A DNA stretch of 64,000 nucleotides from Rubrobacter indicoceani (GTDB lineage Bacteria; Actinomycetota; Rubrobacteria; Rubrobacterales; Rubrobacteraceae): positions 496,001 through 560,000 of the forward strand of contig NZ_CP031115.1 of NCBI RefSeq assembly GCF_003568865.1, in the 5' to 3' direction. The translations under genes and the position numbers were made by a program. Shown here piece by piece: positions 1 to 64,000 of this stretch. The notes below the pieces were generated by a model that worked only from the letters and a program-made list of their open reading frames with translations, was not told the origin of the DNA and did not search any database. Each line of letters begins with the position of its first letter. Positions within the stretch are counted from its first letter, which is position 1.

Positions 1-1
1 G

Positions 2-151
2 ACGATAAGTGAGTTCCGGGACGCCTACTCGGAGCGCTCGGGTTCTTCGGGACCGGGTCTTATCGAGGTTGTAACCGAGCGCGAAAAAAGCGCGGCCCTC
101 CGGCAGGAGATCTCAGCCCGGGTCAGGGTCGGAATCGAGGAGCAGCCATGA
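2..151 (+). CDS. menD: MenD, C-terminal fragment (2-succinyl-5-enolpyruvyl-6-hydroxy-3-cyclohexene-1-carboxylate synthase)
   Basis: Only the last 49 codons are inside the window; the gene enters from the left edge. The frame ends with a segment of the form PGLIEVVTEREKSAALRQEI, which matches the usual MenD tail (pattern IEV-T-R-x-N/S-x-x-LR). MenD is the ThDP enzyme that condenses isochorismate with 2-oxoglutarate in menaquinone synthesis. menH, menB, menC and menE follow within 5 kb on the same strand, which supports the call. The TGA stop overlaps the ATG of the next gene as ATGA, so the two are probably translationally coupled. The identification rests on a short fragment plus context. Confidence 0.7.
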   Translation, partial: TISEFRDAYSERSGSSGPGLIEVVTEREKSAALRQEISARVRVGIEEQP

Positions 152-570
152 ACTCGAAGGTACGAAATAGCGGCGGGTGTTTGTGCGGGGGCGTCAGGTA
201 CGAGGTGCGCGGGCCGCTGCGTCCGGTCGTGAACTGCCACTGCTCGCAGTGCCGCAGGACAAGCGGTCACTTCGTTGCGGCGACGGCTGCAAAAAAGAGA
301 GACCTCGAAATTCACGAGGCCGGAGTGCTCAGGTGGTACAAATCGTCTGAGAAAGCCCGGCGAGGTTTCTGCGCCGCGTGCGGTTCAAGCCTTTTCTGGG
401 AACCTTTTGAAGAAGGGTGGGTTGCGATCATGGCCGGGACGCTTGACGGGCCGACCGGACTCCGGACCGAGGCCGACATATTCGTGGCGGACGCGGGAGA
501 CTACTACCGGGTCGCCGACTCCTCTACCGGCAGAAACGACGGCGAACACGGTCTTTTCCTGGAGGACTGA
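148..570 (+). CDS. GFA / CENP-V domain family protein
   Basis: A 140-residue protein with the zinc-binding layout of the glutathione-dependent formaldehyde-activating (GFA) family. It has CLCGGVRYEV near the N terminus, then NCHCSQCRRTSGHF at about residue 28, and FCAACGSSLFW at about residue 74. These supply the CxCG, CxxC and CxxCGS cysteines that bind two zinc ions. The length is typical of small GFA proteins. Family members are often called carbon-sulfur lyases, but most have no proven substrate, so the reaction here is unknown. Its start overlaps the menD stop (ATGA), which places it in the men operon, although no link to quinone synthesis is established. Confidence 0.85.
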   Translation: MNSKVRNSGGCLCGGVRYEVRGPLRPVVNCHCSQCRRTSGHFVAATAAKKRDLEIHEAGVLRWYKSSEKARRGFCAACGSSLFWEPFEEGWVAIMAGTLDGPTGLRTEADIFVADAGDYYRVADSSTGRNDGEHGLFLED

Positions 571-585
571 GACCGGAACATCACC

Positions 586-1110
586 TCAGATCCCGGCGAC
601 GTTCACCACGAAAAACACTATCAGGGCGAGGTCGAGCAGCAGGGCAGCTACAAAGCCCGGATATTCCGGGTAGACGGCGGCCCTGATCCCCGGTGCGAGT
701 CCGAGCAGGGAATAGGCGGTCGCCGTCGCAAGCAGGATAACAAAGCAGGCGAGCCCGAACGCCCCGGTCTCGATCCAGAACCCGACGGGCAGCCCGGCGA
801 GCGAGAGCGCGACCGGAACGACCGTGAAGGCGAGCAGCAGGCCTCCGGCCACCGCAACGTAGCGCAGAACCGTAGCCTGGAGCCGGGCCGGGAGCCCCTC
901 GAAGCCGGGCTTCTCCGCGTCCCGCCGGAAACGGGCCTCCGCCCGGCGCATCACCCAGACCGAGACCCCGGCCCACGCCGCAAGGCACAGAGCCGCCGCG
1001 AGAAGCACCGGCAACCCCCCGAGAAAAACATCGAAGACAAAGGCCAGCGGCACCCCGTACATCCCCGCTTCAAGCAGGCCGAGGGAGACGTGGTACATCC
1101 TTCGCGCCAC
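586..1110 (-). CDS. Multi-pass membrane protein of unknown function
   Basis: A 174-residue hydrophobic protein with about four predicted membrane helices, at roughly residues 10-30, 33-52, 84-108 and 112-140, plus a hydrophobic C-terminal segment around 150-172. A basic and acidic cytoplasmic loop lies between helices 2 and 3. I recognise no family motif. It is read against the direction of the surrounding men genes and separates menD and the GFA gene from menH. The GTG start at 1110 has no clear ribosome-binding site, and an ATG 12 bases further in is equally possible. Confidence 0.6.
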   Translation of the reverse strand: MARRMYHVSLGLLEAGMYGVPLAFVFDVFLGGLPVLLAAALCLAAWAGVSVWVMRRAEARFRRDAEKPGFEGLPARLQATVLRYVAVAGGLLLAFTVVPVALSLAGLPVGFWIETGAFGLACFVILLATATAYSLLGLAPGIRAAVYPEYPGFVAALLLDLALIVFFVVNVAGI

Positions 1111-1198
1111 AGCGACCGTCCCGTCCGAAGCCCCGGTTCTATCCAGCTGTAATCACCCCCGGCAAGCCCTCCGGACTCGGTTAACATAACCTTCGGAG

Positions 1199-1981
1199 AT
1201 GAGCTTACCGCTTTACACCGGACCCGGCACGAACGCGCTGTTCCTGCACGGTTTTCTCGGTTCCGGAGCCGACTGGACCGGCCTCGCAGGCGACCTCCCC
1301 TTCCGCCTCCTTGTCCCGGACCTCCCCGGACACGGAGCGGCCGTCGGGCTGCCACAGGAGCTTTACTCGATGGAAGGCGCGGCGGAGTTCATGCTTTGCA
1401 TGCTCGACGGGAGAGGCGTGGAAACCTGCAACATCGTCGGCTACTCGATGGGCGGCAGGCTCGCCCTCTACCTCGCGCTTCGACATCCGGAGCGGGTGAA
1501 GGCCCTTGTCCTTGAGTCGTCCTCCCCCGGTCTTAAGACGGAAAAAGAACGCGCAGCCCGCAGGAAGTCCGACAAACGACTTGCAGACCGACTCGAAGCC
1601 TCGGATAGAGAAGACCTCCGTTGTTTCCTTGAAGGCTGGCACCGTCAGCTGCTCTTTGCTTCGCTTGCAGACCATGAAGGTCTGACGGAAAAACTCGTCG
1701 CCGAACGCTTGAGCAACGACCCGAGAGAACTCGCGAGGTCCCTGCGCTCGATGGGGACCGGAAGCCAGCCGTCGCTCTGGGACGAGTTGCCGGACCTGCG
1801 GGTCCCGACCCTCGCCGTCGCCGGAGAACTCGACGGGAAATTCCGGGGCATCGCCCGTGAGATGGCCCGACTCTCCGAGAACATAGAGATCGTCGTCGTC
1901 GAGGGGGCGGGGCACAACGTACACGTCGAGAAGCCGCAGGAGTTCGCCCGGCTTGTCGGAAGTTTTTCGAGAGAGGACTAG
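1199..1981 (+). CDS. menH: MenH, SHCHC synthase (alpha/beta hydrolase)
   Basis: A 260-residue alpha/beta-hydrolase that eliminates pyruvate from SEPHCHC to give SHCHC in menaquinone synthesis. Visible motifs are HGFLGSG at residues 17-23 (oxyanion-hole region), PDLPGHG around 40-46, the nucleophile elbow GYSMGG with Ser83, a strand followed by GELDG holding the likely catalytic Asp, and GAGHNVHVEKP holding the catalytic His. Pattern and length suit MenH. Position settles the assignment over a generic hydrolase: it lies directly upstream of menB-menC-menE. The start at 1199 is preceded by a GGAG that sits unusually close to the ATG. Confidence 0.88.
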   Translation: MSLPLYTGPGTNALFLHGFLGSGADWTGLAGDLPFRLLVPDLPGHGAAVGLPQELYSMEGAAEFMLCMLDGRGVETCNIVGYSMGGRLALYLALRHPERVKALVLESSSPGLKTEKERAARRKSDKRLADRLEASDREDLRCFLEGWHRQLLFASLADHEGLTEKLVAERLSNDPRELARSLRSMGTGSQPSLWDELPDLRVPTLAVAGELDGKFRGIAREMARLSENIEIVVVEGAGHNVHVEKPQEFARLVGSFSRED

Positions 1982-1990
1982 AATACCCGC

Positions 1991-2842
1991 ATGACTAATA
2001 TAGCGTGGGAAACGGCTCTTGATTTTGCGGACATCAGATACGAGAAGGCGGAGGGTATTGCAAAGATAACCATAAACCGACCGGAGGTCCGAAACGCCTT
2101 CCGGCCCCAGACGGTCAGGGAGATGCAGCGGGCTTTCGAGGACGCCAGAGACGATCTGGAAGTAGGGGTGATCATCCTGACCGGAGAAGGCCCGGACGCG
2201 TTCTGCTCGGGCGGCGACCAGAACGTGCGCGGCGACGCGGGGTACCTCTCGGACCCCGACGATCCGACCCGCACGCCGGGCGGCTCCTCGGTCGGGCGCT
2301 TCGACGTTACGGACCTCCACGTCCAGATGCGCCGCCTTCCGAAGCCGATAGTGGCGGCGGTCGCCGGATACGCCGTCGGCGGGGGACACGTGCTGCACGT
2401 TCTCTGCGACCTGACCATCGCGGCGGACAACGCGAAGTTCGGACAGGTCGGGCCGAAGGTCGGCTCCTTTGACGGCGGGTACGGGGCGAGCATCCTCACC
2501 CAGCTTGTCGGGCCGAAGAAGGCAAAGGAGATCTGGTTTCTCTGCCGCATGTACTCCGCCGAGGAGGCGATGGAGATGGGGCTGGTGAACAGGGTCGTGC
2601 CGCTCGACGAACTGGAGTCTGAGACGGTCGCGTGGTGCCGGGAGATGCTGGACAAGTCGCCGTTCGCCCTGAAGCTCCTGAAGGCGTCGTTCAACGCGAG
2701 CGAGGATGGTTTCGCCGGTATCCAGCAGCTCGCTCACGACGCCAACCTGCTTTTCTATGGCTCCGAGGAGGCCCGGGAGGGCCGCGACGCGTACAGGGAG
2801 AAGCGCCGCCCCGACTTCTCGAAGTTCCCCCGCAGGCCCTAG
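1991..2842 (+). CDS. menB: MenB, 1,4-dihydroxy-2-naphthoyl-CoA synthase
   Basis: A 283-residue crotonase-fold enzyme that cyclises o-succinylbenzoyl-CoA to DHNA-CoA. It has the substrate-loop sequence [13 protein letters not shown], then [11 protein letters not shown] (first oxyanion-hole segment), [12 protein letters not shown] (second oxyanion-hole segment) and [13 protein letters not shown], a MenB signature with the active-site Asp. The C-terminal segment [20 protein letters not shown] is also typical of MenB and separates it from general enoyl-CoA hydratases. It starts 9 bases after menH and ends one base before the likely menC start, consistent with one operon. Confidence 0.96.
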
Positions 2843-2843
2843 C

Positions 2844-3893
2844 TTGGAGGGCTTCGCAAAGGCCGACAGGGTGCGGCTCTGGCGGTACAGTGTGCCGCTG
2901 GTGGAGAAGGTCTCGCTCAGAAAAGACAAGGAGATCTCCGTCCGCGAGGGCGTGATCGTCGAAGCCCTCCGGGACGGAGCGTCCCACTTCGGAGAGGTTG
3001 CGCCGCTCCCCGGTCTCTCCCGCGAGACGCTCCCGGAGGCTCTGGAGCAGCTCCGGCACCTGCTCGCCACCGCCCCCGACCTCGACCTCTCGACCGGCTC
3101 TGTTTTCAGGGGCCTGCTGCTGCCGTCGGTTGACTTCGCCGTGTGGAGCGTCCTTGCCTCGATAAGGGACCAGCCGCTCCGCAGGGTCCCCCTGGCCGGT
3201 CTGCTCGACGGCGGGCAGGACGCTATGGTCTCGAACGCGGTCGGGCTCTCAAGGCGCGGATACCGGACGCTGAAGTTAAAGGTCGGGAGGCGCGGGGTTT
3301 CGGAGGACGCCGGGACGGTGCTGCGCATAGCGGCTGCGACGGGGGACGGGGTGCGGCTCAGGCTCGACGCGAACCGGGCCTGGAGCGTGAGCGAGGCGGT
3401 CGAGTTCGCCTCGCTTACGGAGTCCGCCTCCCGGCGCATAGAGTTCGTGGAGGAGCCGCTCGCCGAGGCGCACCCGGCCTCGCTCGGGATGCTCTCGGAG
3501 GAGGTCGGGATGCCCGTCGCGCTCGACGAGTCGCTTGCCGGGGCGGAGCCGGGGATGCTGGACAGCGGCGTGTATTCCTTTGTGCAAGCCGTTGTCCTCA
3601 AACCGCAGATCCTCGGCGCGGCGAGAAGCCTCGCCTTTGCCCGGCGGGCATCCCTGCTCGGTGCCGACGTGGTCGTCAGCGCAAGCTACGAGTCCGGCGT
3701 CGGGATACTCGGCCTGCTGCGCTTCGCCGGTGAATGCGCCGCCGAGACCCCGCCCGCCGCCGGTCTTGATACGTATCGGCGCCTCCGCGAAGATACGCTT
3801 CTGGAGCGACTCGACCTCTCCGGCCCGACCTTTGACGGAGCGAAACCCCCGAAGCCGGAACTCCGCACCGCCGCGCTCGAAAGGCTTCTTTGA
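2844..3893 (+). CDS. menC: MenC, o-succinylbenzoate synthase
   Basis: An enolase-superfamily enzyme that dehydrates SHCHC to o-succinylbenzoate. Visible catalytic elements are TLKLKVG (the second Lys of the KxK motif is the expected base), LRLDANRAW (first metal-binding Asp), IEFVEEPLAE (metal-binding Glu), VALDESLAG (metal-binding Asp) and VVLKPQILGG-like LKPQ (second acid/base Lys). The open frame extends back inside menB. I place the start at the TTG just after the menB stop, giving 349 residues, close to the family norm. No strong ribosome-binding site precedes it, and a GTG about 26 bases downstream is an alternative. The stop overlaps the menE start. Confidence 0.9.
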   Translation: MEGFAKADRVRLWRYSVPLVEKVSLRKDKEISVREGVIVEALRDGASHFGEVAPLPGLSRETLPEALEQLRHLLATAPDLDLSTGSVFRGLLLPSVDFAVWSVLASIRDQPLRRVPLAGLLDGGQDAMVSNAVGLSRRGYRTLKLKVGRRGVSEDAGTVLRIAAATGDGVRLRLDANRAWSVSEAVEFASLTESASRRIEFVEEPLAEAHPASLGMLSEEVGMPVALDESLAGAEPGMLDSGVYSFVQAVVLKPQILGAARSLAFARRASLLGADVVVSASYESGVGILGLLRFAGECAAETPPAAGLDTYRRLREDTLLERLDLSGPTFDGAKPPKPELRTAALERLL

Positions 3894-5320
3894 GCCGCGA
3901 ACGCCTGCCGCAGCACGTAGCGTGTCCCGTGCGCTCGGCGGCGGAGAGATGCGGGGGGGCGGTTGCCATCTCCTCCCCCGAAGAAAACCTCACGTTCTCC
4001 GAGCTGGACGCGACCGTAACCGGGATGGCCGGGAAGATCCTGCTCTGCGGCCTCGGTGGCGAGCGGGTCGGAATATATTCGGAGAAAAGCGCGGCCCGGA
4101 TCGCCCTTATCTTCGCCCTTATCCGCTCCGGCTCCGTTGCAGCCCCGATCAGCACCAGAATCCCGCCGGACGAAGCGCCGGAGATGCTCTTTCGCGCCGG
4201 ATGCTCCTCGCTTGTATCCGACTTCCCCGAAGCGCTGAGAGCCGCCCGCGACAAAGGCCTCGAAACCTTCATCCCGGAGAAACTCACCGGTCCGGAGAAC
4301 GCCGCTCCCGGCCCGGACCCCCCGGAGATACCGCTGGCGCGGCCCGCGACCGTAGTCTTCACCTCCGGGAGCACCGGAGCTCCCAGGGCCGCGCTGCACA
4401 CCTTCGGAAACCACTACGCAAACGCCGTCGGTTCGTCGAAGAACATCCCGCTTGCGCCGGGTGATATCTGGCTTCACTCGCTGCCGCTGTTCCACGTCGG
4501 GGGGCTCTCCATACTCTTTCGCTGCGTCCGGGCCGGGGCGACCATCGCCCTCCCCGGCCCGGACGAGACCCCCGGCGAGGCCCTTCGAAAAAGCGGCGCG
4601 ACGCACGTCTCGCTTGTAGCCACGCAGCTTTTGCGTTCGCTTGAAGCCGGGGAAGACCTCTCCGGCGCACGGGCGATACTCCTCGGTGGAAGCGCTGTAC
4701 CTTCGGGCCTTCTGGACCGGGCCTTCGGCGCCGGGCTCTCTGTGCACACAAGCTACGGTCTGACCGAGATGGCCTCGCAGGTAACGACGACCCGGCCCGG
4801 AGCCGACCGCGCCGAGCTGGCGACCTCCGGGCGTGTCCTGCCGCACCGCGAGCTACGCATCTCGGGCGGGGGTGAGATCCTTGTCCGGGGTGAGACGCTC
4901 TTTGCGGGTTACGCAGGGCGGGATGGAACGGCATCCCCCCTGGATCCCGACGGCTGGTTTCACACAAAAGACCTCGGATACCTCGACGAAAGCGGGCTGC
5001 TCACCGTGACCGGACGGCTCGACAACCTTTTTATCTCCGGCGGAGAGAACATCCAGCCGGAGGAGGTAGAGGAGGAACTGCGTCGCCTGGCCGGGGTCGT
5101 GGACGCCGTCGTGGTCCCGGTTGCGGACAGAGAGTTCGGGGAACGGCCCGTCGCGTTCGTAAAAGCGAAGGCGTTGCGGTCCGACCTCGACGAGCGGCTC
5201 CGGAGAAAGCTGCCGGGGTTCAAGGTCCCGGCGGCGTTCTTTGACTGGCCGGACGACGCCCCGCAGGGTATGAAGCTGGACCGGGCGTTTTTCAGGAGAC
5301 GAGCCGCCGAACTCCGGTGA
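3890..5320 (+). CDS. menE: MenE, o-succinylbenzoate-CoA ligase
   Basis: A 476-residue adenylate-forming enzyme that activates o-succinylbenzoate to its CoA thioester. It shows the AMP-binding P-loop VVFTSGSTGAPRAALHT, the adenine-binding SYGLTEMASQ, the GYLDESGLLTVTGR hinge region and the C-terminal domain start DNLFISGGENIQPEEVEE. Near the C terminus, PQGMKLDR carries the position of the conserved acylation Lys. Length and neighbours fit MenE rather than a fatty-acid ligase. The TTG start overlaps the menC TGA as TTGA, so translation is probably coupled. The frame ends about 120 bases before the universal stress protein gene, which has its own promoter. Confidence 0.93.
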   Translation: MSRERLPQHVACPVRSAAERCGGAVAISSPEENLTFSELDATVTGMAGKILLCGLGGERVGIYSEKSAARIALIFALIRSGSVAAPISTRIPPDEAPEMLFRAGCSSLVSDFPEALRAARDKGLETFIPEKLTGPENAAPGPDPPEIPLARPATVVFTSGSTGAPRAALHTFGNHYANAVGSSKNIPLAPGDIWLHSLPLFHVGGLSILFRCVRAGATIALPGPDETPGEALRKSGATHVSLVATQLLRSLEAGEDLSGARAILLGGSAVPSGLLDRAFGAGLSVHTSYGLTEMASQVTTTRPGADRAELATSGRVLPHRELRISGGGEILVRGETLFAGYAGRDGTASPLDPDGWFHTKDLGYLDESGLLTVTGRLDNLFISGGENIQPEEVEEELRRLAGVVDAVVVPVADREFGERPVAFVKAKALRSDLDERLRRKLPGFKVPAAFFDWPDDAPQGMKLDRAFFRRRAAELR

Positions 5321-5330
5321 GGCCGGAAAC

Positions 5331-5359
5331 TTGAACGATGCAACAGGCTTTACTATCTT
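5331..5359 (+). promoter_or_regulatory. Candidate housekeeping promoter for the universal stress protein gene
   Basis: TTGAAC at 5331-5336 and TATCTT at 5354-5359 are separated by 17 bases, a good match to a sigma-70 type promoter in a GC-rich genome. Transcription would begin near 5366, leaving a leader of about 78 bases that contains a CCCCGG/GCGGGG hairpin before an AGGAGG ribosome-binding site. Called by eye only. Confidence 0.45.
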
Positions 5360-5443
5360 CCGTTTCCGGAATGTGTGAGAATGCAAGCTGCGAAGGTGGG
5401 TTATCCCCGGTGTTGCGGGGGTGATATCGGACAGGAGGAATAG

Positions 5444-5884
5444 ATGGCGTTCTTCCCACGCAGGGTATTGCTTGCGGCCGACAGGTCGGACGAGTCGCTG
5501 CTGGCCATAGAGGCGGCGACCGATCTCTGTCGCGAGACGGGCTCGGAGCTGCATATCGTATACGTCGGTCTTCTCTCTCCGTTTACCCAGCCGAACGCCA
5601 TATCGGAGGTGCAGTACCAGAGGCTTCGGGCCGAGGCTCAGGAGATACTGGAAGAGCAGGTCGCCACGGCGCGTTCGCTCGGCGGAAAGGTCACCCGGGC
5701 GCACCTGCGGATGGGTCGGGCGGATTCGGAGATCATCCGCCTTGGAGACGAGCTGGAGGCGGGGATGATCGTTATCGGAAGCCGGGGTCAGCATACCCTG
5801 AGCCGGGTTCTTCTCGGCAACGACGCCGAGAGCATCGTCAGGCACGCACCGTGTCCGGTGCTGGTCATCAGGCAGGACGCGTAA
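5444..5884 (+). CDS. Universal stress protein (UspA family)
   Basis: A 146-residue single-domain Usp protein. It begins with the beta strand RVLLAADRSDES and ends with VLVIRQDA, both typical. The nucleotide-binding loop reads GSRGQHTLSRVLLGN. The family pattern is G-2x-G-9x-G(S/T), and here the final S/T position is Asn, so ATP binding is likely but not assured. The AGGAGG ribosome-binding site sits 6 bases before the ATG. The gene lies between menE and a sodium symporter and probably forms its own unit or heads the symporter unit, since the symporter starts only 30 bases later. Confidence 0.93.
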   Translation: MAFFPRRVLLAADRSDESLLAIEAATDLCRETGSELHIVYVGLLSPFTQPNAISEVQYQRLRAEAQEILEEQVATARSLGGKVTRAHLRMGRADSEIIRLGDELEAGMIVIGSRGQHTLSRVLLGNDAESIVRHAPCPVLVIRQDA

Positions 5885-5914
5885 GGGTGTCCGTCTACGG
5901 GAAAGGGGTCGTGG

Positions 5915-7513
5915 ATGTCTGACAGGTTCGAGGTAACGACGCTCGACATCACGGTGATAGTGGTGTACCTGATCCTCAGCCGCATCATCCCGCTTGTCCT
6001 TGCACCGAAGGCGAAAGAGGGCGACGACGCGTCCGAGAGCTACTTCCTCGGCGGGCGTAACTTCGTCTGGCCGCTCGTCGGGCTTTCGCTTGTGGCGACC
6101 AACATGAGCGGGGCGACCTACGTCGGCCTCGCCGGGGCGGGTTACTCGCAGGGCATCTCCGTCTACGCCTACGAGTGGATGACGACGGTCATACTCGTGA
6201 TCTTTATCTTTTTCATCCTGCCGTTTTATCTGAAGAGCGGGGTCTTCACGCTGCCGGAGTTTCTTGAAAAGCGCTTCGACGGGCGCAGCCGCCTGACGTT
6301 CGCGGGGTTCAACCTCTTCGCCAACATGTTTATAGACATGGCGGCGGCGCTGTACGCGGGCGGGCTCGTGGTGCAGACGATCTTCCCGGTGATACCGCTC
6401 TGGGTCTCCATAGCGGTGCTTGCCTCGCTGGCGGCCATCTACACCGTTATCGGGGGGCTCGGGGCGGTGATGATCAGCGACGGCATCCAGGCGACGCTCA
6501 CGCTGATAGGCGGCGGCGTCGTCTTCTTTCTCGCGCTCAACGCGATACCGTCCTGGGACGCGGTTACGCAGGCCGCCGGGGACGAGCGAATGTCCCTTAT
6601 CCTGCCGACCTCGAACGACGCCCTGCCCTGGCCCGGCCTGATAACCGGGGTCTTTATAATCGGGCTGTACTACTGGACTACCAACCAGCTCGTCGTCCAG
6701 CGGACGCTCGGGGCGAGGAGCCTGGACCACGGCCGGTGGGGTTCCATCCTCGCGGGCTTCGTCAAGCTCTCGTTTCTGTTCCTGTTCATCCTGCCGGGGA
6801 CGTTTGCGATCGTCCTCTACCCGAACCTCGAAAACCCCGACCTTGTCTTTCCGACGCTTGTCTTCGACCTGCTGCCGATAGGGATCAGGGGTCTTATACT
6901 CGCGGCGGTCATCGCGGCCATCACGTCCACCGTTGACTCGATCCTGAACTCCGCCTCGACGATAGTGACGATGGATTTCGTAAGGACGTTCAGGCCGGAT
7001 ACAACCCAGCGCGGGCTGGTGTTTATCGGGCGGGTCTCGACCGTCGGAGCGCTGATAGTGGCCGTTATCTGGGCTCCGACGATAGCGCAGTTCGACACGC
7101 TCTACCAGTACCTCCAGTCGGTGCTCTCGTACCTTGTTCCGCCGGTGGTGGCGACGTTCCTGCTCGGTATCGCGTGGAACCGGATCAACGCCAACGCGGC
7201 GTTCTACACGCTTATCATCCTTGTTCCGCTCGGGGTGGTGATGTTCGTCGTGAACGAGATCCTCGGGGTGTTCACCATACAGTTTCTGTACGTGGCGGGC
7301 ATCTCGTTTGTCGTCTCGCTCGTGATGCTGACGGTCGTGAGCCTGCTCGGCTACCGGCCCGACCCGGAGAAGACCGACGAGCTTACGTGGCAGTGGCGTT
7401 ACTGGCGCGAGGAGACGGTCGCCCTGCGCGGCAAGCCGATCTGGCAGAACTACCGCTTTCTCTCCATCGTGATGCTCGTCTCGACGGTCGTGATCGTCTA
7501 CATCTTCCGCTAG
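5915..7513 (+). CDS. Sodium:solute symporter (SSS family)
   Basis: A 532-residue polytopic protein with about 13-14 membrane helices. The N-terminal segment SYFLGGRNFVWPLVGLSLVATNMSGATYVG is the SSS signature: GGR followed by helix 1 with small residues near the sodium site. ITSTVDSILNSASTIVTMD at about residue 335 corresponds to the second sodium-site helix. Members carry sugars, amino acids, organic acids or myo-inositol with sodium. SGLT-like features (NQLVVQRTLGARSL) lean towards a sugar or polyol, but the substrate is not determined. It ends 12 bases before the solute-binding lipoprotein, so the two are probably co-transcribed. Confidence 0.92.
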   Translation: MSDRFEVTTLDITVIVVYLILSRIIPLVLAPKAKEGDDASESYFLGGRNFVWPLVGLSLVATNMSGATYVGLAGAGYSQGISVYAYEWMTTVILVIFIFFILPFYLKSGVFTLPEFLEKRFDGRSRLTFAGFNLFANMFIDMAAALYAGGLVVQTIFPVIPLWVSIAVLASLAAIYTVIGGLGAVMISDGIQATLTLIGGGVVFFLALNAIPSWDAVTQAAGDERMSLILPTSNDALPWPGLITGVFIIGLYYWTTNQLVVQRTLGARSLDHGRWGSILAGFVKLSFLFLFILPGTFAIVLYPNLENPDLVFPTLVFDLLPIGIRGLILAAVIAAITSTVDSILNSASTIVTMDFVRTFRPDTTQRGLVFIGRVSTVGALIVAVIWAPTIAQFDTLYQYLQSVLSYLVPPVVATFLLGIAWNRINANAAFYTLIILVPLGVVMFVVNEILGVFTIQFLYVAGISFVVSLVMLTVVSLLGYRPDPEKTDELTWQWRYWREETVALRGKPIWQNYRFLSIVMLVSTVVIVYIFR

Positions 7514-7525
7514 AGGAGGGATTCC

Positions 7526-8881
7526 ATGGTCAGAAACGGCATGAACCGCCGGAGGTTTCTGAAGCTCGGCGGCGCGTCGCTCGCCGGGGCAACGCTCCTC
7601 GGCGGCTGCGGCGGAGATACGGGCGAGCGGTCCGGCGTCACGAACATCGTCTTCTCCTTCGGGCCGGACGACTCCGGCTCCCTGGCGAACCTGGTGGACG
7701 CTTTCAACCGCGAGTACGAAGGTGAGATCCGGGTCGAGTACCGCGAGTTCTCCCGTCTTACGGACGAGTACTTCGATGAGATCTCCGGCGAGCTGTCCGG
7801 CGGGGACTCCGGCGTGGACGTGATCGGCGGCGACGTTACATGGACGGCGGAGTTCGCGGCACGGGGCTGGATCGAAGACCTCAACGGCCGGATGTACGGC
7901 GATTACCCGCTCTCCGTGCCCGGCTCCTTTCTCGACGCCCCGATAGCTTCCTGCTCCTTTGAGAACCGGCTCTGGGGGACACCCTGGTTTACGGACGCGG
8001 GGCTTCTCTATTACCGGGCCGATCTCCTTGAGGAGGCGGGTCTGTCGGAAGCTCCGGCGACGTGGGAAGAACTCTCGGAGGTTGCGGACCGCATCCGCAG
8101 CGACGCGGACCGCGAGTACGGCGTCGTGTTTCAGGGCGACGAGTACGAGGGCGGGGTCGTGAACGGCTGCGAGTTTATCTGGAACGCGGGCGGACGCATC
8201 CTGACCGGCGCGACCAGCTTCCAGTCACCGGGGACGCCGCTGACGCTCTCGCCCAACGTTATCGAGATAGACAACCCGAACTCCGCCCGCGGCCTCGAGG
8301 TGGAGCGGGGCCTCGTGGTAGACGGCGTCGCCCCCGAAAAGGTCGCGATGTACCGCGAGGCGGACTGCGAAGAGGCGTTTCTGAACGGAAGGGCGGTCTT
8401 TATGCGCGGCTGGCCGTACATGTACGCGCTCGCCGGACAGGACGGAAACTCGGTTGAAGCGGGGCAGATCGGCGTTGCACCCCTCCCGGTCGCGGGGGAC
8501 GGAGCGCAGAGCTACTCGTGCCTCGGCGGCTGGAACCTTCTTGTGAACGCCGCCTCGGAGAACAAGGACGCGGCCTGGGAGTTCATCAAGTTCGCCACCG
8601 CCCCCGAACAGCAACGCGCTCGCGCAACGGAGGGCTCGTTTCTTCCGACCCTGCGGGAAGTCTACGGGGACGCGGAGGTGATCGAAACCGTCCCCGTGCT
8701 CCGGCCGGGCCGGAACATCATAGAGAACAACGCCCGCACCCGCCCGGTAACACCGTACTACTCGGAGGTCTCCGCCGCGCTCGCCGTCGCCTTCAACCGG
8801 AACCTCACGGGCGAGGCGGAGCCGCAGGAGACGGTCGCGACGCTTCAGGACGATTTGCAACGGATAGTCAACGAAAACTGA
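7526..8881 (+). CDS. Extracellular solute-binding lipoprotein (ABC sugar type, Tat-exported)
   Basis: A 451-residue cluster-1 (maltose or trehalose type) binding protein. The N terminus NRRRFLKLGGASLAG carries a twin-arginine motif, followed by a lipobox ending LLGGC, so the mature protein is probably exported folded and lipid-anchored. Family landmarks are NIVFSFGPDDSGSLANLV, GVDVIGGDVTWTAEFAARGW, WGTPWFTDAGLLYYR and FMRGWPYMYAL. The second Met (MNRRRF, five codons in) is a plausible alternative start. The sugar ABC permease genes that normally follow are absent. It sits instead directly behind a sodium symporter. Confidence 0.92.
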   Translation: MVRNGMNRRRFLKLGGASLAGATLLGGCGGDTGERSGVTNIVFSFGPDDSGSLANLVDAFNREYEGEIRVEYREFSRLTDEYFDEISGELSGGDSGVDVIGGDVTWTAEFAARGWIEDLNGRMYGDYPLSVPGSFLDAPIASCSFENRLWGTPWFTDAGLLYYRADLLEEAGLSEAPATWEELSEVADRIRSDADREYGVVFQGDEYEGGVVNGCEFIWNAGGRILTGATSFQSPGTPLTLSPNVIEIDNPNSARGLEVERGLVVDGVAPEKVAMYREADCEEAFLNGRAVFMRGWPYMYALAGQDGNSVEAGQIGVAPLPVAGDGAQSYSCLGGWNLLVNAASENKDAAWEFIKFATAPEQQRARATEGSFLPTLREVYGDAEVIETVPVLRPGRNIIENNARTRPVTPYYSEVSAALAVAFNRNLTGEAEPQETVATLQDDLQRIVNEN

Positions 8882-8882
8882 C

Positions 8883-9410
8883 CTACTGGCCTGGTCGTGA
8901 GCCGTGGCGCAGGTTCAGGGCGACGGCCGCCCCGAAAAGCACCCAGCCGGACCCGAAGAGCAGCGCGAGCGCGAGGCCGACCGCCCCGGCATCCCCGAAG
9001 AGCAGGCCGAGCGGCGCAACGGCCCCGAGGGCGAGCGGAAGCCAGTCGAGCCGGGGCAGGAGGCCTTCCTTGATGCAGGCGTAACCCGTCAGGACGAGCC
9101 CGAAAGCGGTCACAAGAAAGCCGAAGGATGCGACGCGCAGCAGCGGCTCCTCACCGAGCGTATACGCCCCGAAGAAGCCGAAGGCGAGCATCCCGAGGCC
9201 GACCATACCCTGCGTGAAGCCGGACTGCCCGAGCCCCCTTGACCGCTCCCGGTGAAGAAGGTAGAAGCCCGCGAGACCGGCCGCCATCAAAAGCGGCGCG
9301 ATAAAGAGCAGCGTGGCCGGAAAGCCCCCGCCTAGAAGCCCCTGTCCGGCCCAGAGAAGCCCGCCGGTCACGCCCAGAAGGCCACCGAGGCGGGGAAGAG
9401 CCTCAGGCAT
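8883..9410 (-). CDS. Six-helix membrane protein of unknown function
   Basis: A 175-residue protein made almost entirely of about six hydrophobic helices separated by short loops. I see no transporter or enzyme motif. I chose the ATG at 9410 over one 30 bases upstream because it overlaps the stop of the preceding small gene by 8 bases, a common coupling arrangement here. It converges on the solute-binding protein gene with a single base between the two stops. Confidence 0.65.
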   Translation of the reverse strand: MPEALPRLGGLLGVTGGLLWAGQGLLGGGFPATLLFIAPLLMAAGLAGFYLLHRERSRGLGQSGFTQGMVGLGMLAFGFFGAYTLGEEPLLRVASFGFLVTAFGLVLTGYACIKEGLLPRLDWLPLALGAVAPLGLLFGDAGAVGLALALLFGSGWVLFGAAVALNLRHGSRPGQ

Positions 9411-9642
9411 CGGACGGGCGGAGAAGGCCTCTGCAGGCAAGGGCGGCGTCCCTGTCGGCCCGGAGCACGTAGACTCGCCGTTCGACGGAGCGGGCGGCCA
9501 GGTAGACCGAGATATCTCGCGAGAGCCGGCACAGCCCCGACGGGCGCGGCGTCAGCTCCACGAGCCGGAGGTAGTCTTCGGCGGCGGCGATCTCCCGGTC
9601 GAGGTCCCGGATCTTTTTTTCGAGAAGCTTCGCGGGGGGCAT
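9403..9642 (-). CDS. Small coiled-coil protein of unknown function
   Basis: A 79-residue protein. The first 25 residues (LLEKKIRDLDREIAAAEDYLRLVE) form an amphipathic helix likely to make a short coiled coil. The rest is Arg-rich with one Cys near residue 37 and another near 70. It overlaps the membrane-protein gene downstream and has a GGAGGTGAGC stretch just before the ATG, a good ribosome-binding site, so it is likely real. The function is unknown. Confidence 0.6.
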   Translation of the reverse strand: MPPAKLLEKKIRDLDREIAAAEDYLRLVELTPRPSGLCRLSRDISVYLAARSVERRVYVLRADRDAALACRGLLRPSDA

Positions 9643-10033
9643 CTCTGCTCACCTCCTGAAAAACAGGCGTACTCTGGTGCCGGCATTCTAACTTTGGAGC
9701 GGGGGCCGCGCCCGGTGACGCCCCGCAACCTCACCGGGGCGACGGCCGAGCTATTGTAAAAATCCGTGCTTTTAAACGACATGACATCCGTGGTGCAAAC
9801 CCCTGCGGGCCGGGGGCGGTCGAGCCGGGGGAACTCCCCGAAGCGCAGGCGGCTCTTCGCGGCGGTTTCGGGCCGGAATTACCCCTGCAAAATCGGTCTT
9901 CGGGGTCCGCCGTAAAGATAAAGACGACCCGAAGACGAATATTCTGTTAGTCTCATGGGGAATACAAGGTGGGTCGCGGTGGCGAGAGTTCGCTTCACGG
10001 GACCCGATAACGAGAAAAGGTTGGTTTCGGTAA
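9643..10033. other. 391-base intergenic region upstream of the cold-shock gene
   Basis: No convincing gene lies here. The left part holds the ribosome-binding site and leader of the small minus-strand gene. The right part, with an AATATTCT stretch near 9938 that could be a -10 element, should contain the promoter and 5' leader of the cold-shock gene. The leader would be about 90 bases and is AG-rich before the ATG. Long structured leaders are common in cold-shock genes, but I see no specific cold-box match. Confidence 0.4.
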
Positions 10034-10237
10034 ATGGCTCAGGGTACGGTCAAGTGGTTCTCCGACGAGAAGGGTTACGGCTTTATTTCGCCGGATGACG
10101 GTGGCGAGGATCTCTTCGTTCACCACACGGGAATAACGGGCAGCGGCTTCAAGTCGCTCGAAGAGGGGTCGAAAGTCTCCTACGAGCCGACGCAGGGCAA
10201 GAAGGGGATGCAGGCGGACAACGTATCTCCTGTCTAG
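10034..10237 (+). CDS. csp: Cold-shock protein (CspA family)
   Basis: A 67-residue single cold-shock domain. It has the two RNA-binding motifs: [11 protein letters not shown] (RNP1-like, residues 14-24) and DLFVHHTGI (RNP2-like, about 27-35). It begins [14 protein letters not shown], as in canonical Csp proteins. It acts as a single-stranded nucleic acid chaperone in the cytoplasm. A strong hairpin follows it directly. Confidence 0.97.
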
Positions 10238-10260
10238 GGAATCGTAAATAGACAGCGGAC

Positions 10261-10281
10261 CGGGGGGCGTTACGCCCCCCG
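10261..10281 (+). terminator. Rho-independent-like terminator after csp
   Basis: The sequence CGGGGGGCG-TTA-CGCCCCCCG forms a near-perfect 9-bp GC hairpin with a 3-base loop, followed by a weak T-rich run (CTTTCGTTG). It lies 24 bases after the csp stop and ahead of the desaturase ribosome-binding site. Confidence 0.7.
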
Positions 10282-10338
10282 CTTTCGTTGTGTGCAAGAA
10301 GATCGTGGCAGGCATAGGATGTACGGAGGTAAAAAGCA

Positions 10339-11178
10339 TTGGAATACGTAGTTGCAGTGCTGGTGGGGTTCGGGCTTTCGCAAGTGGCCGGGCTTATCAC
10401 GACGGTGTATCTGCACCGGACGCTCGCTCACAAGGCCGTAAAGCTCAGCCCGCTGATGTCTATGCTGATGCGGATCGGGACGTGGATGTTCACCATAGTC
10501 TCGCCGCGCGAGTGGGTTGCGGTGCACCGCAAGCACCACAACTTCAGCGATGTGGAGGGCGACCCGCACAGCCCGCACATCGAGGGGTACTGGCAGATCA
10601 TGCTCGGAAACGTCTACTTCTACAAGCGCGAGGCGAAGAACGACCAGACGCTTGAGAAGTACGCCGCCGACCTTCCCTACGACCGCCTCGACAAGTACCT
10701 TTTCCGCTATCCGGAGATAGGGTTTGTCTTCACCGGCGCGATCGTCGTGGCGATCCTGGGTGTCGGGCCGGGTCTTGTGGCGTACGCCGTCCACACGGTT
10801 CTTTACATAACGCTGAACGCCGCCGTCAACGGCGCGGGTCACACCTTCGGCTACAAGAGCTTCGCCAACGACGCGACGAACCTGAAGATCCTCGCGCTCT
10901 TTACCGCCGGTGAGGGGCTGCACAACAACCATCACGCCCGCCCGGCGGCCCCGAAGCTCTCGGCCTTCCGCGGCGAGTTCGACCCGGCGTGGCCCTTTAT
11001 AAAGCTCTGCCAGAAGGTCGGGCTGCTCAAGGTCCTCACGAAGGCCGACGCGGGCTGGGAAGACCACCGCCGCCGCATCCCGAAGACCATCGTCACCCCG
11101 CTCGGCAACACGAAGGTGAAGCCCGCCGCCGGTGAAGAAGTACTCGTCGGGAAGTCAGAAGCCCTGCGCGAGAACTAG
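10339..11178 (+). CDS. Acyl-lipid / acyl-CoA delta-9-type fatty acid desaturase
   Basis: A 279-residue membrane di-iron desaturase. The three histidine boxes are present: HRTLAH at 26-31, HRKHH at 63-67 and HNNHH near residue 195, with membrane helices between. It would put a double bond into membrane fatty acids and adjust fluidity, which fits its position after a cold-shock gene, although a terminator separates them. I chose the TTG start because GGAGG lies 9 bases upstream and the protein then begins directly with the first helix. It is shorter than classic stearoyl-CoA desaturases, and the regiospecificity is inferred. Confidence 0.9.
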   Translation: MEYVVAVLVGFGLSQVAGLITTVYLHRTLAHKAVKLSPLMSMLMRIGTWMFTIVSPREWVAVHRKHHNFSDVEGDPHSPHIEGYWQIMLGNVYFYKREAKNDQTLEKYAADLPYDRLDKYLFRYPEIGFVFTGAIVVAILGVGPGLVAYAVHTVLYITLNAAVNGAGHTFGYKSFANDATNLKILALFTAGEGLHNNHHARPAAPKLSAFRGEFDPAWPFIKLCQKVGLLKVLTKADAGWEDHRRRIPKTIVTPLGNTKVKPAAGEEVLVGKSEALREN

Positions 11179-11226
11179 GCAACTTCTCCGGGGGCGGTCC
11201 CGGCAAAGCACGAGCGACTTTTGCGA

Positions 11227-11260
11227 AGCGGGTTTCGGAGAACTTCCGAGGCCCGCTTTT
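11227..11260 (+). terminator. Terminator between desaturase and argF (convergent)
   Basis: AGCGGG at 11227-11232 pairs with CCCGCT at 11252-11257, with a second inner pairing of TTCGGA and TTCCGA, and runs into five T residues that abut the argF stop. It can end the desaturase transcript and, read from the other side, lies just past the arginine operon. Confidence 0.7.
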
Positions 11261-12208
11261 TCAGTCCATCAGCAGATAGAGCAGCGACTTCTGGGCGTGC
11301 AGCCGGTTCTCGGCCTGATCGAAAACCCGGCTCTGCGCCCCGTCTATGACCTCGGCGGTTACTTCCTCGCCCCGGTGGGCCGGGAGGCAGTGCAGGAAGA
11401 TGGCGTTGTCCTCGGCTAGCCCCATGAGCCGCCCGTCTACCTGATAGGCGGCGAACTCCCGCCTGCGCTCCTCGGCCTCGGACTCCTGACCCATGCTGGC
11501 CCACACGTCGGTGTAGATCACCTGCGCCCCGTTTGCGGCCTCTTCCGGGTCTTCGGTTACGGTCGGGCGTGCGCCCAGCTGCTCGGCCATGAACAGCGCT
11601 TCGTCGTCCGGTTCGTGGCCGGGCGGGTGGGCGATGGTAAGTTTCGCTCCGGTCTGGGCGCAGGCGATGGCCAGGGAGTGTGCAACGTTGTTGCCGTCCC
11701 CGATGTACGCTACCTTGACGCCCTCCACGCTTCCGAACTCCTCGTGGACGGTCAGGAGATCGGCCAGAGCCTGACACGGGTGGTGGCTGTCGGAGAGACC
11801 GTTTATCACCGGGACGTCGGCGGCACGGGCCAGTTCTTCGAGCTCCGCGTGGTCGAAGGTCCTGACCATGATCGCGTCTATGTAGCGGGCGAGGACGTGC
11901 CCGGTGTCCGAGGGGGTCTCGCGTTTCCCCATCTGGAGCTCCTGCGGCGACAACGACAGCGCGTGGCCGCCTAGCTGGTACATCCCGACCTCGAACGAAA
12001 CCCTTGTCCGGTTGGAGGGTTTCTGGAAGACCATCGCGAGGGTTCGCCCGCGCAGGGGCCGGTACGACATGCGCGAGCGGTGCATCGTCTTCATCTTGAC
12101 GGCTTCGGAGAGGATGAGGCGCGTCTCCTCGGCGGTGAACTCCGTCAGGGTCAGGCAGTCCCGACCGGAGAGCGGCGACTGCGAGACCGGGGCTTCGACG
12201 TTTGGCAC
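11261..12208 (-). CDS. argF: Ornithine carbamoyltransferase
   Basis: A 315-residue cytoplasmic enzyme that makes citrulline from ornithine and carbamoyl phosphate. The carbamoyl-phosphate site reads FQKPSNRTRVSFE (family S-x-R-T-R), the ornithine-side motif HCLPAHRG appears near the C terminus (the HCLP Cys is diagnostic), and a Gln/Asp-rich SDSHHPCQALADLLT segment supplies HPxQ. It is the last gene of the leftward arg operon, 19 bases after argD. Confidence 0.96.
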   Translation of the reverse strand: MPNVEAPVSQSPLSGRDCLTLTEFTAEETRLILSEAVKMKTMHRSRMSYRPLRGRTLAMVFQKPSNRTRVSFEVGMYQLGGHALSLSPQELQMGKRETPSDTGHVLARYIDAIMVRTFDHAELEELARAADVPVINGLSDSHHPCQALADLLTVHEEFGSVEGVKVAYIGDGNNVAHSLAIACAQTGAKLTIAHPPGHEPDDEALFMAEQLGARPTVTEDPEEAANGAQVIYTDVWASMGQESEAEERRREFAAYQVDGRLMGLAEDNAIFLHCLPAHRGEEVTAEVIDGAQSRVFDQAENRLHAQKSLLYLLMD

Positions 12209-12227
12209 GATGGCTTGAGCCCGTCCC

Positions 12228-13463
12228 CTAGGCCGCGACGGCGGAGGATTCCCCGGCGGCTGCTTCCGGGGCGGCTACCTCTGCAATGCCGCCTCGAAAC
12301 GTAGTCAGCGCGTGCCGGACCTCCGTTCTTGTAACCGTCAGGGGCGGCGCGAGGCGGATGGTTCTGCCGCCGATCAGGTTCACGAGAAGCTTGTTGTCCA
12401 GACAGTGCTGGAAGAAGGGCGGGCCGACTTCTTCGCCGAGGTCGAGGCCGAGCAGCAACCCTTCGCCCCGGACCTCGGCACCGGGGATTTTCTCCGCCAG
12501 GTCTTCGAGCGCGCTCCGAAGCACCTTTGACTTGAACCGGACCTCGCCGAGAAACTCGGGCGTGTTCACGACCGAGAGAACGGCCTTCACCGCCGCCATC
12601 GCGAGCGGGTTTCCGCCGAAGGTCGAGCCGTGCGTGCCGGGGGTGAGGGCCGCGTTCTCCTCCCGGACCAGCACCGCCCCGACGGGGACGCCGCCGCCGA
12701 GACCCTTTGCGCTCGTCAGCACGTCCGGTACGACGCCGAACATCTGGTAGGCGAAGAGATGACCCGTCCGGCCCATCCCGGTCTGTACCTCGTCAAAGAC
12801 AAGAAGCGCGTCGTGCCTGTCGGCGAGGTCGCGGAGCCCTTCGAGGAACCCGTCTGGCGCGACGTTGATGCCGCCCTCGCCTTGAATCGGCTCCACCAGA
12901 ATGGCCGCCGTCTGCGGACCGACCTTCGCCTCCGCGCCTTCCAGATCCCCGAACTCTGCGTAGACGAAGCCGTCCGGCATCGGGCCGAAGCCTTCGTGAA
13001 GCGCGGGCTGGGCCGTCGCGCTCAGGCCGCCGTAGGTGCGACCGTGAAATGACTTCGAGAAGGTGAGGATTTCGTTCTTTGACCCGCCGTGCTTCAGGTA
13101 GGCGCGCTTTCTGCTCAGCTTGATCGCGGCCTCGACGGACTCCGCGCCGGAGTTGCAGAAAAAGACTTTGTCGAAGTCGGTCGCGTCCGAGAGCATCGTC
13201 GCGACTTCGGCCTGGATCGGTATCTCGTACAGGTTCGAGCAGTGGACAAGCTCGGCGGCCTGCTTTTGCAGGGCTTCGACCAGAACCGGGTGCGAATGGC
13301 CGAGGGTGTTTGTTGCGATCCCGGCTATAAAGTCCAGGTACCGGGTTCCGTCGGCTTCGACCAGCCAGCTCCCCGTCCCCGAGACGGGCTGCACCGGGAG
13401 TCGTTTGTACGTCTCCAGCACGTTTTTCATGTCGGCTCTTCCGGTGTTGTTCTTGAACGTCAT
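12228..13463 (-). CDS. argD: Acetylornithine aminotransferase
   Basis: A 411-residue class III PLP aminotransferase converting N-acetylglutamate semialdehyde to N-acetylornithine. It has FCNSGAESVEAAIKLSRK (PLP phosphate site), LLVFDEVQTGMGRTGHLFAY (Asp that contacts the pyridine nitrogen) and LTSAKGLGGGVPVGA with the PLP Lys. The ATG at 13463 overlaps the argB stop as ATGA, which favours this start over the internal Met (MKNVLE) that gives the more usual N terminus. The C-terminal tail is Ala-rich. Confidence 0.96.
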   Translation of the reverse strand: MTFKNNTGRADMKNVLETYKRLPVQPVSGTGSWLVEADGTRYLDFIAGIATNTLGHSHPVLVEALQKQAAELVHCSNLYEIPIQAEVATMLSDATDFDKVFFCNSGAESVEAAIKLSRKRAYLKHGGSKNEILTFSKSFHGRTYGGLSATAQPALHEGFGPMPDGFVYAEFGDLEGAEAKVGPQTAAILVEPIQGEGGINVAPDGFLEGLRDLADRHDALLVFDEVQTGMGRTGHLFAYQMFGVVPDVLTSAKGLGGGVPVGAVLVREENAALTPGTHGSTFGGNPLAMAAVKAVLSVVNTPEFLGEVRFKSKVLRSALEDLAEKIPGAEVRGEGLLLGLDLGEEVGPPFFQHCLDNKLLVNLIGGRTIRLAPPLTVTRTEVRHALTTFRGGIAEVAAPEAAAGESSAVAA

Positions 13464-14242
13464 GCTCTGGTCCTCTCCGTCTTTATGAGCGTTCCGACTT
13501 CTTCTCCGGCGAGAGCGGCGAGCAGCGCGCCCCCGGTGTTGCCGTTGAGTATCCTTGCCGCGACCCCGCCCCGCGAGGCCTTGAGCGCGGATCTGAGCTT
13601 CGGGGCCATGCCGCCCGCCGCCGAACCATCGGCGATGTGCAACTCCGCCTCGTCCCGGCTCAGGCGCGAAACCGTCTCCCCCTCGAAGAGAAAGCCGTCC
13701 ACGTCGGTCATCAGAAAAAGGTCCGAAGCGCCGAGCGCGGTCGCAATGGCCGCCGCTGCGTAGTCCGCGTTGACGTTGAACGGCTCGCGCCGAGCCCCGT
13801 CCGCTTCGACGCCGAGCGGCGCGACCGTCGGCACGAAGCCGGCGGAGGCGAGCGTCGTAAGCAGCTTTGTCTCGACGCGCACGACCTCCCCGACCATGCC
13901 GAGCCCCGGAACGGGCTCGACGAAGAGCGTCGGCCCGTCCGTGCCGCTGATGCCGACCGCCGGAACGTCAAGCTCGTTGAGTTCCCTGACAAGGGCCTTG
14001 TTCACGCGCCCGGCAAAGACCATCTCCGCAACCCCGACGGCCTCCTCGCTTGTAACGCGCAGCCCGCCCCTGAACTCCGACTCGATGCCGAGCGCGTCGA
14101 GCATCCGCGTCAGCGACGCGCCGCCGCCGTGTACCAGAACGACCGAGACGCCGGAGGCAAGAACTTCCGAAAGGTCTTCCAGAGCGCCGCCCGCAAGCGC
14201 GCCGCCGCCGATTTTTACAACGATGGACCGTGCCGCGCTCAA
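13460..14242 (-). CDS. argB: Acetylglutamate kinase
   Basis: A 260-residue amino acid kinase that phosphorylates N-acetylglutamate. It has VVKIGGGAL (ATP phosphate loop), VLVHGGGASLTRML (substrate loop), DGFLFEG with LFLMTDVDG, and GGMAPKLRSAL with the conserved Lys. The frame is open further upstream, but the TTG at 14242-14240 overlaps the argJ TGA as TTGA and puts the protein start just before the first beta strand (SAARSIVVKIGG). This matches menC/menE coupling in the same window, so I prefer it. Arg-sensitive kinases carry an extra N-terminal helix; this short form lacks one. Confidence 0.94.
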   Translation of the reverse strand: MSAARSIVVKIGGGALAGGALEDLSEVLASGVSVVLVHGGGASLTRMLDALGIESEFRGGLRVTSEEAVGVAEMVFAGRVNKALVRELNELDVPAVGISGTDGPTLFVEPVPGLGMVGEVVRVETKLLTTLASAGFVPTVAPLGVEADGARREPFNVNADYAAAAIATALGASDLFLMTDVDGFLFEGETVSRLSRDEAELHIADGSAAGGMAPKLRSALKASRGGVAARILNGNTGGALLAALAGEEVGTLIKTERTRA

Positions 14243-15483
14243 GTTCGGTAACTCCCGTTGATCTCGACGTACCCGTATGTCAGGTCGCAACCCCACGCGG
14301 TCGCTTGGGCTTCGCCTTCGCGGAGCGTGACGGTGATGACGACCTCCTCCCCGGAGAGCTGCGCGTTGGCTTTTCCCGGGTCGTGGGGGACGGGCTCGCT
14401 GTTTTTGAAGACCTCGATTTCGCCGAAGCTGATAGAGGCCCCCGACACATCGAACTCCGCGCCGGAGTAACCCAGCGCGTTGAGGGCGCGACCCCAGTTG
14501 GCGTCCTCCCCGAAAACGGCGGCTTTCACGAGGTTGCTCCCGACAACGCTCTTTGCAAGCGCCGAAGCGGATGCCTCGTCCCCCGCGCCGCTTACGTTGA
14601 CGGTGATAAGCTTTGTCGCGCCCTCGCCGTCGCGGGCGATCATCTTCGCAAGCCCCCGGCAGACCTCTTCGACCGCTTCCGCAAACGCCGCCCGGTCGGG
14701 ATGGTTTTCGTCCAGAACCCCGTTCCCGGCGACGCCGTTCGCCAGAAGCAGAGCCATGTCCGACGGTGAGGTGTCTCCGTCTACGGTTACGCGGTTGAAG
14801 CTCCGCTCGACGGCGCGTGAAAAGGTTCTTTGCAGGTACTCCTTCTCCACCTCCGCGTCGGTGGTAAGAAAGGCGAGCATCGTCCCCATGTTCGGATGGA
14901 TCATGCCGCTCCCCTTGGCCGTGCCGCCGACGGTTACGGTCCTTCCGTCCACCTCGACGGTTTTCTTTACCTGCTTCGGGCGGGTATCCGTCGTGAGGAT
15001 GGCCTCCGCAAGCCCGTCGTCCCTGTTACCGAGCGTGGCCGCCGCGTCCATGATGCCGTCCTCTATGTTCGACATCGGGAGGCGTTCCCCGATCACCCCC
15101 GTAGACGCGACCGCGACCGTCGAGGCCGCAACGCCGAGCGCGTCGGCTGCAACTTCCTGCATCCGGCGCGCGTCTTCTACCCCGGCGGCCCCCGTCGCGG
15201 CGTTGGCGTTGCCGCTGTTGACAACGACGGCCCGGAGCGCTCCACCCTCCACAGCCCCCTCCGTTACGCCGAGCGGCGCACCCCGGAAGGCGTTTTGCGT
15301 AAAGGCCCCGGCGACCACGCACGGAACCTCGGAGAACAGAACCGCAAGGTCCAGAACCCCGGACTTCCGAACCCCGCACGATACCCCGGAAGCAGAAAAG
15401 CCCGCCGCCGCCGTCGCACCCTTGCCGGAGATGCAATCCCCCGGTGCAGCGACCTTTATGCCGTTTGTTGAATCTTTATTCAT
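14239..15483 (-). CDS. argJ: Bifunctional ornithine acetyltransferase / N-acetylglutamate synthase
   Basis: A 414-residue Ntn-like enzyme that recycles the acetyl group between N-acetylornithine and glutamate. The self-cleavage and nucleophile site is visible as KGSGMIHPNMGTMLAFLTTDA, where the Thr of the usual ATMLAF is present within GTMLAF. N-terminal landmarks are GVRKSGVLDLAVLFSE and VVNSGNANAATG. I start at ATG 15483 (MNKDSTNGIKV). An in-frame TTG 39 bases upstream is possible, but a promoter (TTGACT-17-CAGAAT) covers it. No ribosome-binding site precedes the ATG, so the message may be leaderless. An ARG box overlaps codons 1-5. Confidence 0.95.
   Translation of the reverse strand: MNKDSTNGIKVAAPGDCISGKGATAAAGFSASGVSCGVRKSGVLDLAVLFSEVPCVVAGAFTQNAFRGAPLGVTEGAVEGGALRAVVVNSGNANAATGAAGVEDARRMQEVAADALGVAASTVAVASTGVIGERLPMSNIEDGIMDAAATLGNRDDGLAEAILTTDTRPKQVKKTVEVDGRTVTVGGTAKGSGMIHPNMGTMLAFLTTDAEVEKEYLQRTFSRAVERSFNRVTVDGDTSPSDMALLLANGVAGNGVLDENHPDRAAFAEAVEEVCRGLAKMIARDGEGATKLITVNVSGAGDEASASALAKSVVGSNLVKAAVFGEDANWGRALNALGYSGAEFDVSGASISFGEIEVFKNSEPVPHDPGKANAQLSGEEVVITVTLREGEAQATAWGCDLTYGYVEINGSYRT
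15469..15482. promoter_or_regulatory. ARG box 1 (ArgR operator) overlapping the argJ start
   Basis: Read on the minus strand the site is TGAATAAAGATTCA, an exact match to the TGAATwwwwATTCA core known for ArgR/AhrC operators apart from one G in the four-base AT spacer. It starts at the second base of the argJ ATG. Binding there would block initiation at the argJ promoter whose -10 lies at 15494-15499. argR is in the divergent operon. Confidence 0.7.
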
Positions 15484-15493
15484 CACGCTGGTT

Positions 15494-15522
15494 ATTCTGA
15501 CACTCGCGGGCGCGAGAGTCAA
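15494..15522 (-). promoter_or_regulatory. argJ operon promoter (candidate)
   Basis: On the minus strand TTGACT (15522-15517) and CAGAAT (15499-15494) are separated by 17 bases. The predicted start of transcription falls within a few bases of the argJ ATG, which agrees with the missing ribosome-binding site. Confidence 0.5.
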
Positions 15523-15538
15523 CGATTTATTCAGCTAC

Positions 15539-15567
15539 TTGAATAAATATTCTCATGCTGGTTCAAT
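15539..15567 (+). promoter_or_regulatory. argC operon promoter with overlapping ARG box 2
   Basis: TTGAAT at 15539-15544 and TTCAAT at 15562-15567 are separated by 17 bases. The ARG box TGAATAAATATTCT (15540-15553), one mismatch from the palindromic core, covers the -35. A further half site TTTATTCA lies at 15526-15533. Transcription would begin at or next to the argC ATG at 15574, and no ribosome-binding site is visible, so this transcript also looks leaderless. ArgR bound here would exclude RNA polymerase. Confidence 0.55.
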
Positions 15568-15573
15568 AGCGGC

Positions 15574-16599
15574 ATGAGTCTGAGGGTTGGCATTTACGGC
15601 GGCAGCGGGTATGCGGGGTCGGAGCTTGTACGGTTGCTTGCGGCGCACCCGAAGGTCGGGTTGCTCGAGGTTGCTTCGCGGGGTTATGCGGGGCGGGCTT
15701 TTGCGGAGGTCTACCCGCACATCTCCTACGGGGGGGACTTCGTCTCGCCGGAGGAGATAGAGGCTTCGGGGCTGGACGTTGCGTTTGTTGCCTACGGGCA
15801 TCGGGAGAGCGCGGAGGCCGTCCGGGAGTTGCTCGGGGCGGGGGTTGGTCTGGTCGTGGATCTCTCGGCGGACTTCCGGTTGCCGGGGGTCGAGATGTAC
15901 AGGGAGTGGTACGGGGATCACCCCGCGCCGGAGCTTTTCGGGGAGGCGCACTACGGGTTGCCGGAGGTCTTCGGGGCGGCGGGGGGGAGGCTCATCGCAA
16001 ACCCCGGCTGCTATCCGACGGCGGCGATCCTTGCGCTGGCCCCGGTTATCAGGCGGGTCGGGGGGAGGGTTTCGTCCGTAACGATCAACGCCCTCTCCGG
16101 GGTGAGCGGGGCCGGGGCGAGGCCGAGCGTCAAGACGCACTTCGTGAGCGTCAACGAGAACGCCAACGCTTACGGGGTGTTGCAGGGCAAGACAAACCAC
16201 CGGCACACACCGGAGATAAGAGCAATGCTGCAGAGGGTCGGCGGCTGTCCCGAGATAACGTTTATCCCGCACCTCATACCGGCGAGCCGGGGGGAATACG
16301 AGACGATAACGGTCGAGTTCGACGGTGCGGTTCCGCAGGCGGACGAAGTGCTCGGCTGGTACGCGGAGGACTACAAAAGCTGGCGCTTCGTGCAGGCGCG
16401 TTCGGAGGTCCCCGAGATGTCACACGTTACGCAGACAAACCGGGCGCGTCTGTCGGCGGCGAACGACGAGCGAGCTGGAAAGCTAATACTCTTTGCGACG
16501 ATAGACAACCTGCTCAAGGGTGCCTCTGGGGCGGCGGTGCAGAACATGAACCTCGCGCTCGAGTATCCGGAAGACATGGGTCTGGAGCATCTGGCGTGA
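15574..16599 (+). CDS. argC: N-acetyl-gamma-glutamyl-phosphate reductase
   Basis: A 341-residue NADPH-dependent reductase. It has GIYGGSGYAGSELVRLL (dinucleotide loop) at residues 6-22 and NPGCYPTAAILAL with the catalytic Cys near residue 146. HxxEI-type residues in HRHTPEIRAML follow. Length and motifs are those of the common long type. It heads the rightward arg operon opposite argJ and ends in a GTGA overlap with argR. Confidence 0.97.
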   Translation: MSLRVGIYGGSGYAGSELVRLLAAHPKVGLLEVASRGYAGRAFAEVYPHISYGGDFVSPEEIEASGLDVAFVAYGHRESAEAVRELLGAGVGLVVDLSADFRLPGVEMYREWYGDHPAPELFGEAHYGLPEVFGAAGGRLIANPGCYPTAAILALAPVIRRVGGRVSSVTINALSGVSGAGARPSVKTHFVSVNENANAYGVLQGKTNHRHTPEIRAMLQRVGGCPEITFIPHLIPASRGEYETITVEFDGAVPQADEVLGWYAEDYKSWRFVQARSEVPEMSHVTQTNRARLSAANDERAGKLILFATIDNLLKGASGAAVQNMNLALEYPEDMGLEHLA

Positions 16600-17078
16600 G
16601 CGAAGGTCTGGAGAAATCGGTGGACAAGGGGACGCGGCAGGGGATGATCCTCGCGCTCATCAGCGAGCGCGAACTCGGGACGCAGCAGGGCGTCGTCGAG
16701 GCGCTCGCCGGGGAGGGCGTCGAGGTCGGGCAGGCGACCGTGAGCCGCGACCTTGCGGAGCTTGGTGTTCTGAAGGTCGGGAGCCGGTATCTTGCGTTGC
16801 CCCACGACCCCGGTTCTGCGGGGATAGAGGTGCTGCCGAGCTTTATAGTGGGCCTTACGGCGGCGCAGAATCAGGTCGTGGTGCAGACGCGGGACGGGAC
16901 GGCGGGGGCGGTGTCGAGCGTGCTCGACCGGGTGCGCGGCATCCCGCTTATCGGTACGATAGCCGGGCAGGACACGGTCCTTGTCATAACGCCGGACAAA
17001 GCCTGCGCCGAAGAGGTCGCGAACCTCATCTCCGACGTGTGCCGGGCGAAAACGCGCCCCGCCGGAAACGCAGAGTAG
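16596..17078 (+). CDS. argR: Arginine repressor ArgR
   Basis: A 160-residue ArgR. The N-terminal winged helix includes GVEVGQATVSRDLAELGVLKVG, where the recognition-helix pattern QATVSRDL is diagnostic. The C-terminal hexamerisation and arginine-binding domain ends GTIAGQDTVLVITPD, with the GTxAGxDT pattern. I start at GTG 16596, which overlaps the argC stop as GTGA; the frame stays open far upstream inside argC but not meaningfully. It probably represses both divergent arg operons through the boxes at 15469-15553, and therefore itself. Confidence 0.95.
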   Translation: MSEGLEKSVDKGTRQGMILALISERELGTQQGVVEALAGEGVEVGQATVSRDLAELGVLKVGSRYLALPHDPGSAGIEVLPSFIVGLTAAQNQVVVQTRDGTAGAVSSVLDRVRGIPLIGTIAGQDTVLVITPDKACAEEVANLISDVCRAKTRPAGNAE

Positions 17079-17085
17079 GAAAAAC

Positions 17086-17970
17086 TTGGAAAATACAAAC
17101 GCGAAACCGCTGTGTCTGCTCGCTCTTGAGGGCCGGTTGGCCGTCTGTCAGGTGGACCGGCGGGCGACCGTCGCGGTCCCCAGGGAGGCGCGGTTCTTCT
17201 CCGTTACGCGCACGCCGGAGGAGCTGTCCGTTGTCTGCGACGAGGAGCATGCCCCCGAAGCCTTCGAGGTCGAGGTCGGCTGGCGGGCAATAAAGGTGGA
17301 CGGCCCGCTTGCGTTTGCGACGACGGGTGTGATCTCCTCGCTCACCGGCCCGCTTGCCGAGGCGAACATACCGGTCTTCTCCCTCTCGACCTTCGATACG
17401 GACTATCTGCTCGTCAAAGAAGCAAAGCTGGAAGAGGCGAGGGGCGTGCTGACGGAGGCCGGGCATCACTTCGTGGTGCCGCCGCTGGTGCGACCGATAA
17501 AGGCCGACGATGAGGATCTCATGCGCGAGATGCTCACCGTCGCGGCGCACGCCGACGACGAAGAGGAGGTAGTCCACGACCCGGAGATCTCCCGCTACAT
17601 AGACGGCTGGGGTCAGGACGGCGACCTCGGCTGCGTTGTCGAGGACGCGAGCGGCGAGGCCGTCGGGGCGGCGTGGGTGCGGCTTTTCCCACTTGAGGAC
17701 CCGGGCTACGGCTTTGTAAGCGAGGACATCCCGGAGCTTGCCATCGGGGTGCGGGCCGGAGAGCGCGGCAGCGGTTTCGGGCGGGCTCTTGTGGAACGCA
17801 TCATCGAGGAGGCGAGGGGGCGCTATCCGGCCATCTCCCTGAGCGTCCGCCGGGACAACGACCCCGCCGCGAAGCTCTACCGGCGCCTCGGCTTCATGGT
17901 AGTCGAAGGCAACGAGAAGGCAAACCGCGCCGGGGGCGAGTCCATTGTCATGAAGCTCGACCTTCGTTGA
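17086..17970 (+). CDS. ACT-domain / GNAT acetyltransferase fusion in the arginine operon
   Basis: A 294-residue protein in two parts. Residues 1-130 resemble the paired ACT_7-type (CASTOR-like) amino-acid-binding module: WRAIKVDGPLAFATTGVISSLTGPLAEANIPVFSLSTFDTDYLLVK is the characteristic ACT stretch. Residues 140-294 are a GNAT acetyltransferase with the acetyl-CoA loop VRAGERGSGFGRALVERI and the late segment SLSVRRDNDPAAKLYRRLGFM. It lies 7 bases after argR and ahead of argG, so it is part of the arg unit. An amino-acid-regulated acetyltransferase, perhaps a second N-acetylglutamate synthase, is a fair inference, but the substrate is unproven. Confidence 0.8.
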   Translation: MENTNAKPLCLLALEGRLAVCQVDRRATVAVPREARFFSVTRTPEELSVVCDEEHAPEAFEVEVGWRAIKVDGPLAFATTGVISSLTGPLAEANIPVFSLSTFDTDYLLVKEAKLEEARGVLTEAGHHFVVPPLVRPIKADDEDLMREMLTVAAHADDEEEVVHDPEISRYIDGWGQDGDLGCVVEDASGEAVGAAWVRLFPLEDPGYGFVSEDIPELAIGVRAGERGSGFGRALVERIIEEARGRYPAISLSVRRDNDPAAKLYRRLGFMVVEGNEKANRAGGESIVMKLDLR

Positions 17971-18084
17971 GCATACCCTGCAAGCGGTGCCGGTTTCGGC
18001 TGACCGGAGCCGGAGAGCCTTACGCTTTCGTGGAGCCGTTCTCCGACCGAGAGAACTCACAGACAGGAAAAGGAGCAAGACCAG

Positions 18085-19311
18085 ATGAATAACTCCACCG
18101 CCGACCTGAGCGGCAAAAAGGTAGTCCTTGCATACTCCGGCGGGCTCGACACCTCCGTCTGCCTGAAGTGGTTTCTGGAGCAGGGCGCGGAACCTTACGC
18201 GCTCTACCTGGACCTCGGCCAGGGCGAACCCGCCGACGACGTTGAAGCCAAAGCCCTCGGCATCGGGGCCGCGGGCGCGTTCGTGCGCGATGCAAAGGAC
18301 GAGTTCGTAAACGACTACATCGCCCCGGCCATAAAGGCGAACGCGCTCTACGGCGGCGAGTACCCGCTCTTCACCGCCCTCGGGCGGCCTCTGATCGCCA
18401 AGAAGATGGTCGAGGCGGCCCGCGAGGTCGGGGCCACGCACATCGCGCACGGCTCTACGGGGAAGGGCAACGACCAGGTCCGCTTCGACGTTACGACGGC
18501 CTCCATCGCCCCCGACCTCACCGTCGTGGCCCCGGTGCGCGACTGGGGGATGAACCGCCCGGAGGAGATAGCCTACGCCGAGAAACACGGCCTGCCGTTC
18601 TCTTCGGATATCACCAAAGAGTCCCCCTACTCGATAGACGCGAACCTCTACGGACGCTCCATCGAGGCCGGGCCGCTCGAAGACCCGAACTACGAACCGC
18701 AGTCCGACGTTTACAGGATAACCGCCGACCCCGAGACAAGCCCCGACGAGCCGACCTACGTGGAAATCGGTTTCGAGCGCGGCCTGCCCGTCTCCCTCGA
18801 CGGCGAGAACCTGCCGCTTCTGGACCTCCTCGTGAAGCTGGGGGAAAAGGCCGGAGACCACGGCGTCGGTCGGATAGACATGATCGAAGACCGGCTGGTG
18901 GGCATCAAGAGCCGCGAAATATACGAAGCCCCCGCCGGAGTAACCGTAGTCAAAGCTCACAAGGCCATCGAATCTATGACGCTGACGAAAGACGTGATCC
19001 GCTTCAAGGCGACCGTCGAACAACGCTACGCCGAACTGACCTACGACGGCCTCTGGTTTACACCCTTGAAGTCCGCCCTCGATGCCTTTATCGAAGATAC
19101 CCAGAAGACCGTCTCCGGCACCGTCCGAATAAAGCTCCACAAGGGCTCCGCGACCGTCGTCGGTCGCACCGCAACAAAAGCCCTCTACAGCAAAGACCTC
19201 GCCACCTACGAAGCCGGAAGCACCTTCGACGAGGCCGCAGCGGCGGGCTTTATAACCCTCTGGGGACTCCCCGCCCGCCAGTGGTCCAGCGTCAACGGCG
19301 GCATAGAATAA
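18085..19311 (+). CDS. argG: Argininosuccinate synthase
   Basis: A 408-residue ATP-pyrophosphatase that joins citrulline and aspartate. It shows the P-loop VVLAYSGGLDTSVCLKWF at about residue 12, AHGSTGKGNDQVRFD around 120, and ITKESPYSIDANLYGRSIEAG. A spaced AGGAG ribosome-binding site precedes the ATG. A 114-base gap separates it from the ACT-GNAT gene, so it may have its own promoter. argH, usually next, is absent; the next gene on this strand is tadA. Confidence 0.97.
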   Translation: MNNSTADLSGKKVVLAYSGGLDTSVCLKWFLEQGAEPYALYLDLGQGEPADDVEAKALGIGAAGAFVRDAKDEFVNDYIAPAIKANALYGGEYPLFTALGRPLIAKKMVEAAREVGATHIAHGSTGKGNDQVRFDVTTASIAPDLTVVAPVRDWGMNRPEEIAYAEKHGLPFSSDITKESPYSIDANLYGRSIEAGPLEDPNYEPQSDVYRITADPETSPDEPTYVEIGFERGLPVSLDGENLPLLDLLVKLGEKAGDHGVGRIDMIEDRLVGIKSREIYEAPAGVTVVKAHKAIESMTLTKDVIRFKATVEQRYAELTYDGLWFTPLKSALDAFIEDTQKTVSGTVRIKLHKGSATVVGRTATKALYSKDLATYEAGSTFDEAAAAGFITLWGLPARQWSSVNGGIE

Positions 19312-19400
19312 ACCCTTAACCCGGTAGTAGACGCAACAGACCCCGAAATCCCCGTGCAGAGCGGATATCCCCGGCAGGTGCAGGGGTTTTATGTGGCTCA

Positions 19401-19421
19401 AACTTTAAACTTGAACTATAG
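19401..19421. promoter_or_regulatory. AT-rich element, copy 1 of a recurrent ACTTnAA...TATAG motif
   Basis: Two adjacent ACTTnAA heptamers (ACTTTAA then ACTTGAA) run into CTATAG in the otherwise GC-rich 271-base gap before tadA. Related sequences occur at 20064-20083 and 26237-26260. It could be a promoter or an operator; the role is unknown. Confidence 0.35.
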
Positions 19422-19582
19422 AATTACAATAGACCTCGAGTTCAGGTCGATGGATCTGAGTTCCGGGGCTTGCTCTTCGGACCCGGAACGGGAACGACGG
19501 GAGGCTCGACGGGTGTGGCGGGGAAGCCTGCCATTCGGGGCGTGGTGCCGGGGCTTCTCCGGCGGCTGTTATCATCCCCGGG

Positions 19583-20056
19583 ATGGAGTCTCAGCCCGCA
19601 ACCGATCTCGCCATGATGCGCCTCGCCCTTGATGCCGCTGCCGAGGCCGCAGGTCGGGGGGAAGTCCCGGTCGGGGCGGTTGTGGCCTGCGGGGAAGAGG
19701 TCGTCTCCGTCGCGGCAAACGAACGCGAAGCCACAAAAGACCCGACCGCCCACGCGGAGCTGCTTGCGATACGTCGCGCCTCCGAGTCGCTCGGTGGCTG
19801 GCGCCTCTCGGGCTGCACGCTCTACGCGACGCTGGAGCCCTGCCCGATGTGCGCCGGAGCCGCACATGCCGCCCGTATCGCACGGATAGTCTATGCCGCC
19901 CCCGACCCGAAGGCCGGATACGCCGGAACCCTCCACAATACCCCGCAGGACACCCGACTCAACCACGTAATCCCCGTCAGGAGCGGCCTCCTGGCCGAAG
20001 AAGCCGCAACGCTCCTGAAGAGCTTCTTCCGCTCCCGCCGCCGCAAAACCCTCTGA
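19583..20056 (+). CDS. tadA: tRNA-specific adenosine deaminase TadA
   Basis: A 157-residue zinc deaminase that makes inosine at the wobble position of tRNA-Arg(ACG). It has HAELLAIR (His ligand plus catalytic Glu), PCPMCAGA (two Cys ligands) and the C-terminal KAGYAGTLHNTPQDTRLNH, which corresponds to the TadA-specific GxxGSxxN-L...LNH region. The MMRLAL Met pair ten codons in is an alternative start. Confidence 0.94.
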   Translation: MESQPATDLAMMRLALDAAAEAAGRGEVPVGAVVACGEEVVSVAANEREATKDPTAHAELLAIRRASESLGGWRLSGCTLYATLEPCPMCAGAAHAARIARIVYAAPDPKAGYAGTLHNTPQDTRLNHVIPVRSGLLAEEAATLLKSFFRSRRRKTL

Positions 20057-20413
20057 CAATATGTACTTCAACTTCAGGTATAGAAATATATGTAATACAT
20101 GCGTAGACTGTATCAGCGGTGTACGGAAGCGTCTCCACCTGAAGCTAAAGGTGCTTGTTTTGCGGGAAATTCCGCTTTTCATCGGGGTTCTGAAAAATTT
20201 CTGAAAAAATAATTCAAGGCTTTTTCCCGGCGGAAAATCCGCGTGTTGAGCGGGAATCGGGGCTTCAAGGTGAATTGAAGCTAAGAATCAAGTTCAGGGT
20301 TACGTTGTTGAAGTAGGAAAATGTGGTGTGCTAGTTTGGCTGCATACCAGATGTAGTATTAGAGCGATTTTCGCGGTCAAAGGCGAGAATCGCGTGGCGA
20401 TGGAGGTAGTGAA
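20057..20413. other. 357-base AT-richer gap upstream of nrdR with candidate NrdR boxes
   Basis: This is one of the most AT-rich non-coding stretches in the window. It contains the second ACTTnAA...TATAG element (20064-20083) and several TTGAAG/CTTCAA repeats at 20145-20312. Candidate NrdR boxes lie at 20314-20329 and 20344-20359. I see no gene. I looked for a cobalamin riboswitch ahead of the B12-dependent reductase and found none. Confidence 0.4.
20314..20359. promoter_or_regulatory. Tandem candidate NrdR boxes
   Basis: ATACCAGATGTAGTAT at 20344-20359 matches the published NrdR consensus ACACwATATwTwGTGT at 11 of 16 positions. TAGGAAAATGTGGTGT at 20314-20329 matches at 9 of 16 with a perfect GTGT end. 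The two are 30 bp apart, close to the three-turn spacing usual for paired NrdR boxes. They lie 55-100 bases before nrdR-nrdJ, as expected for autoregulation. The matches are imperfect. Confidence 0.4.
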
Positions 20414-20881
20414 GTGCAGTGTCCGTACTGTGATCACGAAGACACGAAGGTCATAGATTCGCGGCTTTCGGAGTCGAAGGACGCTGTTCGCAGGCGCCGG
20501 GAGTGTCTTGCGCCGGGTTGCGGGAAGCGGTTTACGACGTATGAGCGGCGGGAGCCCATTCGGCTGGTGGTGCTGAAGCGTGACGGGGGCAAGGAGGCTT
20601 TTGACCGGGAGAAGTTGTTCTCCGGGATGATGAAGGCCTGTGCAAAGCAGCGGGTCTCCGGGGAGCAGGTCGAGGATCTTGTAGATGAGATCGAGGCCGA
20701 GCTTCGTGAGAGGCGCCGGCACGAGGTAACGTCGCGGCGGCTGGGTGATATGGTACTTGTCCGCCTCAGGCGGCTGGACATGGTCGCGTACCTCAGGTTC
20801 GCCTCCGTCTACAGGCAGTACACCGATGTGGATCAGTTCCGCTCGGAGCTGGTGAGGCTTGCGTCCGTCGGGGAGAGGTAA
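20414..20881 (+). CDS. nrdR: Transcriptional repressor NrdR
   Basis: A 155-residue regulator of ribonucleotide reductase genes. It has the N-terminal zinc ribbon CPYC...CLAPGC ([17 protein letters not shown], then [19 protein letters not shown]) and an ATP-cone domain ([16 protein letters not shown]...). Length is the family norm. The start is GTG 20414, preceded by GGAGG. It is followed by nrdJ on the same strand, the classical arrangement. Confidence 0.96.
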
Positions 20882-20916
20882 AAGTTTCCGGCTGGTGGCG
20901 CGGCGGCAGTCTGGTA

Positions 20917-20945
20917 TTGGTTACAGATAAGTACAGCGGTAAAAT
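20917..20945 (+). promoter_or_regulatory. Candidate internal promoter for nrdJ
   Basis: TTGGTT at 20917-20922 and TAAAAT at 20940-20945 are 17 bases apart in the 81-base gap between nrdR and nrdJ. A GGAGG ribosome-binding site at 20950 would follow almost at the transcription start, so the message would have a very short leader. Confidence 0.35.
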
Positions 20946-20962
20946 CAGGGAGGAAAGAAGTA

Positions 20963-23287
20963 GTGGATTTGGATCGGAGCAAGGTGTCGGGGCGTCTTAC
21001 GGATATCGACCTTTCGGATAATGCGAAGGCGGTCCTCGCCCGGCGTTACCTTATAAAGAACGAGCAGGGCGAGGTTCTCGAAGCGCCCATAGACATGTTC
21101 CGGCGCGTGGCGTCGAACATCGCCGAGGGCGAATACCGTTTCAAGGAGGCTAGCGGCCTGACGGACGACGAGGCGCGGGCTCTCTACGAGCGCTCAAACG
21201 AGGACTTCCTCCAGATGATGCTCTCGCGGAAGTTCATGCCGAACAGCCCGACCCTGATGAACGCCGGGCGCGAGCTTCAGCAGCTCTCGGCGTGCTTTGT
21301 GCTCCCGGTCGAGGACTCGATTGACGGCATCTACGACACGCTCAAGCACCAGGCCGTTATCCACAAGTCCGGCGGCGGCACGGGCTTCGGTTTCAGCCGG
21401 CTGCGCCCGAAGAACGACATCGTGAAAAGCACGATGGGCGTATCGAGCGGGCCGGTCAGCTTCATGGCGGTCTTTGACGCTTCAACGGAGCACATAAAGC
21501 AGGGCGGGACGAGGCGCGGGGCGAACATGGGGATTCTCCGCGTGGATCATCCGGACATCGAAGAGTTTATCGAGTGCAAAAACGACAACGAGAAGATCAA
21601 CAACTTCAACATCTCCGTCGCCATCACGGACGATTTCATGGAGGCGGTGCGCAACAACTCCGACTTCGACCTGAAGAACCCGCGCGACGGACGGGTGATG
21701 AGGACCGTCCGGGCGCGTGATCTCTTCGAGAAGATCATCCGCGGGGCTTGGCTGAACGGTGAGCCGGGCGTTGTCTTTATAGACAAGATAGACGGCGACA
21801 ACCCGACGCCGCAGTTCCCCATCGAGTCAACGAACCCGTGCAGCGAGGCGCACCTGCCGCCCTACGACTCGTGCAACCTCGGCTCCATCAACCTGGAGCG
21901 TTTCGTGCGCTCCGCCGACGGCTCCGAGGCGAGCCTCGCGGACGGCAACACCGCCGGCGAAGTCCGCATTGACTGGGACGCCCTGCGCGAGACCGTTCAC
22001 ACGGCGGTCCGGTTTCTCGACAACGTTATCGAGATGAACAACTATCCGCTCGCCGAGATAGACGCGATGAGCCGGGGCAACCGCAGAATCGGGCTCGGGG
22101 TGATGGGCTTCGCGGATGCGCTTATACAGCTCGGCATAACGTACGACTCCGAGCAGGGTCTCGCCTTTGCGGAGAAGATGATGAAGTTCGTTGACGACGA
22201 GGCGTGGGTCGCCTCCAAGAAGCTCGCCGAGGAACGCGGCGTCATGCCGAACTTCGAGGGGTCGCGCCACGAGGCGCGCGGGCATCGGGCGCGCAACGCG
22301 ACGGTAACCACCATCGCGCCGACGGGGACGATATCCATGATCGCGGGCTGCTCCGGCGGCATCGAGCCACTCTTCGCGGTCGCGTTCATGCGCCGTCAGG
22401 CCGACATGGAGATGCCCGACGTGAACCCGGAGTTCGTGCGGCTCGCAAAGGAACGCGGCTTCTACTCCGAAGAGCTCATGAAGAAGGTCGCCGAGCACGG
22501 TTCCGTTCGCGACATCGAGGAAGTGCCGGAGGATGTGCGCTCGACGTGGGTTGTCTCGCACGATATATCTTCGGAGTGGCACGTCAGGATGCAGGCTTCG
22601 TTCCAGAAGTACACCTCGATGGGGATCAGCAAGACCATCAACCTCCCGAACGAGGCGACGCTCAAGGACGTGGAGGACGCCTACATGATGGCCTTCGACA
22701 CGGGCTGCAAGGGCGTTGCGGTCTACCGCGATGGCTCCCGGGACGCGCAGGTACTCTCCACCGGCTCGACCAGCAAAGGCTCCGAGTCGGCGGCTCCGGT
22801 CGAGGTGAAGCACGTCTCGCTCGCCGAGGCGCGCAACGGTCGCCCGAAGACTTTGTCCGGCGTTACAAAGAAGCTCACGACGGGACACGGGCCGCTCTAC
22901 GTGACGATGAACGACGACGAGTTCGGGCCCCGGGAGTGCTTTGTCGTTATCGGCAAGCCCGGCGGGACGGCGGCGGCTTTCAGCGACGCTCTGGGGAGGA
23001 TGATCTCCCTCGCCATGACCCACGGCGCAAAGCCGGAAGAGGTGATCCACCAGCTCCGCGGCATCCAGGACGGCCACCCCTACGGCTTCGGCCCGAACGC
23101 CGTTCTCTCCGTGCCGGACGGTGTCGCGAAGGCGATGGGCGAACACTACGTCGCCCAGAACGAGACCGCGTCGCGCGAGACCTTCGAGCTTCCGGTCGTC
23201 GGGGCCTGCCCGGACTGCGGCAGCGGCCTGACCCGGCAGGAGGGCTGCGTGACCTGCCACTCCTGCGGATACTCCAAGTGTAGTTAG
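20963..23287 (+). CDS. nrdJ: Adenosylcobalamin-dependent (class II) ribonucleotide reductase
   Basis: A 774-residue class II reductase that makes deoxyribonucleotides using a B12-derived radical. Landmarks are PNSPTLMNAG, SGGGTGFGFSRLRPK, KQGGTRRGANMGILRVDHPDI, NPCSEAHLPPYDSCNLGSINL and the barrel end APTGTISMIAGCSGGIEPLF. The C-terminal tail has a zinc-ribbon-like CPDCG...CHSCGYSKC, which supplies the redox-active Cys pair. It starts at GTG 20963 after GGAGG. It forms a unit with nrdR. Confidence 0.96.
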   Translation: MDLDRSKVSGRLTDIDLSDNAKAVLARRYLIKNEQGEVLEAPIDMFRRVASNIAEGEYRFKEASGLTDDEARALYERSNEDFLQMMLSRKFMPNSPTLMNAGRELQQLSACFVLPVEDSIDGIYDTLKHQAVIHKSGGGTGFGFSRLRPKNDIVKSTMGVSSGPVSFMAVFDASTEHIKQGGTRRGANMGILRVDHPDIEEFIECKNDNEKINNFNISVAITDDFMEAVRNNSDFDLKNPRDGRVMRTVRARDLFEKIIRGAWLNGEPGVVFIDKIDGDNPTPQFPIESTNPCSEAHLPPYDSCNLGSINLERFVRSADGSEASLADGNTAGEVRIDWDALRETVHTAVRFLDNVIEMNNYPLAEIDAMSRGNRRIGLGVMGFADALIQLGITYDSEQGLAFAEKMMKFVDDEAWVASKKLAEERGVMPNFEGSRHEARGHRARNATVTTIAPTGTISMIAGCSGGIEPLFAVAFMRRQADMEMPDVNPEFVRLAKERGFYSEELMKKVAEHGSVRDIEEVPEDVRSTWVVSHDISSEWHVRMQASFQKYTSMGISKTINLPNEATLKDVEDAYMMAFDTGCKGVAVYRDGSRDAQVLSTGSTSKGSESAAPVEVKHVSLAEARNGRPKTLSGVTKKLTTGHGPLYVTMNDDEFGPRECFVVIGKPGGTAAAFSDALGRMISLAMTHGAKPEEVIHQLRGIQDGHPYGFGPNAVLSVPDGVAKAMGEHYVAQNETASRETFELPVVGACPDCGSGLTRQEGCVTCHSCGYSKCS

Positions 23288-23294
23288 CAAAGAA

Positions 23295-23329
23295 AATGAG
23301 GTCGGTAGCTACCAACTACCGGCCTCATT
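23295..23329 (+). terminator. Strong hairpin after nrdJ
   Basis: AATGAGG-T-CGGTAG pairs with CTACCG-G-CCTCATT (14 bp including one G-T pair) around a 7-base loop. It begins 7 bases after the nrdJ stop and ends 9 bases before a tRNA gene. The trailing T-run is weak, but the stem is the clearest in the area. Confidence 0.75.
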
Positions 23330-23338
23330 CAATTACAT

Positions 23339-23411
23339 GCCCCCGTGGCCCGATTGGTTAGGCACATCCCTTGCACGGCATGTCAAGCGGGTTCGAATCC
23401 CGCCGGGGGCT
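23339..23411 (+). tRNA. tRNA-like gene with defective anticodon stem (identity unclear)
   Basis: Seven perfect acceptor pairs (GCCCCCG with CGGGGGC), a D arm GCC-CGATTGGTTA-GGC and a perfect T arm GCGGG-TTCGAAT-CCCGC give a 72-base body with discriminator T; no CCA is encoded. The anticodon arm does not fold normally. The stem CATCC faces GGCAT(G) and pairs fully only if one base is bulged. The best loop is CTTGCAC, giving anticodon TGC (Ala), but the acceptor lacks the G3-U70 of tRNA-Ala. A GCA (Cys) reading gives an unusual C37. It may be a decayed or unconventional tRNA, or carry a sequencing deletion. Gene-finder classification would be needed. Confidence 0.6.
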
Positions 23412-23669
23412 CACTTTCCATTATCCAGCATTTCATAGCTGTGGCAAGATCAAGTAGGGCTTAAGCTCTCCAGACCATCGTCTCTACACTTCAACTAGAC
23501 GCATAAAGCGGACTCGCGCCGACAAGCATCTATCTTAACTCAAGGTGACAGTTTTGGTCGTCTGAGAGCGATGGTCAGCAGGCTGATCTGAAACTCGCTC
23601 CTCTTGTCTTTGGGTAACGAACGGGATTTTCGGGTACGGGTTTCTTCACAAGCGATGCATGGAGGGAAT

Positions 23670-24398
23670 ATGTCCGAGAACGAAGGCAGACTGACCGAGG
23701 GACAGACCTTATCGAACTTCAAGCTGCCGGACGAGAACGGTGAGCCGTTCGAACTCTACGGAAGGCTCCGGGAGAAACCGCTGGTGCTGGTGTTCTACCG
23801 GGGCGACTGGTGACCGTACTGCAACGGGCAGCTGGTCAGCTTTGCCAGGAGTTACGGAGAGTTCGAGTCGCGAGGGTTCGGGGTGGCTGCGATCAGCGTC
23901 GACCCGCCGAGCCGCAACCGGCAGATGGTCGAGAAGCTTGATCTTCCGTTCACGCTGCTCTCGGACCCGAGGGGTGATCTCATAAAAACCCTCGGCCTCT
24001 GGAACGAGAAGGAGGGCGTCTCGGAGCCCGCTATCGTGGTCCTCGACGGGTCCGGGGAGGTCAGGTACGCCTACTCGGGGGGTGGGGACTTCTCGGACCG
24101 CCCGCCTAACGAGATCCTCTTCGAACTACTCGACGGGACTGAGCCCGGGGGAGAGCCGGGGGACGGAGGGCCGGTCGTGAGCGTCTCGGCCGAAGAGGCC
24201 GAAAACGAGACCGTACGACCGGAGAAGCCCGTTCTGCCGCTCGGAACGCTGAAGCCCTACTATCTCGGGGCGCGCTTTGCCACTATCGCCATGCAGAAAA
24301 AGCTGGACGGCGAGGCGAGGGAGAAGGTGGACGAGTACCAGGGGCTGGTCAAGGAGTACGAGGCGGCGGTCCGCGAGACGATCGAACAGAAGGCCTGA
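23670..24398 (+). CDS. Selenocysteine-containing peroxiredoxin-like protein (in-frame TGA at codon 48)
   Basis: The thioredoxin-fold, AhpC/TSA-like protein has 242 residues if TGA at 23811-23813 is read through. Homologues I know have FYRG-x-W-C-P-Y/F-C; here the sequence is FYRGDW-TGA-PYC, so the TGA takes the place of the catalytic Cys and Cys51 is the resolving partner (UxxC). The frame is otherwise intact on both sides: LPDENGEPFELY upstream, then FGVAAISVDPPSRNR, FTLLSDPRGDLIKTLGLW and AIVVLDGSGEVRYAY. The last 70 residues form a charged helical extension. GGAGGG precedes the ATG. A bacterial SECIS-type hairpin follows the TGA. It would reduce peroxides or act as a thiol oxidoreductase. 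Confidence 0.88.
23811..23857 (+). promoter_or_regulatory. Bacterial SECIS element
   Basis: Directly after the TGA, CCGTACT (23814-23820) pairs with the AGT-TACGG run ending at 23857, with one bulged T. Inside lies a second stem: GGC-A-GCT (23827-23833) with AGC-T-(TT)-GCC (23838-23846), a bulged TT and the apical loop GGTC at 23834-23837. The E. coli fdhF SECIS also has a GGUC apical loop, a bulged U and about the same distance from UGA (the loop starts at base 22 there and 24 here). This fits SelB recognition. Confidence 0.75.
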
Positions 24399-24428
24399 GC
24401 CCGACAGCCGGCGAGGTCGCTTCTCCGG

Positions 24429-25286
24429 CTATCGCCGAATCGGGGCGTTCTCGCGCAGGAACTCCAGCAGGACCCTGTTGAAATAGTCCGGGTTGTCCTG
24501 GTTGGCGTTGTGTCCGGCGTCGGGGACGACTCTGTAGCGGCAGTCCGGTTCTCGTGCGGCCCAGTTCGGAGCTTCTTTTGCTATGGTCCCGGCCCGGTCG
24601 TATTCGCCGTGCGTGATGAGCAGGGGAACCCGTATGCGGTGGTCCGGCTCGTCCCGGAAGACTTTGGTAACGGCCCGCCAGACGGTCAGGAATTCTTTTT
24701 TGGAGAGCAGGCTCGTCGCCTCGTGAGCGTAGCGCTGCACTTCGGGTTTCGTGGCGACGTTCTTCGCCGTGAGCTTTCTGCGGGCCCCGTCGGGCAGGAC
24801 CCTGAAGAAGGCGCGGGTGAGCCTCAGGATAAGCCTCTCCTGCTGGTTTGGAGGGATCTTGATGTCGGTCGAGTCCACGATGACGAGGGCCGAGATCCGC
24901 GCCGGATAGCGCAGGTAGAGTTCCTGGGAGATGTAGCCGCCGAAGGATTGCCCGACCAGGACGGCTTTCTCGTGGCCGGCGGCTGAGATCAGGGCGGCCA
25001 GGTCTTCGGCGCAGGTCCCGACGGTGAACTCACCGTCGCCTATCGGCTTCGAGCGTCCGTGTCCTCTTACGTCCCAGGTGAGCGTCCGGTATCCGGCTTC
25101 CGTTGCGGCCTCGACCTGAGCATCGAACATCCTGTGGTCCATCGTCGCGCCGGGGGTGAACGCCACGAGCGGTCCGTCCCTCGGACCGGCGAGCCAGTAA
25201 TGTACCTCCGAGCCCGAACGTCGGAGGGTGCCTTCGGTAACGTCAGGATAAGTCATGCCATACATCGTAACATCCGGGCTTCTCAC
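24429..25286 (-). CDS. Alpha/beta hydrolase
   Basis: A 285-residue alpha/beta-fold hydrolase. It has TWDVRGHGRS around residue 70, the nucleophile elbow VGQSFGGYIS with Ser near residue 115, an acid region LLITHGEYDR and the catalytic His in DAGHNANQDNPDYFN. The substrate is unknown; it resembles 3-oxoadipate enol-lactonase-like and haloperoxidase-like esterases. The GTG start overlaps the stop of the CDF transporter as GTGA, so it is the second gene of a two-gene unit; internal Mets (MYGMTY) give a more typical N terminus. Confidence 0.88.
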   Translation of the reverse strand: MRSPDVTMYGMTYPDVTEGTLRRSGSEVHYWLAGPRDGPLVAFTPGATMDHRMFDAQVEAATEAGYRTLTWDVRGHGRSKPIGDGEFTVGTCAEDLAALISAAGHEKAVLVGQSFGGYISQELYLRYPARISALVIVDSTDIKIPPNQQERLILRLTRAFFRVLPDGARRKLTAKNVATKPEVQRYAHEATSLLSKKEFLTVWRAVTKVFRDEPDHRIRVPLLITHGEYDRAGTIAKEAPNWAAREPDCRYRVVPDAGHNANQDNPDYFNRVLLEFLRENAPIRR

Positions 25287-26212
25287 GCCTCCGTTCTACG
25301 ATCCAGATCCACATCCTCGAAGGAGGCCGGGTCTTCCTCGGGCTCGATGTGGATAAAGACGGTGCTTCCGGCCAGCTCTTCGCGCAGGTCTCTCTCTATT
25401 CTTTCTGAGAGGTCGTGACCGTGCTGCACGCTCCAGTCGCCGGGGACAAGGACGTGCATCGAGAGAAACCGCCTCTGTCCGGCCTGACGGGTTCGAAGGG
25501 CGTGAAAGCGAACGCCGCCCTTGCGGTAACGGTCGAGGACGGACTGCAGCTGTCTCTGGTCCTCGCCGGAGATGGATTGATCGAGCAACCCGTTTGCCGT
25601 TGTCTTGAGCAGCCTCATCCCCGTCCAGACGATGTTCAGGGCGACGAGCATGGCTACAAGCGGGTCAAGGAAGTACCAGCCCGTCAGGCCCGCCGCCCCG
25701 ACCCCGACTATAACCCCCGCCGAGGTCCACACATCCGTGAGAAGGTGCTTGCCGTCCGCGTCGAGGGTGATCGAACGAAGCCGCCTCCCAGCCCGGATAA
25801 GCGCGACCGCGACCGCGCCGTTTATGCCCGCCGCAACGGCGATCAACCCGAGCCCGAGCCCGACCTGCTGCAGCGGCTCCGGCTCGAACAGCCGCCCCGC
25901 AGCGGTGAAGAGGATGTAGCCGGCGGCTACAAGGATCAGGGCGCTCTCGAGCCCGCCCGCGAAGTACTCGACCTTGCCGTGACCGTAGGCGTGCTCCTCG
26001 TCCGCCGGACGCGCCGCCACGCTCAAGGCCCAGAACGCCGCAACCGCAGCGAACAGGTTTACGACCGACTCCGCCGCATCCGAGAACAGACCGACCGATC
26101 CCGTCAGCAGATACGCCCCGAACTTCAGCCCGATGGTGAAAACAGCGGCGCAGATCGAAAGCAGCGCAAACCGCCGCGCATCCCAGCCCCGCATGTCAAG
26201 CGCCTTCCACAT
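25283..26212 (-). CDS. Cation diffusion facilitator (CDF) family efflux protein
   Basis: A 309-residue CDF protein with six membrane helices (residues 15-210) and a cytoplasmic C-terminal domain with VHALRTRQAGQRRFLSMHVLVPGDWSVQHGHDLSERIE, the usual metal-binding ferredoxin-like fold. Helix 2 carries SDAAESVVNL, where the FieF-type Asp ligands are Glu and Asn, and helix 5 carries DGKHLLTDVWTS (HxxxD). EEHAYGHGKVEYF is the conserved loop. It exports divalent metals; the altered helix 2 makes specificity uncertain (Zn, Fe, Mn or Co). An AT-rich inverted repeat lies just upstream. Confidence 0.93.
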   Translation of the reverse strand: MWKALDMRGWDARRFALLSICAAVFTIGLKFGAYLLTGSVGLFSDAAESVVNLFAAVAAFWALSVAARPADEEHAYGHGKVEYFAGGLESALILVAAGYILFTAAGRLFEPEPLQQVGLGLGLIAVAAGINGAVAVALIRAGRRLRSITLDADGKHLLTDVWTSAGVIVGVGAAGLTGWYFLDPLVAMLVALNIVWTGMRLLKTTANGLLDQSISGEDQRQLQSVLDRYRKGGVRFHALRTRQAGQRRFLSMHVLVPGDWSVQHGHDLSERIERDLREELAGSTVFIHIEPEEDPASFEDVDLDRRTEA

Positions 26213-26236
26213 TGTCCGGGGATTCTACCCTAAAGG

Positions 26237-26260
26237 TTGAAGTAGAACTTTAAGGTATAG
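26237..26260. promoter_or_regulatory. Inverted repeat upstream of the CDF gene, copy 3 of the ACTTnAA...TATAG motif
   Basis: TTGAAGT-AGA-ACTTTAA is an inverted repeat with one mismatch, followed by GGTATAG. It lies 25 bases from the CDF start. On the minus strand it precedes a possible -10 (TAGAAT). The arrangement resembles a MerR-type operator in a stretched promoter, but that is speculative. Confidence 0.4.
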
Positions 26261-26451
26261 TTGGCCGGATATTTTAATGCGGGCTAAAGCGTTTTCTCCG
26301 GACCCGGTTGTTTTTATCCGGCCCCGCCGACCCCCGTAGACAGCCTCCGCCTCGTCTGCCCCCCTGCCGGCCCGGAGGGGCAGGGACCGCCCCGGAAAAG
26401 GGCCTCAGACGCCGGATGACGGAGCGCGACCCGTGATGTAAACTCCCCGGC

Positions 26452-26541
26452 GGAGAGGTGGCAGAGTGGACGAATGCGGCGGTCTCGAAAACCGTTATGT
26501 CGGTAGCCCCGGCATCGGGGGTTCAAATCCCCCCCTCTCCG
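26452..26541 (+). tRNA. tRNA-Ser(CGA)
   Basis: A 90-base class II tRNA. Acceptor GGAGAGG pairs with CCTCTCC. The anticodon stem GCGGT/ACCG- holds the loop CTCGAAA with anticodon CGA for codon UCG. A long variable arm (about 20 bases, with TCGG.. and CCGG.. pairing) and T loop TTCAAAT follow. The discriminator is G, as expected for tRNA-Ser. CCA is not encoded. Confidence 0.95.
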
Positions 26542-26725
26542 CTCCGTCAGCCCCCGGGACACACCCCGAATTACACACCCCGATTGTGTCATGTTGTACA
26601 TATTGCTGCCGGCTGCGTTGATCGCGGCGTAAAAGGTGTATAGTCCCTCTTCAGGCAAATCAATTGAGCGACTTTCAACTACACACGAGTTCGTGTTGGC
26701 CGTTCTCTCGGAAAGGCAGCACATC

Positions 26726-27061
26726 GTGCGTATTCTCATCACGGTTTCACCGCTCATGTATCGCGAGGCCCTTGCGCTCACCGTCGGGCGGCATCGCCCG
26801 GAATACGAGGTGATGTTCGGTGCGGTCGAGTCGCTGGACGGGGAGGTGGAAGATTTCGGGCCCGATCTCCTTATCTGTAGCGACCGGGACGGCTTCAGCC
26901 TAGAACAGACCAGAAACGTTCTGTGCCGGATCGAGCTCCTCTACAACGACAGCATGGGGGCCAGAGTAAGCCTCGACGGAAAAGTGTGGGTGATGGAAAA
27001 TATCTCCACCGAGGACCTGCTCGGGATCATAGACCGGGTTCGAGAACTCAATACGGAGTAG
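26726..27061 (+). CDS. Pseudo-receiver-like small protein A
   Basis: A 111-residue protein that begins VRILITVSPLMYREALALTVGRHRPEYEVMFG and continues FGPDLLICSD. The start resembles the first strand and helix of a response-regulator receiver domain (compare IRVLLADDHTMFREGLAGSLNRYGG in the regulator 1 kb downstream), but the paired acidic residues and phospho-acceptor Asp are missing. The rest (RVSLDGKVWVMENISTEDLLGIIDRV) is shared with the next gene. I chose GTG 26726 because it aligns with the paralogue start and has GGAAAGG upstream. It is probably a signalling-related protein of unknown partner. Confidence 0.65.
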   Translation: MRILITVSPLMYREALALTVGRHRPEYEVMFGAVESLDGEVEDFGPDLLICSDRDGFSLEQTRNVLCRIELLYNDSMGARVSLDGKVWVMENISTEDLLGIIDRVRELNTE

Positions 27062-27369
27062 ATCCCCGAAGCCTGAACCGACCGCCCAACCCCCCAACTC
27101 CAACGGACGTACGCACCTGTCCCTTCTGACCTCGCTCTCCGGTTTGCGGACGGTGGTTGTAACGAAGTATATAAAACTATAGAAGGCTCCAGAACGGGAG
27201 ACGCGCCGGGGTCCGTACACAGTTCGGAGCATTTCACCGTTGGAAGCCTCGACTCCGGCGGCAGAGGTTGTACGTTTACGTGTAATGTGTTGCGTGTGAT
27301 GTACGTTCACCGGGCGGTCCACAGACCCGGCGAGTTCGCACCGGTCGTTTTTCAGGGAGGATACGGATC
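27062..27369. other. 308-base gap between the two pseudo-receiver genes, with a tandem 11-bp repeat
   Basis: There is no gene here. TGTACGTTTAC (27269-27279) and TGTACGTTCAC (27300-27310) are near-identical direct repeats exactly 31 bp apart (three helical turns), 60-100 bases before the second paralogue. A TATATAAAACTATAG stretch near 27167 is promoter-like. The spacing suggests cooperative binding of a regulator on one DNA face. Confidence 0.45.
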
Positions 27370-27717
27370 TTGAAAGTTCTTATCACCATCAAACCCCTTA
27401 TGTACCGCGAGTCTCTCGCGCTGGCCTTCAGCCGCCATCGCCCGGACTACGAGGTGATGCTCGCTCCGACGGCGTCGGTGGACCGGGCGGAGGACTTCCG
27501 GCCCGACATGCTTATACGCAACGACACCGACGGCGTGGACATGGAGCTTATGGAGAACATCCGGTGCTGGATCGAGGTCCTCTACAGCGATGGCATGGAC
27601 GCCAGGGTCAGCCTCGAAGGCGACGTCTGGAACATAAAGGATATCTCCACCGGAGACCTGCTCGATATCGTGGACCGGACGGAGAAGCTGATGATGGACA
27701 ACGCGCCGATAAACTGA
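27370..27717 (+). CDS. Pseudo-receiver-like small protein B (paralogue of A)
   Basis: A 115-residue protein closely related to the gene at 26726. MKVLITIKPLMYRESLALAFSRHRPDYEVML matches the paralogue over the N terminus, and GDVWNIKDISTGDLLDIVDRTEKL over the C terminus. GGAGG lies 10 bases before a TTG start. No canonical phosphorylation site is visible. The pair and the broken regulator next door suggest a local family of degenerate receiver domains. The function is unknown. Confidence 0.68.
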   Translation: MKVLITIKPLMYRESLALAFSRHRPDYEVMLAPTASVDRAEDFRPDMLIRNDTDGVDMELMENIRCWIEVLYSDGMDARVSLEGDVWNIKDISTGDLLDIVDRTEKLMMDNAPIN

Positions 27718-27738
27718 GCCGCCCCCGGCCCGAAAGCT

Positions 27739-28406
27739 CTACCCCTCGTCGCTCATGTCGCTGATGGTGATCCACTCCTCCTGAAGCGCCTTCCGCATGG
27801 CCTCCGAGCGTGAGCCGACCTCCATCCTCTTGTAGGTGTTCGCCAGGTGCCGCTTGACGGTCCCTTCGGCTATGTAGAGGCGACTGGCTATCTGGCGGTT
27901 CGAGAGGCCGCGGGCGGTCAGGAGGAGTATCTCGGCTGCCTGACCGAGAGCACCCCGCCCGTACCCTCGTTTGCGTTCTCCAGCAGCTCGCGGGGCATCC
28001 CGACGACCACGTTGTCCTGATCCGGGCTGAGAACGGCGGCCCGGACCGCCCCGATAAGATGGCTTGTCGAGGAACTCTTGAGCAGGTAGCCGTCTACCCC
28101 GAGTTTCAGGTAGTCGCGTATCATGCGCGGGTCCTCGAACATGGTCACTATGACCACCTTCGGAGGGGGGGTGAGCTTGCGTATCTCGTCAAGGGTGTTC
28201 TTCGCCCGCTCGAAAGGCAACTGAACCTGCATGATCACCACGTCCGGCTTTGCCTGTCTGGCAAGTTCCAGAGCGCGCTTGTCGTTTGCCACCTCCCCGA
28301 CGATCTCCATGCCGCCGTAGCGATTCAGAGATCCCGCGAGTCCCTCCCGGAACATCGTGTGGTCGTCGGCCAGAAGCACCCGGATCTTTTGCTGCTCTTC
28401 GGTCAA
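27739..28406 (-). pseudogene. NarL/LuxR-type response regulator, frameshifted, with Gln at the phosphorylation site
   Basis: A receiver domain (IRVLLADDHTMFREGLAG...) is followed, in another frame, by a complete LuxR helix-turn-helix (AEILLLTARGLSNRQIASRLYIAEGTVKRHLANTY). The frames join cleanly as LSVRQ/AEILLL if one base is restored near 27935-27938, so a single-base deletion is the simplest reading. Independently, the phospho-acceptor Asp is replaced: PDVVIMQVQLP has Gln60 where Asp is expected, although the acidic pair (ADDH) and the Lys (LLKSS) remain. I start at TTG 28406 after GGAGG. As read, the product would be a receiver-only protein ending about residue 162. Confidence 0.75.
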
Positions 28407-28660
28407 GTCACCTCCAACACGAATATTATAAACTCCTGCGGATACATCGTCCGCATCACACGAGCGTGAGTTCAAAGTTGTTATCTTACATACCCGCACA
28501 CAACACAGGGTACACAGTTGGATACATACTGAACCTCAGCCGGACACCGGAGCTTGTCACCGGAAAGTTCGTGGTTTATGGTTACTTACACCTTAGGGAA
28601 AAGCTCTATGAGAACCATGCTCCCCAAACTAACGACCGATTCTACGGGAAGAGGCAAAAA

Positions 28661-29050
28661 GTGATTAAGAGGGACGAAGCGCTTCTTGAAGCTACACTCA
28701 CGAGGCCGGCTCTGAGCGCGCGATCTCACTGGCTTATCCTGAATACCGACAATGAGCGGGCGCTGACCATCACCCATGCCCGCCGGGAGTTGCTGCCGGT
28801 CTTCAGCTTCAGGGAAGAGGCGGAGATGTTTCTCCTGATCGGGGAAGCGGAGGGCGCCGGGCTGGAGGTCCGGGAGGTTGGACCGGGGGAGCTGCTTCCG
28901 ATGCTGTTCGGGTCGGATGCGGCTATAGACGCCGTCGTTCTGGACCCGCTGCCGGAGATGATCTCCCGCGACACCCTGTGGCTGGTGTGCCTCGACCGTG
29001 AGCTTTTCGCGGGGCGCCTGCTCCGGGACCAGCATAGAGTCCTGAGCTGA
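28661..29050 (+). CDS. SseB-like small protein, function unknown
   Basis: A 129-residue protein. WLILNTDNERALTITHARRELLPVFSFREEAEMFLLIGEAEGAGLEVREVGPGELLPMLFG resembles the N-terminal part of SseB-domain proteins (strand, LPVFxxxEEAexFL helix, then a strand with V-x-PG). A second gene with the same look lies at 37686. The frame is open well upstream; I place the start at GTG 28661, preceded by GAAGAGG, because the sequence before it looks non-coding. It diverges from the broken regulator across about 250 bases. The domain call is by eye. Confidence 0.5.
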   Translation: MIKRDEALLEATLTRPALSARSHWLILNTDNERALTITHARRELLPVFSFREEAEMFLLIGEAEGAGLEVREVGPGELLPMLFGSDAAIDAVVLDPLPEMISRDTLWLVCLDRELFAGRLLRDQHRVLS

Positions 29051-29120
29051 ACCCCGGGTCCGTTCCGGCGGGCCCCGCCGGGCTTTGCGGACGGACCTGC
29101 AAAGCGTATGATGCCCTTCT

Positions 29121-30365
29121 ATGTTCAAGGACGGGCGCAGAAAAGCAGGCGGAGAGCGCTGGTACACCGGGCGGCTGCGGGGGATCCTGCTCTACGCGCT
29201 CGGGGCGGGGGCGATACTGCTCTCCATCGGGGTCTACGGCGAGTTCCTGAGCGGGATGCTCGGGAGGATCTCGACCGAAGACATGGACATCCACGCGGAC
29301 TTCAACACCTTCTGGCGGTCGGCGGACGCCTACCGCTACGGGCGCGACCTCTACAGCACCGGGGCGCGGCTCGTGAACCTGAACCCGCCGCTCTGGACTA
29401 TCCTTATCTCCCCGCTCGCGTTTCTGGACCCGATCGTCGCCTACCGCATCTTTACCCAGCTGACCCTTGTAACCGTTGTCGGGTACGTGGTCTGGCTGAC
29501 CCGGAGGCTGAACATAACGGGGGGCTGGGCCGCGACGGCGACGGCGATGGTGCTTGTCTCGTCCCCGGTTCTCGGGACGCTCGCGCTCGGGCAGATCTAC
29601 GCCTTCCTCACCCTCGGGCTGGTAGCCGCCTGGCTGCTCGAAAGACGCGGCCTCACCGTCGCCTCCGGTCTCGTGCTCGGCGTCACCATCGCCCTCAAAC
29701 CCTCGCTCTTGCCGCTGGTCCTCTGGCCGCTTCTCCGGGGCAGGTGGAAGCATCTCCTCTCAACGCTCGGCGGCGGGGCGGGGGCGACGCTCTTCGCCGC
29801 GCTCGTCGCGGGCTTCGGGGCGACCTTCGAGTGGCTCCGGCTGCTTTCGGACTCGCCGCTCAACACCTACTGGGACAACGCCTCGCTGCCCTCGGCGGCG
29901 GCCCGGCTCTTCACCGAAAACCAGTTCGCCACGAACCTTACGGAGCTTCCGTTTCTGGTGAAGGTCGCCTACGGGCTCGGGGTGGTCGCCGTCGTGCTCA
30001 GCGCGTGGCTCTCGCGGCGTGACCCGGAGCTGGGGTTCTGGGCAATAGTCGCGGCCTCGCTTATCGTCGCCCCGATAGCCTGGCACAACTACCTGATGCT
30101 GCTCGTGCCGGGGGTCTTCCTGCTGCTGCACCGGAAACGCTACGCCGCCGCGTTCTTCCTGCTCGCGCTCCAGATCATCCCGCCTCAGTGGCCGCTTATC
30201 TGGCAGGAAGATACAAAGCTCGCGGCGGTGATGCTCTCGCTCTACGCCGCGATACTGGTGATCCACTGGGCCTTTCTCCTGCCCCTGAAAAAAAGGGGGT
30301 CGGGGGAGGAAAACCCGGCTAGCGGCGCTCCAGCGTCTCAAGAGCATCTCCGGCGGCCTGCTTGA
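29121..30365 (+). CDS. GT87-like membrane glycosyltransferase (DUF2029)
   Basis: A 414-residue protein with about ten membrane helices. The first extracytoplasmic loop contains DFNTFWRSADAYRYGRDLYS, where the DF/Y-x-x-FW..A...G..LY pattern is typical of GT87 polyprenyl-phosphate-dependent mannosyltransferases. NPPLWTILISPLAF and GQIYAFLTLGLVAAWLLERRG are further family landmarks. It would transfer a sugar to a cell-envelope glycan or lipid outside the membrane. The 3' end overlaps the convergent TPR gene by 47 bases. Confidence 0.82.
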   Translation: MFKDGRRKAGGERWYTGRLRGILLYALGAGAILLSIGVYGEFLSGMLGRISTEDMDIHADFNTFWRSADAYRYGRDLYSTGARLVNLNPPLWTILISPLAFLDPIVAYRIFTQLTLVTVVGYVVWLTRRLNITGGWAATATAMVLVSSPVLGTLALGQIYAFLTLGLVAAWLLERRGLTVASGLVLGVTIALKPSLLPLVLWPLLRGRWKHLLSTLGGGAGATLFAALVAGFGATFEWLRLLSDSPLNTYWDNASLPSAAARLFTENQFATNLTELPFLVKVAYGLGVVAVVLSAWLSRRDPELGFWAIVAASLIVAPIAWHNYLMLLVPGVFLLLHRKRYAAAFFLLALQIIPPQWPLIWQEDTKLAAVMLSLYAAILVIHWAFLLPLKKRGSGEENPASGAPASQEHLRRPA

Positions 30366-30930
30366 GCCTGCGCCCGGCGTCCACCTCGAAAACCTTCTGG
30401 AGGTCGGAGCGGGCGCGGGAGTTCTCCCCGAGGGCGGCAAGGGCCGAGGCGCGGTTGTAGTAGGCGATGCCGAGGCGCGGGTCGCGCTTGACGGCGTGTT
30501 CGGCGGCCTCCAGGGCGGCGTGCGGGTCCCCGGTCGCGTCGCGGGTCGCGGCCAGAGCGGAGAAGTAGCGGGGGAGCGGACGGGTCTGGATCATCTCCTC
30601 GTACTGGTCGGCGGCCTTTTCGTACTCGCCGGACCTGAACGCCCGCCCGGCCCGGCGCTCTTCGGGGGCGACGGCGCGGGCCGCAACGACGGTGAGCAGC
30701 GCGGCCCCGCTCAGGTAGACGAGCAGGACGACGCCGTAGCGTGCCACCTCGGCCTGGGCCAGCACAAACGGCAGCCCGGCAACGAAAACGGCGGTCGTGA
30801 AGGCCGGGATCATCCGTACAAGAAACTCCCGGTACTCCCCGATGCGGAGCAGGTCGCGGTTCTGCAGGGCGAGCGCGACCGTCAGCCCCGCAAGGAGCAT
30901 GAGCGCGGCGAGCGTCGAGTAGAAAAGCAA
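30319..30930 (-). CDS. TPR-containing membrane protein 1
   Basis: A 203-residue protein. Three N-terminal membrane helices (residues 5-23, 38-60 and 66-86) are followed by a soluble domain with two TPR-like repeats: RAFRSGEYEKAADQYEEMIQTRP and the segment HAALEAAEHAVKRDPRLGIAYYNRASALAALG. It shares length and layout with the next gene upstream, so the two arose by duplication. It starts 3 bases after that gene ends, so they are co-transcribed. It probably serves as a scaffold for protein contacts at the membrane. Confidence 0.75.
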   Translation of the reverse strand: MLFYSTLAALMLLAGLTVALALQNRDLLRIGEYREFLVRMIPAFTTAVFVAGLPFVLAQAEVARYGVVLLVYLSGAALLTVVAARAVAPEERRAGRAFRSGEYEKAADQYEEMIQTRPLPRYFSALAATRDATGDPHAALEAAEHAVKRDPRLGIAYYNRASALAALGENSRARSDLQKVFEVDAGRRLKQAAGDALETLERR

Positions 30931-30933
30931 AGC

Positions 30934-31545
30934 CTAGACCTTCTTCAGATCCAGAAGCTGAGACTGAGCCGCCCGCCGGAAGCGGCGCGGGGTATCCGTT
31001 TCGAGGGTCTTCTGGAAATCCTGCTTTGCCTTCTCCCTGCGCTTCATCTTCAGCTGGATCAGGGCGCGGTTATAGTACGCCAGACCGTAGTCCGGGTCGC
31101 CCTCTATCGCCTTTGTCGAGGACTTCACCGACTCGTCGTACCTCTCCGAAGCCCCGAGCGCGGCCCCGAGAAAGGCGTGGTTGCGCGGCAGCGGCCGGGA
31201 CTCGGCAAGCTCCCGGAACATCCGGGCGGCCTCGTCGTAGTCGCCTTTCTTGAAAGCCCGGTTCGCCTTTCTTTCGAGCGGCGGGACCGCAAGCAGCGAC
31301 GCCCCCACGATAAGGACGGCGAAGGCCGAGATCCAGACGATCGTCCCGTTGCCTCCAAACGACTGCACCGCCGGCAGGCTCAGGGCCATCAGGATAAGCA
31401 CGAAGAACGGCAACGCCCGCCGGGCAAGCTCGCCCCACGCCTTTGCCCGGGCAAGGTCCTTGTTGGCTGTATATATAGACTGCCAGGTAAAGATAAGGAC
31501 TATCGCCAGCAGCAGGAACGTCAGCGCGGAGGGGCTCAGGCCCAT
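30934..31545 (-). CDS. TPR-containing membrane protein 2 (paralogue of TPR protein 1)
   Basis: Also 203 residues. Three membrane helices are followed by NRAFKKGDYDEAARMFRELAESRPLPRNHAFLGAALGASERYDESVKSSTKAIEGDPDYGLAYYNRALIQLKM, at least two TPR units. SRPLPR and YYNRA are shared with the neighbour. The ATG abuts the stop of the DUF1802 gene, which indicates one operon of three genes that happen to have equal length. Confidence 0.78.
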   Translation of the reverse strand: MGLSPSALTFLLLAIVLIFTWQSIYTANKDLARAKAWGELARRALPFFVLILMALSLPAVQSFGGNGTIVWISAFAVLIVGASLLAVPPLERKANRAFKKGDYDEAARMFRELAESRPLPRNHAFLGAALGASERYDESVKSSTKAIEGDPDYGLAYYNRALIQLKMKRREKAKQDFQKTLETDTPRRFRRAAQSQLLDLKKV

Positions 31546-32157
31546 CTATCCGACCTCCGCCCGAGCGAAGCCCTCCAGCACCGACAGCGCGGGCGCGCTC
31601 GCCCGCCCGAACTCCGCGTCGGTCAGCGCCGGTCGGACGCCCGCCGCCCCCACGACATCCTCCAGCGAAACAAACGACTTGCACCCGCCGTAAGAGTTCC
31701 GGAACGGCAGAACGACCTCGTCCGGCAGCAGGTACGTCCTTAGAACCAGAGCGGTCAAAGGCTTTTTCGGACGCCACTTGAAGCGGCTCTCAACGTACTC
31801 GTGAGACCACATGTGATGCGGCTCCAGCGCGTCGAGTTCATCCTGTTCGGAGACCTCGTACGCCCCGACGACCTCCACGAACGACGTGAAACGCAGCGGG
31901 CCGGAGTCCTCGCGGTGTTCCAGACCGTCCATCAGATCCCGGTAGGCGGGCTTTATAAGCTCCGGCCTCTGGTGCTCGAAGCCGGGCAGGAGAAGAAAGC
32001 GCGACTCCGGCACGGCAAACGACTTCTCCCGGATGCCGCCCTTGCGGATGACCAGCGTGGTCCGACCCTTCTCGAGGGCCTCGACGGCGACGGCCCACTC
32101 CTTCAGGGCGTGGTCGAGCGGGAGGTCTGCGCGGGACGAACCGGTAACGGAATGCAT
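31546..32157 (-). CDS. DUF1802 family protein
   Basis: A 203-residue protein matching DUF1802: LDHALKEWAVAVEALEKGRTTLVIRKGGI at the start, FLLLPGFEHQRPELIKP in the middle, then RFTSFVEVVGAYEVSE, HHMWSHEYVESRFKWRPKKPLTALVLRTYLLP and RNSYGGCKSFV at the end. Members are often near restriction enzymes or of unknown role. It has no signal peptide and is probably cytoplasmic. It heads the three-gene unit with the two TPR proteins and diverges from fumC. Confidence 0.8.
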   Translation of the reverse strand: MHSVTGSSRADLPLDHALKEWAVAVEALEKGRTTLVIRKGGIREKSFAVPESRFLLLPGFEHQRPELIKPAYRDLMDGLEHREDSGPLRFTSFVEVVGAYEVSEQDELDALEPHHMWSHEYVESRFKWRPKKPLTALVLRTYLLPDEVVLPFRNSYGGCKSFVSLEDVVGAAGVRPALTDAEFGRASAPALSVLEGFARAEVG

Positions 32158-32170
32158 GGGATCACCTCTC

Positions 32171-32201
32171 GTATAATGCTCATCTGAGAGACAGATTATA
32201 C
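32171..32201. promoter_or_regulatory. Inverted repeat with TATAAT in the fumC / DUF1802 divergent region
   Basis: GTATAAT (32171-32177) and ATTATAC (32195-32201) are perfect inverted repeats. A second inner palindrome, ATCTG-AGAGA-CAGAT, lies at 32182-32196. TATAAT on each strand is a ready -10 for the flanking genes, although I find no good -35. It may be a shared operator-promoter. Confidence 0.4.
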
Positions 32202-32223
32202 CGACGATAACGGAGGACCCCGG

Positions 32224-33618
32224 ATGACCGAGAACACCACGACCCGCACCGAACGCGACTCGATGGGGCCCGTCGAGGTTCCGGGCGAAGCCCTCTACGG
32301 GGCGCAGACCGGACGCGCCCTCGACAACTTCCCCATCTCGGACCTCCGCTTCAACCGCCGCTTTATCCAGGCTCTCGCCGCCCTCAAGCTCGAAGCCGCC
32401 GAGGTCAACCTAGAACTCGGCGTTATAGACCGGACAAAGCGCGACCTGATCGTAGAAGCCGCCGAGGAGGTTGTCCGAGGAGACCACGACAGGCACTTCG
32501 TCCTCGATATCTTCCAGACCGGGAGCGGCACCTCGACGAACATGAACGCCAACGAGGTGATATCCAACCGGGCCATCCAGATTGCGGGCGGCGAGGTCGG
32601 CTCGAAGGACCCCGTCCACCCCAACGACCACGTAAACCAGGGCCAGTCCTCAAACGACATCATCCCGACCGCGATACACCTCTCGGCCCTGATCGGGATA
32701 AAAGAAGATCTTCTCCCCGCCCTGACGAAGATGCAGGCCGCCCTCGAAGCGAAAGCAGACGAGTTCGACGGCGTCGTCAAGACGGGCCGGACGCACCTTC
32801 AGGACGCGACCCCCATCCGGCTCGGGCAGGAGTTCCGGGGCTACGCCGGGCAGGTCGAGCGCGGCATCCAGCGCGTCAACAAGGCGGCGGAGGACCTCGC
32901 CGAGGTCGCCCTCGGCGGCACGGCGGTCGGGACGGGCGTCAACGCGAAGCCGGAGTTCTCGCAGAAGGTCTGCAGGCGCATATCGAGGCGTTTCGGGGTG
33001 GAGGTGCGCGAGACGGAGAACCACTTCCAGGCCCAGAGCGCGATGGACGCGACCGTTTTCGCAAGCGGCGCGCTTAAAACGGTCGCCGTCAGCTTCCTGA
33101 AGATAGCCAACGACATCCGGTTTCTCGGCAGCGGCCCGAGGGCCGGGTACGCCGAAATAGCTTTGCCCGAGGTCCAGCCCGGCTCGTCCATCATGCCTGG
33201 GAAGGTCAACCCGGTTATAGCGGAGAGCGCGGCGATGGTATCGGCTCAGGTGCTCGGCAACGACGCGACGGTCGCGTACGCCGGGGCGAGCGGCAACTTC
33301 GAGCTCAACGTCATGCTCCCCGTTATCGCCTACAACCTCAACCAGTCCGTTGACCTTCTGGCAAGCACCGCGAATAACCTGACGGATCAGTGCATAGCGG
33401 GCCTCGAAGCCACCGACCGCGGCCCCACGCTCGTTGAGCAGGGCCTCATGCTCGCGACCTCGCTCGCCCCGGAGATCGGCTACGACACCGCCGCCGCCCT
33501 CGCCAAAGAGGCCTACAAAGAAGACAAGACCATCCGCGAAATAGCCCGCGAAAAGACCGACCTCTCCGAAGAAAAGCTCGACGAGTTGCTCGACGCGAGC
33601 AAGATGACCGGGGTTTAG
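32224..33618 (+). CDS. fumC: Class II fumarate hydratase
   Basis: A 464-residue TCA-cycle enzyme interconverting fumarate and malate. It has GSGTSTNMNANEVISNRA, VKTGRTHLQDATPIRLGQEF (catalytic His region) and the superfamily signature GSSIMPGKVNPV. Length fits FumC and not argininosuccinate lyase or aspartase. GGAGG precedes the ATG. It appears monocistronic. Confidence 0.95.
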   Translation: MTENTTTRTERDSMGPVEVPGEALYGAQTGRALDNFPISDLRFNRRFIQALAALKLEAAEVNLELGVIDRTKRDLIVEAAEEVVRGDHDRHFVLDIFQTGSGTSTNMNANEVISNRAIQIAGGEVGSKDPVHPNDHVNQGQSSNDIIPTAIHLSALIGIKEDLLPALTKMQAALEAKADEFDGVVKTGRTHLQDATPIRLGQEFRGYAGQVERGIQRVNKAAEDLAEVALGGTAVGTGVNAKPEFSQKVCRRISRRFGVEVRETENHFQAQSAMDATVFASGALKTVAVSFLKIANDIRFLGSGPRAGYAEIALPEVQPGSSIMPGKVNPVIAESAAMVSAQVLGNDATVAYAGASGNFELNVMLPVIAYNLNQSVDLLASTANNLTDQCIAGLEATDRGPTLVEQGLMLATSLAPEIGYDTAAALAKEAYKEDKTIREIAREKTDLSEEKLDELLDASKMTGV

Positions 33619-33640
33619 CCCCACTAACCCCCGCTGTAGA

Positions 33641-34222
33641 ATGGAGTCTCAGCTACAGCGGGGTGTGATCTTGGAGATAGTCAAAGTCCATGCAAGGGCC
33701 GAAGAACTCCTGCACCTGCCCGACGACGGCTTCCGCTACGAACTTGTAAGGGGAGAGCTACGGCAAATGAACCCGGCGGGCAACGTTCACGGACGCATAG
33801 CGATGAGCTTCTCATGGCGTCTAGCCAGGCATGTAGAAGAGAACCGTCTCGGTGAGGTATACGCCGCCGAGACGGGCTTCAAGCTCACCACCAATCCAGA
33901 CACCGTCCGTGCCCCCGACGTAGCCTTCATCAGCCGCAAAAGGTTGGACGAAGTCGGAGAGACCGAAGGCTTCTGGCCAGGCGCACCAGACCTCGCCGTA
34001 GAAGTCGTCTCCCCCGGCGACACCTACACTGAAGTAGAAGAAAAAGTCTCCGACTGGCTCGACGCCGGGACGAAGCTCGTCATCATTCTCAACCCTCGCA
34101 AAAAGACCGCGACCGTCCATCGTACGCAGGGCAACGTATCCATACTCGGCGTTGACGACGTGCTGGATTGCGGGGATGTGGTGGTGGGATTCAAGGTTGG
34201 TGTGAGGGAGGTTTTCGGGTAG
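33641..34222 (+). CDS. Uma2-family (DUF820) putative nuclease 1
   Basis: A 193-residue protein of the PD-(D/E)xK-fold Uma2 family. It has FRYELVRGELRQMNPAGNVHG, APDVAFISRKR, APDLAVEVVSPGDTYTEVEEKVSDWLDAGTKLVIILNP and a final VDDVLDCGDVVVGFKV. The fold is that of restriction-like nucleases; activity is unproven. The N-terminal 15 residues do not align with the second copy at 50667, so translation may begin later. The start lies 22 bases after fumC with no clear ribosome-binding site. Confidence 0.8.
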   Translation: MESQLQRGVILEIVKVHARAEELLHLPDDGFRYELVRGELRQMNPAGNVHGRIAMSFSWRLARHVEENRLGEVYAAETGFKLTTNPDTVRAPDVAFISRKRLDEVGETEGFWPGAPDLAVEVVSPGDTYTEVEEKVSDWLDAGTKLVIILNPRKKTATVHRTQGNVSILGVDDVLDCGDVVVGFKVGVREVFG

Positions 34223-34324
34223 AGCAGCAAGCTACGGGTTGAACCATATCATCCCTGCATGGTGCGCTGCTCCCCCGTAAATCTACGATAATATTTTGGG
34301 ATTTAAAGGGGTTAGGAGGGGTTT

Positions 34325-35365
34325 ACGTACAGGGTAAACATTGAAGGTAAGAAGATAACGGCACTTTCAAAAAGGACGTTCTCTGAGTTGGGATTGCTGG
34401 AGCGATTTGACATTCAGGAATGGATAGCGGTGTCTCCGGAGATACTGGGCGAAGACCTCCTGATAATCGCTAAAGAATACCGTCTACTGTCCGGGATCAG
34501 GATGGATCTTCTTGCCGTAGATCGAAACGCCAGCCTCGTTATCGTCGAACTCAAGAGAGACGATTCAGGAAACGCCGTCGAGTGGCAAGCTATAAAGTAT
34601 GCATCGTATTGCTCCAACTTCACCTCGGAGCAGATCTTCTCTTTTTATACGAACTACTTCGGAGAAGATGTCGAAACCGCGCAGGAGAAGATAGAAGAGT
34701 TCGTACACGAGGACTTGAGCCACCTGAACCAGAACCAGCGCATCATACTCGTCGCAAGAGAGTTTCATTCTGACGTTGCATCCGCTGTCCTGTGGCTTCG
34801 TGACTACGGCCTGGACATCGTGTGTATCCGTCTGAGACCTTATGTTGATTCCGACAACTCTCTTTTCATAACCCCGGCCGTGATCATTCCTCTGCCAGAA
34901 GCGCGAGACTATATAGAGCGGCGAGAGAACAAACGCAGGGACGAGAAGCAGGTGTCGGATTTCGGAAAGTTCTACGCTACGGATAAGGGCGACTACGACC
35001 CCGCTACGCTGGAAGCAAAGCTGCGGGAATCCCTCGGATGCTCCAGCTCTCGGGCAACGATGTTTGGCTACGTACTCGCGATTCTCCTGCGGGAAAGCCG
35101 GACTCTTACGCGCGATGAGATCAAAAATCGCCTCCACGAGCAGAACCTCGCAGAAAGTTTCGGCAAAGCCGGGAATCACATGTCCAGCGTTTCCAAATAT
35201 GTGTCTTATAAAGATAACGCTCACATAAGGCAGATGATTGAATACACTAGTGAAGACTGGCCCGGAGCACCGAAGGAAGCTTACCGAATAGTCCCGCAGT
35301 ATGAAGACCTAGTGAGAAGAGTCCTCGATAATAAATCCGAGCAAGAGAGAGGCCCGGAGTCGTAA
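34325..35365 (+). CDS. NucS/DUF91-like PD-(D/E)xK nuclease with no canonical start codon
   Basis: About 346 residues. The nuclease core reads SGIRMDLLAVDRNASLVIVELKRDDSGNAVEWQAIKYASY, with the D...ExK residues of a RecB/NucS-like site. A helical C-terminal domain follows. Coding sequence similar to family N termini (YRVNIEGKKITALSKRTFSELGL) extends upstream of the first TTG at 34388. AGGAGG at 34314-34319 points to ACG at 34325-34327 as the start, and no ATG, GTG or TTG lies between. The gene is AT-richer than its neighbours, suggesting transfer. It may initiate at ACG, or use TTG 34388 and lack about 21 residues. Confidence 0.65.
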   Translation, partial: TYRVNIEGKKITALSKRTFSELGLLERFDIQEWIAVSPEILGEDLLIIAKEYRLLSGIRMDLLAVDRNASLVIVELKRDDSGNAVEWQAIKYASYCSNFTSEQIFSFYTNYFGEDVETAQEKIEEFVHEDLSHLNQNQRIILVAREFHSDVASAVLWLRDYGLDIVCIRLRPYVDSDNSLFITPAVIIPLPEARDYIERRENKRRDEKQVSDFGKFYATDKGDYDPATLEAKLRESLGCSSSRATMFGYVLAILLRESRTLTRDEIKNRLHEQNLAESFGKAGNHMSSVSKYVSYKDNAHIRQMIEYTSEDWPGAPKEAYRIVPQYEDLVRRVLDNKSEQERGPES

Positions 35366-35388
35366 AAGATTCCGGGCCTCTCTCTTGC
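35341..35388. terminator. 18-bp bidirectional terminator hairpin
   Basis: GCAAGAGAGAGGCCCGGA (35341-35358) and its exact complement (35371-35388) enclose a 12-base loop that contains the TAA stop of the nuclease gene. It sits between convergent genes and can stop both. The left arm encodes the last residues of the nuclease. Confidence 0.8.
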
Positions 35389-35406
35389 TGCTGAACTAAC
35401 TTTTCT

Positions 35407-36153
35407 TTACAGAGCCTGCGCGGTGGGGCGGAGGATTATTTCGTTGGTGTCCACGTCGGCGGGCTGCTCGATGGCGTAGGCTATTGCTCTTGCGACGGAG
35501 CTGGGGTCTATCGCCAGGTCACCGAGTGCGCTCGCGCCTTCGGCGGTTTCTTCGTGGGTGATCTTGGTCAGAAGCTCGCTCTGCACGGCTCCGGGGGAGA
35601 TGGTGGTTACCCTTATCTCGTCCCCGACTTCCTGCCTGAGCCCCTCGCTTATAGCCCACACCGCGTACTTCGTCCCCGAGTAGACCGCCGAGTTCGGGAA
35701 GACGACGTGTCCCGCGACGGAGGACAGGTTGATGAACTGCCCCTCGTGCTGCTCCTGCATCTTCGGCAGGGCGGCTGCGATGCCGTAGAGAACGCCCTTG
35801 ATGTTGACGTCCACCATCGTGTCCCACTCGTCTACCTTGAGCGCTTCCATCGGCGAGAGCGGCATCAGACCGGCGTTGTTGATGAGCACGTCTATGCGAC
35901 CGTACTCGGCAACGGCGGCGTCCACGAAGCCCTGCACCGCCTCGCGCTCCGTCACGTCCACGACGCGGTACGCGGCCTGACCGCCGTCTTCCTTTATGCC
36001 GGAGACGATCTCCTTCAGGTTCCCCTCGCGCCGGGCGCCCAGAAACACCTTTGCGCCGCGCTCCGCGAGCAGCCGCGCCGTCGCCTCCCCGAGACCGCTG
36101 CTGCCGCCCGTTATAACTACTACCTTGCCCTCTATCCGTCCTGCTTCCGTCAT
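35407..36153 (-). CDS. Short-chain dehydrogenase/reductase (SDR)
   Basis: A 248-residue classical SDR. It has [20 protein letters not shown] (cofactor loop), NNAG at about residue 90, the catalytic Ser in NLSSVAGH and YSGTK for Tyr-x-x-x-Lys, then SPGAVQSEL. The Arg in LGARREG after strand 2 suggests NADP(H). The substrate is unknown. I start at MTEAGR, preceded by AAAGG, rather than at a Met seven codons upstream. Confidence 0.92.
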
Positions 36154-36339
36154 ATCCAGACCTTTCGGTTTCAAACAGTTTCCCGCGAGCGGAACCGTAA
36201 AGTGTACGCCGCTGGTTACAAGGTTACCCGACTCAGGGCCGGGAAAACCGCAGACGAAAGTTCGTATGAGAACTGGTTAACAAACGGATCAACGGAAAAG
36301 GCCGGGAACGTTTCCGGCGCGGTGCCCCGGCGGGGCCGG

Positions 36340-36870
36340 TTATCCGCCGGCGAAGGTAGCTCTAAAGACCATCACCATCAGGGCGAAGGTCCCGAGGGCG
36401 ATAAGGAGGGGCAGGACAAACTGCAGCCATCTCGGGAGCAGCAGGTAGAGGTGCCAGACCGGGCGGAAAGCCTTGCGGCCCCGCTTCTCGGCCCAGTCCA
36501 TAAACCGGGCGGCGGGGCGGAACTCGCCCGCGATCATGCCGAGGCCGAGAAAGACCGTTCCCCAGCCGAGAACCGGGAGCCAGCCCCCGACCGCGCTCAG
36601 GCAGATAAGGATGATGCCGCCGCCGAGGTAGAAGATCCGGGCGAGGTCGAACTTCCTGAGCCAGCTGCTTCTCACAAGGCGTCGGGCGCGCTTGCGGCGC
36701 AGGCTCTTTCTGTAGGAATAGCGATCCTGAAACCGTTGTCCCGGTCGGCTCGATGCAAACCGCTTCCAGCTCTCCCGAAACCGCGTCGAGAGCGACTTCG
36801 CGAACAGGGCTTTCTGCGGCCCGGCGGGTTCACCGGCCTCTTCGGGGACGTCGGGGGGGCTTGAGATCAC
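36340..36870 (-). CDS. Membrane protein with a PGPGW-like domain
   Basis: About 176 residues. A basic N-terminal cytoplasmic region (RKSLRRKRARRLVRSSWLRK) leads into two adjacent membrane helices in FDLARIFYLGGGIILICLSAVGGWLPVLGWGTVFLGLGMIAGE, which resembles the PGPGW/TIGR02611 type, then a helix pair near the C terminus. The function is unknown. The GTG at 36870 has GAGG about 9 bases upstream and is preferred over an upstream TTG. Confidence 0.6.
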   Translation of the reverse strand: MISSPPDVPEEAGEPAGPQKALFAKSLSTRFRESWKRFASSRPGQRFQDRYSYRKSLRRKRARRLVRSSWLRKFDLARIFYLGGGIILICLSAVGGWLPVLGWGTVFLGLGMIAGEFRPAARFMDWAEKRGRKAFRPVWHLYLLLPRWLQFVLPLLIALGTFALMVMVFRATFAGG

Positions 36871-37103
36871 TGCCGGAATCCTCGTTTCTTTGCTGGCGCG
36901 ACAACCTCTTGCGTGTACGTTCAATCGTATCCCACCCGACCATATACGACTATACTCGCCGCTCTGTTTCAGGGGTTTTCATCCCGTTTTCTTCAGGGTT
37001 CAAGCGAGTTTTCACACCCCGGGCCGCCCCGCCGTGCGGTATAAACATACGCGGGGAGCAAGGCCCCGCGCATCGCCCCGATACAATACCGAGAGGAGAT
37101 CCC

Positions 37104-37673
37104 ATGAGCCGGAACAAAGAGAACGGAATCGCCGGAGGAGCAAGAGAAACCGCCACCCTGGGCGGCGGCTGCTTCTGGTGCGTCGAGGCCGTCTTCGATG
37201 GGGTCAAAGGCGTAGAGAGCATCGTCTCCGGCTACTCCGGCGGGCACGTGGACAACCCCACCTACCGCCAGGTCTGCGCCGGAACCACCGGCCACATCGA
37301 GGTGGTGCAGGTTACTTTCGATCCCGACGAGATAACCTTCCGGGACGTACTCGACGTTTTCTTCGCGACCCACGACCCGACAACGTGGGACCGGCAGGGC
37401 GCGGACGTGGGCCCGCAGTACCGCTCCGCTGTTCTCTACCACGACGAAGAACAGAAGCGCGTCGCCGAGGAGACGATAAAAGACCTTGACTCACAGGGCA
37501 TCTTCGACGGGGACATCGTTACCGTCGTCGAGCCGTTCGAGAAGTTCTACACAGCCGAGGAGTACCACCAGGACTACTTCAAGAACAACCCCGCCCAGCC
37601 CTACTGCCAGGTTATAATCGCCCCGAAGGTCGCCAAATTCCGCAAGGAAAACCTCCGGCGCCTGAAGGCGTAA
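37104..37673 (+). CDS. msrA: Peptide-methionine (S)-S-oxide reductase MsrA
   Basis: A 189-residue repair enzyme reducing methionine-S-sulfoxide. The catalytic site GGGCFWCVEAVF (residues 21-32) has an ordinary Cys, not a TGA. GYSGGHVDNPTYRQVCAGTTGHIEVVQVTFDP and QYRSAVLYHDEEQ are family landmarks, and YCQVIIAPKVAKF ends the protein. AGAGGAGA precedes the ATG at 37104; the open frame continues upstream without coding character. A terminator follows. Confidence 0.96.
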   Translation: MSRNKENGIAGGARETATLGGGCFWCVEAVFDGVKGVESIVSGYSGGHVDNPTYRQVCAGTTGHIEVVQVTFDPDEITFRDVLDVFFATHDPTTWDRQGADVGPQYRSAVLYHDEEQKRVAEETIKDLDSQGIFDGDIVTVVEPFEKFYTAEEYHQDYFKNNPAQPYCQVIIAPKVAKFRKENLRRLKA

Positions 37674-37685
37674 CAAACGCTATCT

Positions 37686-38105
37686 CTATCGGGAGCCGTT
37701 CGTGCGGCTCCCTTTTTCTCCGTCTTCGTTCTCCCGGACGGCAAGGAAGTCGAAGAGGTCCACTTCATCCCGGCTCTCCGCCAGGGCATCGGCGAGCTCC
37801 GTCAGGCCGCCCATCCTGACCTTTATTCCGGCCTCGCCTGCGGGCGGCGGGTTTACCGCGACGTACTCGACCTGACCTGAGACGGAACGGAGCGTCGCGA
37901 CGAGCGCGTCGGTGGTCAGTTCTACCGGAGCGTAACCGCCGAAGCCGCCGGAGGCTATAAACTCAGCGGCCCTTGCGTGATCGTCGAAGAGGGGGAGGGC
38001 GCTGCGTGAGCCGATCACGAGCGCGAGCGGCAGATTCCATTCCCGACCGCCCTCGAACGGGACGATGTACGGCGGGTTCGGCGGTTCTGTCGAGGCCGAG
38101 GTCAA
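37686..38105 (-). CDS. SseB-like protein
   Basis: A 139-residue protein. LPLALVIGSRSALPLFDDHARAAEFIASGGFGGYAPVELTTDALVATL follows the SseB N-terminal pattern (strand, LPLF..xxRAAEF, aromatic Gly-rich turn, V-x-L helix). VEYVAVNPPPAG continues it. Its ATG overlaps the cupin stop as ATGA, so it is downstream in the same unit. It resembles the gene at 28661 in layout. The function is unknown. Confidence 0.6.
   Translation of the reverse strand: MTSASTEPPNPPYIVPFEGGREWNLPLALVIGSRSALPLFDDHARAAEFIASGGFGGYAPVELTTDALVATLRSVSGQVEYVAVNPPPAGEAGIKVRMGGLTELADALAESRDEVDLFDFLAVRENEDGEKGSRTNGSR
37691..37717 (+). terminator. Terminator after msrA
   Basis: GGGAGCCG-TTCGTG-CGGCTCCC followed by TTTTT is a canonical rho-independent terminator 17 bases after msrA. 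It overlaps the last codons of the convergent SseB-like gene. Confidence 0.85.
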
Positions 38106-38425
38106 TGAGTCGGGGGCGGGGCCATCGTCACGAGGAGGGTCAGGTCTTTGTCGGACTCGTTGGCGACGCCATGCCTCTCCCCGGCCTTCGCCATGACGGC
38201 GTTGCCCTCGCCGAGTTCTTTTGTCTCGTCCCCGATCGTAAAGCTCCCCGTGCCGCTTACGACAAAGTAGACCTTGTCCGATGAGTCGTGGGCGTGGACC
38301 TTCTGGGCCTGACCGGGTTTCAGGCAGTACGCGTCGTAGAAGAGTTTGTCGGAGTCAAAGAAGCTGTTCTTCTGCATCTTCTCTTCGGAGAAACGTGCAA
38401 CGTCGCGGATGTTCTTTGAGTTCAT
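38102..38425 (-). CDS. Cupin-domain protein
   Basis: A 107-residue single-cupin protein. KPGQAQKVHAHDSSDKVYFVVSGTGSFTIGDE carries the first cupin motif with two His and a later residue for metal binding, and AGERHGVANESDKDLTLLV the second. Its metal and substrate are unknown. I start at MNSKNIRD, preceded by AAGGGAG, rather than an ATG-like codon 12 codons upstream. It lies directly downstream of the M24 peptidase. Confidence 0.87.
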   Translation of the reverse strand: MNSKNIRDVARFSEEKMQKNSFFDSDKLFYDAYCLKPGQAQKVHAHDSSDKVYFVVSGTGSFTIGDETKELGEGNAVMAKAGERHGVANESDKDLTLLVTMAPPPTH

Positions 38426-38441
38426 GTCATCTCCCTTATCT

Positions 38442-39608
38442 CTAGACGAGGGCCGTCGCAAAGCTCTTGGGAGACCTCGTCAGGTTATCGCAGCCGTCCT
38501 CCGTGACCACGACGAGGTCTTCTATTCTGACCCCGCCGACGTGCGGGTCGTAGACGCCCGGCTCTACGGTTATCACGTCGCCGGGTTTGAGTTCTACGTT
38601 CTGGGTTCCCATCGAGGGGCCTTCGTGCAGGTCGAGGCCGACGCCGTGGCCCGTGCCGTGAAAGAAGCCCTCGGTGAGCGGCCTGCCGGGTTCCTGATCG
38701 TGGACAAGAGTTTTGTATCCGGCGGCGTGGATCACCTCGGAGACGGCCAGATGAACGTCCCGACCGTTGATCCCGGCCTTGATCATCCCGAGCGCGACTT
38801 CCTGCGACCGAAGCACGACCTCGTACATCTTTCGCGCCTCTTCCGTCGGCTCGCCCTTTACGAACGTCCTTGTCATGTCGGCGTAGTAGTGGCTCCCGGC
38901 GCCGGAGGGGAACACGTCGAGGATGATCGTCTCCCCGGCCCTCAGCGGTCCGCTGCCGCGCTCGTGCGGGTCGGCGGCCTGCCTGCCGCCGGCGGCGATG
39001 GTGTTGACCGCTATAAAGCCGTTTCGCAGAAGATGTATGTCTATCTCGGCCCGCAGGGTCTCGCTTGTCAGAACCCCGCCGCTCCAGGCGAGCGTTCCGT
39101 CGCCTGAGACGTCGGCCTCGCGCAGCACGTCGGCGGCGTGGGCGACCGCTGCTTCCGTCGCCCTCTGGGCTTCGGTGATGTGCTGGATTTCTTTCCTTGT
39201 TTTCCGGCGACGAAGCCCCATGAAATACCCGCCGTCCGGGTTTACTTCTATCCCGCGCTTTCTGAGCTCGTCGGCGTGGGTGACGCCGAGGTTCGGGGGG
39301 ACGGTTACGACGTCCGCGCCGAGCTTCTTCAGCAGGTCGGCCGACGCCGCGGCGAGCGCGCTTCCGCTCCCGGAGAGTTCGCGGGCCAGTTCTCTGAGGC
39401 CGAGTTCATCGTAGGAGAGAAGCTCATCCACGTCCGCCCCTTTCTGTGCGCGACCGTACTCCAGGGACGAGACGGCGAGGTAGGTCCTGCCCTTGACGCG
39501 GGCGACGATAACGGCGTCGGGGGCGGGAAAGCCGGAGAGGTGGAGGGCTGCGGCGTCGTGCTCGGGGGCGGCTATCACAAGGAGGTCCCGTCCGTTCTCC
39601 GCTGTCAT
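38442..39608 (-). CDS. M24-family aminopeptidase (Xaa-Pro peptidase-like)
   Basis: A 388-residue pita-bread-fold metallopeptidase. The C-terminal catalytic domain shows ILDVFPSGAGSHYYADMTRTF (Asp metal ligands), FFHGTGHGVGLDLHEGP (His), VITVEPGVYDP (Glu) and GGVRIEDLVVVTEDG (Glu), giving all five ligands. The N-terminal creatinase-like domain is shortened. It probably trims N-terminal residues before proline. The start MTAENG follows GGAGG; a Met 15 codons upstream lacks one. Confidence 0.93.
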   Translation of the reverse strand: MTAENGRDLLVIAAPEHDAAALHLSGFPAPDAVIVARVKGRTYLAVSSLEYGRAQKGADVDELLSYDELGLRELARELSGSGSALAAASADLLKKLGADVVTVPPNLGVTHADELRKRGIEVNPDGGYFMGLRRRKTRKEIQHITEAQRATEAAVAHAADVLREADVSGDGTLAWSGGVLTSETLRAEIDIHLLRNGFIAVNTIAAGGRQAADPHERGSGPLRAGETIILDVFPSGAGSHYYADMTRTFVKGEPTEEARKMYEVVLRSQEVALGMIKAGINGRDVHLAVSEVIHAAGYKTLVHDQEPGRPLTEGFFHGTGHGVGLDLHEGPSMGTQNVELKPGDVITVEPGVYDPHVGGVRIEDLVVVTEDGCDNLTRSPKSFATALV

Positions 39609-39664
39609 GTTACCTCCGTCTCTGGGTGGCGCTCTTCTACACGGATCTTTCAAGGTGTCTCAGG

Positions 39665-39691
39665 AGATCGTACTTCAGAAAAGATCGTACT
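39665..39691. repeat. Direct repeat of AGATCGTACT in a divergent promoter region
   Basis: AGATCGTACT occurs at 39665-39674 and again at 39682-39691, 17 bases apart, in the 129-base gap between the M24 peptidase and the NifU-like gene. It may be an operator pair. Confidence 0.4.
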
Positions 39692-39737
39692 ACAGCCGCG
39701 TTTCGGGCAGTTCTTCCGCTTCGGCTATAATCGCTCT

Positions 39738-39995
39738 ATGGAGAACGCCGCACAGAACGGGAAGCCGGACCTCAGAAGCCGCATCGAGAGAACGCTCGAC
39801 AAGGTCCGTCCGGCGATGCAGGCCGACGGCGGGGACGCCCGCGTCGTGGAGTGCGACGAGGCGACCGGGCGCGTCGGCATAGAGATGCTTGGGGCGTGTA
39901 AGGGATGCCCGCTCTCGCAGCTGGACTTCGCCTACGCCATAGAGAGCCTGATCCGGCGTGAGATCCCGGAGGTCAGGGAGATCTTCGCGGTCTGA
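39738..39995 (+). CDS. NifU C-terminal-domain (Nfu-like) iron-sulfur scaffold protein
   Basis: An 85-residue protein consisting of a single NifU C-terminal domain. RIERTLDKVRPAMQADGGDARVVE and the cluster-binding CKGCPLSQ (CxxC) are diagnostic. It carries Fe-S clusters for delivery to target proteins. TATAAT-like sequence lies about 10 bases before the ATG, so the transcript may be leaderless. Confidence 0.94.
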   Translation: MENAAQNGKPDLRSRIERTLDKVRPAMQADGGDARVVECDEATGRVGIEMLGACKGCPLSQLDFAYAIESLIRREIPEVREIFAV

Positions 39996-40008
39996 GGCCG
40001 GGCCCGCC

Positions 40009-40530
40009 CTATTTTTCCTGCCGGGTGGCCTTCAACGCCTCGGCGGGCAGGCAGTTTCTTGCCCGGTCCAGCGCCTCGACGGCCCTTTTCCGGGCGCGCC
40101 TCATGCGAACGCGGCGTGCCAGAGGGCTCGCCCCGGCCTCCTCATTGAGGCGGTGGGTGAGGGTGATCATGTCGTCGGCGCACCGGCGGTAGCCCATCGC
40201 GCACATCTCCGCCCGCACCTCCGAAGAGTCTTCCGAGACCGCCTGGCAGATGGCGTTGGCCCGCTCGGAGATAGAGGCCGCAAGACCCTCTACCGTCTGC
40301 CCGGAGCCGTCCGGCCGGTGGGCGGCGATGCGCTCCGGCGAAAGCATTCTCAAGCGGTAAGCGTTGCTCCCGAGGCCGCGCCGGAGCGCGATATAGAAGA
40401 CCCCGAGCGTTGCAAGAAAACCCAGAACGGCCAGCGGCACCGGCACCGCCGGTGCCGCTACAAGCGGCGCAAAAGCGAGGGGAAACTCGGTTGTAGAGGT
40501 TGTCGCGAGAACCGGGGGAAAGCTCGTCAT
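40009..40530 (-). CDS. Single-span membrane protein of unknown function
   Basis: A 173-residue protein with one N-terminal membrane helix (AVPVPLAVLGFLATLGVFYIALRR), then a charged helical domain with three scattered Cys and an Arg-rich stretch (RRVRMRRARKRAVEAL). I recognise no domain. The start MTSFPP is preceded by GGAGG; the open frame extends 34 codons further but looks non-coding. Confidence 0.55.
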   Translation of the reverse strand: MTSFPPVLATTSTTEFPLAFAPLVAAPAVPVPLAVLGFLATLGVFYIALRRGLGSNAYRLRMLSPERIAAHRPDGSGQTVEGLAASISERANAICQAVSEDSSEVRAEMCAMGYRRCADDMITLTHRLNEEAGASPLARRVRMRRARKRAVEALDRARNCLPAEALKATRQEK

Positions 40531-40626
40531 TTTCGATAGTCCTCCACTAGACGCCGGGCCATCCAGTCTAGTCTGTCCGTAATGGCTTACGCAAGTCTCT
40601 CTCCCGGAGGCGTTATAATCGCGCTC

Positions 40627-41244
40627 ATGCAAGAGCCTGCAGAGTCTATATCTCCAGAATTCGACCTCTCCAATCCTGCCGGAAGCTACTGGCTGCTGTT
40701 CAGGTCCGTCGTAAGCTCACCCCGGCGGTTTTTCCTGGGTTTCCGGACGGAGGGCGACCTCAGGGAACCCGCCGTCTACGCGGTCGTGACGGGGGTTCTG
40801 GCCGCCCTTGTGGCGGTCGTGGCCCGCTACGGTCTCTCGCCGGTCTTCGGTGTGCTCTTCGGGCCGGGGACGACGGGCGATGAGGTCTACGGTCTCGGGG
40901 CCCTTGAGGCCCTCGGCTTCGCGGTCGTCTACCCGGCCTTCGTGGCGCTTGCGGCGGCGGTGTACCTGCTCGCTATCCGGGTCTTTGTGGGAAAGGTGGG
41001 AGATTTCGGCGCGCTCTTCAGGATGACATCCTACGGGTTCGGGGCGATGATTCTGGCCTGGCTGCCGTTTGTCGGGGCCTTCGCCATAACCTACTCGCTG
41101 CTCGTGGTGATGGTCATAGGGATTCGCTACGTTTTCAGCACCACGCTCGTAACGGCGCTCGTGGTCGCGCTCACGGGCTTTGTACCGCTGTCACTAGGGT
41201 TGATCGCCCTGCGAGGGCTGGCTTTTCAGGTTTTCGGTTCCTGA
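40627..41244 (+). CDS. YIP1-family membrane protein
   Basis: A 205-residue protein. WLLFRSVVSSPRRFFLGF... is the usual YIP1 opening (an amphipathic helix with a PxxFF motif), followed by five membrane helices with FGALFRMTSYGFGAMILAWLPFVG as the central conserved region. The function in bacteria is unknown. The ATG at 40627 is preceded by GGAGGCG about 15 bases upstream and TATAAT-like bases near 40614. Confidence 0.78.
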   Translation: MQEPAESISPEFDLSNPAGSYWLLFRSVVSSPRRFFLGFRTEGDLREPAVYAVVTGVLAALVAVVARYGLSPVFGVLFGPGTTGDEVYGLGALEALGFAVVYPAFVALAAAVYLLAIRVFVGKVGDFGALFRMTSYGFGAMILAWLPFVGAFAITYSLLVVMVIGIRYVFSTTLVTALVVALTGFVPLSLGLIALRGLAFQVFGS

Positions 41245-41275
41245 GGGGCCCCCTGCTTCTTCAAAGGCCCGGAAG

Positions 41276-42034
41276 TCAGGGTTTTCGGCCCGTCAGCCAC
41301 CGGTATTCTTCCGCTTCGCGTCCGGCCTGCTCTCTGAGGTTTTCCGGGGCTTCGAGGAAGTCCCTGCCGTACCGTTTCCGGGCGAGTTCCAGGGAGATGG
41401 TAAGGCAGGCTTCCCGGACGACCCGCTCGGCCCCGACGGTCATCTCCCTCGGGTAGAAGCGGTACGCCCGGTCTTCTCTGAGGCCGACCTTCGGGGCACG
41501 TTCTTTTCTGGAGCGTATTCGCCGCTCCCAGCGTTTGCGCAGCTCGGCTATCTGCGGTGAGTCCGGCGCGACGGTGAGCGGACCGGCCTCGAAGTCGTCT
41601 TCGGGAGTGAACCCGAAGGAGTCCTCGAAGACCTTTGTGCTGCGTCCCGCACCCTTGCCGAGCAGGTACTCGTACTCGCTGCGGAGCAGGACAAGCTGCG
41701 CATCGTAGTAGGCCGCAAGCCCGTTTGCCCCGGGCCGCCCGGCGTCGAGGCCGAGCGCGGCGAGCGAAGCCGCTATCGAGGCCTCCCGGCGACGCATCGC
41801 GGCGCGCTCCAGAAGGAACTTGAACAGCCCGGCGAAAACCCCGAGCAGAAGCGGGATAAGCGGGGCGTACACCCCGGCCCACGCCGTCCCGAAGAGCGGC
41901 GCGGAGAGCAGGACCAGCGCGCCCGAGACAAGCGTAACCGTAAAGCCGAGCCGGACCGAGCGACCGGCCGTCGAGGCCGCCCGCGAGTAGAGGCGGGCAA
42001 GGCTGTACCAGAGGGCCAGAGCCTCGTTTGTCAT
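41276..42034 (-). CDS. Membrane protein of unknown function with a long soluble domain
   Basis: About 252 residues. Two membrane helices (LGFTVTLVSGALVLLSAPLFG, then YAPLIPLLLGVFAGLFKFLLE) are followed by a soluble region rich in Arg and Glu with DSFGFTPEDDFEAG. I recognise no family. Start is uncertain: the ATG chosen begins MTNEAL; a GTG 45 bases upstream is possible. Confidence 0.55.
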   Translation of the reverse strand: MTNEALALWYSLARLYSRAASTAGRSVRLGFTVTLVSGALVLLSAPLFGTAWAGVYAPLIPLLLGVFAGLFKFLLERAAMRRREASIAASLAALGLDAGRPGANGLAAYYDAQLVLLRSEYEYLLGKGAGRSTKVFEDSFGFTPEDDFEAGPLTVAPDSPQIAELRKRWERRIRSRKERAPKVGLREDRAYRFYPREMTVGAERVVREACLTISLELARKRYGRDFLEAPENLREQAGREAEEYRWLTGRKP

Positions 42035-42112
42035 TTCGCCCGGGGGCGGGTGCGACCCGGAGAGTTCGGAACCTTCCACGTGCTAGATTCTAACCGCGAT
42101 GGTGAACAGGAT

Positions 42113-42679
42113 ATGACAAAGAGGTTGCCCGGCCTCATCTCCAACGTCGCCAACCCGTTTGTGATCTTCACCGCGCTCTACGCCGCGACGACGTTTTCCT
42201 ACGCCGGGCCCGTCGGGCGGGCCGCGCTCTACCTCGGGCTCGAGCTGCTCGCCGCCGCGTCCGTCGCGGGTTACGTTCTCCGGCTCCGGCGGCGCAGAGA
42301 GGTGGGGGATTTCTGGATATCGACCCGGAGAGAACGCCTGGTCCCCGCCCTTGTCCTGCTCGCCTCGTTTGTCGCGCTGCTTGCGGCCCTTGCCTTCACC
42401 AAGGCCCCCCCGGAACTCTTTCGGGCGACGCTCTCGATGGGCCTCGCCGCCGCGACCGTCGCCGCCCTGACGACCTTCTGGAAGGCCAGCGCGCACTCGG
42501 CCGTCGCCGGACACGCCGCCGTTGCGGGGACCATCCTGCTCGGGGTCTTCGGTCTTCCGTTTGTCGGTCTGCTCCCGCTCGTGGGCTGGGCGCGTGTGGC
42601 GCAGAAGGCCCATACGCTCGCCCAGGTCCTTGTCGGGGTCGGGGTCGGCTCTTTGCTGGCCGGGCTTTTCCTTCTCTGA
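42113..42679 (+). CDS. PAP2-like membrane protein
   Basis: A 188-residue protein with about five membrane helices. The segment SAHSAVAGHAAVAG and the following LVGWARVAQKAHTLAQVLVGVGVGSLLAG look like motifs 2 and 3 of the PAP2 phosphatase superfamily (SGH, then R...H). The first motif (KxxxxxxRP) appears only as a loose equivalent near ISTRRERLVP. It is likely a lipid phosphatase relative or an inactive member. Confidence 0.6.
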   Translation: MTKRLPGLISNVANPFVIFTALYAATTFSYAGPVGRAALYLGLELLAAASVAGYVLRLRRRREVGDFWISTRRERLVPALVLLASFVALLAALAFTKAPPELFRATLSMGLAAATVAALTTFWKASAHSAVAGHAAVAGTILLGVFGLPFVGLLPLVGWARVAQKAHTLAQVLVGVGVGSLLAGLFLL

Positions 42680-43005
42680 AAAGACCCGCAGAACCGAGCC
42701 TGCCCCCCGTCCGAGAAGGGGCCATGCACACAAAACTCTTTGAACCATTTGTGTCAGGTGCGATGTTTTTCCCGACGACCCCGCATCGAGGACGGGCCGA
42801 GGGCTTCGGTCATATCCGACGTTGCGAAAAGGTCTCTGTAAAGCCTTTGCAGAACGCGGGGAAAGCCGGGGGATGCCCGGGATTTCCGGGGCAGAAGAGA
42901 AAAACCCCTAGAGGGGCTTGCTCTATCCACCGGCGTCGGTCTCCGGAACAACGCGGTGAAATAAAGGCGTATCCTTCCGGGTAAACAGGTTTCGCGTTTG
43001 AGGCG
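42680..43005. other. 326-base gap upstream of the sugar porter gene
   Basis: I see no gene. A GC hairpin (CCGGGGGATGCCCGGG) lies near 42868-42883 and short AT-rich segments near 42730 and 42955. It probably contains the sugar porter promoter and leader; no riboswitch or attenuator is recognisable. Confidence 0.35.
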
Positions 43006-44439
43006 ATGCCGGTAGCCTGGAAAGCGGGGGAAGAATGGAACGAGGGGAACGGCTCGGGACAAAGCTCCGGGCGGGATGAGGAGCAGGAAGATTACAACAC
43101 CGCGTTCGTGGTCGTGGTGGCGTTCGTGGCGGCCCTCGGAGGGCTGCTATTCGGCTACGACACGGGGGTTATCTCCGGGGCGCTGCCGTTTATAGACAAC
43201 GACTTCGGGCTCTCGCCGCTCGCCTCGGGGCTTGTGGTCAGCTCGTTGCTCGTCGGGGCGATGGTGGGGGCCGGGTTTGCCGGGAGGCTCGCCGATACGC
43301 TGGGCCGGAGAAGAGTGGTCCTTATCGCGGCCGTGATCTTCGCCTTCGGGGCCATCGGGGCGGGGCTGGCTCCGGCGGTGTGGGTCCTGATCGCTTTCCG
43401 GGTCGTCCTCGGCGTCGCGGTCGGGGCCGCGTCGGTGATGGTCCCGCTCTACATCTCCGAGATGTCCCCGACGCCGGTGCGCGGAACGCTCTCGTCGCTG
43501 TTTCAGCTTGCTATCACGATCGGGATTCTGCTCGCCTACGTCATCAACTACCTTCTTGCGGGGGCGGAGGCGTGGAGAGCCATGCTGCTTTTGGCGTTCG
43601 TGCCGTCGGTGGGGCTGTTTATCGGGATTTACTTTCTGCCGGAGACCCCGCGCTGGCTTGTAAGCCACGGCTTTATAGAGCGGGCGCGGCGGGTTCTCCG
43701 GCGCATCTACGGCGACGCGAACGTCGAGGGCGAGGTGGAGCGCATCCGCCGGGTCGAGCGGCAGGAGCGCAGCAACGAGTCGGGCCTCGCGGAGCTGCTC
43801 TCCCCGGTTGTCCGTCCGATGCTCATAGTCGGGCTCGGCCTCGCGGTTTTCCAGCAGTTTGTCGGGATAAACACCATCATCTACTACGCACCGACGATCA
43901 TCGGCGAGACCGGCCTCGCGACGCAGACCGCGATCCTCGCGACCGTCGGGGTCGGCCTCGTGAACTTCCTGATGACCTTTGTCGCCATCTACCTCATCGA
44001 CCGGGTTGGAAGGAAACCGCTGCTCATCTTCGGGCTTATCGGGATGATAGCGAGCCTTTTGCTTTTGGCGGGCGGCTTCTTTGTCGGCGGTCTCGAAGGC
44101 GCGCCCGCGTGGCTGACGATAACGGGGCTTCTGCTCTACATCGCCTCGTTTGCGGCGACGTTCGGCCCGGTGATGTGGGTGATGCTCCCCGAGATCTTCC
44201 CGCTGCACGTTCGCGGGGCGGGGACGGGGGTCTCGACGATCGGCAACTGGGGCGCGAACTTTATCGTGTCGCTGATGTTCCCGGTGCTGGCGGCGGCTAT
44301 CGGCCTCACCTTCGTCTTCGGGCTTCTGGCGGTTATCTCCGTCGGCGCGCTGATCTTTATCATCGTCCTTGTCCCGGAGACAAAGGGCAGGAGCCTGGAG
44401 CAGATCGAAGCCGACCTCCGCGACTCGGTCGTGGGGTAG
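43006..44439 (+). CDS. Sugar porter (MFS) family transporter
   Basis: A 477-residue, 12-helix transporter. It has GGLLFGYDTGVISGALP in helix 1, GRLADTLGRRRVVL (loop 2-3 motif), PETPRWLVSHG after helix 6, QQFVGINTIIYYAPTI in helix 7 and PETKGRSLEQIE after helix 12, all sugar-porter signatures. The QQxxGINxxxYY segment indicates hexose, pentose or inositol as substrate, probably with protons. The N-terminal 30 residues are acidic and unconserved, so the true start may be later. Confidence 0.94.
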   Translation: MPVAWKAGEEWNEGNGSGQSSGRDEEQEDYNTAFVVVVAFVAALGGLLFGYDTGVISGALPFIDNDFGLSPLASGLVVSSLLVGAMVGAGFAGRLADTLGRRRVVLIAAVIFAFGAIGAGLAPAVWVLIAFRVVLGVAVGAASVMVPLYISEMSPTPVRGTLSSLFQLAITIGILLAYVINYLLAGAEAWRAMLLLAFVPSVGLFIGIYFLPETPRWLVSHGFIERARRVLRRIYGDANVEGEVERIRRVERQERSNESGLAELLSPVVRPMLIVGLGLAVFQQFVGINTIIYYAPTIIGETGLATQTAILATVGVGLVNFLMTFVAIYLIDRVGRKPLLIFGLIGMIASLLLLAGGFFVGGLEGAPAWLTITGLLLYIASFAATFGPVMWVMLPEIFPLHVRGAGTGVSTIGNWGANFIVSLMFPVLAAAIGLTFVFGLLAVISVGALIFIIVLVPETKGRSLEQIEADLRDSVVG

Positions 44440-44510
44440 GCTTAAAGAAAAGTCGGAAAGGCCGCAAGGACGAACCGGAGAATACGTTCCCGACGACGGG
44501 CTTCGGGTTT

Positions 44511-45203
44511 CTAGCCCCGCAGAAAGCCGCCGAGAGCTTCGTTGACTTCCTGCGGGCGTTCGAGCGTCGAGAGATGGCCGCACTTTTCCAGAACGCGCAG
44601 CGTTGTGTTCGGGATACCCCCGGCGAGTTCTTCGTGGACTTCGGGCGGGGTGAGAGCATCGTCTCCGCCGCAGAGTACGAGCGTCGGGCAGGTGATGTTC
44701 GGCAGGTCGGGGCGGGAATCGGGGCGGGCCATTATGGCCGTCTGCTGACGCGCGAACGCTTCGGTTCCGGTGTCTACTCCCATCTGCACCACGAGCGAGA
44801 CGAGTTTTTCGTCCTGCATCCGGCTTCCGTGCAGGAGCTTCTCCGGCATCCCCTCTGCGACCTCCTGAAACTTCCCGGACTTCGCCGCCTCTACAAGCTC
44901 CGTGCGCGTCTCTTTCTGCTCGGCGGAGTCGGGCCGGGCCGAAGTATCGAGCAGGGCGAGCTTCTCTACGCGCTCCGGTGCCCGTCGCATCACTTCGAGC
45001 GCGACGTAGCCGCCCATCGAAAGACCTGCCAAGTGAAATTTCTCCGGCGCGTCCGCCAGAAGCCGCTTCGCCATTTCCCCTACCGAAGCGTCCTGCGAAA
45101 CGTCCGCTACAAGAAAGTCGAAGTCGTTTTCGAGGGCCGCCATCTGCAGGGCGTAAAGCCGCCGGTCGCAGAGCAGGCCGGGTATAAGTACAAGGTTTTT
45201 CAT
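44511..45203 (-). CDS. Alpha/beta hydrolase
   Basis: A 230-residue compact alpha/beta hydrolase. It has LVLIPGLLCDRRLY, the nucleophile elbow LAGLSMGGYVAL with Ser near residue 63, LVLCGGDDALTPP for the acid and EKCGHLSTLERPQEV with the catalytic His. It resembles esterase or MenH-like small hydrolases. It lies between the sugar porter and the restriction island with no sign of functional linkage. Confidence 0.88.
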   Translation of the reverse strand: MKNLVLIPGLLCDRRLYALQMAALENDFDFLVADVSQDASVGEMAKRLLADAPEKFHLAGLSMGGYVALEVMRRAPERVEKLALLDTSARPDSAEQKETRTELVEAAKSGKFQEVAEGMPEKLLHGSRMQDEKLVSLVVQMGVDTGTEAFARQQTAIMARPDSRPDLPNITCPTLVLCGGDDALTPPEVHEELAGGIPNTTLRVLEKCGHLSTLERPQEVNEALGGFLRG

Positions 45204-45249
45204 GGCGGAGCCGCCTTTCGCTGTCTGGTTGCCGGCTTACGAACAGAGG

Positions 45250-47892
45250 CTACAGCTCGCGGGCGTCGGTGGCGACGGCGTAGTCCACGTCGAGTTCGTG
45301 GAAGTGCGCTGCGCCACAGTTTATCTTCACGTTCTCTTCGGGACGGCGTCGGTTTTCATCGAGGTCGGACTTGGTCTCCCGGACAAGGTAGAGTTTTTCT
45401 TTCCCGCCCTTCTGTTTCACTACGGCCCAGTCCGGGTTGTAGCCGCCTGCCGGGGTCGCTATCTTAAACCAGCTCGGGAGCTTGACGAAGAGCTTTACGT
45501 CTTCGAGCGTGTCGAGGTCATGGGCGAACCGCTTTTCGGTTTCCGAATCGTATTCGATGGCGTCGTAGATGGATTTCTTTACGTCGAGCATCCGCTCCCT
45601 GTAGCCTTCGATCTCCCGCTCTTCGAACTCGAACAGGTCGTATTCGGATGATCCCCCGGTAAGTTTCTCGTACTTTATGTCGGTTACCGTGAGGTCGTCG
45701 AGGGTCTTTCGAATAGAGCGGGCGGCGGCGTCCATGAACGCCTGGGGGTTTGTGCGAGCGTCGGCAAGACGGGTGGATTCTATGAGGATCTTCGAGATCG
45801 TCGTCCGCGTAAGCTCGGTCTCCTGCTGGATGTAGCCGAGGAGATCCGGGATGCGCGCCGTGTCGTAGAAAGCGGACTCTTCGCGGAACGAGAGCAGGCT
45901 TGTCCCGACTCCCCGCTCCGTGATGTCCACCGAACGCTTCTCGGTTGCGATCTTCGGCGGGCTGACGGGTGGCATGTCCCGGAGTGCGTCGGCGGCTTTT
46001 GCGATCAACTCTTCCGTATCGTAGGCGACGGAGTAGCGGGTCTTTGACTTGATCTTCTCCCACAGCTTGACGAAATCCTCGTTCTGCCGCCAGCCGTCTT
46101 TGAGGTGCGCCTTCTTCCGCTCGCGGCGATTGACGATGCGGCCCTCGAAGGTGACGCCGGTCTCTTCCTCGATCTCGGTCTGAAGGGCCGAGGCGAACTC
46201 GGCGTAGCTCTCGTTTGCGACGACGGTCAGACGGTTCATTACCGGGTCGAAGGACCGCTCCCCGGAAGCGTCAACCGGGAGCCGGAGGCCGCGCCCTATC
46301 TCCTGCCGCTTCCTTGTCTCGGACTTCGACTCGTTGAGCGTGCAGATCTGAAAAACATTCGGGTTGTCCCAGCCTTCCCGCAACGCCGAATGCGAGAAGA
46401 TGAACCGGAGCGGCTCGTCTGTCGAAAGAAGTCGTTCCTTGTCTTTCATTATGAGTCTGTAGGCTTCGTTGTCCTGTTCGTTCTTGGTTTTCTCGCGGGT
46501 TTCTTTGGCATTCCCTTTCTTATCCTCAGCGAAATACCCATCGTGGACCTGCTCGACCGGAAGCGGTTCGAGGACGGCGTAGTGCGGTCTCTTGGACAGC
46601 TCTTCGTAAGACTCGATAAACCAGGTGCGGATCTTGCCGTCCTCGCCGGTGTAGTTGGCGACGCGGTCTATAAAGAAAAGTGACAGCACCTTCAGCCGCT
46701 TCTCCGGCGGGAGCGTTCGGTGTATTCGAAGCTCTTTGTCGAGGTGTTCTCTGACCGTCTCGAAGACCTGAACGCGCATCCGGTCGTCGCGGTTGTCCCC
46801 GACGGTTTCGCCTTCGTAGACGACCTCGCCGTTTGTGAACGAGATGTAGCCGCTTCCGTAGTCTATGCTGTCTATCCGGTAGCCCTCGTAGATATCCCGC
46901 TCGCCGGAGAGCGTGTAAAGGTCGCCGCTCCCGCCGACGGTAACGGTCTTCCGCTTCGGGACGGAGCCTTTCTTTGTGTCGCGGGCGTCTATCGTGAGCT
47001 TCGCCGTTATCTTCGACTTCGTGCGGTTGATCCCGTCAACGCTTATGTACGGTCGGTTGAAATCCGCTTCGTCCATGACCGACGCGACCTCGATGCGCTT
47101 TACGAGCTTCATGTCGTAGGCGTCAACCGGGCTCAGGCGGTAGACGGGGTTGTAGAGGTTCCGGTGCGTTGCGGAGTATCGCAGGGTGCATAAAGGGTTG
47201 AGGCTCGCGATGGCCTCCCTTGCCGGGCCGCTCTCCATGTTCTGGGGTTCATCCATTATTACCACCGGGTTGGTTGCGCGGATGAAGTCTACGGGCTTGT
47301 GGCCGGAGAGTCGGTCGTCCTCGCGGTGGATGACGTTCGAAGCCTTCTTGTTGAAAGCGTCTATGTTGATTATAAGGATCTGAAGCTCGTTGGACGTTGC
47401 GAACTGCCTGAGGCCCGATACGCGCTTCGAGTCGTAGACCTGATAATCCATCGGCTCGGCCCCGAAGAGCTTTCGGAAGTGATCGCGCATAAGCTCGATG
47501 CTGGTCTTTACGCCCTCGCGAATGGCGACGCTCGGAACCGCAATAACGAACTTGTTGAAGCCGTACCTGGCGTGCAGCTCGTGGATGGTTCTCAGGTAAA
47601 CGTAGGTCTTTCCCGTCCCGGTCTCCATCTCGGTCGTGAAATCCAGCGATTCCAGCGTCTTCGAGCGGACGATGCCGTTCCGCCCCTGCACCGCTCGCAG
47701 GTTTTCGAGTACCTTCTCCTCCGGCACGGACAGACGGTTGCCGAAGCCGAGTTCTCCCATGAGTTCCCCGGTCCCCGCCGAGAGGCCGACCTCGAACTGC
47801 CCCCGGGCGAGCGGCTGGCCGTCAAAGAGGTCGAGGATAGAGTTCACCGCGTCTAACTGATATTGCTGCTGACCGTCGAACTGTATCTTCAT
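45250..47892 (-). CDS. res: Type III restriction enzyme, Res subunit
   Basis: An 880-residue Res protein. The helicase part has Walker A ETGTGKTYVYLRTI at about residue 95, Walker B VVIMDEPQNMES (DEPQ), and FSHSALREGWDNPNVFQICTLNESKSETRKRQEIGRGLRLPVD for motifs V-VI. The C-terminal endonuclease reads NPDWAVVKQKGGKEKLYLVRETKSD (PD...ExK type). It cleaves DNA after translocation from unmodified sites together with Mod. Mod lies upstream on the same strand but is separated by an opposite-strand toxin-antitoxin locus. Confidence 0.95.
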   Translation of the reverse strand: MKIQFDGQQQYQLDAVNSILDLFDGQPLARGQFEVGLSAGTGELMGELGFGNRLSVPEEKVLENLRAVQGRNGIVRSKTLESLDFTTEMETGTGKTYVYLRTIHELHARYGFNKFVIAVPSVAIREGVKTSIELMRDHFRKLFGAEPMDYQVYDSKRVSGLRQFATSNELQILIINIDAFNKKASNVIHREDDRLSGHKPVDFIRATNPVVIMDEPQNMESGPAREAIASLNPLCTLRYSATHRNLYNPVYRLSPVDAYDMKLVKRIEVASVMDEADFNRPYISVDGINRTKSKITAKLTIDARDTKKGSVPKRKTVTVGGSGDLYTLSGERDIYEGYRIDSIDYGSGYISFTNGEVVYEGETVGDNRDDRMRVQVFETVREHLDKELRIHRTLPPEKRLKVLSLFFIDRVANYTGEDGKIRTWFIESYEELSKRPHYAVLEPLPVEQVHDGYFAEDKKGNAKETREKTKNEQDNEAYRLIMKDKERLLSTDEPLRFIFSHSALREGWDNPNVFQICTLNESKSETRKRQEIGRGLRLPVDASGERSFDPVMNRLTVVANESYAEFASALQTEIEEETGVTFEGRIVNRRERKKAHLKDGWRQNEDFVKLWEKIKSKTRYSVAYDTEELIAKAADALRDMPPVSPPKIATEKRSVDITERGVGTSLLSFREESAFYDTARIPDLLGYIQQETELTRTTISKILIESTRLADARTNPQAFMDAAARSIRKTLDDLTVTDIKYEKLTGGSSEYDLFEFEEREIEGYRERMLDVKKSIYDAIEYDSETEKRFAHDLDTLEDVKLFVKLPSWFKIATPAGGYNPDWAVVKQKGGKEKLYLVRETKSDLDENRRRPEENVKINCGAAHFHELDVDYAVATDAREL

Positions 47893-47946
47893 CCCAAAGT
47901 TCCCCTCTGGTCGCGCATGTTACACCCGTACGATAATCCACGAACC

Positions 47947-48204
47947 ATGACGAAGATCATACAGATAGAAAACGTCTCGGACGACCTCCACCGAAAACTG
48001 GAAGAACGCGCCGCCGAACGAGGCGTCTCGCTCCCGGAATACGTGCTTTCGGAGATCGAAGAAACAACCGCAAAGAAGCCGACGATGAAAGAGTGGCTGG
48101 AGCAGGTCGCAAGCCGGGATGAAGCCGTGAACATCTCCACCGAATCTGTCGTCAAAGACATTCGCCGGATGCGCGAAGAGAATGACATCAGCAACCCCGG
48201 ATAA
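47947..48204 (+). CDS. VapB/FitA-type ribbon-helix-helix antitoxin
   Basis: An 85-residue antitoxin. IIQIENVSDDLHRKLEERAAERGVSLPEYVLSEIEE is the ribbon-helix-helix fold typical of VapB/FitA; the C-terminal half (TMKEWLEQVAS...) would wrap the toxin. The ATG 47947 is chosen because the motif starts there, although the frame is open upstream. It diverges from res with 54 bases between them and is followed 3 bases later by the PIN gene. Confidence 0.82.
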   Translation: MTKIIQIENVSDDLHRKLEERAAERGVSLPEYVLSEIEETTAKKPTMKEWLEQVASRDEAVNISTESVVKDIRRMREENDISNPG

Positions 48205-48207
48205 GTT

Positions 48208-48606
48208 GTGATTATCCTCGACGCCTCCGCGCTAGTTCCGGTTCTCCTGAACACGCCCGAAATATCTTAAGTGGTGCAGCGCAGGATCGTCGCCTCCGAG
48301 GGCGATGCACACGTCCGGCATGTCTTCGATCTCGAAGTGATGAGCGTGCTGCGACGCATATACTTCGCCGGGCAATTTACCGAAGAGCGGGCGGATAGAG
48401 CTTTGTACCGCCTCGAAACCATCAACATCACCCGGCACTCACACGCACCGTTCCTCCGACGCATCCGGGAACCCCGGCACAACGTTACGGCCTACGAGGC
48501 GGCGTACATCGCCCTCGCCGAAACGCTCGATGCGCCGCTCGTTACCTTGGACGGACGGCTCGCCGGGGCTTCGGAGCTTCGGGTGCGGGTCGAGGTCGTC
48601 GGTTAG
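48208..48606 (+). pseudogene. VapC-type PIN-domain toxin interrupted by an in-frame TAA
   Basis: GTG 48208 starts IILDASALVPVLLNTPEIS, the PIN N terminus with the first acidic residue, then TAA at 48268-48270 stops it at codon 21. The same frame continues with ASEGDAHVRHVFDLEVMSVLRRI, YEAAYIALAETLDAPLVTLDGRLAG and the remaining acidic residues. The downstream part could start at a GTG right after the stop, but would lack the first catalytic Asp. The toxin is therefore probably inactive while the antitoxin is intact. A sequencing error is possible. Confidence 0.78.
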
Positions 48607-48665
48607 TTGCTGGTGAATAGAAAAATACTACCCACCAGCAACTGACAGCCCGAAACCCGTCTCGG

Positions 48666-50561
48666 CTACAGCGTCCTGAACTCTATTCCGGCGTCGCGCA
48701 TCTGAAGCGCGGTGTTTGTCTTGAGCGGGTCGTCGCCGTCAAAGGCGGCATCTAAACAGATGAAGCGTCCCGGCTGCGGCTCCAGGGCGGCGACGGCTTT
48801 TACGGTCCGGTCGTTTATGGTCTCTGCGAGGTGAACTACCAACAGGCCGTCGGCGACGGAGTAGGCGGTCTGTCCGGCGAGGTCTACCGGGCGGACTCCG
48901 GCGGTGAGGGGGAGATCAAGCCCGGCCTTTAGCAGCACTTCGTAGAGGATGTCTTCCTCGGTGCGGCCCGGAACGACGTTCTCCGCGAAAGCTTCGAGCT
49001 GCGCGGCCAGCCCGGCCTCGTCGGTGGGGGCGTTCTCCGCGTCCCAGACCTTGAAGTTGCTGGACGTGAGCCGGAACGACCGGAAGCCTCTGTCCTGCTT
49101 TGCGGTGGAGCCGTTGCTTTCGGGGAGTCTGCCTTCGTCTTCGGCGTTTAGTTTCTGGATCACGCGCCGGATACGCTCCCGCCCGATGTCCGCGATGGTC
49201 GGGTAGTCGGGGTTGTTCGTCTTCTCCGGTAGCTGCACCATAATAAACCGCCGGTCGCCCCCGTCCTCTCGGTTCATCTCAAGCACAGCATGCGCCGTCG
49301 TCGCGCTCCCGGCAAAGAAGTCGAGGACGATGTCCGGTTCTTGTCTCTCTCTCCCAGCGATTAGTTTGAGCATTCGTTTGAAGAGTTTGATCGGCTTTGG
49401 TGTATCGAAAGGAGATGCTCCGCTAAATAACGCTTTGGTTTCTAGCGTTGCTTCTTTGTTATGACCGGCGAAGTCAAACGACCACCATGTATTAGGAGTG
49501 GTGCCTTTGCTACTTTCTGAGAGAAATGCTTTCAGCATCGGTCGTCCAGTCCCACTTTTGCCAAACCAGATTCGGTTGTCGTCTATCCACTTGTTGTATT
49601 GTGTTTCAGAACATCTCCAATAGCGTCCTGGCGGTGGATTCACGTCCTTTCCGGCTGGAGTTGTAATTGTAAATTGTCCGGCCATGTACGGTTTGCTTGC
49701 GGACAAATCTTGCGCCCGCCACACTCCACGCGGGTCCTCATCAGGATTCTTATAATCAGACAACTGTTGAGCGGTGCGCTCGATCTTTGAGAGACTGACG
49801 TTCTCTCTTTGTCGTGCATAGAGAAGAACATGATCGTGCATATCTGACATCCATTGAGCCGTTACGTTAGAAACGTATCTTTTCTGCCAGACAATGTTAG
49901 CAATGAAATTTTCTTCCCCAAATATTTCATCCATCATCAGTCGCAGGTTGTGGACTTCGTGGTCGTCTATGCTGATGAAAATTACGCCGTCTTCTCTGAG
50001 CAGGTTTCTTGCAAGGAAGAGGCGCGGGTATATCATGTTGAGCCATCTGGAGTGGAGCCGTCCGGCGGTCTCGGTGGTGGTGGAGAGCTTTGCGCCGTTC
50101 TCGTCGGTCTGACCGGAGTAGCGGAGGTAGTCTTCTATCCCCTCGCGGAAGTTGTCGGGGTAGATGAATTCGTTTCCGGTGTTGTAGGGTGGGTCTATGT
50201 AGATCATCTTCACCCGCCCGTGATAGCCCTTCTGCAAGAGCTTCAATACCTCAAGGTTGTCCCCCTCGATAAACACGTTCTCCGTCTCATCGAAAGCCAC
50301 CGAACCCTCCCGGTCCGGCGTAAGCGTTCCAACGCTCCTCGTCTGGACGTTCCTTATCGCCCCGGACTTCCCCGCCCACGAAAGACCGTACCGCTCCCGC
50401 CCGTCCTCGACACTCTCACCGAGCGCGGCTCGCAGCTTCTCGAAGTCTATCCGCCCCTCCGTAAACGACTCCGGCACGAGTTCCTTCAGGCCGGAGAGCC
50501 TTTCGGAAAGCACGTCTTCGGAGAGCAGCGGAATGCGTGTATCTGCGGTCGGGTCGGTCAT
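48666..50561 (-). CDS. mod: Type III restriction-modification methyltransferase, Mod subunit
   Basis: A 631-residue adenine-N6 methyltransferase of the beta class. Motif IV IYIDPPYNTGNEF comes first (about residue 125) and motif I VLDFFAGSATTAHAVLEMN later (about 405), with the target-recognition domain between them. That central part (49350-49900) is visibly AT-richer than the flanks. Mod sets the recognition sequence and protects host DNA. I start at MTDPTADT, preceded by AAAGGA. Its partner Res lies 0.8 kb downstream beyond the VapBC locus. Confidence 0.95.
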   Translation of the reverse strand: MTDPTADTRIPLLSEDVLSERLSGLKELVPESFTEGRIDFEKLRAALGESVEDGRERYGLSWAGKSGAIRNVQTRSVGTLTPDREGSVAFDETENVFIEGDNLEVLKLLQKGYHGRVKMIYIDPPYNTGNEFIYPDNFREGIEDYLRYSGQTDENGAKLSTTTETAGRLHSRWLNMIYPRLFLARNLLREDGVIFISIDDHEVHNLRLMMDEIFGEENFIANIVWQKRYVSNVTAQWMSDMHDHVLLYARQRENVSLSKIERTAQQLSDYKNPDEDPRGVWRAQDLSASKPYMAGQFTITTPAGKDVNPPPGRYWRCSETQYNKWIDDNRIWFGKSGTGRPMLKAFLSESSKGTTPNTWWSFDFAGHNKEATLETKALFSGASPFDTPKPIKLFKRMLKLIAGRERQEPDIVLDFFAGSATTAHAVLEMNREDGGDRRFIMVQLPEKTNNPDYPTIADIGRERIRRVIQKLNAEDEGRLPESNGSTAKQDRGFRSFRLTSSNFKVWDAENAPTDEAGLAAQLEAFAENVVPGRTEEDILYEVLLKAGLDLPLTAGVRPVDLAGQTAYSVADGLLVVHLAETINDRTVKAVAALEPQPGRFICLDAAFDGDDPLKTNTALQMRDAGIEFRTL

Positions 50562-50666
50562 GGAAAAGTCCTTTCGGTCTCGCAATTCTCAAAAAAGACG
50601 CATATGCAAACACCCGCATTCTGACACAGCGGCGCGCTTCGTTTGAGCGTGGGGGATACGCCGGAC

Positions 50667-51233
50667 TCAGCGGCGGTCGAAGAGCGTTGCGAGCGGGAGC
50701 GTCCAGCCCGGCACGACCTCCGCGCCGTCTATGGACTCGTCGTCTGTGAGGATGCGGATGTCCCGCCGGGAGCGGTAGACGGTAACGGTGGCGTTCTCCG
50801 GTGAGACGGCGAGAACCATCCGGCACCCGGCGGCGAGCCAGGCGAGGGACTTCTCCGTGACCTCTGTGTGGGTATCGTTCGGGGAGACGACCTCCACCGC
50901 GAGGTCGGGTGCGCCGGGCCAGTAGCCTGTAACGTCGCCGGACTCCTCGGCGGCCACGACGCGCCTCTTCGAGACGAACGCCGCGTCCGGGGCGCGAACC
51001 GTATCCGGGTTCGTGGTCAGCTTGAAGCCCGTTTCGGCGGCGAAGGTGCGACCGAGGTCGTGTTCCCTGACGTAGTTCCTTAACTCGGACGCTATCTCGA
51101 GCGCATAGAATCCGTGTCTTCCTCCGGCTGGAGCCATCTCCCGTACCTCCCCGTTTACCAGCTCGCGGCGTATTCCGTCGCGCGGTAGTTCTAGCAGCTC
51201 CGTAGCCGTCATCGATCTGGTCTGTACCGTCAT
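50667..51233 (-). CDS. Uma2-family (DUF820) putative nuclease 2
   Basis: A 188-residue paralogue of the gene at 33641. It has IRRELVNGEVREMAPAGGRHG, TNPDTVRAPDAAFVSKRRV, APDLAVEVVSPNDTHTEVTEKSLAWLAAGCRMVLAVSP and DDESIDGAEVVPGWTLPL. The phrase GFKLTTNPDTVRAPD is common to both copies. Position between the SNF2 helicase and Mod, all on the minus strand, suggests membership in the defence island, although Uma2 genes also scatter freely through genomes. Confidence 0.82.
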   Translation of the reverse strand: MTVQTRSMTATELLELPRDGIRRELVNGEVREMAPAGGRHGFYALEIASELRNYVREHDLGRTFAAETGFKLTTNPDTVRAPDAAFVSKRRVVAAEESGDVTGYWPGAPDLAVEVVSPNDTHTEVTEKSLAWLAAGCRMVLAVSPENATVTVYRSRRDIRILTDDESIDGAEVVPGWTLPLATLFDRR

Positions 51234-51301
51234 GTGGGCCTCGCTTCCCGGTGTGGTTGCGTGGGTTCATTGTGCCACCATACGCCGGGGTCGGCGATGT
51301 T

Positions 51302-54175
51302 CTACGTAAGGCTCCATCTAACCGTGAACAGGGTCTCCAGCGACTCGGACTGTTCCAGTTGCGACTCCACACCGGAGATCAGCTCATCGCGTCTTACGTC
51401 TATCGCGTCCTGAGCGTTGTAGAGTTCGCGGCGTTTTCTGTTGCGCTTCGATTCAGCGGCCTTTATCTGCCGCTGGACGGTGAGTTTCTCCTGCAGGGAG
51501 GCGGCTGCGCGAGAAATTTTCTTTGCGGCTTTGATCTCCTTTTCAAGCTCCTTGAGTTCCCGCTCCAGACCGTCTTTAAGGTCGTCCGACCACGCATCCA
51601 GCTTTTCGACCTCCTCATCGAAATACGCCGAACGCCGTTCCTCGATCCCGAAGAGCCGGGACTTTACCCGCTCGGTGGTCAGGTCGGTCAGAACTTCCGG
51701 TGGTGTGATGGATAACGGTTCGAGGCCGGGTTTATCCGCTATCAGGGGGATCATCCGACCGAGCAGCTCTTCGTCGAGCGCTTCGCCGGAGTCCGTCAGG
51801 CCGGAGAGGACGAGGTGTTCTTCGGTCTCCGCCGATTCGACGGTCAGTTTACTGACAGAGAGCCAGCCGGATGTGCCGGACCTCTGGAGCGGGTCGAGCG
51901 CGCTGATGATGCCGGGATGGTTCGTGTAGTCGAGGGTGAGGGCGGCGACGGGGAGGGAGCGGTCTGCGGCGCGTTCGATGGCGGAGCTGGCGAGTGGGTG
52001 ATCCCGCCGGAGAAACACCGCGCTCAACCGCTCGGCCTCGCGCCAGTCGAGATGATAGTCTGTCCCATCGTGTGTGAAACGTGGCTCGTCGGGGTGAAAG
52101 TCCGCCTCCGGCAGTTCGAGCTTCATCAGGTCAAGGAGCTTTGCGGCGTGGTCGGTCAGGTTGGCCCGGGTTTCGTTCTCGTGTAGCTTTAAGCGCGAGA
52201 TCACGTCCTCGTCGAAGTTATCGAGCAGGGTCTTGCGGGTGTCGGCGAGCCTGCCGGAGATGTCTTCCTCCAGCTCCCGCTGGAGCGTGTCGAAGGCGGC
52301 CTGGATGTCTTCGCTGCGGCGGCATTCCTGGTAGACGCGGGCGATGCGCCGCTCGATGTCCACCCCGGACTCGACCGCCCCGAGTACCTCGTCGCTCGCC
52401 CCGAAGACCCCGCTGAAGAGCTTGAACTTCTCCGAGAGAAGTTCGAAGACGCGCTGGTCGGCCTCGTTCTTGCGGTTCAGGAAGTTGACCACGACTACGT
52501 CGTGCTTCTGGCCGTAGCGGTGGCAGCGTCCGATACGCTGCTCCACCCGCTGCGGGTTCCAGGGAAGGTCGTAGTTCACCACCAGCGAACAAAACTGGAG
52601 GTTCACGCCCTCGGCTGCGGATTCGGTTGCGATCAGCACCTCCGCGTTGTTGCGGAACTCTTCGATCAGGGCGGCTCGAAGATCCGCGCTGCGGGAACCG
52701 CTGCGTGACGGGCCGTTTCGCACGCTCCACTTTTCGTAGATCTCCCGGGATTCTTTATCCGTGTTCGTACCGTTGAAGAGAACGACTTTTCCTCTGTAGC
52801 CGTCGGCGTTCAGGAGCTCGAGGAGGTACTGCTGCGTCCGGCGCGACTCGGTAAAGACAACCGCCTTGCGTGCCGCACCGAGTTCCCTTGCTTTTGTGAA
52901 CGCCTCGTTCAGGGCGACGAGCAACGCCTCGCCCTTTGCGTTGTTCTGGATGCCTTCCGCGAGGTCGGCATACTCCCGGAGCAGCGCGAGTTCCTCGCCG
53001 AGCAGGACTCTGTTTATCTCCGGGCGTCCGTTTTTCCGGGGGTCGGGTTCAGCCCACTCGTCTTCTATATCGTCCAGCGACTCGAAATCATTTGAGAATC
53101 CGTCGTCCAGGAGTTCGCCGCCCGGTAGGGTTTCACCCTTACGTTCGAGCGTTTCGAGGCGGCGGATAAGACCTCGCAGCGTACCGGCGACTGCGAAGGT
53201 GGACGACGCGAGCAGCTTTCGGAGGACGAGCGTCATAAGGGTGCGCTGGCTTGAAGGCAGGGCGACGAGGGTCTCGCGCTGGAGGTACGCCGTAACGTTA
53301 TCGTAGAGGCGTTGCTCCTCGTCGGTCGGGAAGAACTCTTGCGTGACCGGAACGCGCCTCGTAAAGCGGATGTACTCCAGAACCTGCTTGCGGAGCGTGC
53401 GGGTGCAGAGTTTTGTGAGGCGGGCCTTCAGTTCGCGCATGGCGTGCGGGGAGGCCGTCTCACGGGCGAAACGTTCCCGGAAGGAGTCGAAATCCCCGAA
53501 GACGTGCGGGTCAACGACGTTCGCAAGACCGTACAGTTCGAGCAGCGAGTTCTGGAGGGGCGTCGCCGTGAGAAGGAGCTTGGGGGCGTGGGCGGTCGCG
53601 TCGCGTATGGCGCGGGCCATTTTGTTCTGTGTCCGGTAGACGTTGCGAAGCCGGTGAGCCTCATCCATGACTATGAGATCCCAGCCGATACGCTTCACTT
53701 CCTCGGCCTTCGATACGGCGAAGTGATACGAACAGACAACGACCTCATCGCGGGTATCGAACGGGTTTCGTACGCCTGAGCGACTCAGCCTGTTGAACGT
53801 AAGGGTCTCCAGAATTCGGGACTTCAGGAAGAACTTTTCATCGAGTTCGGCCTGCCACTGTCTGCGAAGCGTCGCCGGGACGATAAGGAGGATACGCCGC
53901 CTGCGTTCGGCCCACCGCTGGGAGATCACGATACCAGCTTCGATGGTCTTTCCGAGGCCGACCTCATCGGCAAGGATCGCCCCTTTGGACAGAGGCGACC
54001 GGAAGGCGAACATCGCCGCGTCTACCTGATGCGGGTTCAGGTCTACCCTCGCGTTCGAGATGGACTGCGTCAGGCGCTCGGGCGAGTTCGCCGGGGCGCG
54101 CAACATCAGGAAGTGAGCCAGATGCCTGCTCCGGTAGTGCTGAGGTTTCAGGGGATCTTCCGTCATCGGTTCCAA
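51302..54175 (-). CDS. SNF2-family helicase of a defence island
   Basis: A 957-residue protein. The helicase core has ADEVGLGKTIEAGIV (Walker A), LIVMDEAHRLRN (DEAH), LLLTATPLQNSLLELY, ATESAAEGVNLQFCSLVVNYDLPWNPQRVEQRIGRCHRYGQ (motifs V-VI). A long C-terminal region ends in a coiled coil (about residues 850-930). It resembles RapA/HepA-like and DISARM DrmD-like SNF2 proteins, which track DNA. Drm A-C partners are absent. It lies at the upstream end of the Uma2-Mod-Res group, so a role with the type III system is inferred. Confidence 0.88.
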   Translation of the reverse strand: MEPMTEDPLKPQHYRSRHLAHFLMLRAPANSPERLTQSISNARVDLNPHQVDAAMFAFRSPLSKGAILADEVGLGKTIEAGIVISQRWAERRRRILLIVPATLRRQWQAELDEKFFLKSRILETLTFNRLSRSGVRNPFDTRDEVVVCSYHFAVSKAEEVKRIGWDLIVMDEAHRLRNVYRTQNKMARAIRDATAHAPKLLLTATPLQNSLLELYGLANVVDPHVFGDFDSFRERFARETASPHAMRELKARLTKLCTRTLRKQVLEYIRFTRRVPVTQEFFPTDEEQRLYDNVTAYLQRETLVALPSSQRTLMTLVLRKLLASSTFAVAGTLRGLIRRLETLERKGETLPGGELLDDGFSNDFESLDDIEDEWAEPDPRKNGRPEINRVLLGEELALLREYADLAEGIQNNAKGEALLVALNEAFTKARELGAARKAVVFTESRRTQQYLLELLNADGYRGKVVLFNGTNTDKESREIYEKWSVRNGPSRSGSRSADLRAALIEEFRNNAEVLIATESAAEGVNLQFCSLVVNYDLPWNPQRVEQRIGRCHRYGQKHDVVVVNFLNRKNEADQRVFELLSEKFKLFSGVFGASDEVLGAVESGVDIERRIARVYQECRRSEDIQAAFDTLQRELEEDISGRLADTRKTLLDNFDEDVISRLKLHENETRANLTDHAAKLLDLMKLELPEADFHPDEPRFTHDGTDYHLDWREAERLSAVFLRRDHPLASSAIERAADRSLPVAALTLDYTNHPGIISALDPLQRSGTSGWLSVSKLTVESAETEEHLVLSGLTDSGEALDEELLGRMIPLIADKPGLEPLSITPPEVLTDLTTERVKSRLFGIEERRSAYFDEEVEKLDAWSDDLKDGLERELKELEKEIKAAKKISRAAASLQEKLTVQRQIKAAESKRNRKRRELYNAQDAIDVRRDELISGVESQLEQSESLETLFTVRWSLT

Positions 54176-54194
54176 GCTTACATTACATGCAAGG

Positions 54195-54223
54195 TTGGAA
54201 CCGGATGCTCACCTTGCTAGGAT
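54195..54223 (+). promoter_or_regulatory. Promoter for the zinc-ribbon membrane protein gene
   Basis: TTGGAA (54195-54200) and TAGGAT (54218-54223) are 17 bases apart, just outside the SNF2 gene start. Its position implies that translation starts downstream of about 54230, at TTG 54261. Confidence 0.5.
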
Positions 54224-54260
54224 GCGCCGGACGGGGCGTTTTACGGATCGGGGTCTTGCG

Positions 54261-55385
54261 TTGAGTGAGTCGGGCGGCAATACGTTTTTCTGTGGCAGTT
54301 GCGGTCATCCTCTGAACTCCGGGGAGCGGTTCTGCGGCAACTGCGGGGCCGCCGTAAACCCGACGGGTGGAGCCTCGCACAAGGAAAGCACGTCCGGTTC
54401 CTATTCCCCGATGCTGTTCGTGGGGGTGGCTATGATCCTGGTCTCGCTGTTCGCGGTCGTGGGCGTCGTTTTCTTCGGCGACCGGCTCGGATTCGCGAGC
54501 AACGACCCCCCGAACGCCCCCGAACCCGCCCGGTTGCTCGAACCTTCCCAGTCGGACGGGACAGATGAGAACCGCGAAGAACCCGAACCGGACGGAAACC
54601 CGCCGGACAGACCCGACCCGCAGCCGACCGGGGCGCAGACCCCGGAGGCCGAACGGCCCGAAGAAGAAACCTCCGAGCAGGAGTTCATCACCCGCTACTA
54701 CGATGCCGCCGGGGCTTCTGACTGGTCCGCGACGTACTCGCTCCTCGACTCGTCCTCACGGGCCGAGTTCACGGAGTCGGAGTGGGCCGAAGCCCAGGAA
54801 GCCCGCGTCGCAGAAACAGACCCGCCGCCGCTCCGGTCCGCGACTTTGCAGGACTTCTCGGGCGAGGAGGCCGGGTTCACCGGAGACGTACTCCTGAGCT
54901 ACACGGACGGTTCATCGGAGGTAGTCCCGGTTCAGACGGTCTACGAAGACGACGGCCTGAGACGCTACCTCACGCCGGAGGACGTGGATTATCTGAGAGG
55001 ACTCGACGGAGGGTCGGAAAACCCGAACGACGGCGTTGCCGAGAACGTCGAGCGGTTCGTCTACGAGTACTACGAGACCGTCGCGGCCGGGGACTGGGCC
55101 GGGACTTATTCGATGCTCGATTACGGCGGGCGGGAGTCGTTCACGGAAGCCGAGTGGATAGAGCGGCAGGAGACGAGGCAGGCTGCATCCGGCGGTCCGT
55201 CGCCCGTCGCGGATGTCTCCGTCAGCGTCCCGGATGACTACGCCGTCAACCCGACCGTGAACGCAACCGTAACCTTCGCAGACGGTGAGGTCGTTGAGAT
55301 AACGGTCGTCAACCCGCATAGCATGGACGGCGAGTACGACCGGGTTCTTACGGACGAAGAGATAGCGTATCTGCAGGGGTTGTAG
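54261..55385 (+). CDS. Zinc-ribbon membrane protein with two extracellular repeats
   Basis: About 374 residues. An N-terminal double-CxxC zinc ribbon (FCGSCGHPLNSGERFCGNCG) is followed by one membrane helix (MLFVGVAMILVSLFAVVGVVFF), a Pro/Glu-rich linker and two related domains of about 100 residues. Each domain begins FITRYYDAAGASDWSATYSLLD or FVYEYYETVAAGDWAGTYSMLD and ends with a YL-x-x-EDVDYLRGL-type tail. The repeats look like NTF2/DUF4878-type domains outside the cell. I prefer TTG 54261 because it follows the promoter and starts at the zinc ribbon. The function is unknown. Confidence 0.72.
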   Translation: MSESGGNTFFCGSCGHPLNSGERFCGNCGAAVNPTGGASHKESTSGSYSPMLFVGVAMILVSLFAVVGVVFFGDRLGFASNDPPNAPEPARLLEPSQSDGTDENREEPEPDGNPPDRPDPQPTGAQTPEAERPEEETSEQEFITRYYDAAGASDWSATYSLLDSSSRAEFTESEWAEAQEARVAETDPPPLRSATLQDFSGEEAGFTGDVLLSYTDGSSEVVPVQTVYEDDGLRRYLTPEDVDYLRGLDGGSENPNDGVAENVERFVYEYYETVAAGDWAGTYSMLDYGGRESFTEAEWIERQETRQAASGGPSPVADVSVSVPDDYAVNPTVNATVTFADGEVVEITVVNPHSMDGEYDRVLTDEEIAYLQGL

Positions 55386-55390
55386 CAGCA

Positions 55391-55418
55391 AAAAGGACCC
55401 CTCTCGAAAGAGAAGTCC
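55391..55418 (-). terminator. Terminator after tRNA-Glu / gltX
   Basis: On the minus strand GGACTTCTC-TTTC-GAGAGGGGTCC forms a hairpin with a small internal mismatch, followed by TTTTT. It lies 9 bases downstream of the tRNA-Glu 3' end and would end a gltX-tRNA transcript. It sits just after the stop of the convergent zinc-ribbon gene. Confidence 0.7.
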
Positions 55419-55426
55419 AGAAAGAG

Positions 55427-55499
55427 TGACCCTACCGGGATTCGAACCCGGGTTTACGCCGTGAGAGGGCGTTGTCCTAGGCCTCTAGACGATAGGGCC
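55427..55499 (-). tRNA. tRNA-Glu(CTC)
   Basis: A 73-base tRNA on the minus strand. Acceptor GGCCCTA pairs with TAGGGTC, the anticodon stem ACGCC/GGCGT holds loop CTCTCAC with anticodon CTC, and the T arm CCGGG-TTCGAAT-CCCGG is perfect. The discriminator is A; CCA is not encoded. It lies 66 bases downstream of gltX, the gene of its own synthetase, in the same direction. Confidence 0.95.
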
Positions 55500-55565
55500 G
55501 AGTGCCACTCGCTCCTTGCGAAGCCGCAAGAGTCTAAACGATGGCGGGCCTTTCGTCAAAGGCGT

Positions 55566-57047
55566 CTACGCCGGCAGGGAGGACATCTTTCTGTCAGCCG
55601 CTTCGAGGCGGGCGATGGTTCGTTCCCTGCCGAGCAGCGTCAGCGTCTCGAAGAGGCCCGCGCTGACCGTCCGGCCCGTCGCCGCGAACCTGACGGGGTG
55701 GATGATGTGCCTCGCCCCCTTCTCCTTCTCGGCGGCGAAGCTCCGGATCGCCTCTTCTATCTGCTCGTCGTTCCACCCCTCAAGCCCCTTCAGTCGGGCG
55801 ACCATTTCGGAGAAGTTCTCGCGGACGAAGGGCTTGTCGAACTGTTTGATGAATTCGGCTTCGTCGTAGTCGAGGGTGCCGCCGTAGAAGTACGAGGCGG
55901 AGTCGGCCATGTCGGTGGTGCGCTGGATGCGTTCTCTCAGGAGTTCCATGATCTGGGTCAGGCGCGGCAGGTCCGATTCCATCTCGTCGGCGGTTGCCAC
56001 GCCGCCCGAGACCAGCTCAGGCGCGGCGAGCATGGCGAGTTCCCCGGGAGACTTCTTGCGGATGTACGTCGCGTTCACCGCGAGGAGCTTTGTCTCGTCG
56101 AAGACCGCCGGGTTGCCGCTGACCTTTTCGATGCGGAAACGCTCGGCCAGCTCGTCGGGGGAGAATATCTCTTCGTCGGCGGCGTAGCCCGCGCCGAGCA
56201 GGGCAAGGTAGTTGAAGAGGGCTTCCGGGAGGACGCCCTGCGCGGCGAACTCCTCCGCCGAGGCGGCACCGTGGCGTTTGCTAAGTTTCTTTTTGTCCGG
56301 CCCGAGAACCTGCGGGACGTGGGCGAAGGGAGGGACGGGGTAGCCGAGGGCGTGGTAGATCAGGATCTGGCGCGGCGTGTTCGAGATGTGATCGTCGCCC
56401 CGGATAACGTGGGTGATGTTCATCGTGGCGTCGTCCACGGCGGCGGCGAAGTTGTAGGTCGGGGTGCCGCTCGATTTCATTATCACGAAGTCTTCGAGGT
56501 TGCTGTTCTCGAAGCTGATCTCACCCCGGATCATGTCCTGGAAAATGGTCGTGCCGTCCCTCGGGGTCTTGAACCGTACGGTATGCGCCTCGCCCGCCTC
56601 GATGCGCTTTCTGGCTCTGTCTACATCCATCTCCCGGTACTCGCCGCCGGTGTAGATGGGTGGTCGCTTCTCGGCCTGCGCGGCCTTTCTGAGCTCGGTA
56701 AGTTCTTCAGGCGTGGCGAAGTCGTAGTAGGCGTGGCCGGCATCAAGGAGCTTCTGCGTCGCATCTTTGTAGAGGTCGAGCCGTTCGGTCTGGCGGTAGG
56801 GTTCGTGCGGGCCGCCGACCTCCGGACCTTCGTCCCAGTCGAGGCCGATCCACCGCAAAGAGCTTTTCAGTTGCTCGACGGACTCTTCCGTCGAACGCTC
56901 AAGGTCGGTGTCTTCGATGCGCAGCACGAAAGCCCCGCCGTTTTTCTTTGCAAAGAGCCAGTTGAAGAGCGCGGTCCTGACGCCCCCGACGTGGAGCATG
57001 CCGGTCGGGGATGGAGCGTAGCGTACGCGAACCTGCGGGTCTGTCAT
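55566..57047 (-). CDS. gltX: Glutamyl-tRNA synthetase
   Basis: A 493-residue class I synthetase. RYAPSPTGMLHVGGVRTALFNWLFA carries the HIGH equivalent (HVGG) and KKLSKRHGAASAEEF the KMSKS equivalent (KLSKR). IYHALGYPVPPFAHVPQVLGPDKKK and GDDHISNTPRQ are GluRS features, and the C-terminal anticodon-binding domain is helical. It charges tRNA-Glu, and possibly tRNA-Gln as well, as in most actinobacteria. The cognate tRNA-Glu(CTC) follows it. Confidence 0.96.
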   Translation of the reverse strand: MTDPQVRVRYAPSPTGMLHVGGVRTALFNWLFAKKNGGAFVLRIEDTDLERSTEESVEQLKSSLRWIGLDWDEGPEVGGPHEPYRQTERLDLYKDATQKLLDAGHAYYDFATPEELTELRKAAQAEKRPPIYTGGEYREMDVDRARKRIEAGEAHTVRFKTPRDGTTIFQDMIRGEISFENSNLEDFVIMKSSGTPTYNFAAAVDDATMNITHVIRGDDHISNTPRQILIYHALGYPVPPFAHVPQVLGPDKKKLSKRHGAASAEEFAAQGVLPEALFNYLALLGAGYAADEEIFSPDELAERFRIEKVSGNPAVFDETKLLAVNATYIRKKSPGELAMLAAPELVSGGVATADEMESDLPRLTQIMELLRERIQRTTDMADSASYFYGGTLDYDEAEFIKQFDKPFVRENFSEMVARLKGLEGWNDEQIEEAIRSFAAEKEKGARHIIHPVRFAATGRTVSAGLFETLTLLGRERTIARLEAADRKMSSLPA

Positions 57048-57087
57048 GTGAGCCTCCGTGGGTTTGAGATGTTGCGGGCTAGTATAT

Positions 57088-57972
57088 CTAGCCGCCGCGC
57101 CCTACAAGGTAGATGCCGAGGGCCACGCCCGCGATGCCTGTGAGGTCGGTCGGGCGGAAGTTCTCGCCGAGGACGAGCGCGCCGAGGATAAGACCAAAGA
57201 CGGGGTTCAGAAAGAAGAACGACCCGGCCCGGCCCGCATCGCCGCTGCGAAGCATGAAGAACCAGATGGCCATCGCCCCGCACGACACGACGAGGGTCAG
57301 GTAGAGAAGCGGCACGAGAAAGCCCGCGTCCCATCTGACCGTCCCAGTCGGCTCGAAGAGGAGGGCGACGGGCAACAGGACCAGCCCGGCTGCGAGAAGC
57401 TGTACGCCGTTCACGGTGGCGAGGCCGCCTTCGGGCGACCAGCGTTTGAAAAGTATGGCCCCGGCAACGAGAAAGGCGTTTCCGAGAAGAAGAAGCGCCA
57501 TCGAGGCGGGGGACTCCCCGGCCTCGGTTCTCGAGTACATGATCCCGGCTATAGAGACAAAGGCGATCAAAAGCCCGGAGACCTTCACCGCCCCGAGCCT
57601 CTCGTCCAGGACGAACAGGGCGGCGAGCGCCATCATCAGCGGGCTTACGCTCGCCAGCACCGCCCCCATCCCACCGGAGAGGTTCTGGAGGGAGACCGCC
57701 GCGATGCCGAGGTAGGCCGCGTTGTTCAGGAGCCCCAGTGCGGCAAGCCTGCCCCAGTCCGCCGGGGACATCGCCCGGAAGCCCTTGATGCCGCCGAGCA
57801 CAAGCGCGACGGAGAGCAGGAGTGCCCCGGCCAGCACAAACCGGAAGCCCATCAGGAAAAGCGGCGTCGTGCTGTCGAGGGCCGCCTTCACCGCGATAAA
57901 CGCCGACGCCCAGAGAACGGAGAACAGCAGCGCGAGCGGCACGTAGACAAGGTTCGAGACGGGCTTGTTCAT
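57088..57972 (-). CDS. EamA/DMT-family transporter
   Basis: A 294-residue protein with ten membrane helices in two repeats of about 140 residues. LLFSVLWASAFIAVKAALDSTTPLFLMGFRFVLAGALLL opens the first EamA repeat, and FLVAGAILFKRW...NGVQLLAAGLVLLPVALLFEP the second; FLNPVFGLILGALVLGENFRPTDLTGIAGVALGIYLV ends it. It probably exports a metabolite, but the substrate is unknown. It stops 41 bases before gltX starts on the same strand. Confidence 0.9.
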   Translation of the reverse strand: MNKPVSNLVYVPLALLFSVLWASAFIAVKAALDSTTPLFLMGFRFVLAGALLLSVALVLGGIKGFRAMSPADWGRLAALGLLNNAAYLGIAAVSLQNLSGGMGAVLASVSPLMMALAALFVLDERLGAVKVSGLLIAFVSIAGIMYSRTEAGESPASMALLLLGNAFLVAGAILFKRWSPEGGLATVNGVQLLAAGLVLLPVALLFEPTGTVRWDAGFLVPLLYLTLVVSCGAMAIWFFMLRSGDAGRAGSFFFLNPVFGLILGALVLGENFRPTDLTGIAGVALGIYLVGRGG

Positions 57973-58059
57973 ACCGGGATCATACGCCCGATCCAGACAG
58001 AGAACGGGGCCGACACCGTTTACAGGCGCCGACCCCGGAGGGCTTCCGTGCGACGTGCG

Positions 58060-59871
58060 TCAGCCGGAAGACTCGCCCGTTGCGGGTTGCCGGGTGCGCG
58101 GGGTGGATCTCTTTATCTTCAGGCCGATGGCTATCAGCGCGGCGATAACGAGCAGCAGGCCTATCGTGCCGATGTTGAAGCCGATGCCGTTGACCCAGAT
58201 AAAGGCGATGGAGCCCGCGAGCAGGCAGTAATAGACGGTCGGGATGATCGTCTTCCTGAGCAGCGCGCCCTCCTTGCCGAGCAGCCCGACCGTCGCGGAG
58301 GCCGCGACGACGTTGTGGATCGTGATCATGTTCCCCGCCGCACCTCCGACCGCCTGCACCGCTACGACGACCGCCGGGACGGCCCCGATGTTCTGCGCGG
58401 TCGCGAACTGGAAAAGGGCGAAGGTCAGGTTGCTGACGGTGTTGCTCCCGGCGATAAACGCCCCGAGAGCACCGATCCAGGGAGCGAAGAACGGCCAGGT
58501 ATCTCCGGCCACGCTCGCCGCCCCGGCCGCGAGCGTCAGGGGCATGCTGTCGAGGCCGGAGGTGTTGTAGTCCGCCCCGGAGTTGATAAAGACCCGCACG
58601 AGCGGCAGCGCGAAGAGCAGGGCGATGCCCGCGCCGAGCAGCTGACTTCCGGCTATGCGCCAGGATTCGGCGATCTGGCTGAAGCTCATCCGGTGTATGA
58701 AGTACGTCGCCACGCACACGATGATGAACATAAAGCCCGGCAGGTAGAACGGCGCGATCGAGGTATCCGAGATGTTTGTCCCGAAGATGTTCTCCCAGGG
58801 GAAGACCAGACCGGAGAGGAACTCCTGAAGCGGCAGGAACGGAACGCGCGTCAGGACAAGGATGCCCGCGACGAGCAGGTACGGCGCCCAGGCCCGGAGG
58901 ATGCTCATGCGCGGCGCGGAGGTGTCCATGTCCTCGGACGGGTCCACGTTGCCCATCCAGTCCGCATCCCACGTCGAGCGCGGGCCGAAGTCCCACGTAG
59001 ACCCCTCCCTCGGGAGCAGGAAACCCCGCCGGGCGGCGGTAACGACTATCGCAAGGCCGATGAGGCCGCCGAGCAGCGACGGGAACTCCGGCCCGAGCAG
59101 ACCGGCGACCGCCACGTAGGGGATCGTCATGGCAAAGGCCGCAAAGAGCGCGAACTTCCAGACCTGCAAGCCCTCACCGAAGGAGCGGTTCGGGCCGAAA
59201 AAGCCCGTGAGCATGCAGACCATGAAGAGCGGGATGAGCGTCCCGGCTATGGCGTGTATAACGGCGACGCGGAAGGCTATAGCCTCGACGAACTGTTCGA
59301 GGCTGAGGCCGAGACCGCCGATGTACTGCTCGACGCCGGGGTCCCCGGTCAGGCCCCCCGTAACGCCCACGAGCATCGGCGTGCCGACCGCCCCGAAGCT
59401 GACCGGCGTGCTCTGGATGATCAGGCCGCACATAACCGCCGCCATCGCCGGGAAACCGAGCGCGAGCAGGAGGGGCGCCGCAACCGCCGCCGGGGTTCCG
59501 AAGCCCGAAGCCCCCTCGATAAACGAGCCAAAAAGCCAGGCGATGATGATGACCTGGATCCGGCGGTCGGCGCTGATGTCCGTGAAAGTCGAGCGGATCG
59601 TGCGGATCGCCCCGCTTGCGGTGAGGGTCGCGAGAAGCAGCAGCGCGCCAAAGATGATGTATAGAAGCGAGCCGGCGATCAGCAGCCCCTGCACGGTGGC
59701 GGCGGCGATGTTGATAAGGTCCATCCCCCATACGAACAGCGCGACAAGGACCACGACCACGTACCCGATGGGCATCGCCCACTTTGCGGGCCACCTGAAC
59801 CCGACGAGCAGGACCCCTACCGTCAGAAGTGGCAAGAGCGATAGCAGACTCAATACGGCGAGGTTGTTCAA
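58060..59871 (-). CDS. L-lactate permease (LctP/LldP family)
   Basis: A 603-residue transporter with about 14 membrane helices. [58 protein letters not shown] is the diagnostic lactate-permease segment, and the late [23 protein letters not shown] another. Members import lactate, and many also glycolate, with protons. Glycolate oxidase subunits and glycerate kinase lie next to it, so glycolate is a serious candidate substrate. Confidence 0.93.
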
Positions 59872-59975
59872 CCCGACTCCCCTTTCCCAGGCCTTGCGGC
59901 TTATTTTTCCCCTAGGGGTCCCGGAACCCCACGGACGGGATTATGACTGTTTGCGGAATGTTTTTCCCACGGGCC

Positions 59976-61283
59976 TCAACCGTCCGCCCCGCCACCGACA
60001 AGAGCGACCCGCAGGTCGTTGACGTTTGTCCCCGTCGGCCCCGTCTCAAGAAGGGCGCCCGCGGCCCGCAGCGCCGACCGTGAATCGTTGACCCGAAGCG
60101 CGTCTTCCGGCTCGAGTTCCGCTTCCCGAATCCTGCCCGCCGTCCCGCCGTCCACGAGCCCGCCCGCCGAGTCGGTCGGGCCGTCGTTGCCGTCGGTGTC
60201 TACGGCGAAGGCGGCCCAGCCGGGCACCCCGTCCAGCTCCAGCGCAAGGGCGAGCGAGAACTCCTGGTTTGGTCCGCCCACGCCGTCACCGCGCACCGTT
60301 ACGGTCGCCTCGCCGCCGGAGACGATGGCGCACGGGGCCGGGACGGGGTTGCCGCTCTCGAGAACCTCCCGCACGACCGCCGCGTACACCGAGGCGATGC
60401 CCCGGCAGTCGCCCGTAACGCTCGTGGAAAGGATAAGCGGCGCGTAGCCGAGCTCTCCGCACCTGTCCGCCGCCGCCACAACCGAGACGCGGCCGCTACC
60501 GCACAGAACGTTTGTAACGCCGGCGAAGATCCGGTCGCCCTCTTTCGGGGTTTCATCGGCCTCCGCAAGGAGTTCGGTTATCGAGGTCGACGGGACGATG
60601 TCGTAGCGGCGGAGGATGTCCTTCGCTTTGTCCAGAGTAGTCGGGTCGGGGGCGGTGAGGCCGCTGGCGATAGAGGAGAGGTCGTCTCCGACGACATCGG
60701 AGAGCAGCAGGGCGAGCGTGCGGGCCGGGGCCGCGAGTTCTACGAGGCCGCCGCCCTTCAGAACCGAGACGTGCTTTCTGACGCAGTTGATCTCCTCGAT
60801 AGAAGCCCCGCTCTTTAGCAGCGCGGTCGTTAAATCTTTTATCTCAGAGAGCTCTACCGGAGGGGTCGGGTCGGCCAGCAGCGCCGAGGCTCCGCCGCTG
60901 ATCAGCGCAAGAAGGACGTCGCCCTCCCCGAGAGGCTCGACGGCCTCGGTAACGCGCCTTGCGGCCTCTACCCCGGCTCTGTCCGGCTCCGGGTGGGCGG
61001 CGAAAAGGGTCTCGTAGCTCTCCGGGCCGGGCCTGTGGTCGTACTTCGTCACGACGAGGCCGGAGTGTTCGATGCCGGACAGAAGGCTCGATGCGGCCGC
61101 GGCCATCGCCCCGGCGGCCTTGCCGACCGAGAGGACGAAGAGGCGGTCGGTGGGGAAGCGCTCCTCCCCGACGACCATCTCACCGTCCGTCACGGAGAGG
61201 AAGTTCCCGACGGCTCGGGCCGGGTCTGCGGCTTCCAGTCCGGCTCCAAGAACATCGTGCAGGTCTTCCGTCGTCTCTCTCAT
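59976..61283 (-). CDS. Glycerate 2-kinase (GckA/MOFRL family)
   Basis: A 435-residue class II glycerate kinase that makes 2-phosphoglycerate. LFVLSVGKAAGAMAAAASSLL, LLALISGGASALLADPTPPVELSEIKDLTTALLKSGASIEEINCVRKHVSVLKGGGL and SDVVGDDLSSIASGLTAPDPTT are strong family features. The C-terminal MOFRL domain shows GGEATVTVRGDGVGGPNQEFSLALAL and AVDTDGNDGPTDSAGGLVDG. I start at ATG 61283, preceded by GGGAG; an ATG 12 bases upstream is an alternative. It stands divergent to glcD with a 218-base gap. Confidence 0.94.
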   Translation of the reverse strand: MRETTEDLHDVLGAGLEAADPARAVGNFLSVTDGEMVVGEERFPTDRLFVLSVGKAAGAMAAAASSLLSGIEHSGLVVTKYDHRPGPESYETLFAAHPEPDRAGVEAARRVTEAVEPLGEGDVLLALISGGASALLADPTPPVELSEIKDLTTALLKSGASIEEINCVRKHVSVLKGGGLVELAAPARTLALLLSDVVGDDLSSIASGLTAPDPTTLDKAKDILRRYDIVPSTSITELLAEADETPKEGDRIFAGVTNVLCGSGRVSVVAAADRCGELGYAPLILSTSVTGDCRGIASVYAAVVREVLESGNPVPAPCAIVSGGEATVTVRGDGVGGPNQEFSLALALELDGVPGWAAFAVDTDGNDGPTDSAGGLVDGGTAGRIREAELEPEDALRVNDSRSALRAAGALLETGPTGTNVNDLRVALVGGGADG

Positions 61284-61501
61284 ATCGTCTCCCATCCCCT
61301 GGCATTTCCCGGACGTGATCCCAACTCTAGTAGAACTCGCCGGGGGTTTCGCGCGCAAGGTCACCCGTCTCGTCTTAGAATAGAGAAATAAACAAGACCC
61401 CGGAGGGGCCGGGGTCGTCGAGTGGGCCAAGAGAAACAGAAGCGACGACAGGGTAGTCGCAGACAGCCAGACGCCGCAGGTCACGTACGGAAGGGGAGTT
61501 C

Positions 61502-62956
61502 ATGGAGCGAGAGAAGCTCATAAAAGCGATGGAAGGCATACTCGGGGAGCGGGGTGTGATCCACGAACGCGAACAGTTGCGCACCTACGAGTGCGACGGC
61601 CTGATGAACTACCGCGTCATCCCGGACCTCGTCGTGCTCCCGGAGTCCGCCGAGGACGTGCAGAGGATCGTCAGGATCTGCCACGAGGAGGGCATCCCGT
61701 TTGTGGCGCGCGGTTCCGGCACCGGGCTTTCGGGCGGCGCGCTGCCGGTCGAGAGCGGCCTCCTTATAGTGATGAGCCGGATGCGGCGGATCATCGAGGT
61801 AGACCTCGAGAACATGCGGATGGTCGTGGAGCCGGGGGTTATAAACCTGCACGTCTCAAACGAGGTCGCGCACGAGAACTACTACTACGCCCCCGACCCG
61901 GCGAGCCAGTCGGTTTCCTCGATAGGCGGGAACCTCGCGGAGAACTCGGGTGGCGTTCACTGCCTGAAGTACGGCTTCACGACAAACCATGTCATGGCGG
62001 CGGAGATAGTTCTCGCGGATGGTGAGATCGTCAACGTCGGCGGCGGCAAGGCCAACGACGCGCCCGGCTACGAGCTTCTCGGGGCCTTTGTAGGCTCGGA
62101 GGGGACGCTCGGCATCGCAACGAAGGTAACGCTCAAGCTGATGAAGAAGCCCGAGTCCGTCAGGACGCTCCTCGCGGCGTTCGGGGATCTCGAGGAAGCG
62201 GGGGAGGCGGTCTCCGGGATCATCGGCGCGGGCATCGTCCCGGCGGCCATCGAGATGATGGATTCTCAGACCGTCGCCGCCGTGGAGAAGACCGTCAAGC
62301 CCGGCTTCCCGCAGGCCGAGGCGATCCTGATCGTGGAGCTCGACGGGCCGCAGGCCGAGGTGGACAGCCAGTTCCAGCGGGTGTACGACGTGTGCGAGAC
62401 GGCGAAGGCGAGTGAGATACGCATCGCCGAGTCGGACGAGCAGCGGGCGCTTTTCTGGAAGGGCCGGAAGGCCGCGTTCGCCGCGATGGGGAGCGTCGCC
62501 AACGACTACTACGTGCAGGACTCGGTCGTGCCGCGCACGGAGCTGAGCAAGGTTCTGAAGCGCATCGGGGAGCTTTCGGAGGAACACGGCCTTCAGGTGG
62601 CGAACGTCTTTCACGCCGGGGACGGGAACCTGCACCCGCTCGTTCTCTACAACAACGAGAACGAGGGCGAGGGCGAGCGGGCCGAGGCCCTGGCCGGGGA
62701 CATAGTCTTTGCGTGTCTGGAGCACGGCGGGTCGCTCACCGGGGAGCACGGCATCGGGCTGGACAAAAAGAAGTACATGCCGAAGATGTTCACGGAAGAC
62801 GACATGAACACGATGCAGCTTCTTCGGTGCGCCTTCGACCCGCATCACCTGTGCAACCCGGGCAAGGTCTTTCCGACCCCGAGGTTGTGCGGTGAGAGGC
62901 CGGGGCCGTGGAAGATGCACCCGATCCAGAAGGCCGGACTGGCGGAGATGTTCTAG
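61502..62956 (+). CDS. glcD: Glycolate oxidase subunit GlcD (FAD-linked)
   Basis: A 484-residue PCMH-type flavoprotein. The FAD phosphate loop reads FVARGSGTGLSGGALPVESGL, followed by YAPDPASQSVSSIGGNLAENSGG and GSEGTLGIATKVTLKL. The C-terminal half has NVFHAGDGNLHP (flavin-proximal His) and LTGEHGIGLDKKKYM, then FDPHHLCNPGKVFP. It oxidises glycolate or a related 2-hydroxy acid. Its TAG shares one base with the GTG of the next FAD gene, so subunits D and E are translated together. Confidence 0.92.
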   Translation: MEREKLIKAMEGILGERGVIHEREQLRTYECDGLMNYRVIPDLVVLPESAEDVQRIVRICHEEGIPFVARGSGTGLSGGALPVESGLLIVMSRMRRIIEVDLENMRMVVEPGVINLHVSNEVAHENYYYAPDPASQSVSSIGGNLAENSGGVHCLKYGFTTNHVMAAEIVLADGEIVNVGGGKANDAPGYELLGAFVGSEGTLGIATKVTLKLMKKPESVRTLLAAFGDLEEAGEAVSGIIGAGIVPAAIEMMDSQTVAAVEKTVKPGFPQAEAILIVELDGPQAEVDSQFQRVYDVCETAKASEIRIAESDEQRALFWKGRKAAFAAMGSVANDYYVQDSVVPRTELSKVLKRIGELSEEHGLQVANVFHAGDGNLHPLVLYNNENEGEGERAEALAGDIVFACLEHGGSLTGEHGIGLDKKKYMPKMFTEDDMNTMQLLRCAFDPHHLCNPGKVFPTPRLCGERPGPWKMHPIQKAGLAEMF

Positions 62957-64000
62957 TGGAGACGAAGCTGAACGTTCAGGGACTCGAAGGGATAGTAGAG
63001 AACGTAACCGAAGCGACCGGAGCGGACGCCATAGACGGCGTGCAGCCTCAGGTCGTGGTCGAGCCGGAGACGGCGGAGCAGGTCGCCGAAATCCTGAAGT
63101 TCGCCCGCTCGGAGGGCGTTTCGGTCGCGACGCGGGGTGGCGGGACAAAGCAGGGCTGGGGGAACATCCCGGCGGCGGCCGAGATAGTCCTGAGCACGGA
63201 GCGGATGAACGGGATCATCGAGCACGAGCCGGGGGATCAGGTCGTCCGGGTCCAGGCCGGGGCGAAGTTCTCCTACGTGCAGCAGAGCCTGTTCCGGGCA
63301 AACCAGATGATCGCACTCGACCCCTCCTCCAAGCTGAAGGAGGCGACGGTCGGCGGCGTGGTCGCGACAAACGACTCTGGCCCCAGGCGCTACAAGTACA
63401 ACACGACCCGCGACCTCATCATCGGGGCAAAGGTCGTTCTGGCCGACGGAACCATCGCCAAGTCCGGCGGGAAGGTCGTCAAGAACGTCGCCGGCTACGA
63501 CCTCGGCAAGCTTTTTACGGGTTCGCTCGGGACGCTCGGTGTGATAGTCGAGGCGAACTTCCGGCTGCACCCGCTCCCCGAGGCCGCCCGGACTGTCGCG
63601 GTCGAGGTTGAGACCCCGCAGCAGGCGAAGGCCGCGATGATGGCCCTCTGGCACTCGCAGGTCGAGGCGTCGGCGATAGAGCTTCACTGGGGCGCGGAGA
63701 AGAAGCTTGTCTCGGCGCTGCTCGAGAGCATCCCGGAGGGGGTGGAGGCAAAGGAGGAGCAGGCCCACGTCATGCTCAAGTCCATCGGTGAGGTGCGCTC
63801 CCTGAACGACGAGGAGTACGACGAACTCGGCCCGTACCCGCGCCCGGACGGAAGCGGGGGTGAGGTCGTTGTAAAGGCCGCGCTGCCGCCCGCCGAGCTT
63901 GACGGGCTTATAGAAGTCCTGACGAACGCCACAGACCGGCGGGGCATTACGGCGAACCTGCGGGGGCACGCCGCAACGGGGATAATCTTCAGCGGGTTTT
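62956..64000 (+). CDS. glcE: Glycolate oxidase subunit GlcE (FAD-binding), 3' end outside the window
   Basis: The GTG at 62956-62958 overlaps the glcD stop (TAGTG), and the frame stays open to the window edge (348 codons). It has VATRGGGTKQGWGNIP (FAD loop of the GlcE type), LDPSSKLKEATVGGVVATNDSGPRRYKYNTTRDLIIGAK and GKVVKNVAGYDLGKLFTGSLGTLGVI, which are GlcE signatures. It lacks the C-terminal cap of GlcD so far. An iron-sulfur subunit GlcF would be expected next, beyond the window. Confidence 0.9.
   Translation, partial: METKLNVQGLEGIVENVTEATGADAIDGVQPQVVVEPETAEQVAEILKFARSEGVSVATRGGGTKQGWGNIPAAAEIVLSTERMNGIIEHEPGDQVVRVQAGAKFSYVQQSLFRANQMIALDPSSKLKEATVGGVVATNDSGPRRYKYNTTRDLIIGAKVVLADGTIAKSGGKVVKNVAGYDLGKLFTGSLGTLGVIVEANFRLHPLPEAARTVAVEVETPQQAKAAMMALWHSQVEASAIELHWGAEKKLVSALLESIPEGVEAKEEQAHVMLKSIGEVRSLNDEEYDELGPYPRPDGSGGEVVVKAALPPAELDGLIEVLTNATDRRGITANLRGHAATGIIFSGF

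What the first reader, a model, noticed from the sequence alone, without database searches (positions are those of the whole stretch)
23670..24398. A peroxiredoxin-like selenoprotein with TGA in place of the active-site cysteine
The frame is unbroken on both sides of TGA 23811-23813 and encodes FYRGDW before it and PYC after it, so the stop occupies exactly the first Cys of the family WCxxC motif (UxxC). A random nonsense mutation would hit that one codon only rarely. The downstream hairpin provides the required decoding signal. If right, the organism makes selenocysteine, and automatic annotation would truncate this protein at 47 residues and call the rest a second gene.
Basis: partly seen in the sequence, partly recalled or inferred. 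Interest (0 to 1): 0.9.

Follow-up and report, generated by a model that had tools for sequence, protein, structure and literature searches.

The report
Selenocysteine-containing peroxiredoxin-like protein in Rubrobacteraceae
A gene that looks broken by a stop codon encodes a redox protein in which that UGA codon is read as selenocysteine; the evidence is strong, but proteins of this kind and selenium use in this bacterial group are already known.

Summary
ATG 23670 to stop 24396-24398 is one frame, broken only by TGA 23811-23813 at codon 48 of FYRGDW-U-PYC. The protein matches AhpC-TSA (PF00578, 7e-31). The genome, of the Rubrobacter family, carries selA, selB, tRNA-Sec and selD; SelD and two formate dehydrogenases also have TGA at their usual Sec sites. 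Twenty intact family loci (this one included) have TGA at exactly this codon; six homologues have TGC. Codons after the TGA are under purifying selection. The decoding hairpin AGCU-GGUC-AGCU fits the published bacterial SECIS model: synonymous sites are frozen and one loop-closing pair covaries (G-C to A-U). All four UGA genes found in this genome have a GGUC loop at +22 to +27. One refinement: Sec sits at the thioredoxin-type first position of UxxC, where peroxiredoxins have Thr; Cys51 aligns with the peroxidatic Cys, and the Pro, Thr and Arg of the peroxiredoxin site are replaced. It is a peroxiredoxin-like UxxC oxidoreductase, a known predicted selenoprotein kind. Sec insertion and catalysis were not shown experimentally.

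The parts
23661..23665 (+). ribosome-binding site GGAGG, 4 nt before the ATG
   Evidence: read directly
23670..24398 (+). peroxiredoxin-like selenoprotein gene, 242 residues with Sec at 48, ends with TGA 24396-24398
   Evidence: (PF00578 7.1e-31)
23811..23813 (+). in-frame UGA read as selenocysteine (codon 48)
   Evidence: conserved in 20 intact family loci
23820..23822 (+). TGC codon of Cys51, second residue of UxxC, aligned with the peroxidatic Cys of peroxiredoxins
   Evidence: invariant
23814..23857 (+). SECIS-like element with its lower stem (CCGUA 23814-23818 with UACGG 23853-23857)
   Evidence: 51-nt MFE fold -14.5 kcal/mol
23827..23846 (+). conserved core hairpin: GGCAGCU 23827-23833, tetraloop GGUC 23834-23837, AGCU 23838-23841, 2-nt bulge, GCC 23844-23846
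   Evidence: synonymous freeze and G-C/A-U covariation across the loop ends

Best explanation
This is a genuine selenoprotein gene. Inferred by homology with the known bacterial pathway: SelB carrying Sec-tRNA-Sec binds the GGUC-loop hairpin whose core starts 13 nt after the UGA and inserts selenocysteine at codon 48. SelA converts seryl-tRNA-Sec using selenophosphate from SelD, which is itself a predicted selenoprotein here. The product is a 242-residue protein with a thioredoxin/peroxiredoxin fold and the redox motif W-U-P-Y-C. Inferred: Sec48 is the attacking residue and Cys51 the resolving partner in a thioredoxin-like cycle that reduces disulfides or peroxides. Shown here by sequence: machinery, frame, conservation, hairpin, selection. 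Not shown: Sec insertion itself, the substrate, and the catalytic role. The confidence given is for the selenoprotein claim; for the thioredoxin-like mechanism I would give about 0.7.
For: The genome holds tRNA-Sec (62.9 bits, above cut-off 47; ARAGORN tRNA-SeC with anticodon TCA), selA (2.9e-150), selB (618 aa, order selA-selB-selC) and selD (3.2e-103) with its own UGA at AG-U-ASK. Two formate dehydrogenase genes have TGA at the canonical U-H site. 20 intact family loci have TGA, six homologues TGC, one GAC and one TCC at the same codon. Codons +5, +6, +9, +11 and +12 after the TGA (GGG, CAG, AGC, GCC, AGG) are identical in 20 of 20. Codons +7/+8 are CTG-GTC (17) or CTA-GTT (3), a linked synonymous change that keeps the loop-end pair; Cys homologues are freer. 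All four UGA genes have GGUC starting at +22 or +24 with a paired stem; only 3 of 1397 TGA triplets in the window have GGUC there with a stem of 4 or more. dN/dS is low after the TGA. TGA-type UxxC relatives occur in many phyla.
Against: No protein or selenium-labelling data. A 39-nt fold prefers another hairpin, though that one has no covariation and has broken pairs in three orthologues. The core hairpin is weak alone (-5.7 to -7.1 kcal/mol) and passes the published -7.5 limit only when flanking pairs are included. The only other genome of the same genus (G001) lacks the Sec version. The two closest Sec orthologues lie in MAGs, 82 and 88% complete, where no selA or selB was found.
Confidence: 0.96

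Rival explanations
1. The gene is a pseudogene or a sequencing error: a nonsense mutation hit the first Cys codon.
For: One base separates TGA from TGC or TGT; one relative (G029, L052) looks decayed, with two TGAs and a TAG.
Against: Same TGA in 19 other intact family loci and in over 100 loci from many phyla; purifying selection after it; conserved SECIS-like hairpin.
Confidence: 0.01
2. UGA is read through by an ordinary near-cognate or suppressor tRNA (for example Trp or Cys) rather than as Sec, or the first 47 residues and the rest are two separate products.
For: An unusual tRNA-like gene lies about 260 nt upstream (23339-23412); a GTG start exists at 23883.
Against: The anticodon of that tRNA is not UCA and it is not seen near other family loci. 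A complete Sec system and a SelB-type hairpin are present. The Cys homologues are one uninterrupted protein.
Confidence: 0.02
3. It is a selenoprotein, but works as a peroxiredoxin proper: the peroxide is reduced at the peroxiredoxin site, with Sec taking the peroxidatic role.
For: PF00578 match and best structural matches to AhpE and Bcp.
Against: In the alignment with a solved peroxiredoxin Sec48 faces the Thr/Ser position and Cys51 the peroxidatic Cys; the conserved Pro and Arg are R44 and P120 here, both invariant in the family. Known Sec peroxiredoxins carry TxxU (PMC13188914).
Confidence: 0.15

Closest known systems
Prx-like thiol:disulfide oxidoreductase, PF00578, UxxC (PMC13188914 Table 1; Prx-like 1 in PMC2398784)
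   Same: Same Pfam domain, same UxxC motif, Sec/Cys pairs at the same place, SECIS directly after UGA.
Redoxin family selenoprotein, PF08534, UxxC (PMC9312934, PMC13188914)
   Same: UxxC motif; the window protein also matches PF08534 at 6e-19.
   Different: Better score to PF00578; reference sequence not available here.
Peroxiredoxin-like family cd02970 (PRX_like2; from memory: CxxC with the second Cys at the peroxidatic place and the rest of the catalytic triad missing)
   Same: Same site anatomy by the alignment.
   Different: The cd02970 selenoprotein listed in the review carries UxxS, not UxxC; the CDD model was not run.
AhpE of Mycobacterium tuberculosis (1xxu, 4x1u)
   Same: Best fold match, TM-score about 0.88 on the target over some 150 columns.
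   Different: AhpE is a one-Cys peroxiredoxin; here UxxC, no peroxiredoxin triad, extra C-terminal region.

Membership tests
bacterial selenoprotein | in-frame UGA with homology on both sides | tested here: met
bacterial selenoprotein | Cys homologues align to the UGA codon | tested here: met
   six TGC homologues
bacterial selenoprotein | Sec machinery selA, selB, selC, selD in the genome | tested here: met
bacterial SECIS model (PMC13188914 Fig. [quoted passage not shown]
   GGUC, or AGUU in three orthologues
bacterial SECIS model (PMC13188914 Fig. 2A) | upper stem 4-16 bp | tested here: met
   AGCU/AGCU 4 bp, then 3 more beyond a 2-nt bulge
bacterial SECIS model (PMC13188914 Fig. 2A) | 16-37 nt between UGA and apical loop | tested here: met
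   20 nt
bacterial SECIS model (PMC13188914 Fig. 2A) | MFE at or below -7.5 kcal/mol | tested here: met
   -14.5 with lower stem (51 nt); core alone only -5.7 to -7.1; bSECISearch itself was not available
bacterial selenoprotein | Sec present in the protein | not testable with these tools
   needs mass spectrometry or labelling
Prx-like UxxC oxidoreductase (PF00578) | PF00578 domain with UxxC | tested here: met
canonical peroxiredoxin | PxxxTxxC plus catalytic Arg | tested here: not met
   R44, U48, C51 and P120 at these places
canonical peroxiredoxin | peroxidase activity | not testable with these tools
   needs purified protein

The most novel reading that the evidence does not exclude
The Rubrobacteraceae proteins form their own subfamily of UxxC oxidoreductase, with about 90 residues beyond the domain and a peroxiredoxin scaffold that has lost its own catalytic triad. 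Selenium would have been gained or lost more than once within the family (Sec, Cys, Asp and Ser occur at one codon), and partner and substrate would differ from known Prx-like selenoproteins.
Probability: 0.3. Interest if true: 0.4.

Novelty: new member of a known kind. Interest (0 to 1): 0.27.

Why it matters
A gene that standard translation splits into a 47-residue fragment and a second gene is one intact redox protein. With SelD and two formate dehydrogenases, this genome has at least four predicted selenoproteins. The family, with Sec, Cys, Asp and Ser at one codon and a SECIS relic in one Cys copy, is a good set for studying Sec/Cys exchange. The class and the trait are already published, so the gain is a corrected annotation and a clear SECIS example.

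Tried and rejected
A 60-nt fold starting at 23806 and a 39-nt fold gave a GACC:GGUC hairpin with z-scores near 0. It was rejected because three orthologues break it and it has no covariation, while the AGCU-GGUC-AGCU hairpin is kept in all. Rfam found no SECIS family in the region. A search of plasmid records to name the organism gave no identical record, only a Rubrobacter marinus plasmid at 82% over 5% of the query; the taxon rests on that and on L080, a Rubrobacter MAG. A shared gene neighbourhood was sought and not found. A literature search for Rubrobacter with peroxiredoxin-like selenoprotein found nothing.

Full report
What is in the sequence. The frame from ATG 23670 runs to TGA 24396-24398 and is interrupted once, by TGA 23811-23813, codon 48. 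Read with TGA as Sec, the protein is MSENEG...LVFYRGDW-U-PYCNGQLVSFAR..., 242 residues. It matches AhpC-TSA (PF00578) at 7.1e-31 from residue 11 to 133, straight across the TGA, and Redoxin (PF08534) at 6.3e-19. A GGAGG lies 4 nt before the start codon.

The organism can make selenocysteine. The window lies in a 3.08-Mb, three-contig genome. It holds a tRNA-Sec gene above the Rfam cut-off (ARAGORN: tRNA-SeC, anticodon TCA; again), selA (2.9e-150), selB (618 residues) and selD (3.2e-103, one in-frame TGA). The order is selA-selB-selC on one strand. SelD reads ...SSKAG-U-ASK, a known Sec site (UxxK, PMC13188914). Two formate dehydrogenase genes also have TGA before the conserved His (SCNRA-U-HAASV and NQARI-U-HSATV). 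So at least four predicted selenoprotein genes are present. The lineage is the Rubrobacter family: a plasmid segment resembles Rubrobacter marinus, and a Rubrobacter MAG (L080) is the closest named relative (50% identity). Rubrobacter xylanophilus is already listed with five selenoproteins (PMC1794560).

TGA is conserved, not an accident. Among 30 homologous loci from 40 genomes of the family, 20 intact ones (this one included) have TGA at exactly this codon, in seven genera. Six have TGC, one GAC and one TCC. One (L052) has a duplicated W-TGA motif plus a TAG and looks decayed, and one (L053) did not match the motif. NG86 estimates between the window gene and G032 (69% identity) give dN/dS 0.27 before the TGA and 0.26 after it; other pairs are also well below 1. 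In these the frame stays open a median 118 codons past the TGA.

The decoding signal. In the 20 loci the codons GGG CAG CTG GTC AGC ... GCC AGG after the TGA are frozen at synonymous sites (five codons identical in 20 of 20), whereas Cys homologues vary. The only change is CTG-GTC to CTA-GTT in three loci. Both changes are synonymous and occur together, turning the loop-end pair G24-C27 into A24-U27 while keeping the inner G-U. The published bacterial model asks for G in the first two loop positions, mostly as N1-G[G/U]-N-N2 with N1 and N2 paired, a 3-9 nt loop, a stem of at least 4 bp, 16-37 nt from UGA to loop, and MFE at or below -7.5 kcal/mol (PMC13188914). The hairpin meets all of these, the energy only when flanking pairs are included (-14.5 kcal/mol over 51 nt; -5.7 to -7.1 for the core). 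The four UGA genes of this genome all have GGUC starting at +22 (two Fdh) or +24 (Prx and SelD), each in a hairpin. In the window as a whole 3 of 1397 TGA triplets have this with a stem of four or more, the Prx presumably among them. From memory, GGUC is also the loop of the E. coli fdhF element. A rival short-range fold was tested and lacks support. With few sequences and one covarying pair the covariation alone is modest; the synonymous freeze and the shared loop carry more weight.

What the protein probably does. An AlphaFold2 model (mean pLDDT 83) has the thioredoxin/peroxiredoxin fold with a helix starting just after Sec48. Its best solved matches are AhpE and Bcp peroxiredoxins (TM-score about 0.88 on the target). 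In the sequence alignment to a solved peroxiredoxin, Cys51 falls on the peroxidatic Cys and Sec48 on the Thr/Ser, as in thioredoxin CxxC. The peroxiredoxin Pro and Arg are replaced by Arg44 and Pro120, invariant in the family. I therefore infer a thioredoxin-like cycle with Sec48 attacking and Cys51 resolving. The substrate (disulfide or peroxide) is unknown. The gene stands alone, and its neighbours are not shared with the relatives examined.

Evolution. On a maximum-likelihood tree built without the Sec residue, the 18 Sec rows need two changes of label against a mean of 7 when shuffled, so Sec is old in the family. L037 (TGC) retains most of the SECIS sequence and may be a recent Sec-to-Cys exchange, but the inner branches are weak. 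selA is found in all 22 well-assembled genomes of the family.

Verdict. The kind is known: PF00578 UxxC selenoproteins were reported in metagenome surveys and are listed as high-confidence predictions (PMC2398784, PMC13188914). This is a new member of a known kind.

Noticed in passing
window 23339-23412 (+): tRNA-like gene (Rfam 40.5 bits) that ARAGORN cannot assign: 4-nt anticodon 'tgca', extra base in the anticodon arm; not found near related loci.
   Followed up: partly
L037 (G018) 1274-1987 (-): Cys (TGC) homologue that keeps most of the SECIS sequence, a possible recent Sec-to-Cys exchange.
   Followed up: partly
L052 (G029) 1501-1887 (-): Orthologue with a 12-bp tandem duplication giving W-TGA-PDW-TGA-PDC, and a TAG downstream: decayed or mis-assembled.
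   Followed up: no
L046 (G012) and L049 (G061): Asp (GAC) and Ser (TCC) at the Sec position in otherwise open frames.
   Followed up: no
G008:C1:423350-423811, G019:C1:1160184-1160651, G025:C41:3052-3522: A second Prx-like frame of 309-328 codons with one TGA, 38-41% identical: maybe another selenoprotein.
   Followed up: no
G032 (L025) and G036 (L026): Closest Sec orthologues (69-70%) sit in MAGs without detectable selA or selB that also hold a stop-free paralogue: missing contigs or contamination.
   Followed up: partly
G000:C1:94671-95360 (-), L177: Paralogue in the same genome with FYRGDWCAYDN: keeps the first Cys, lacks the second (CxxD).
   Followed up: no
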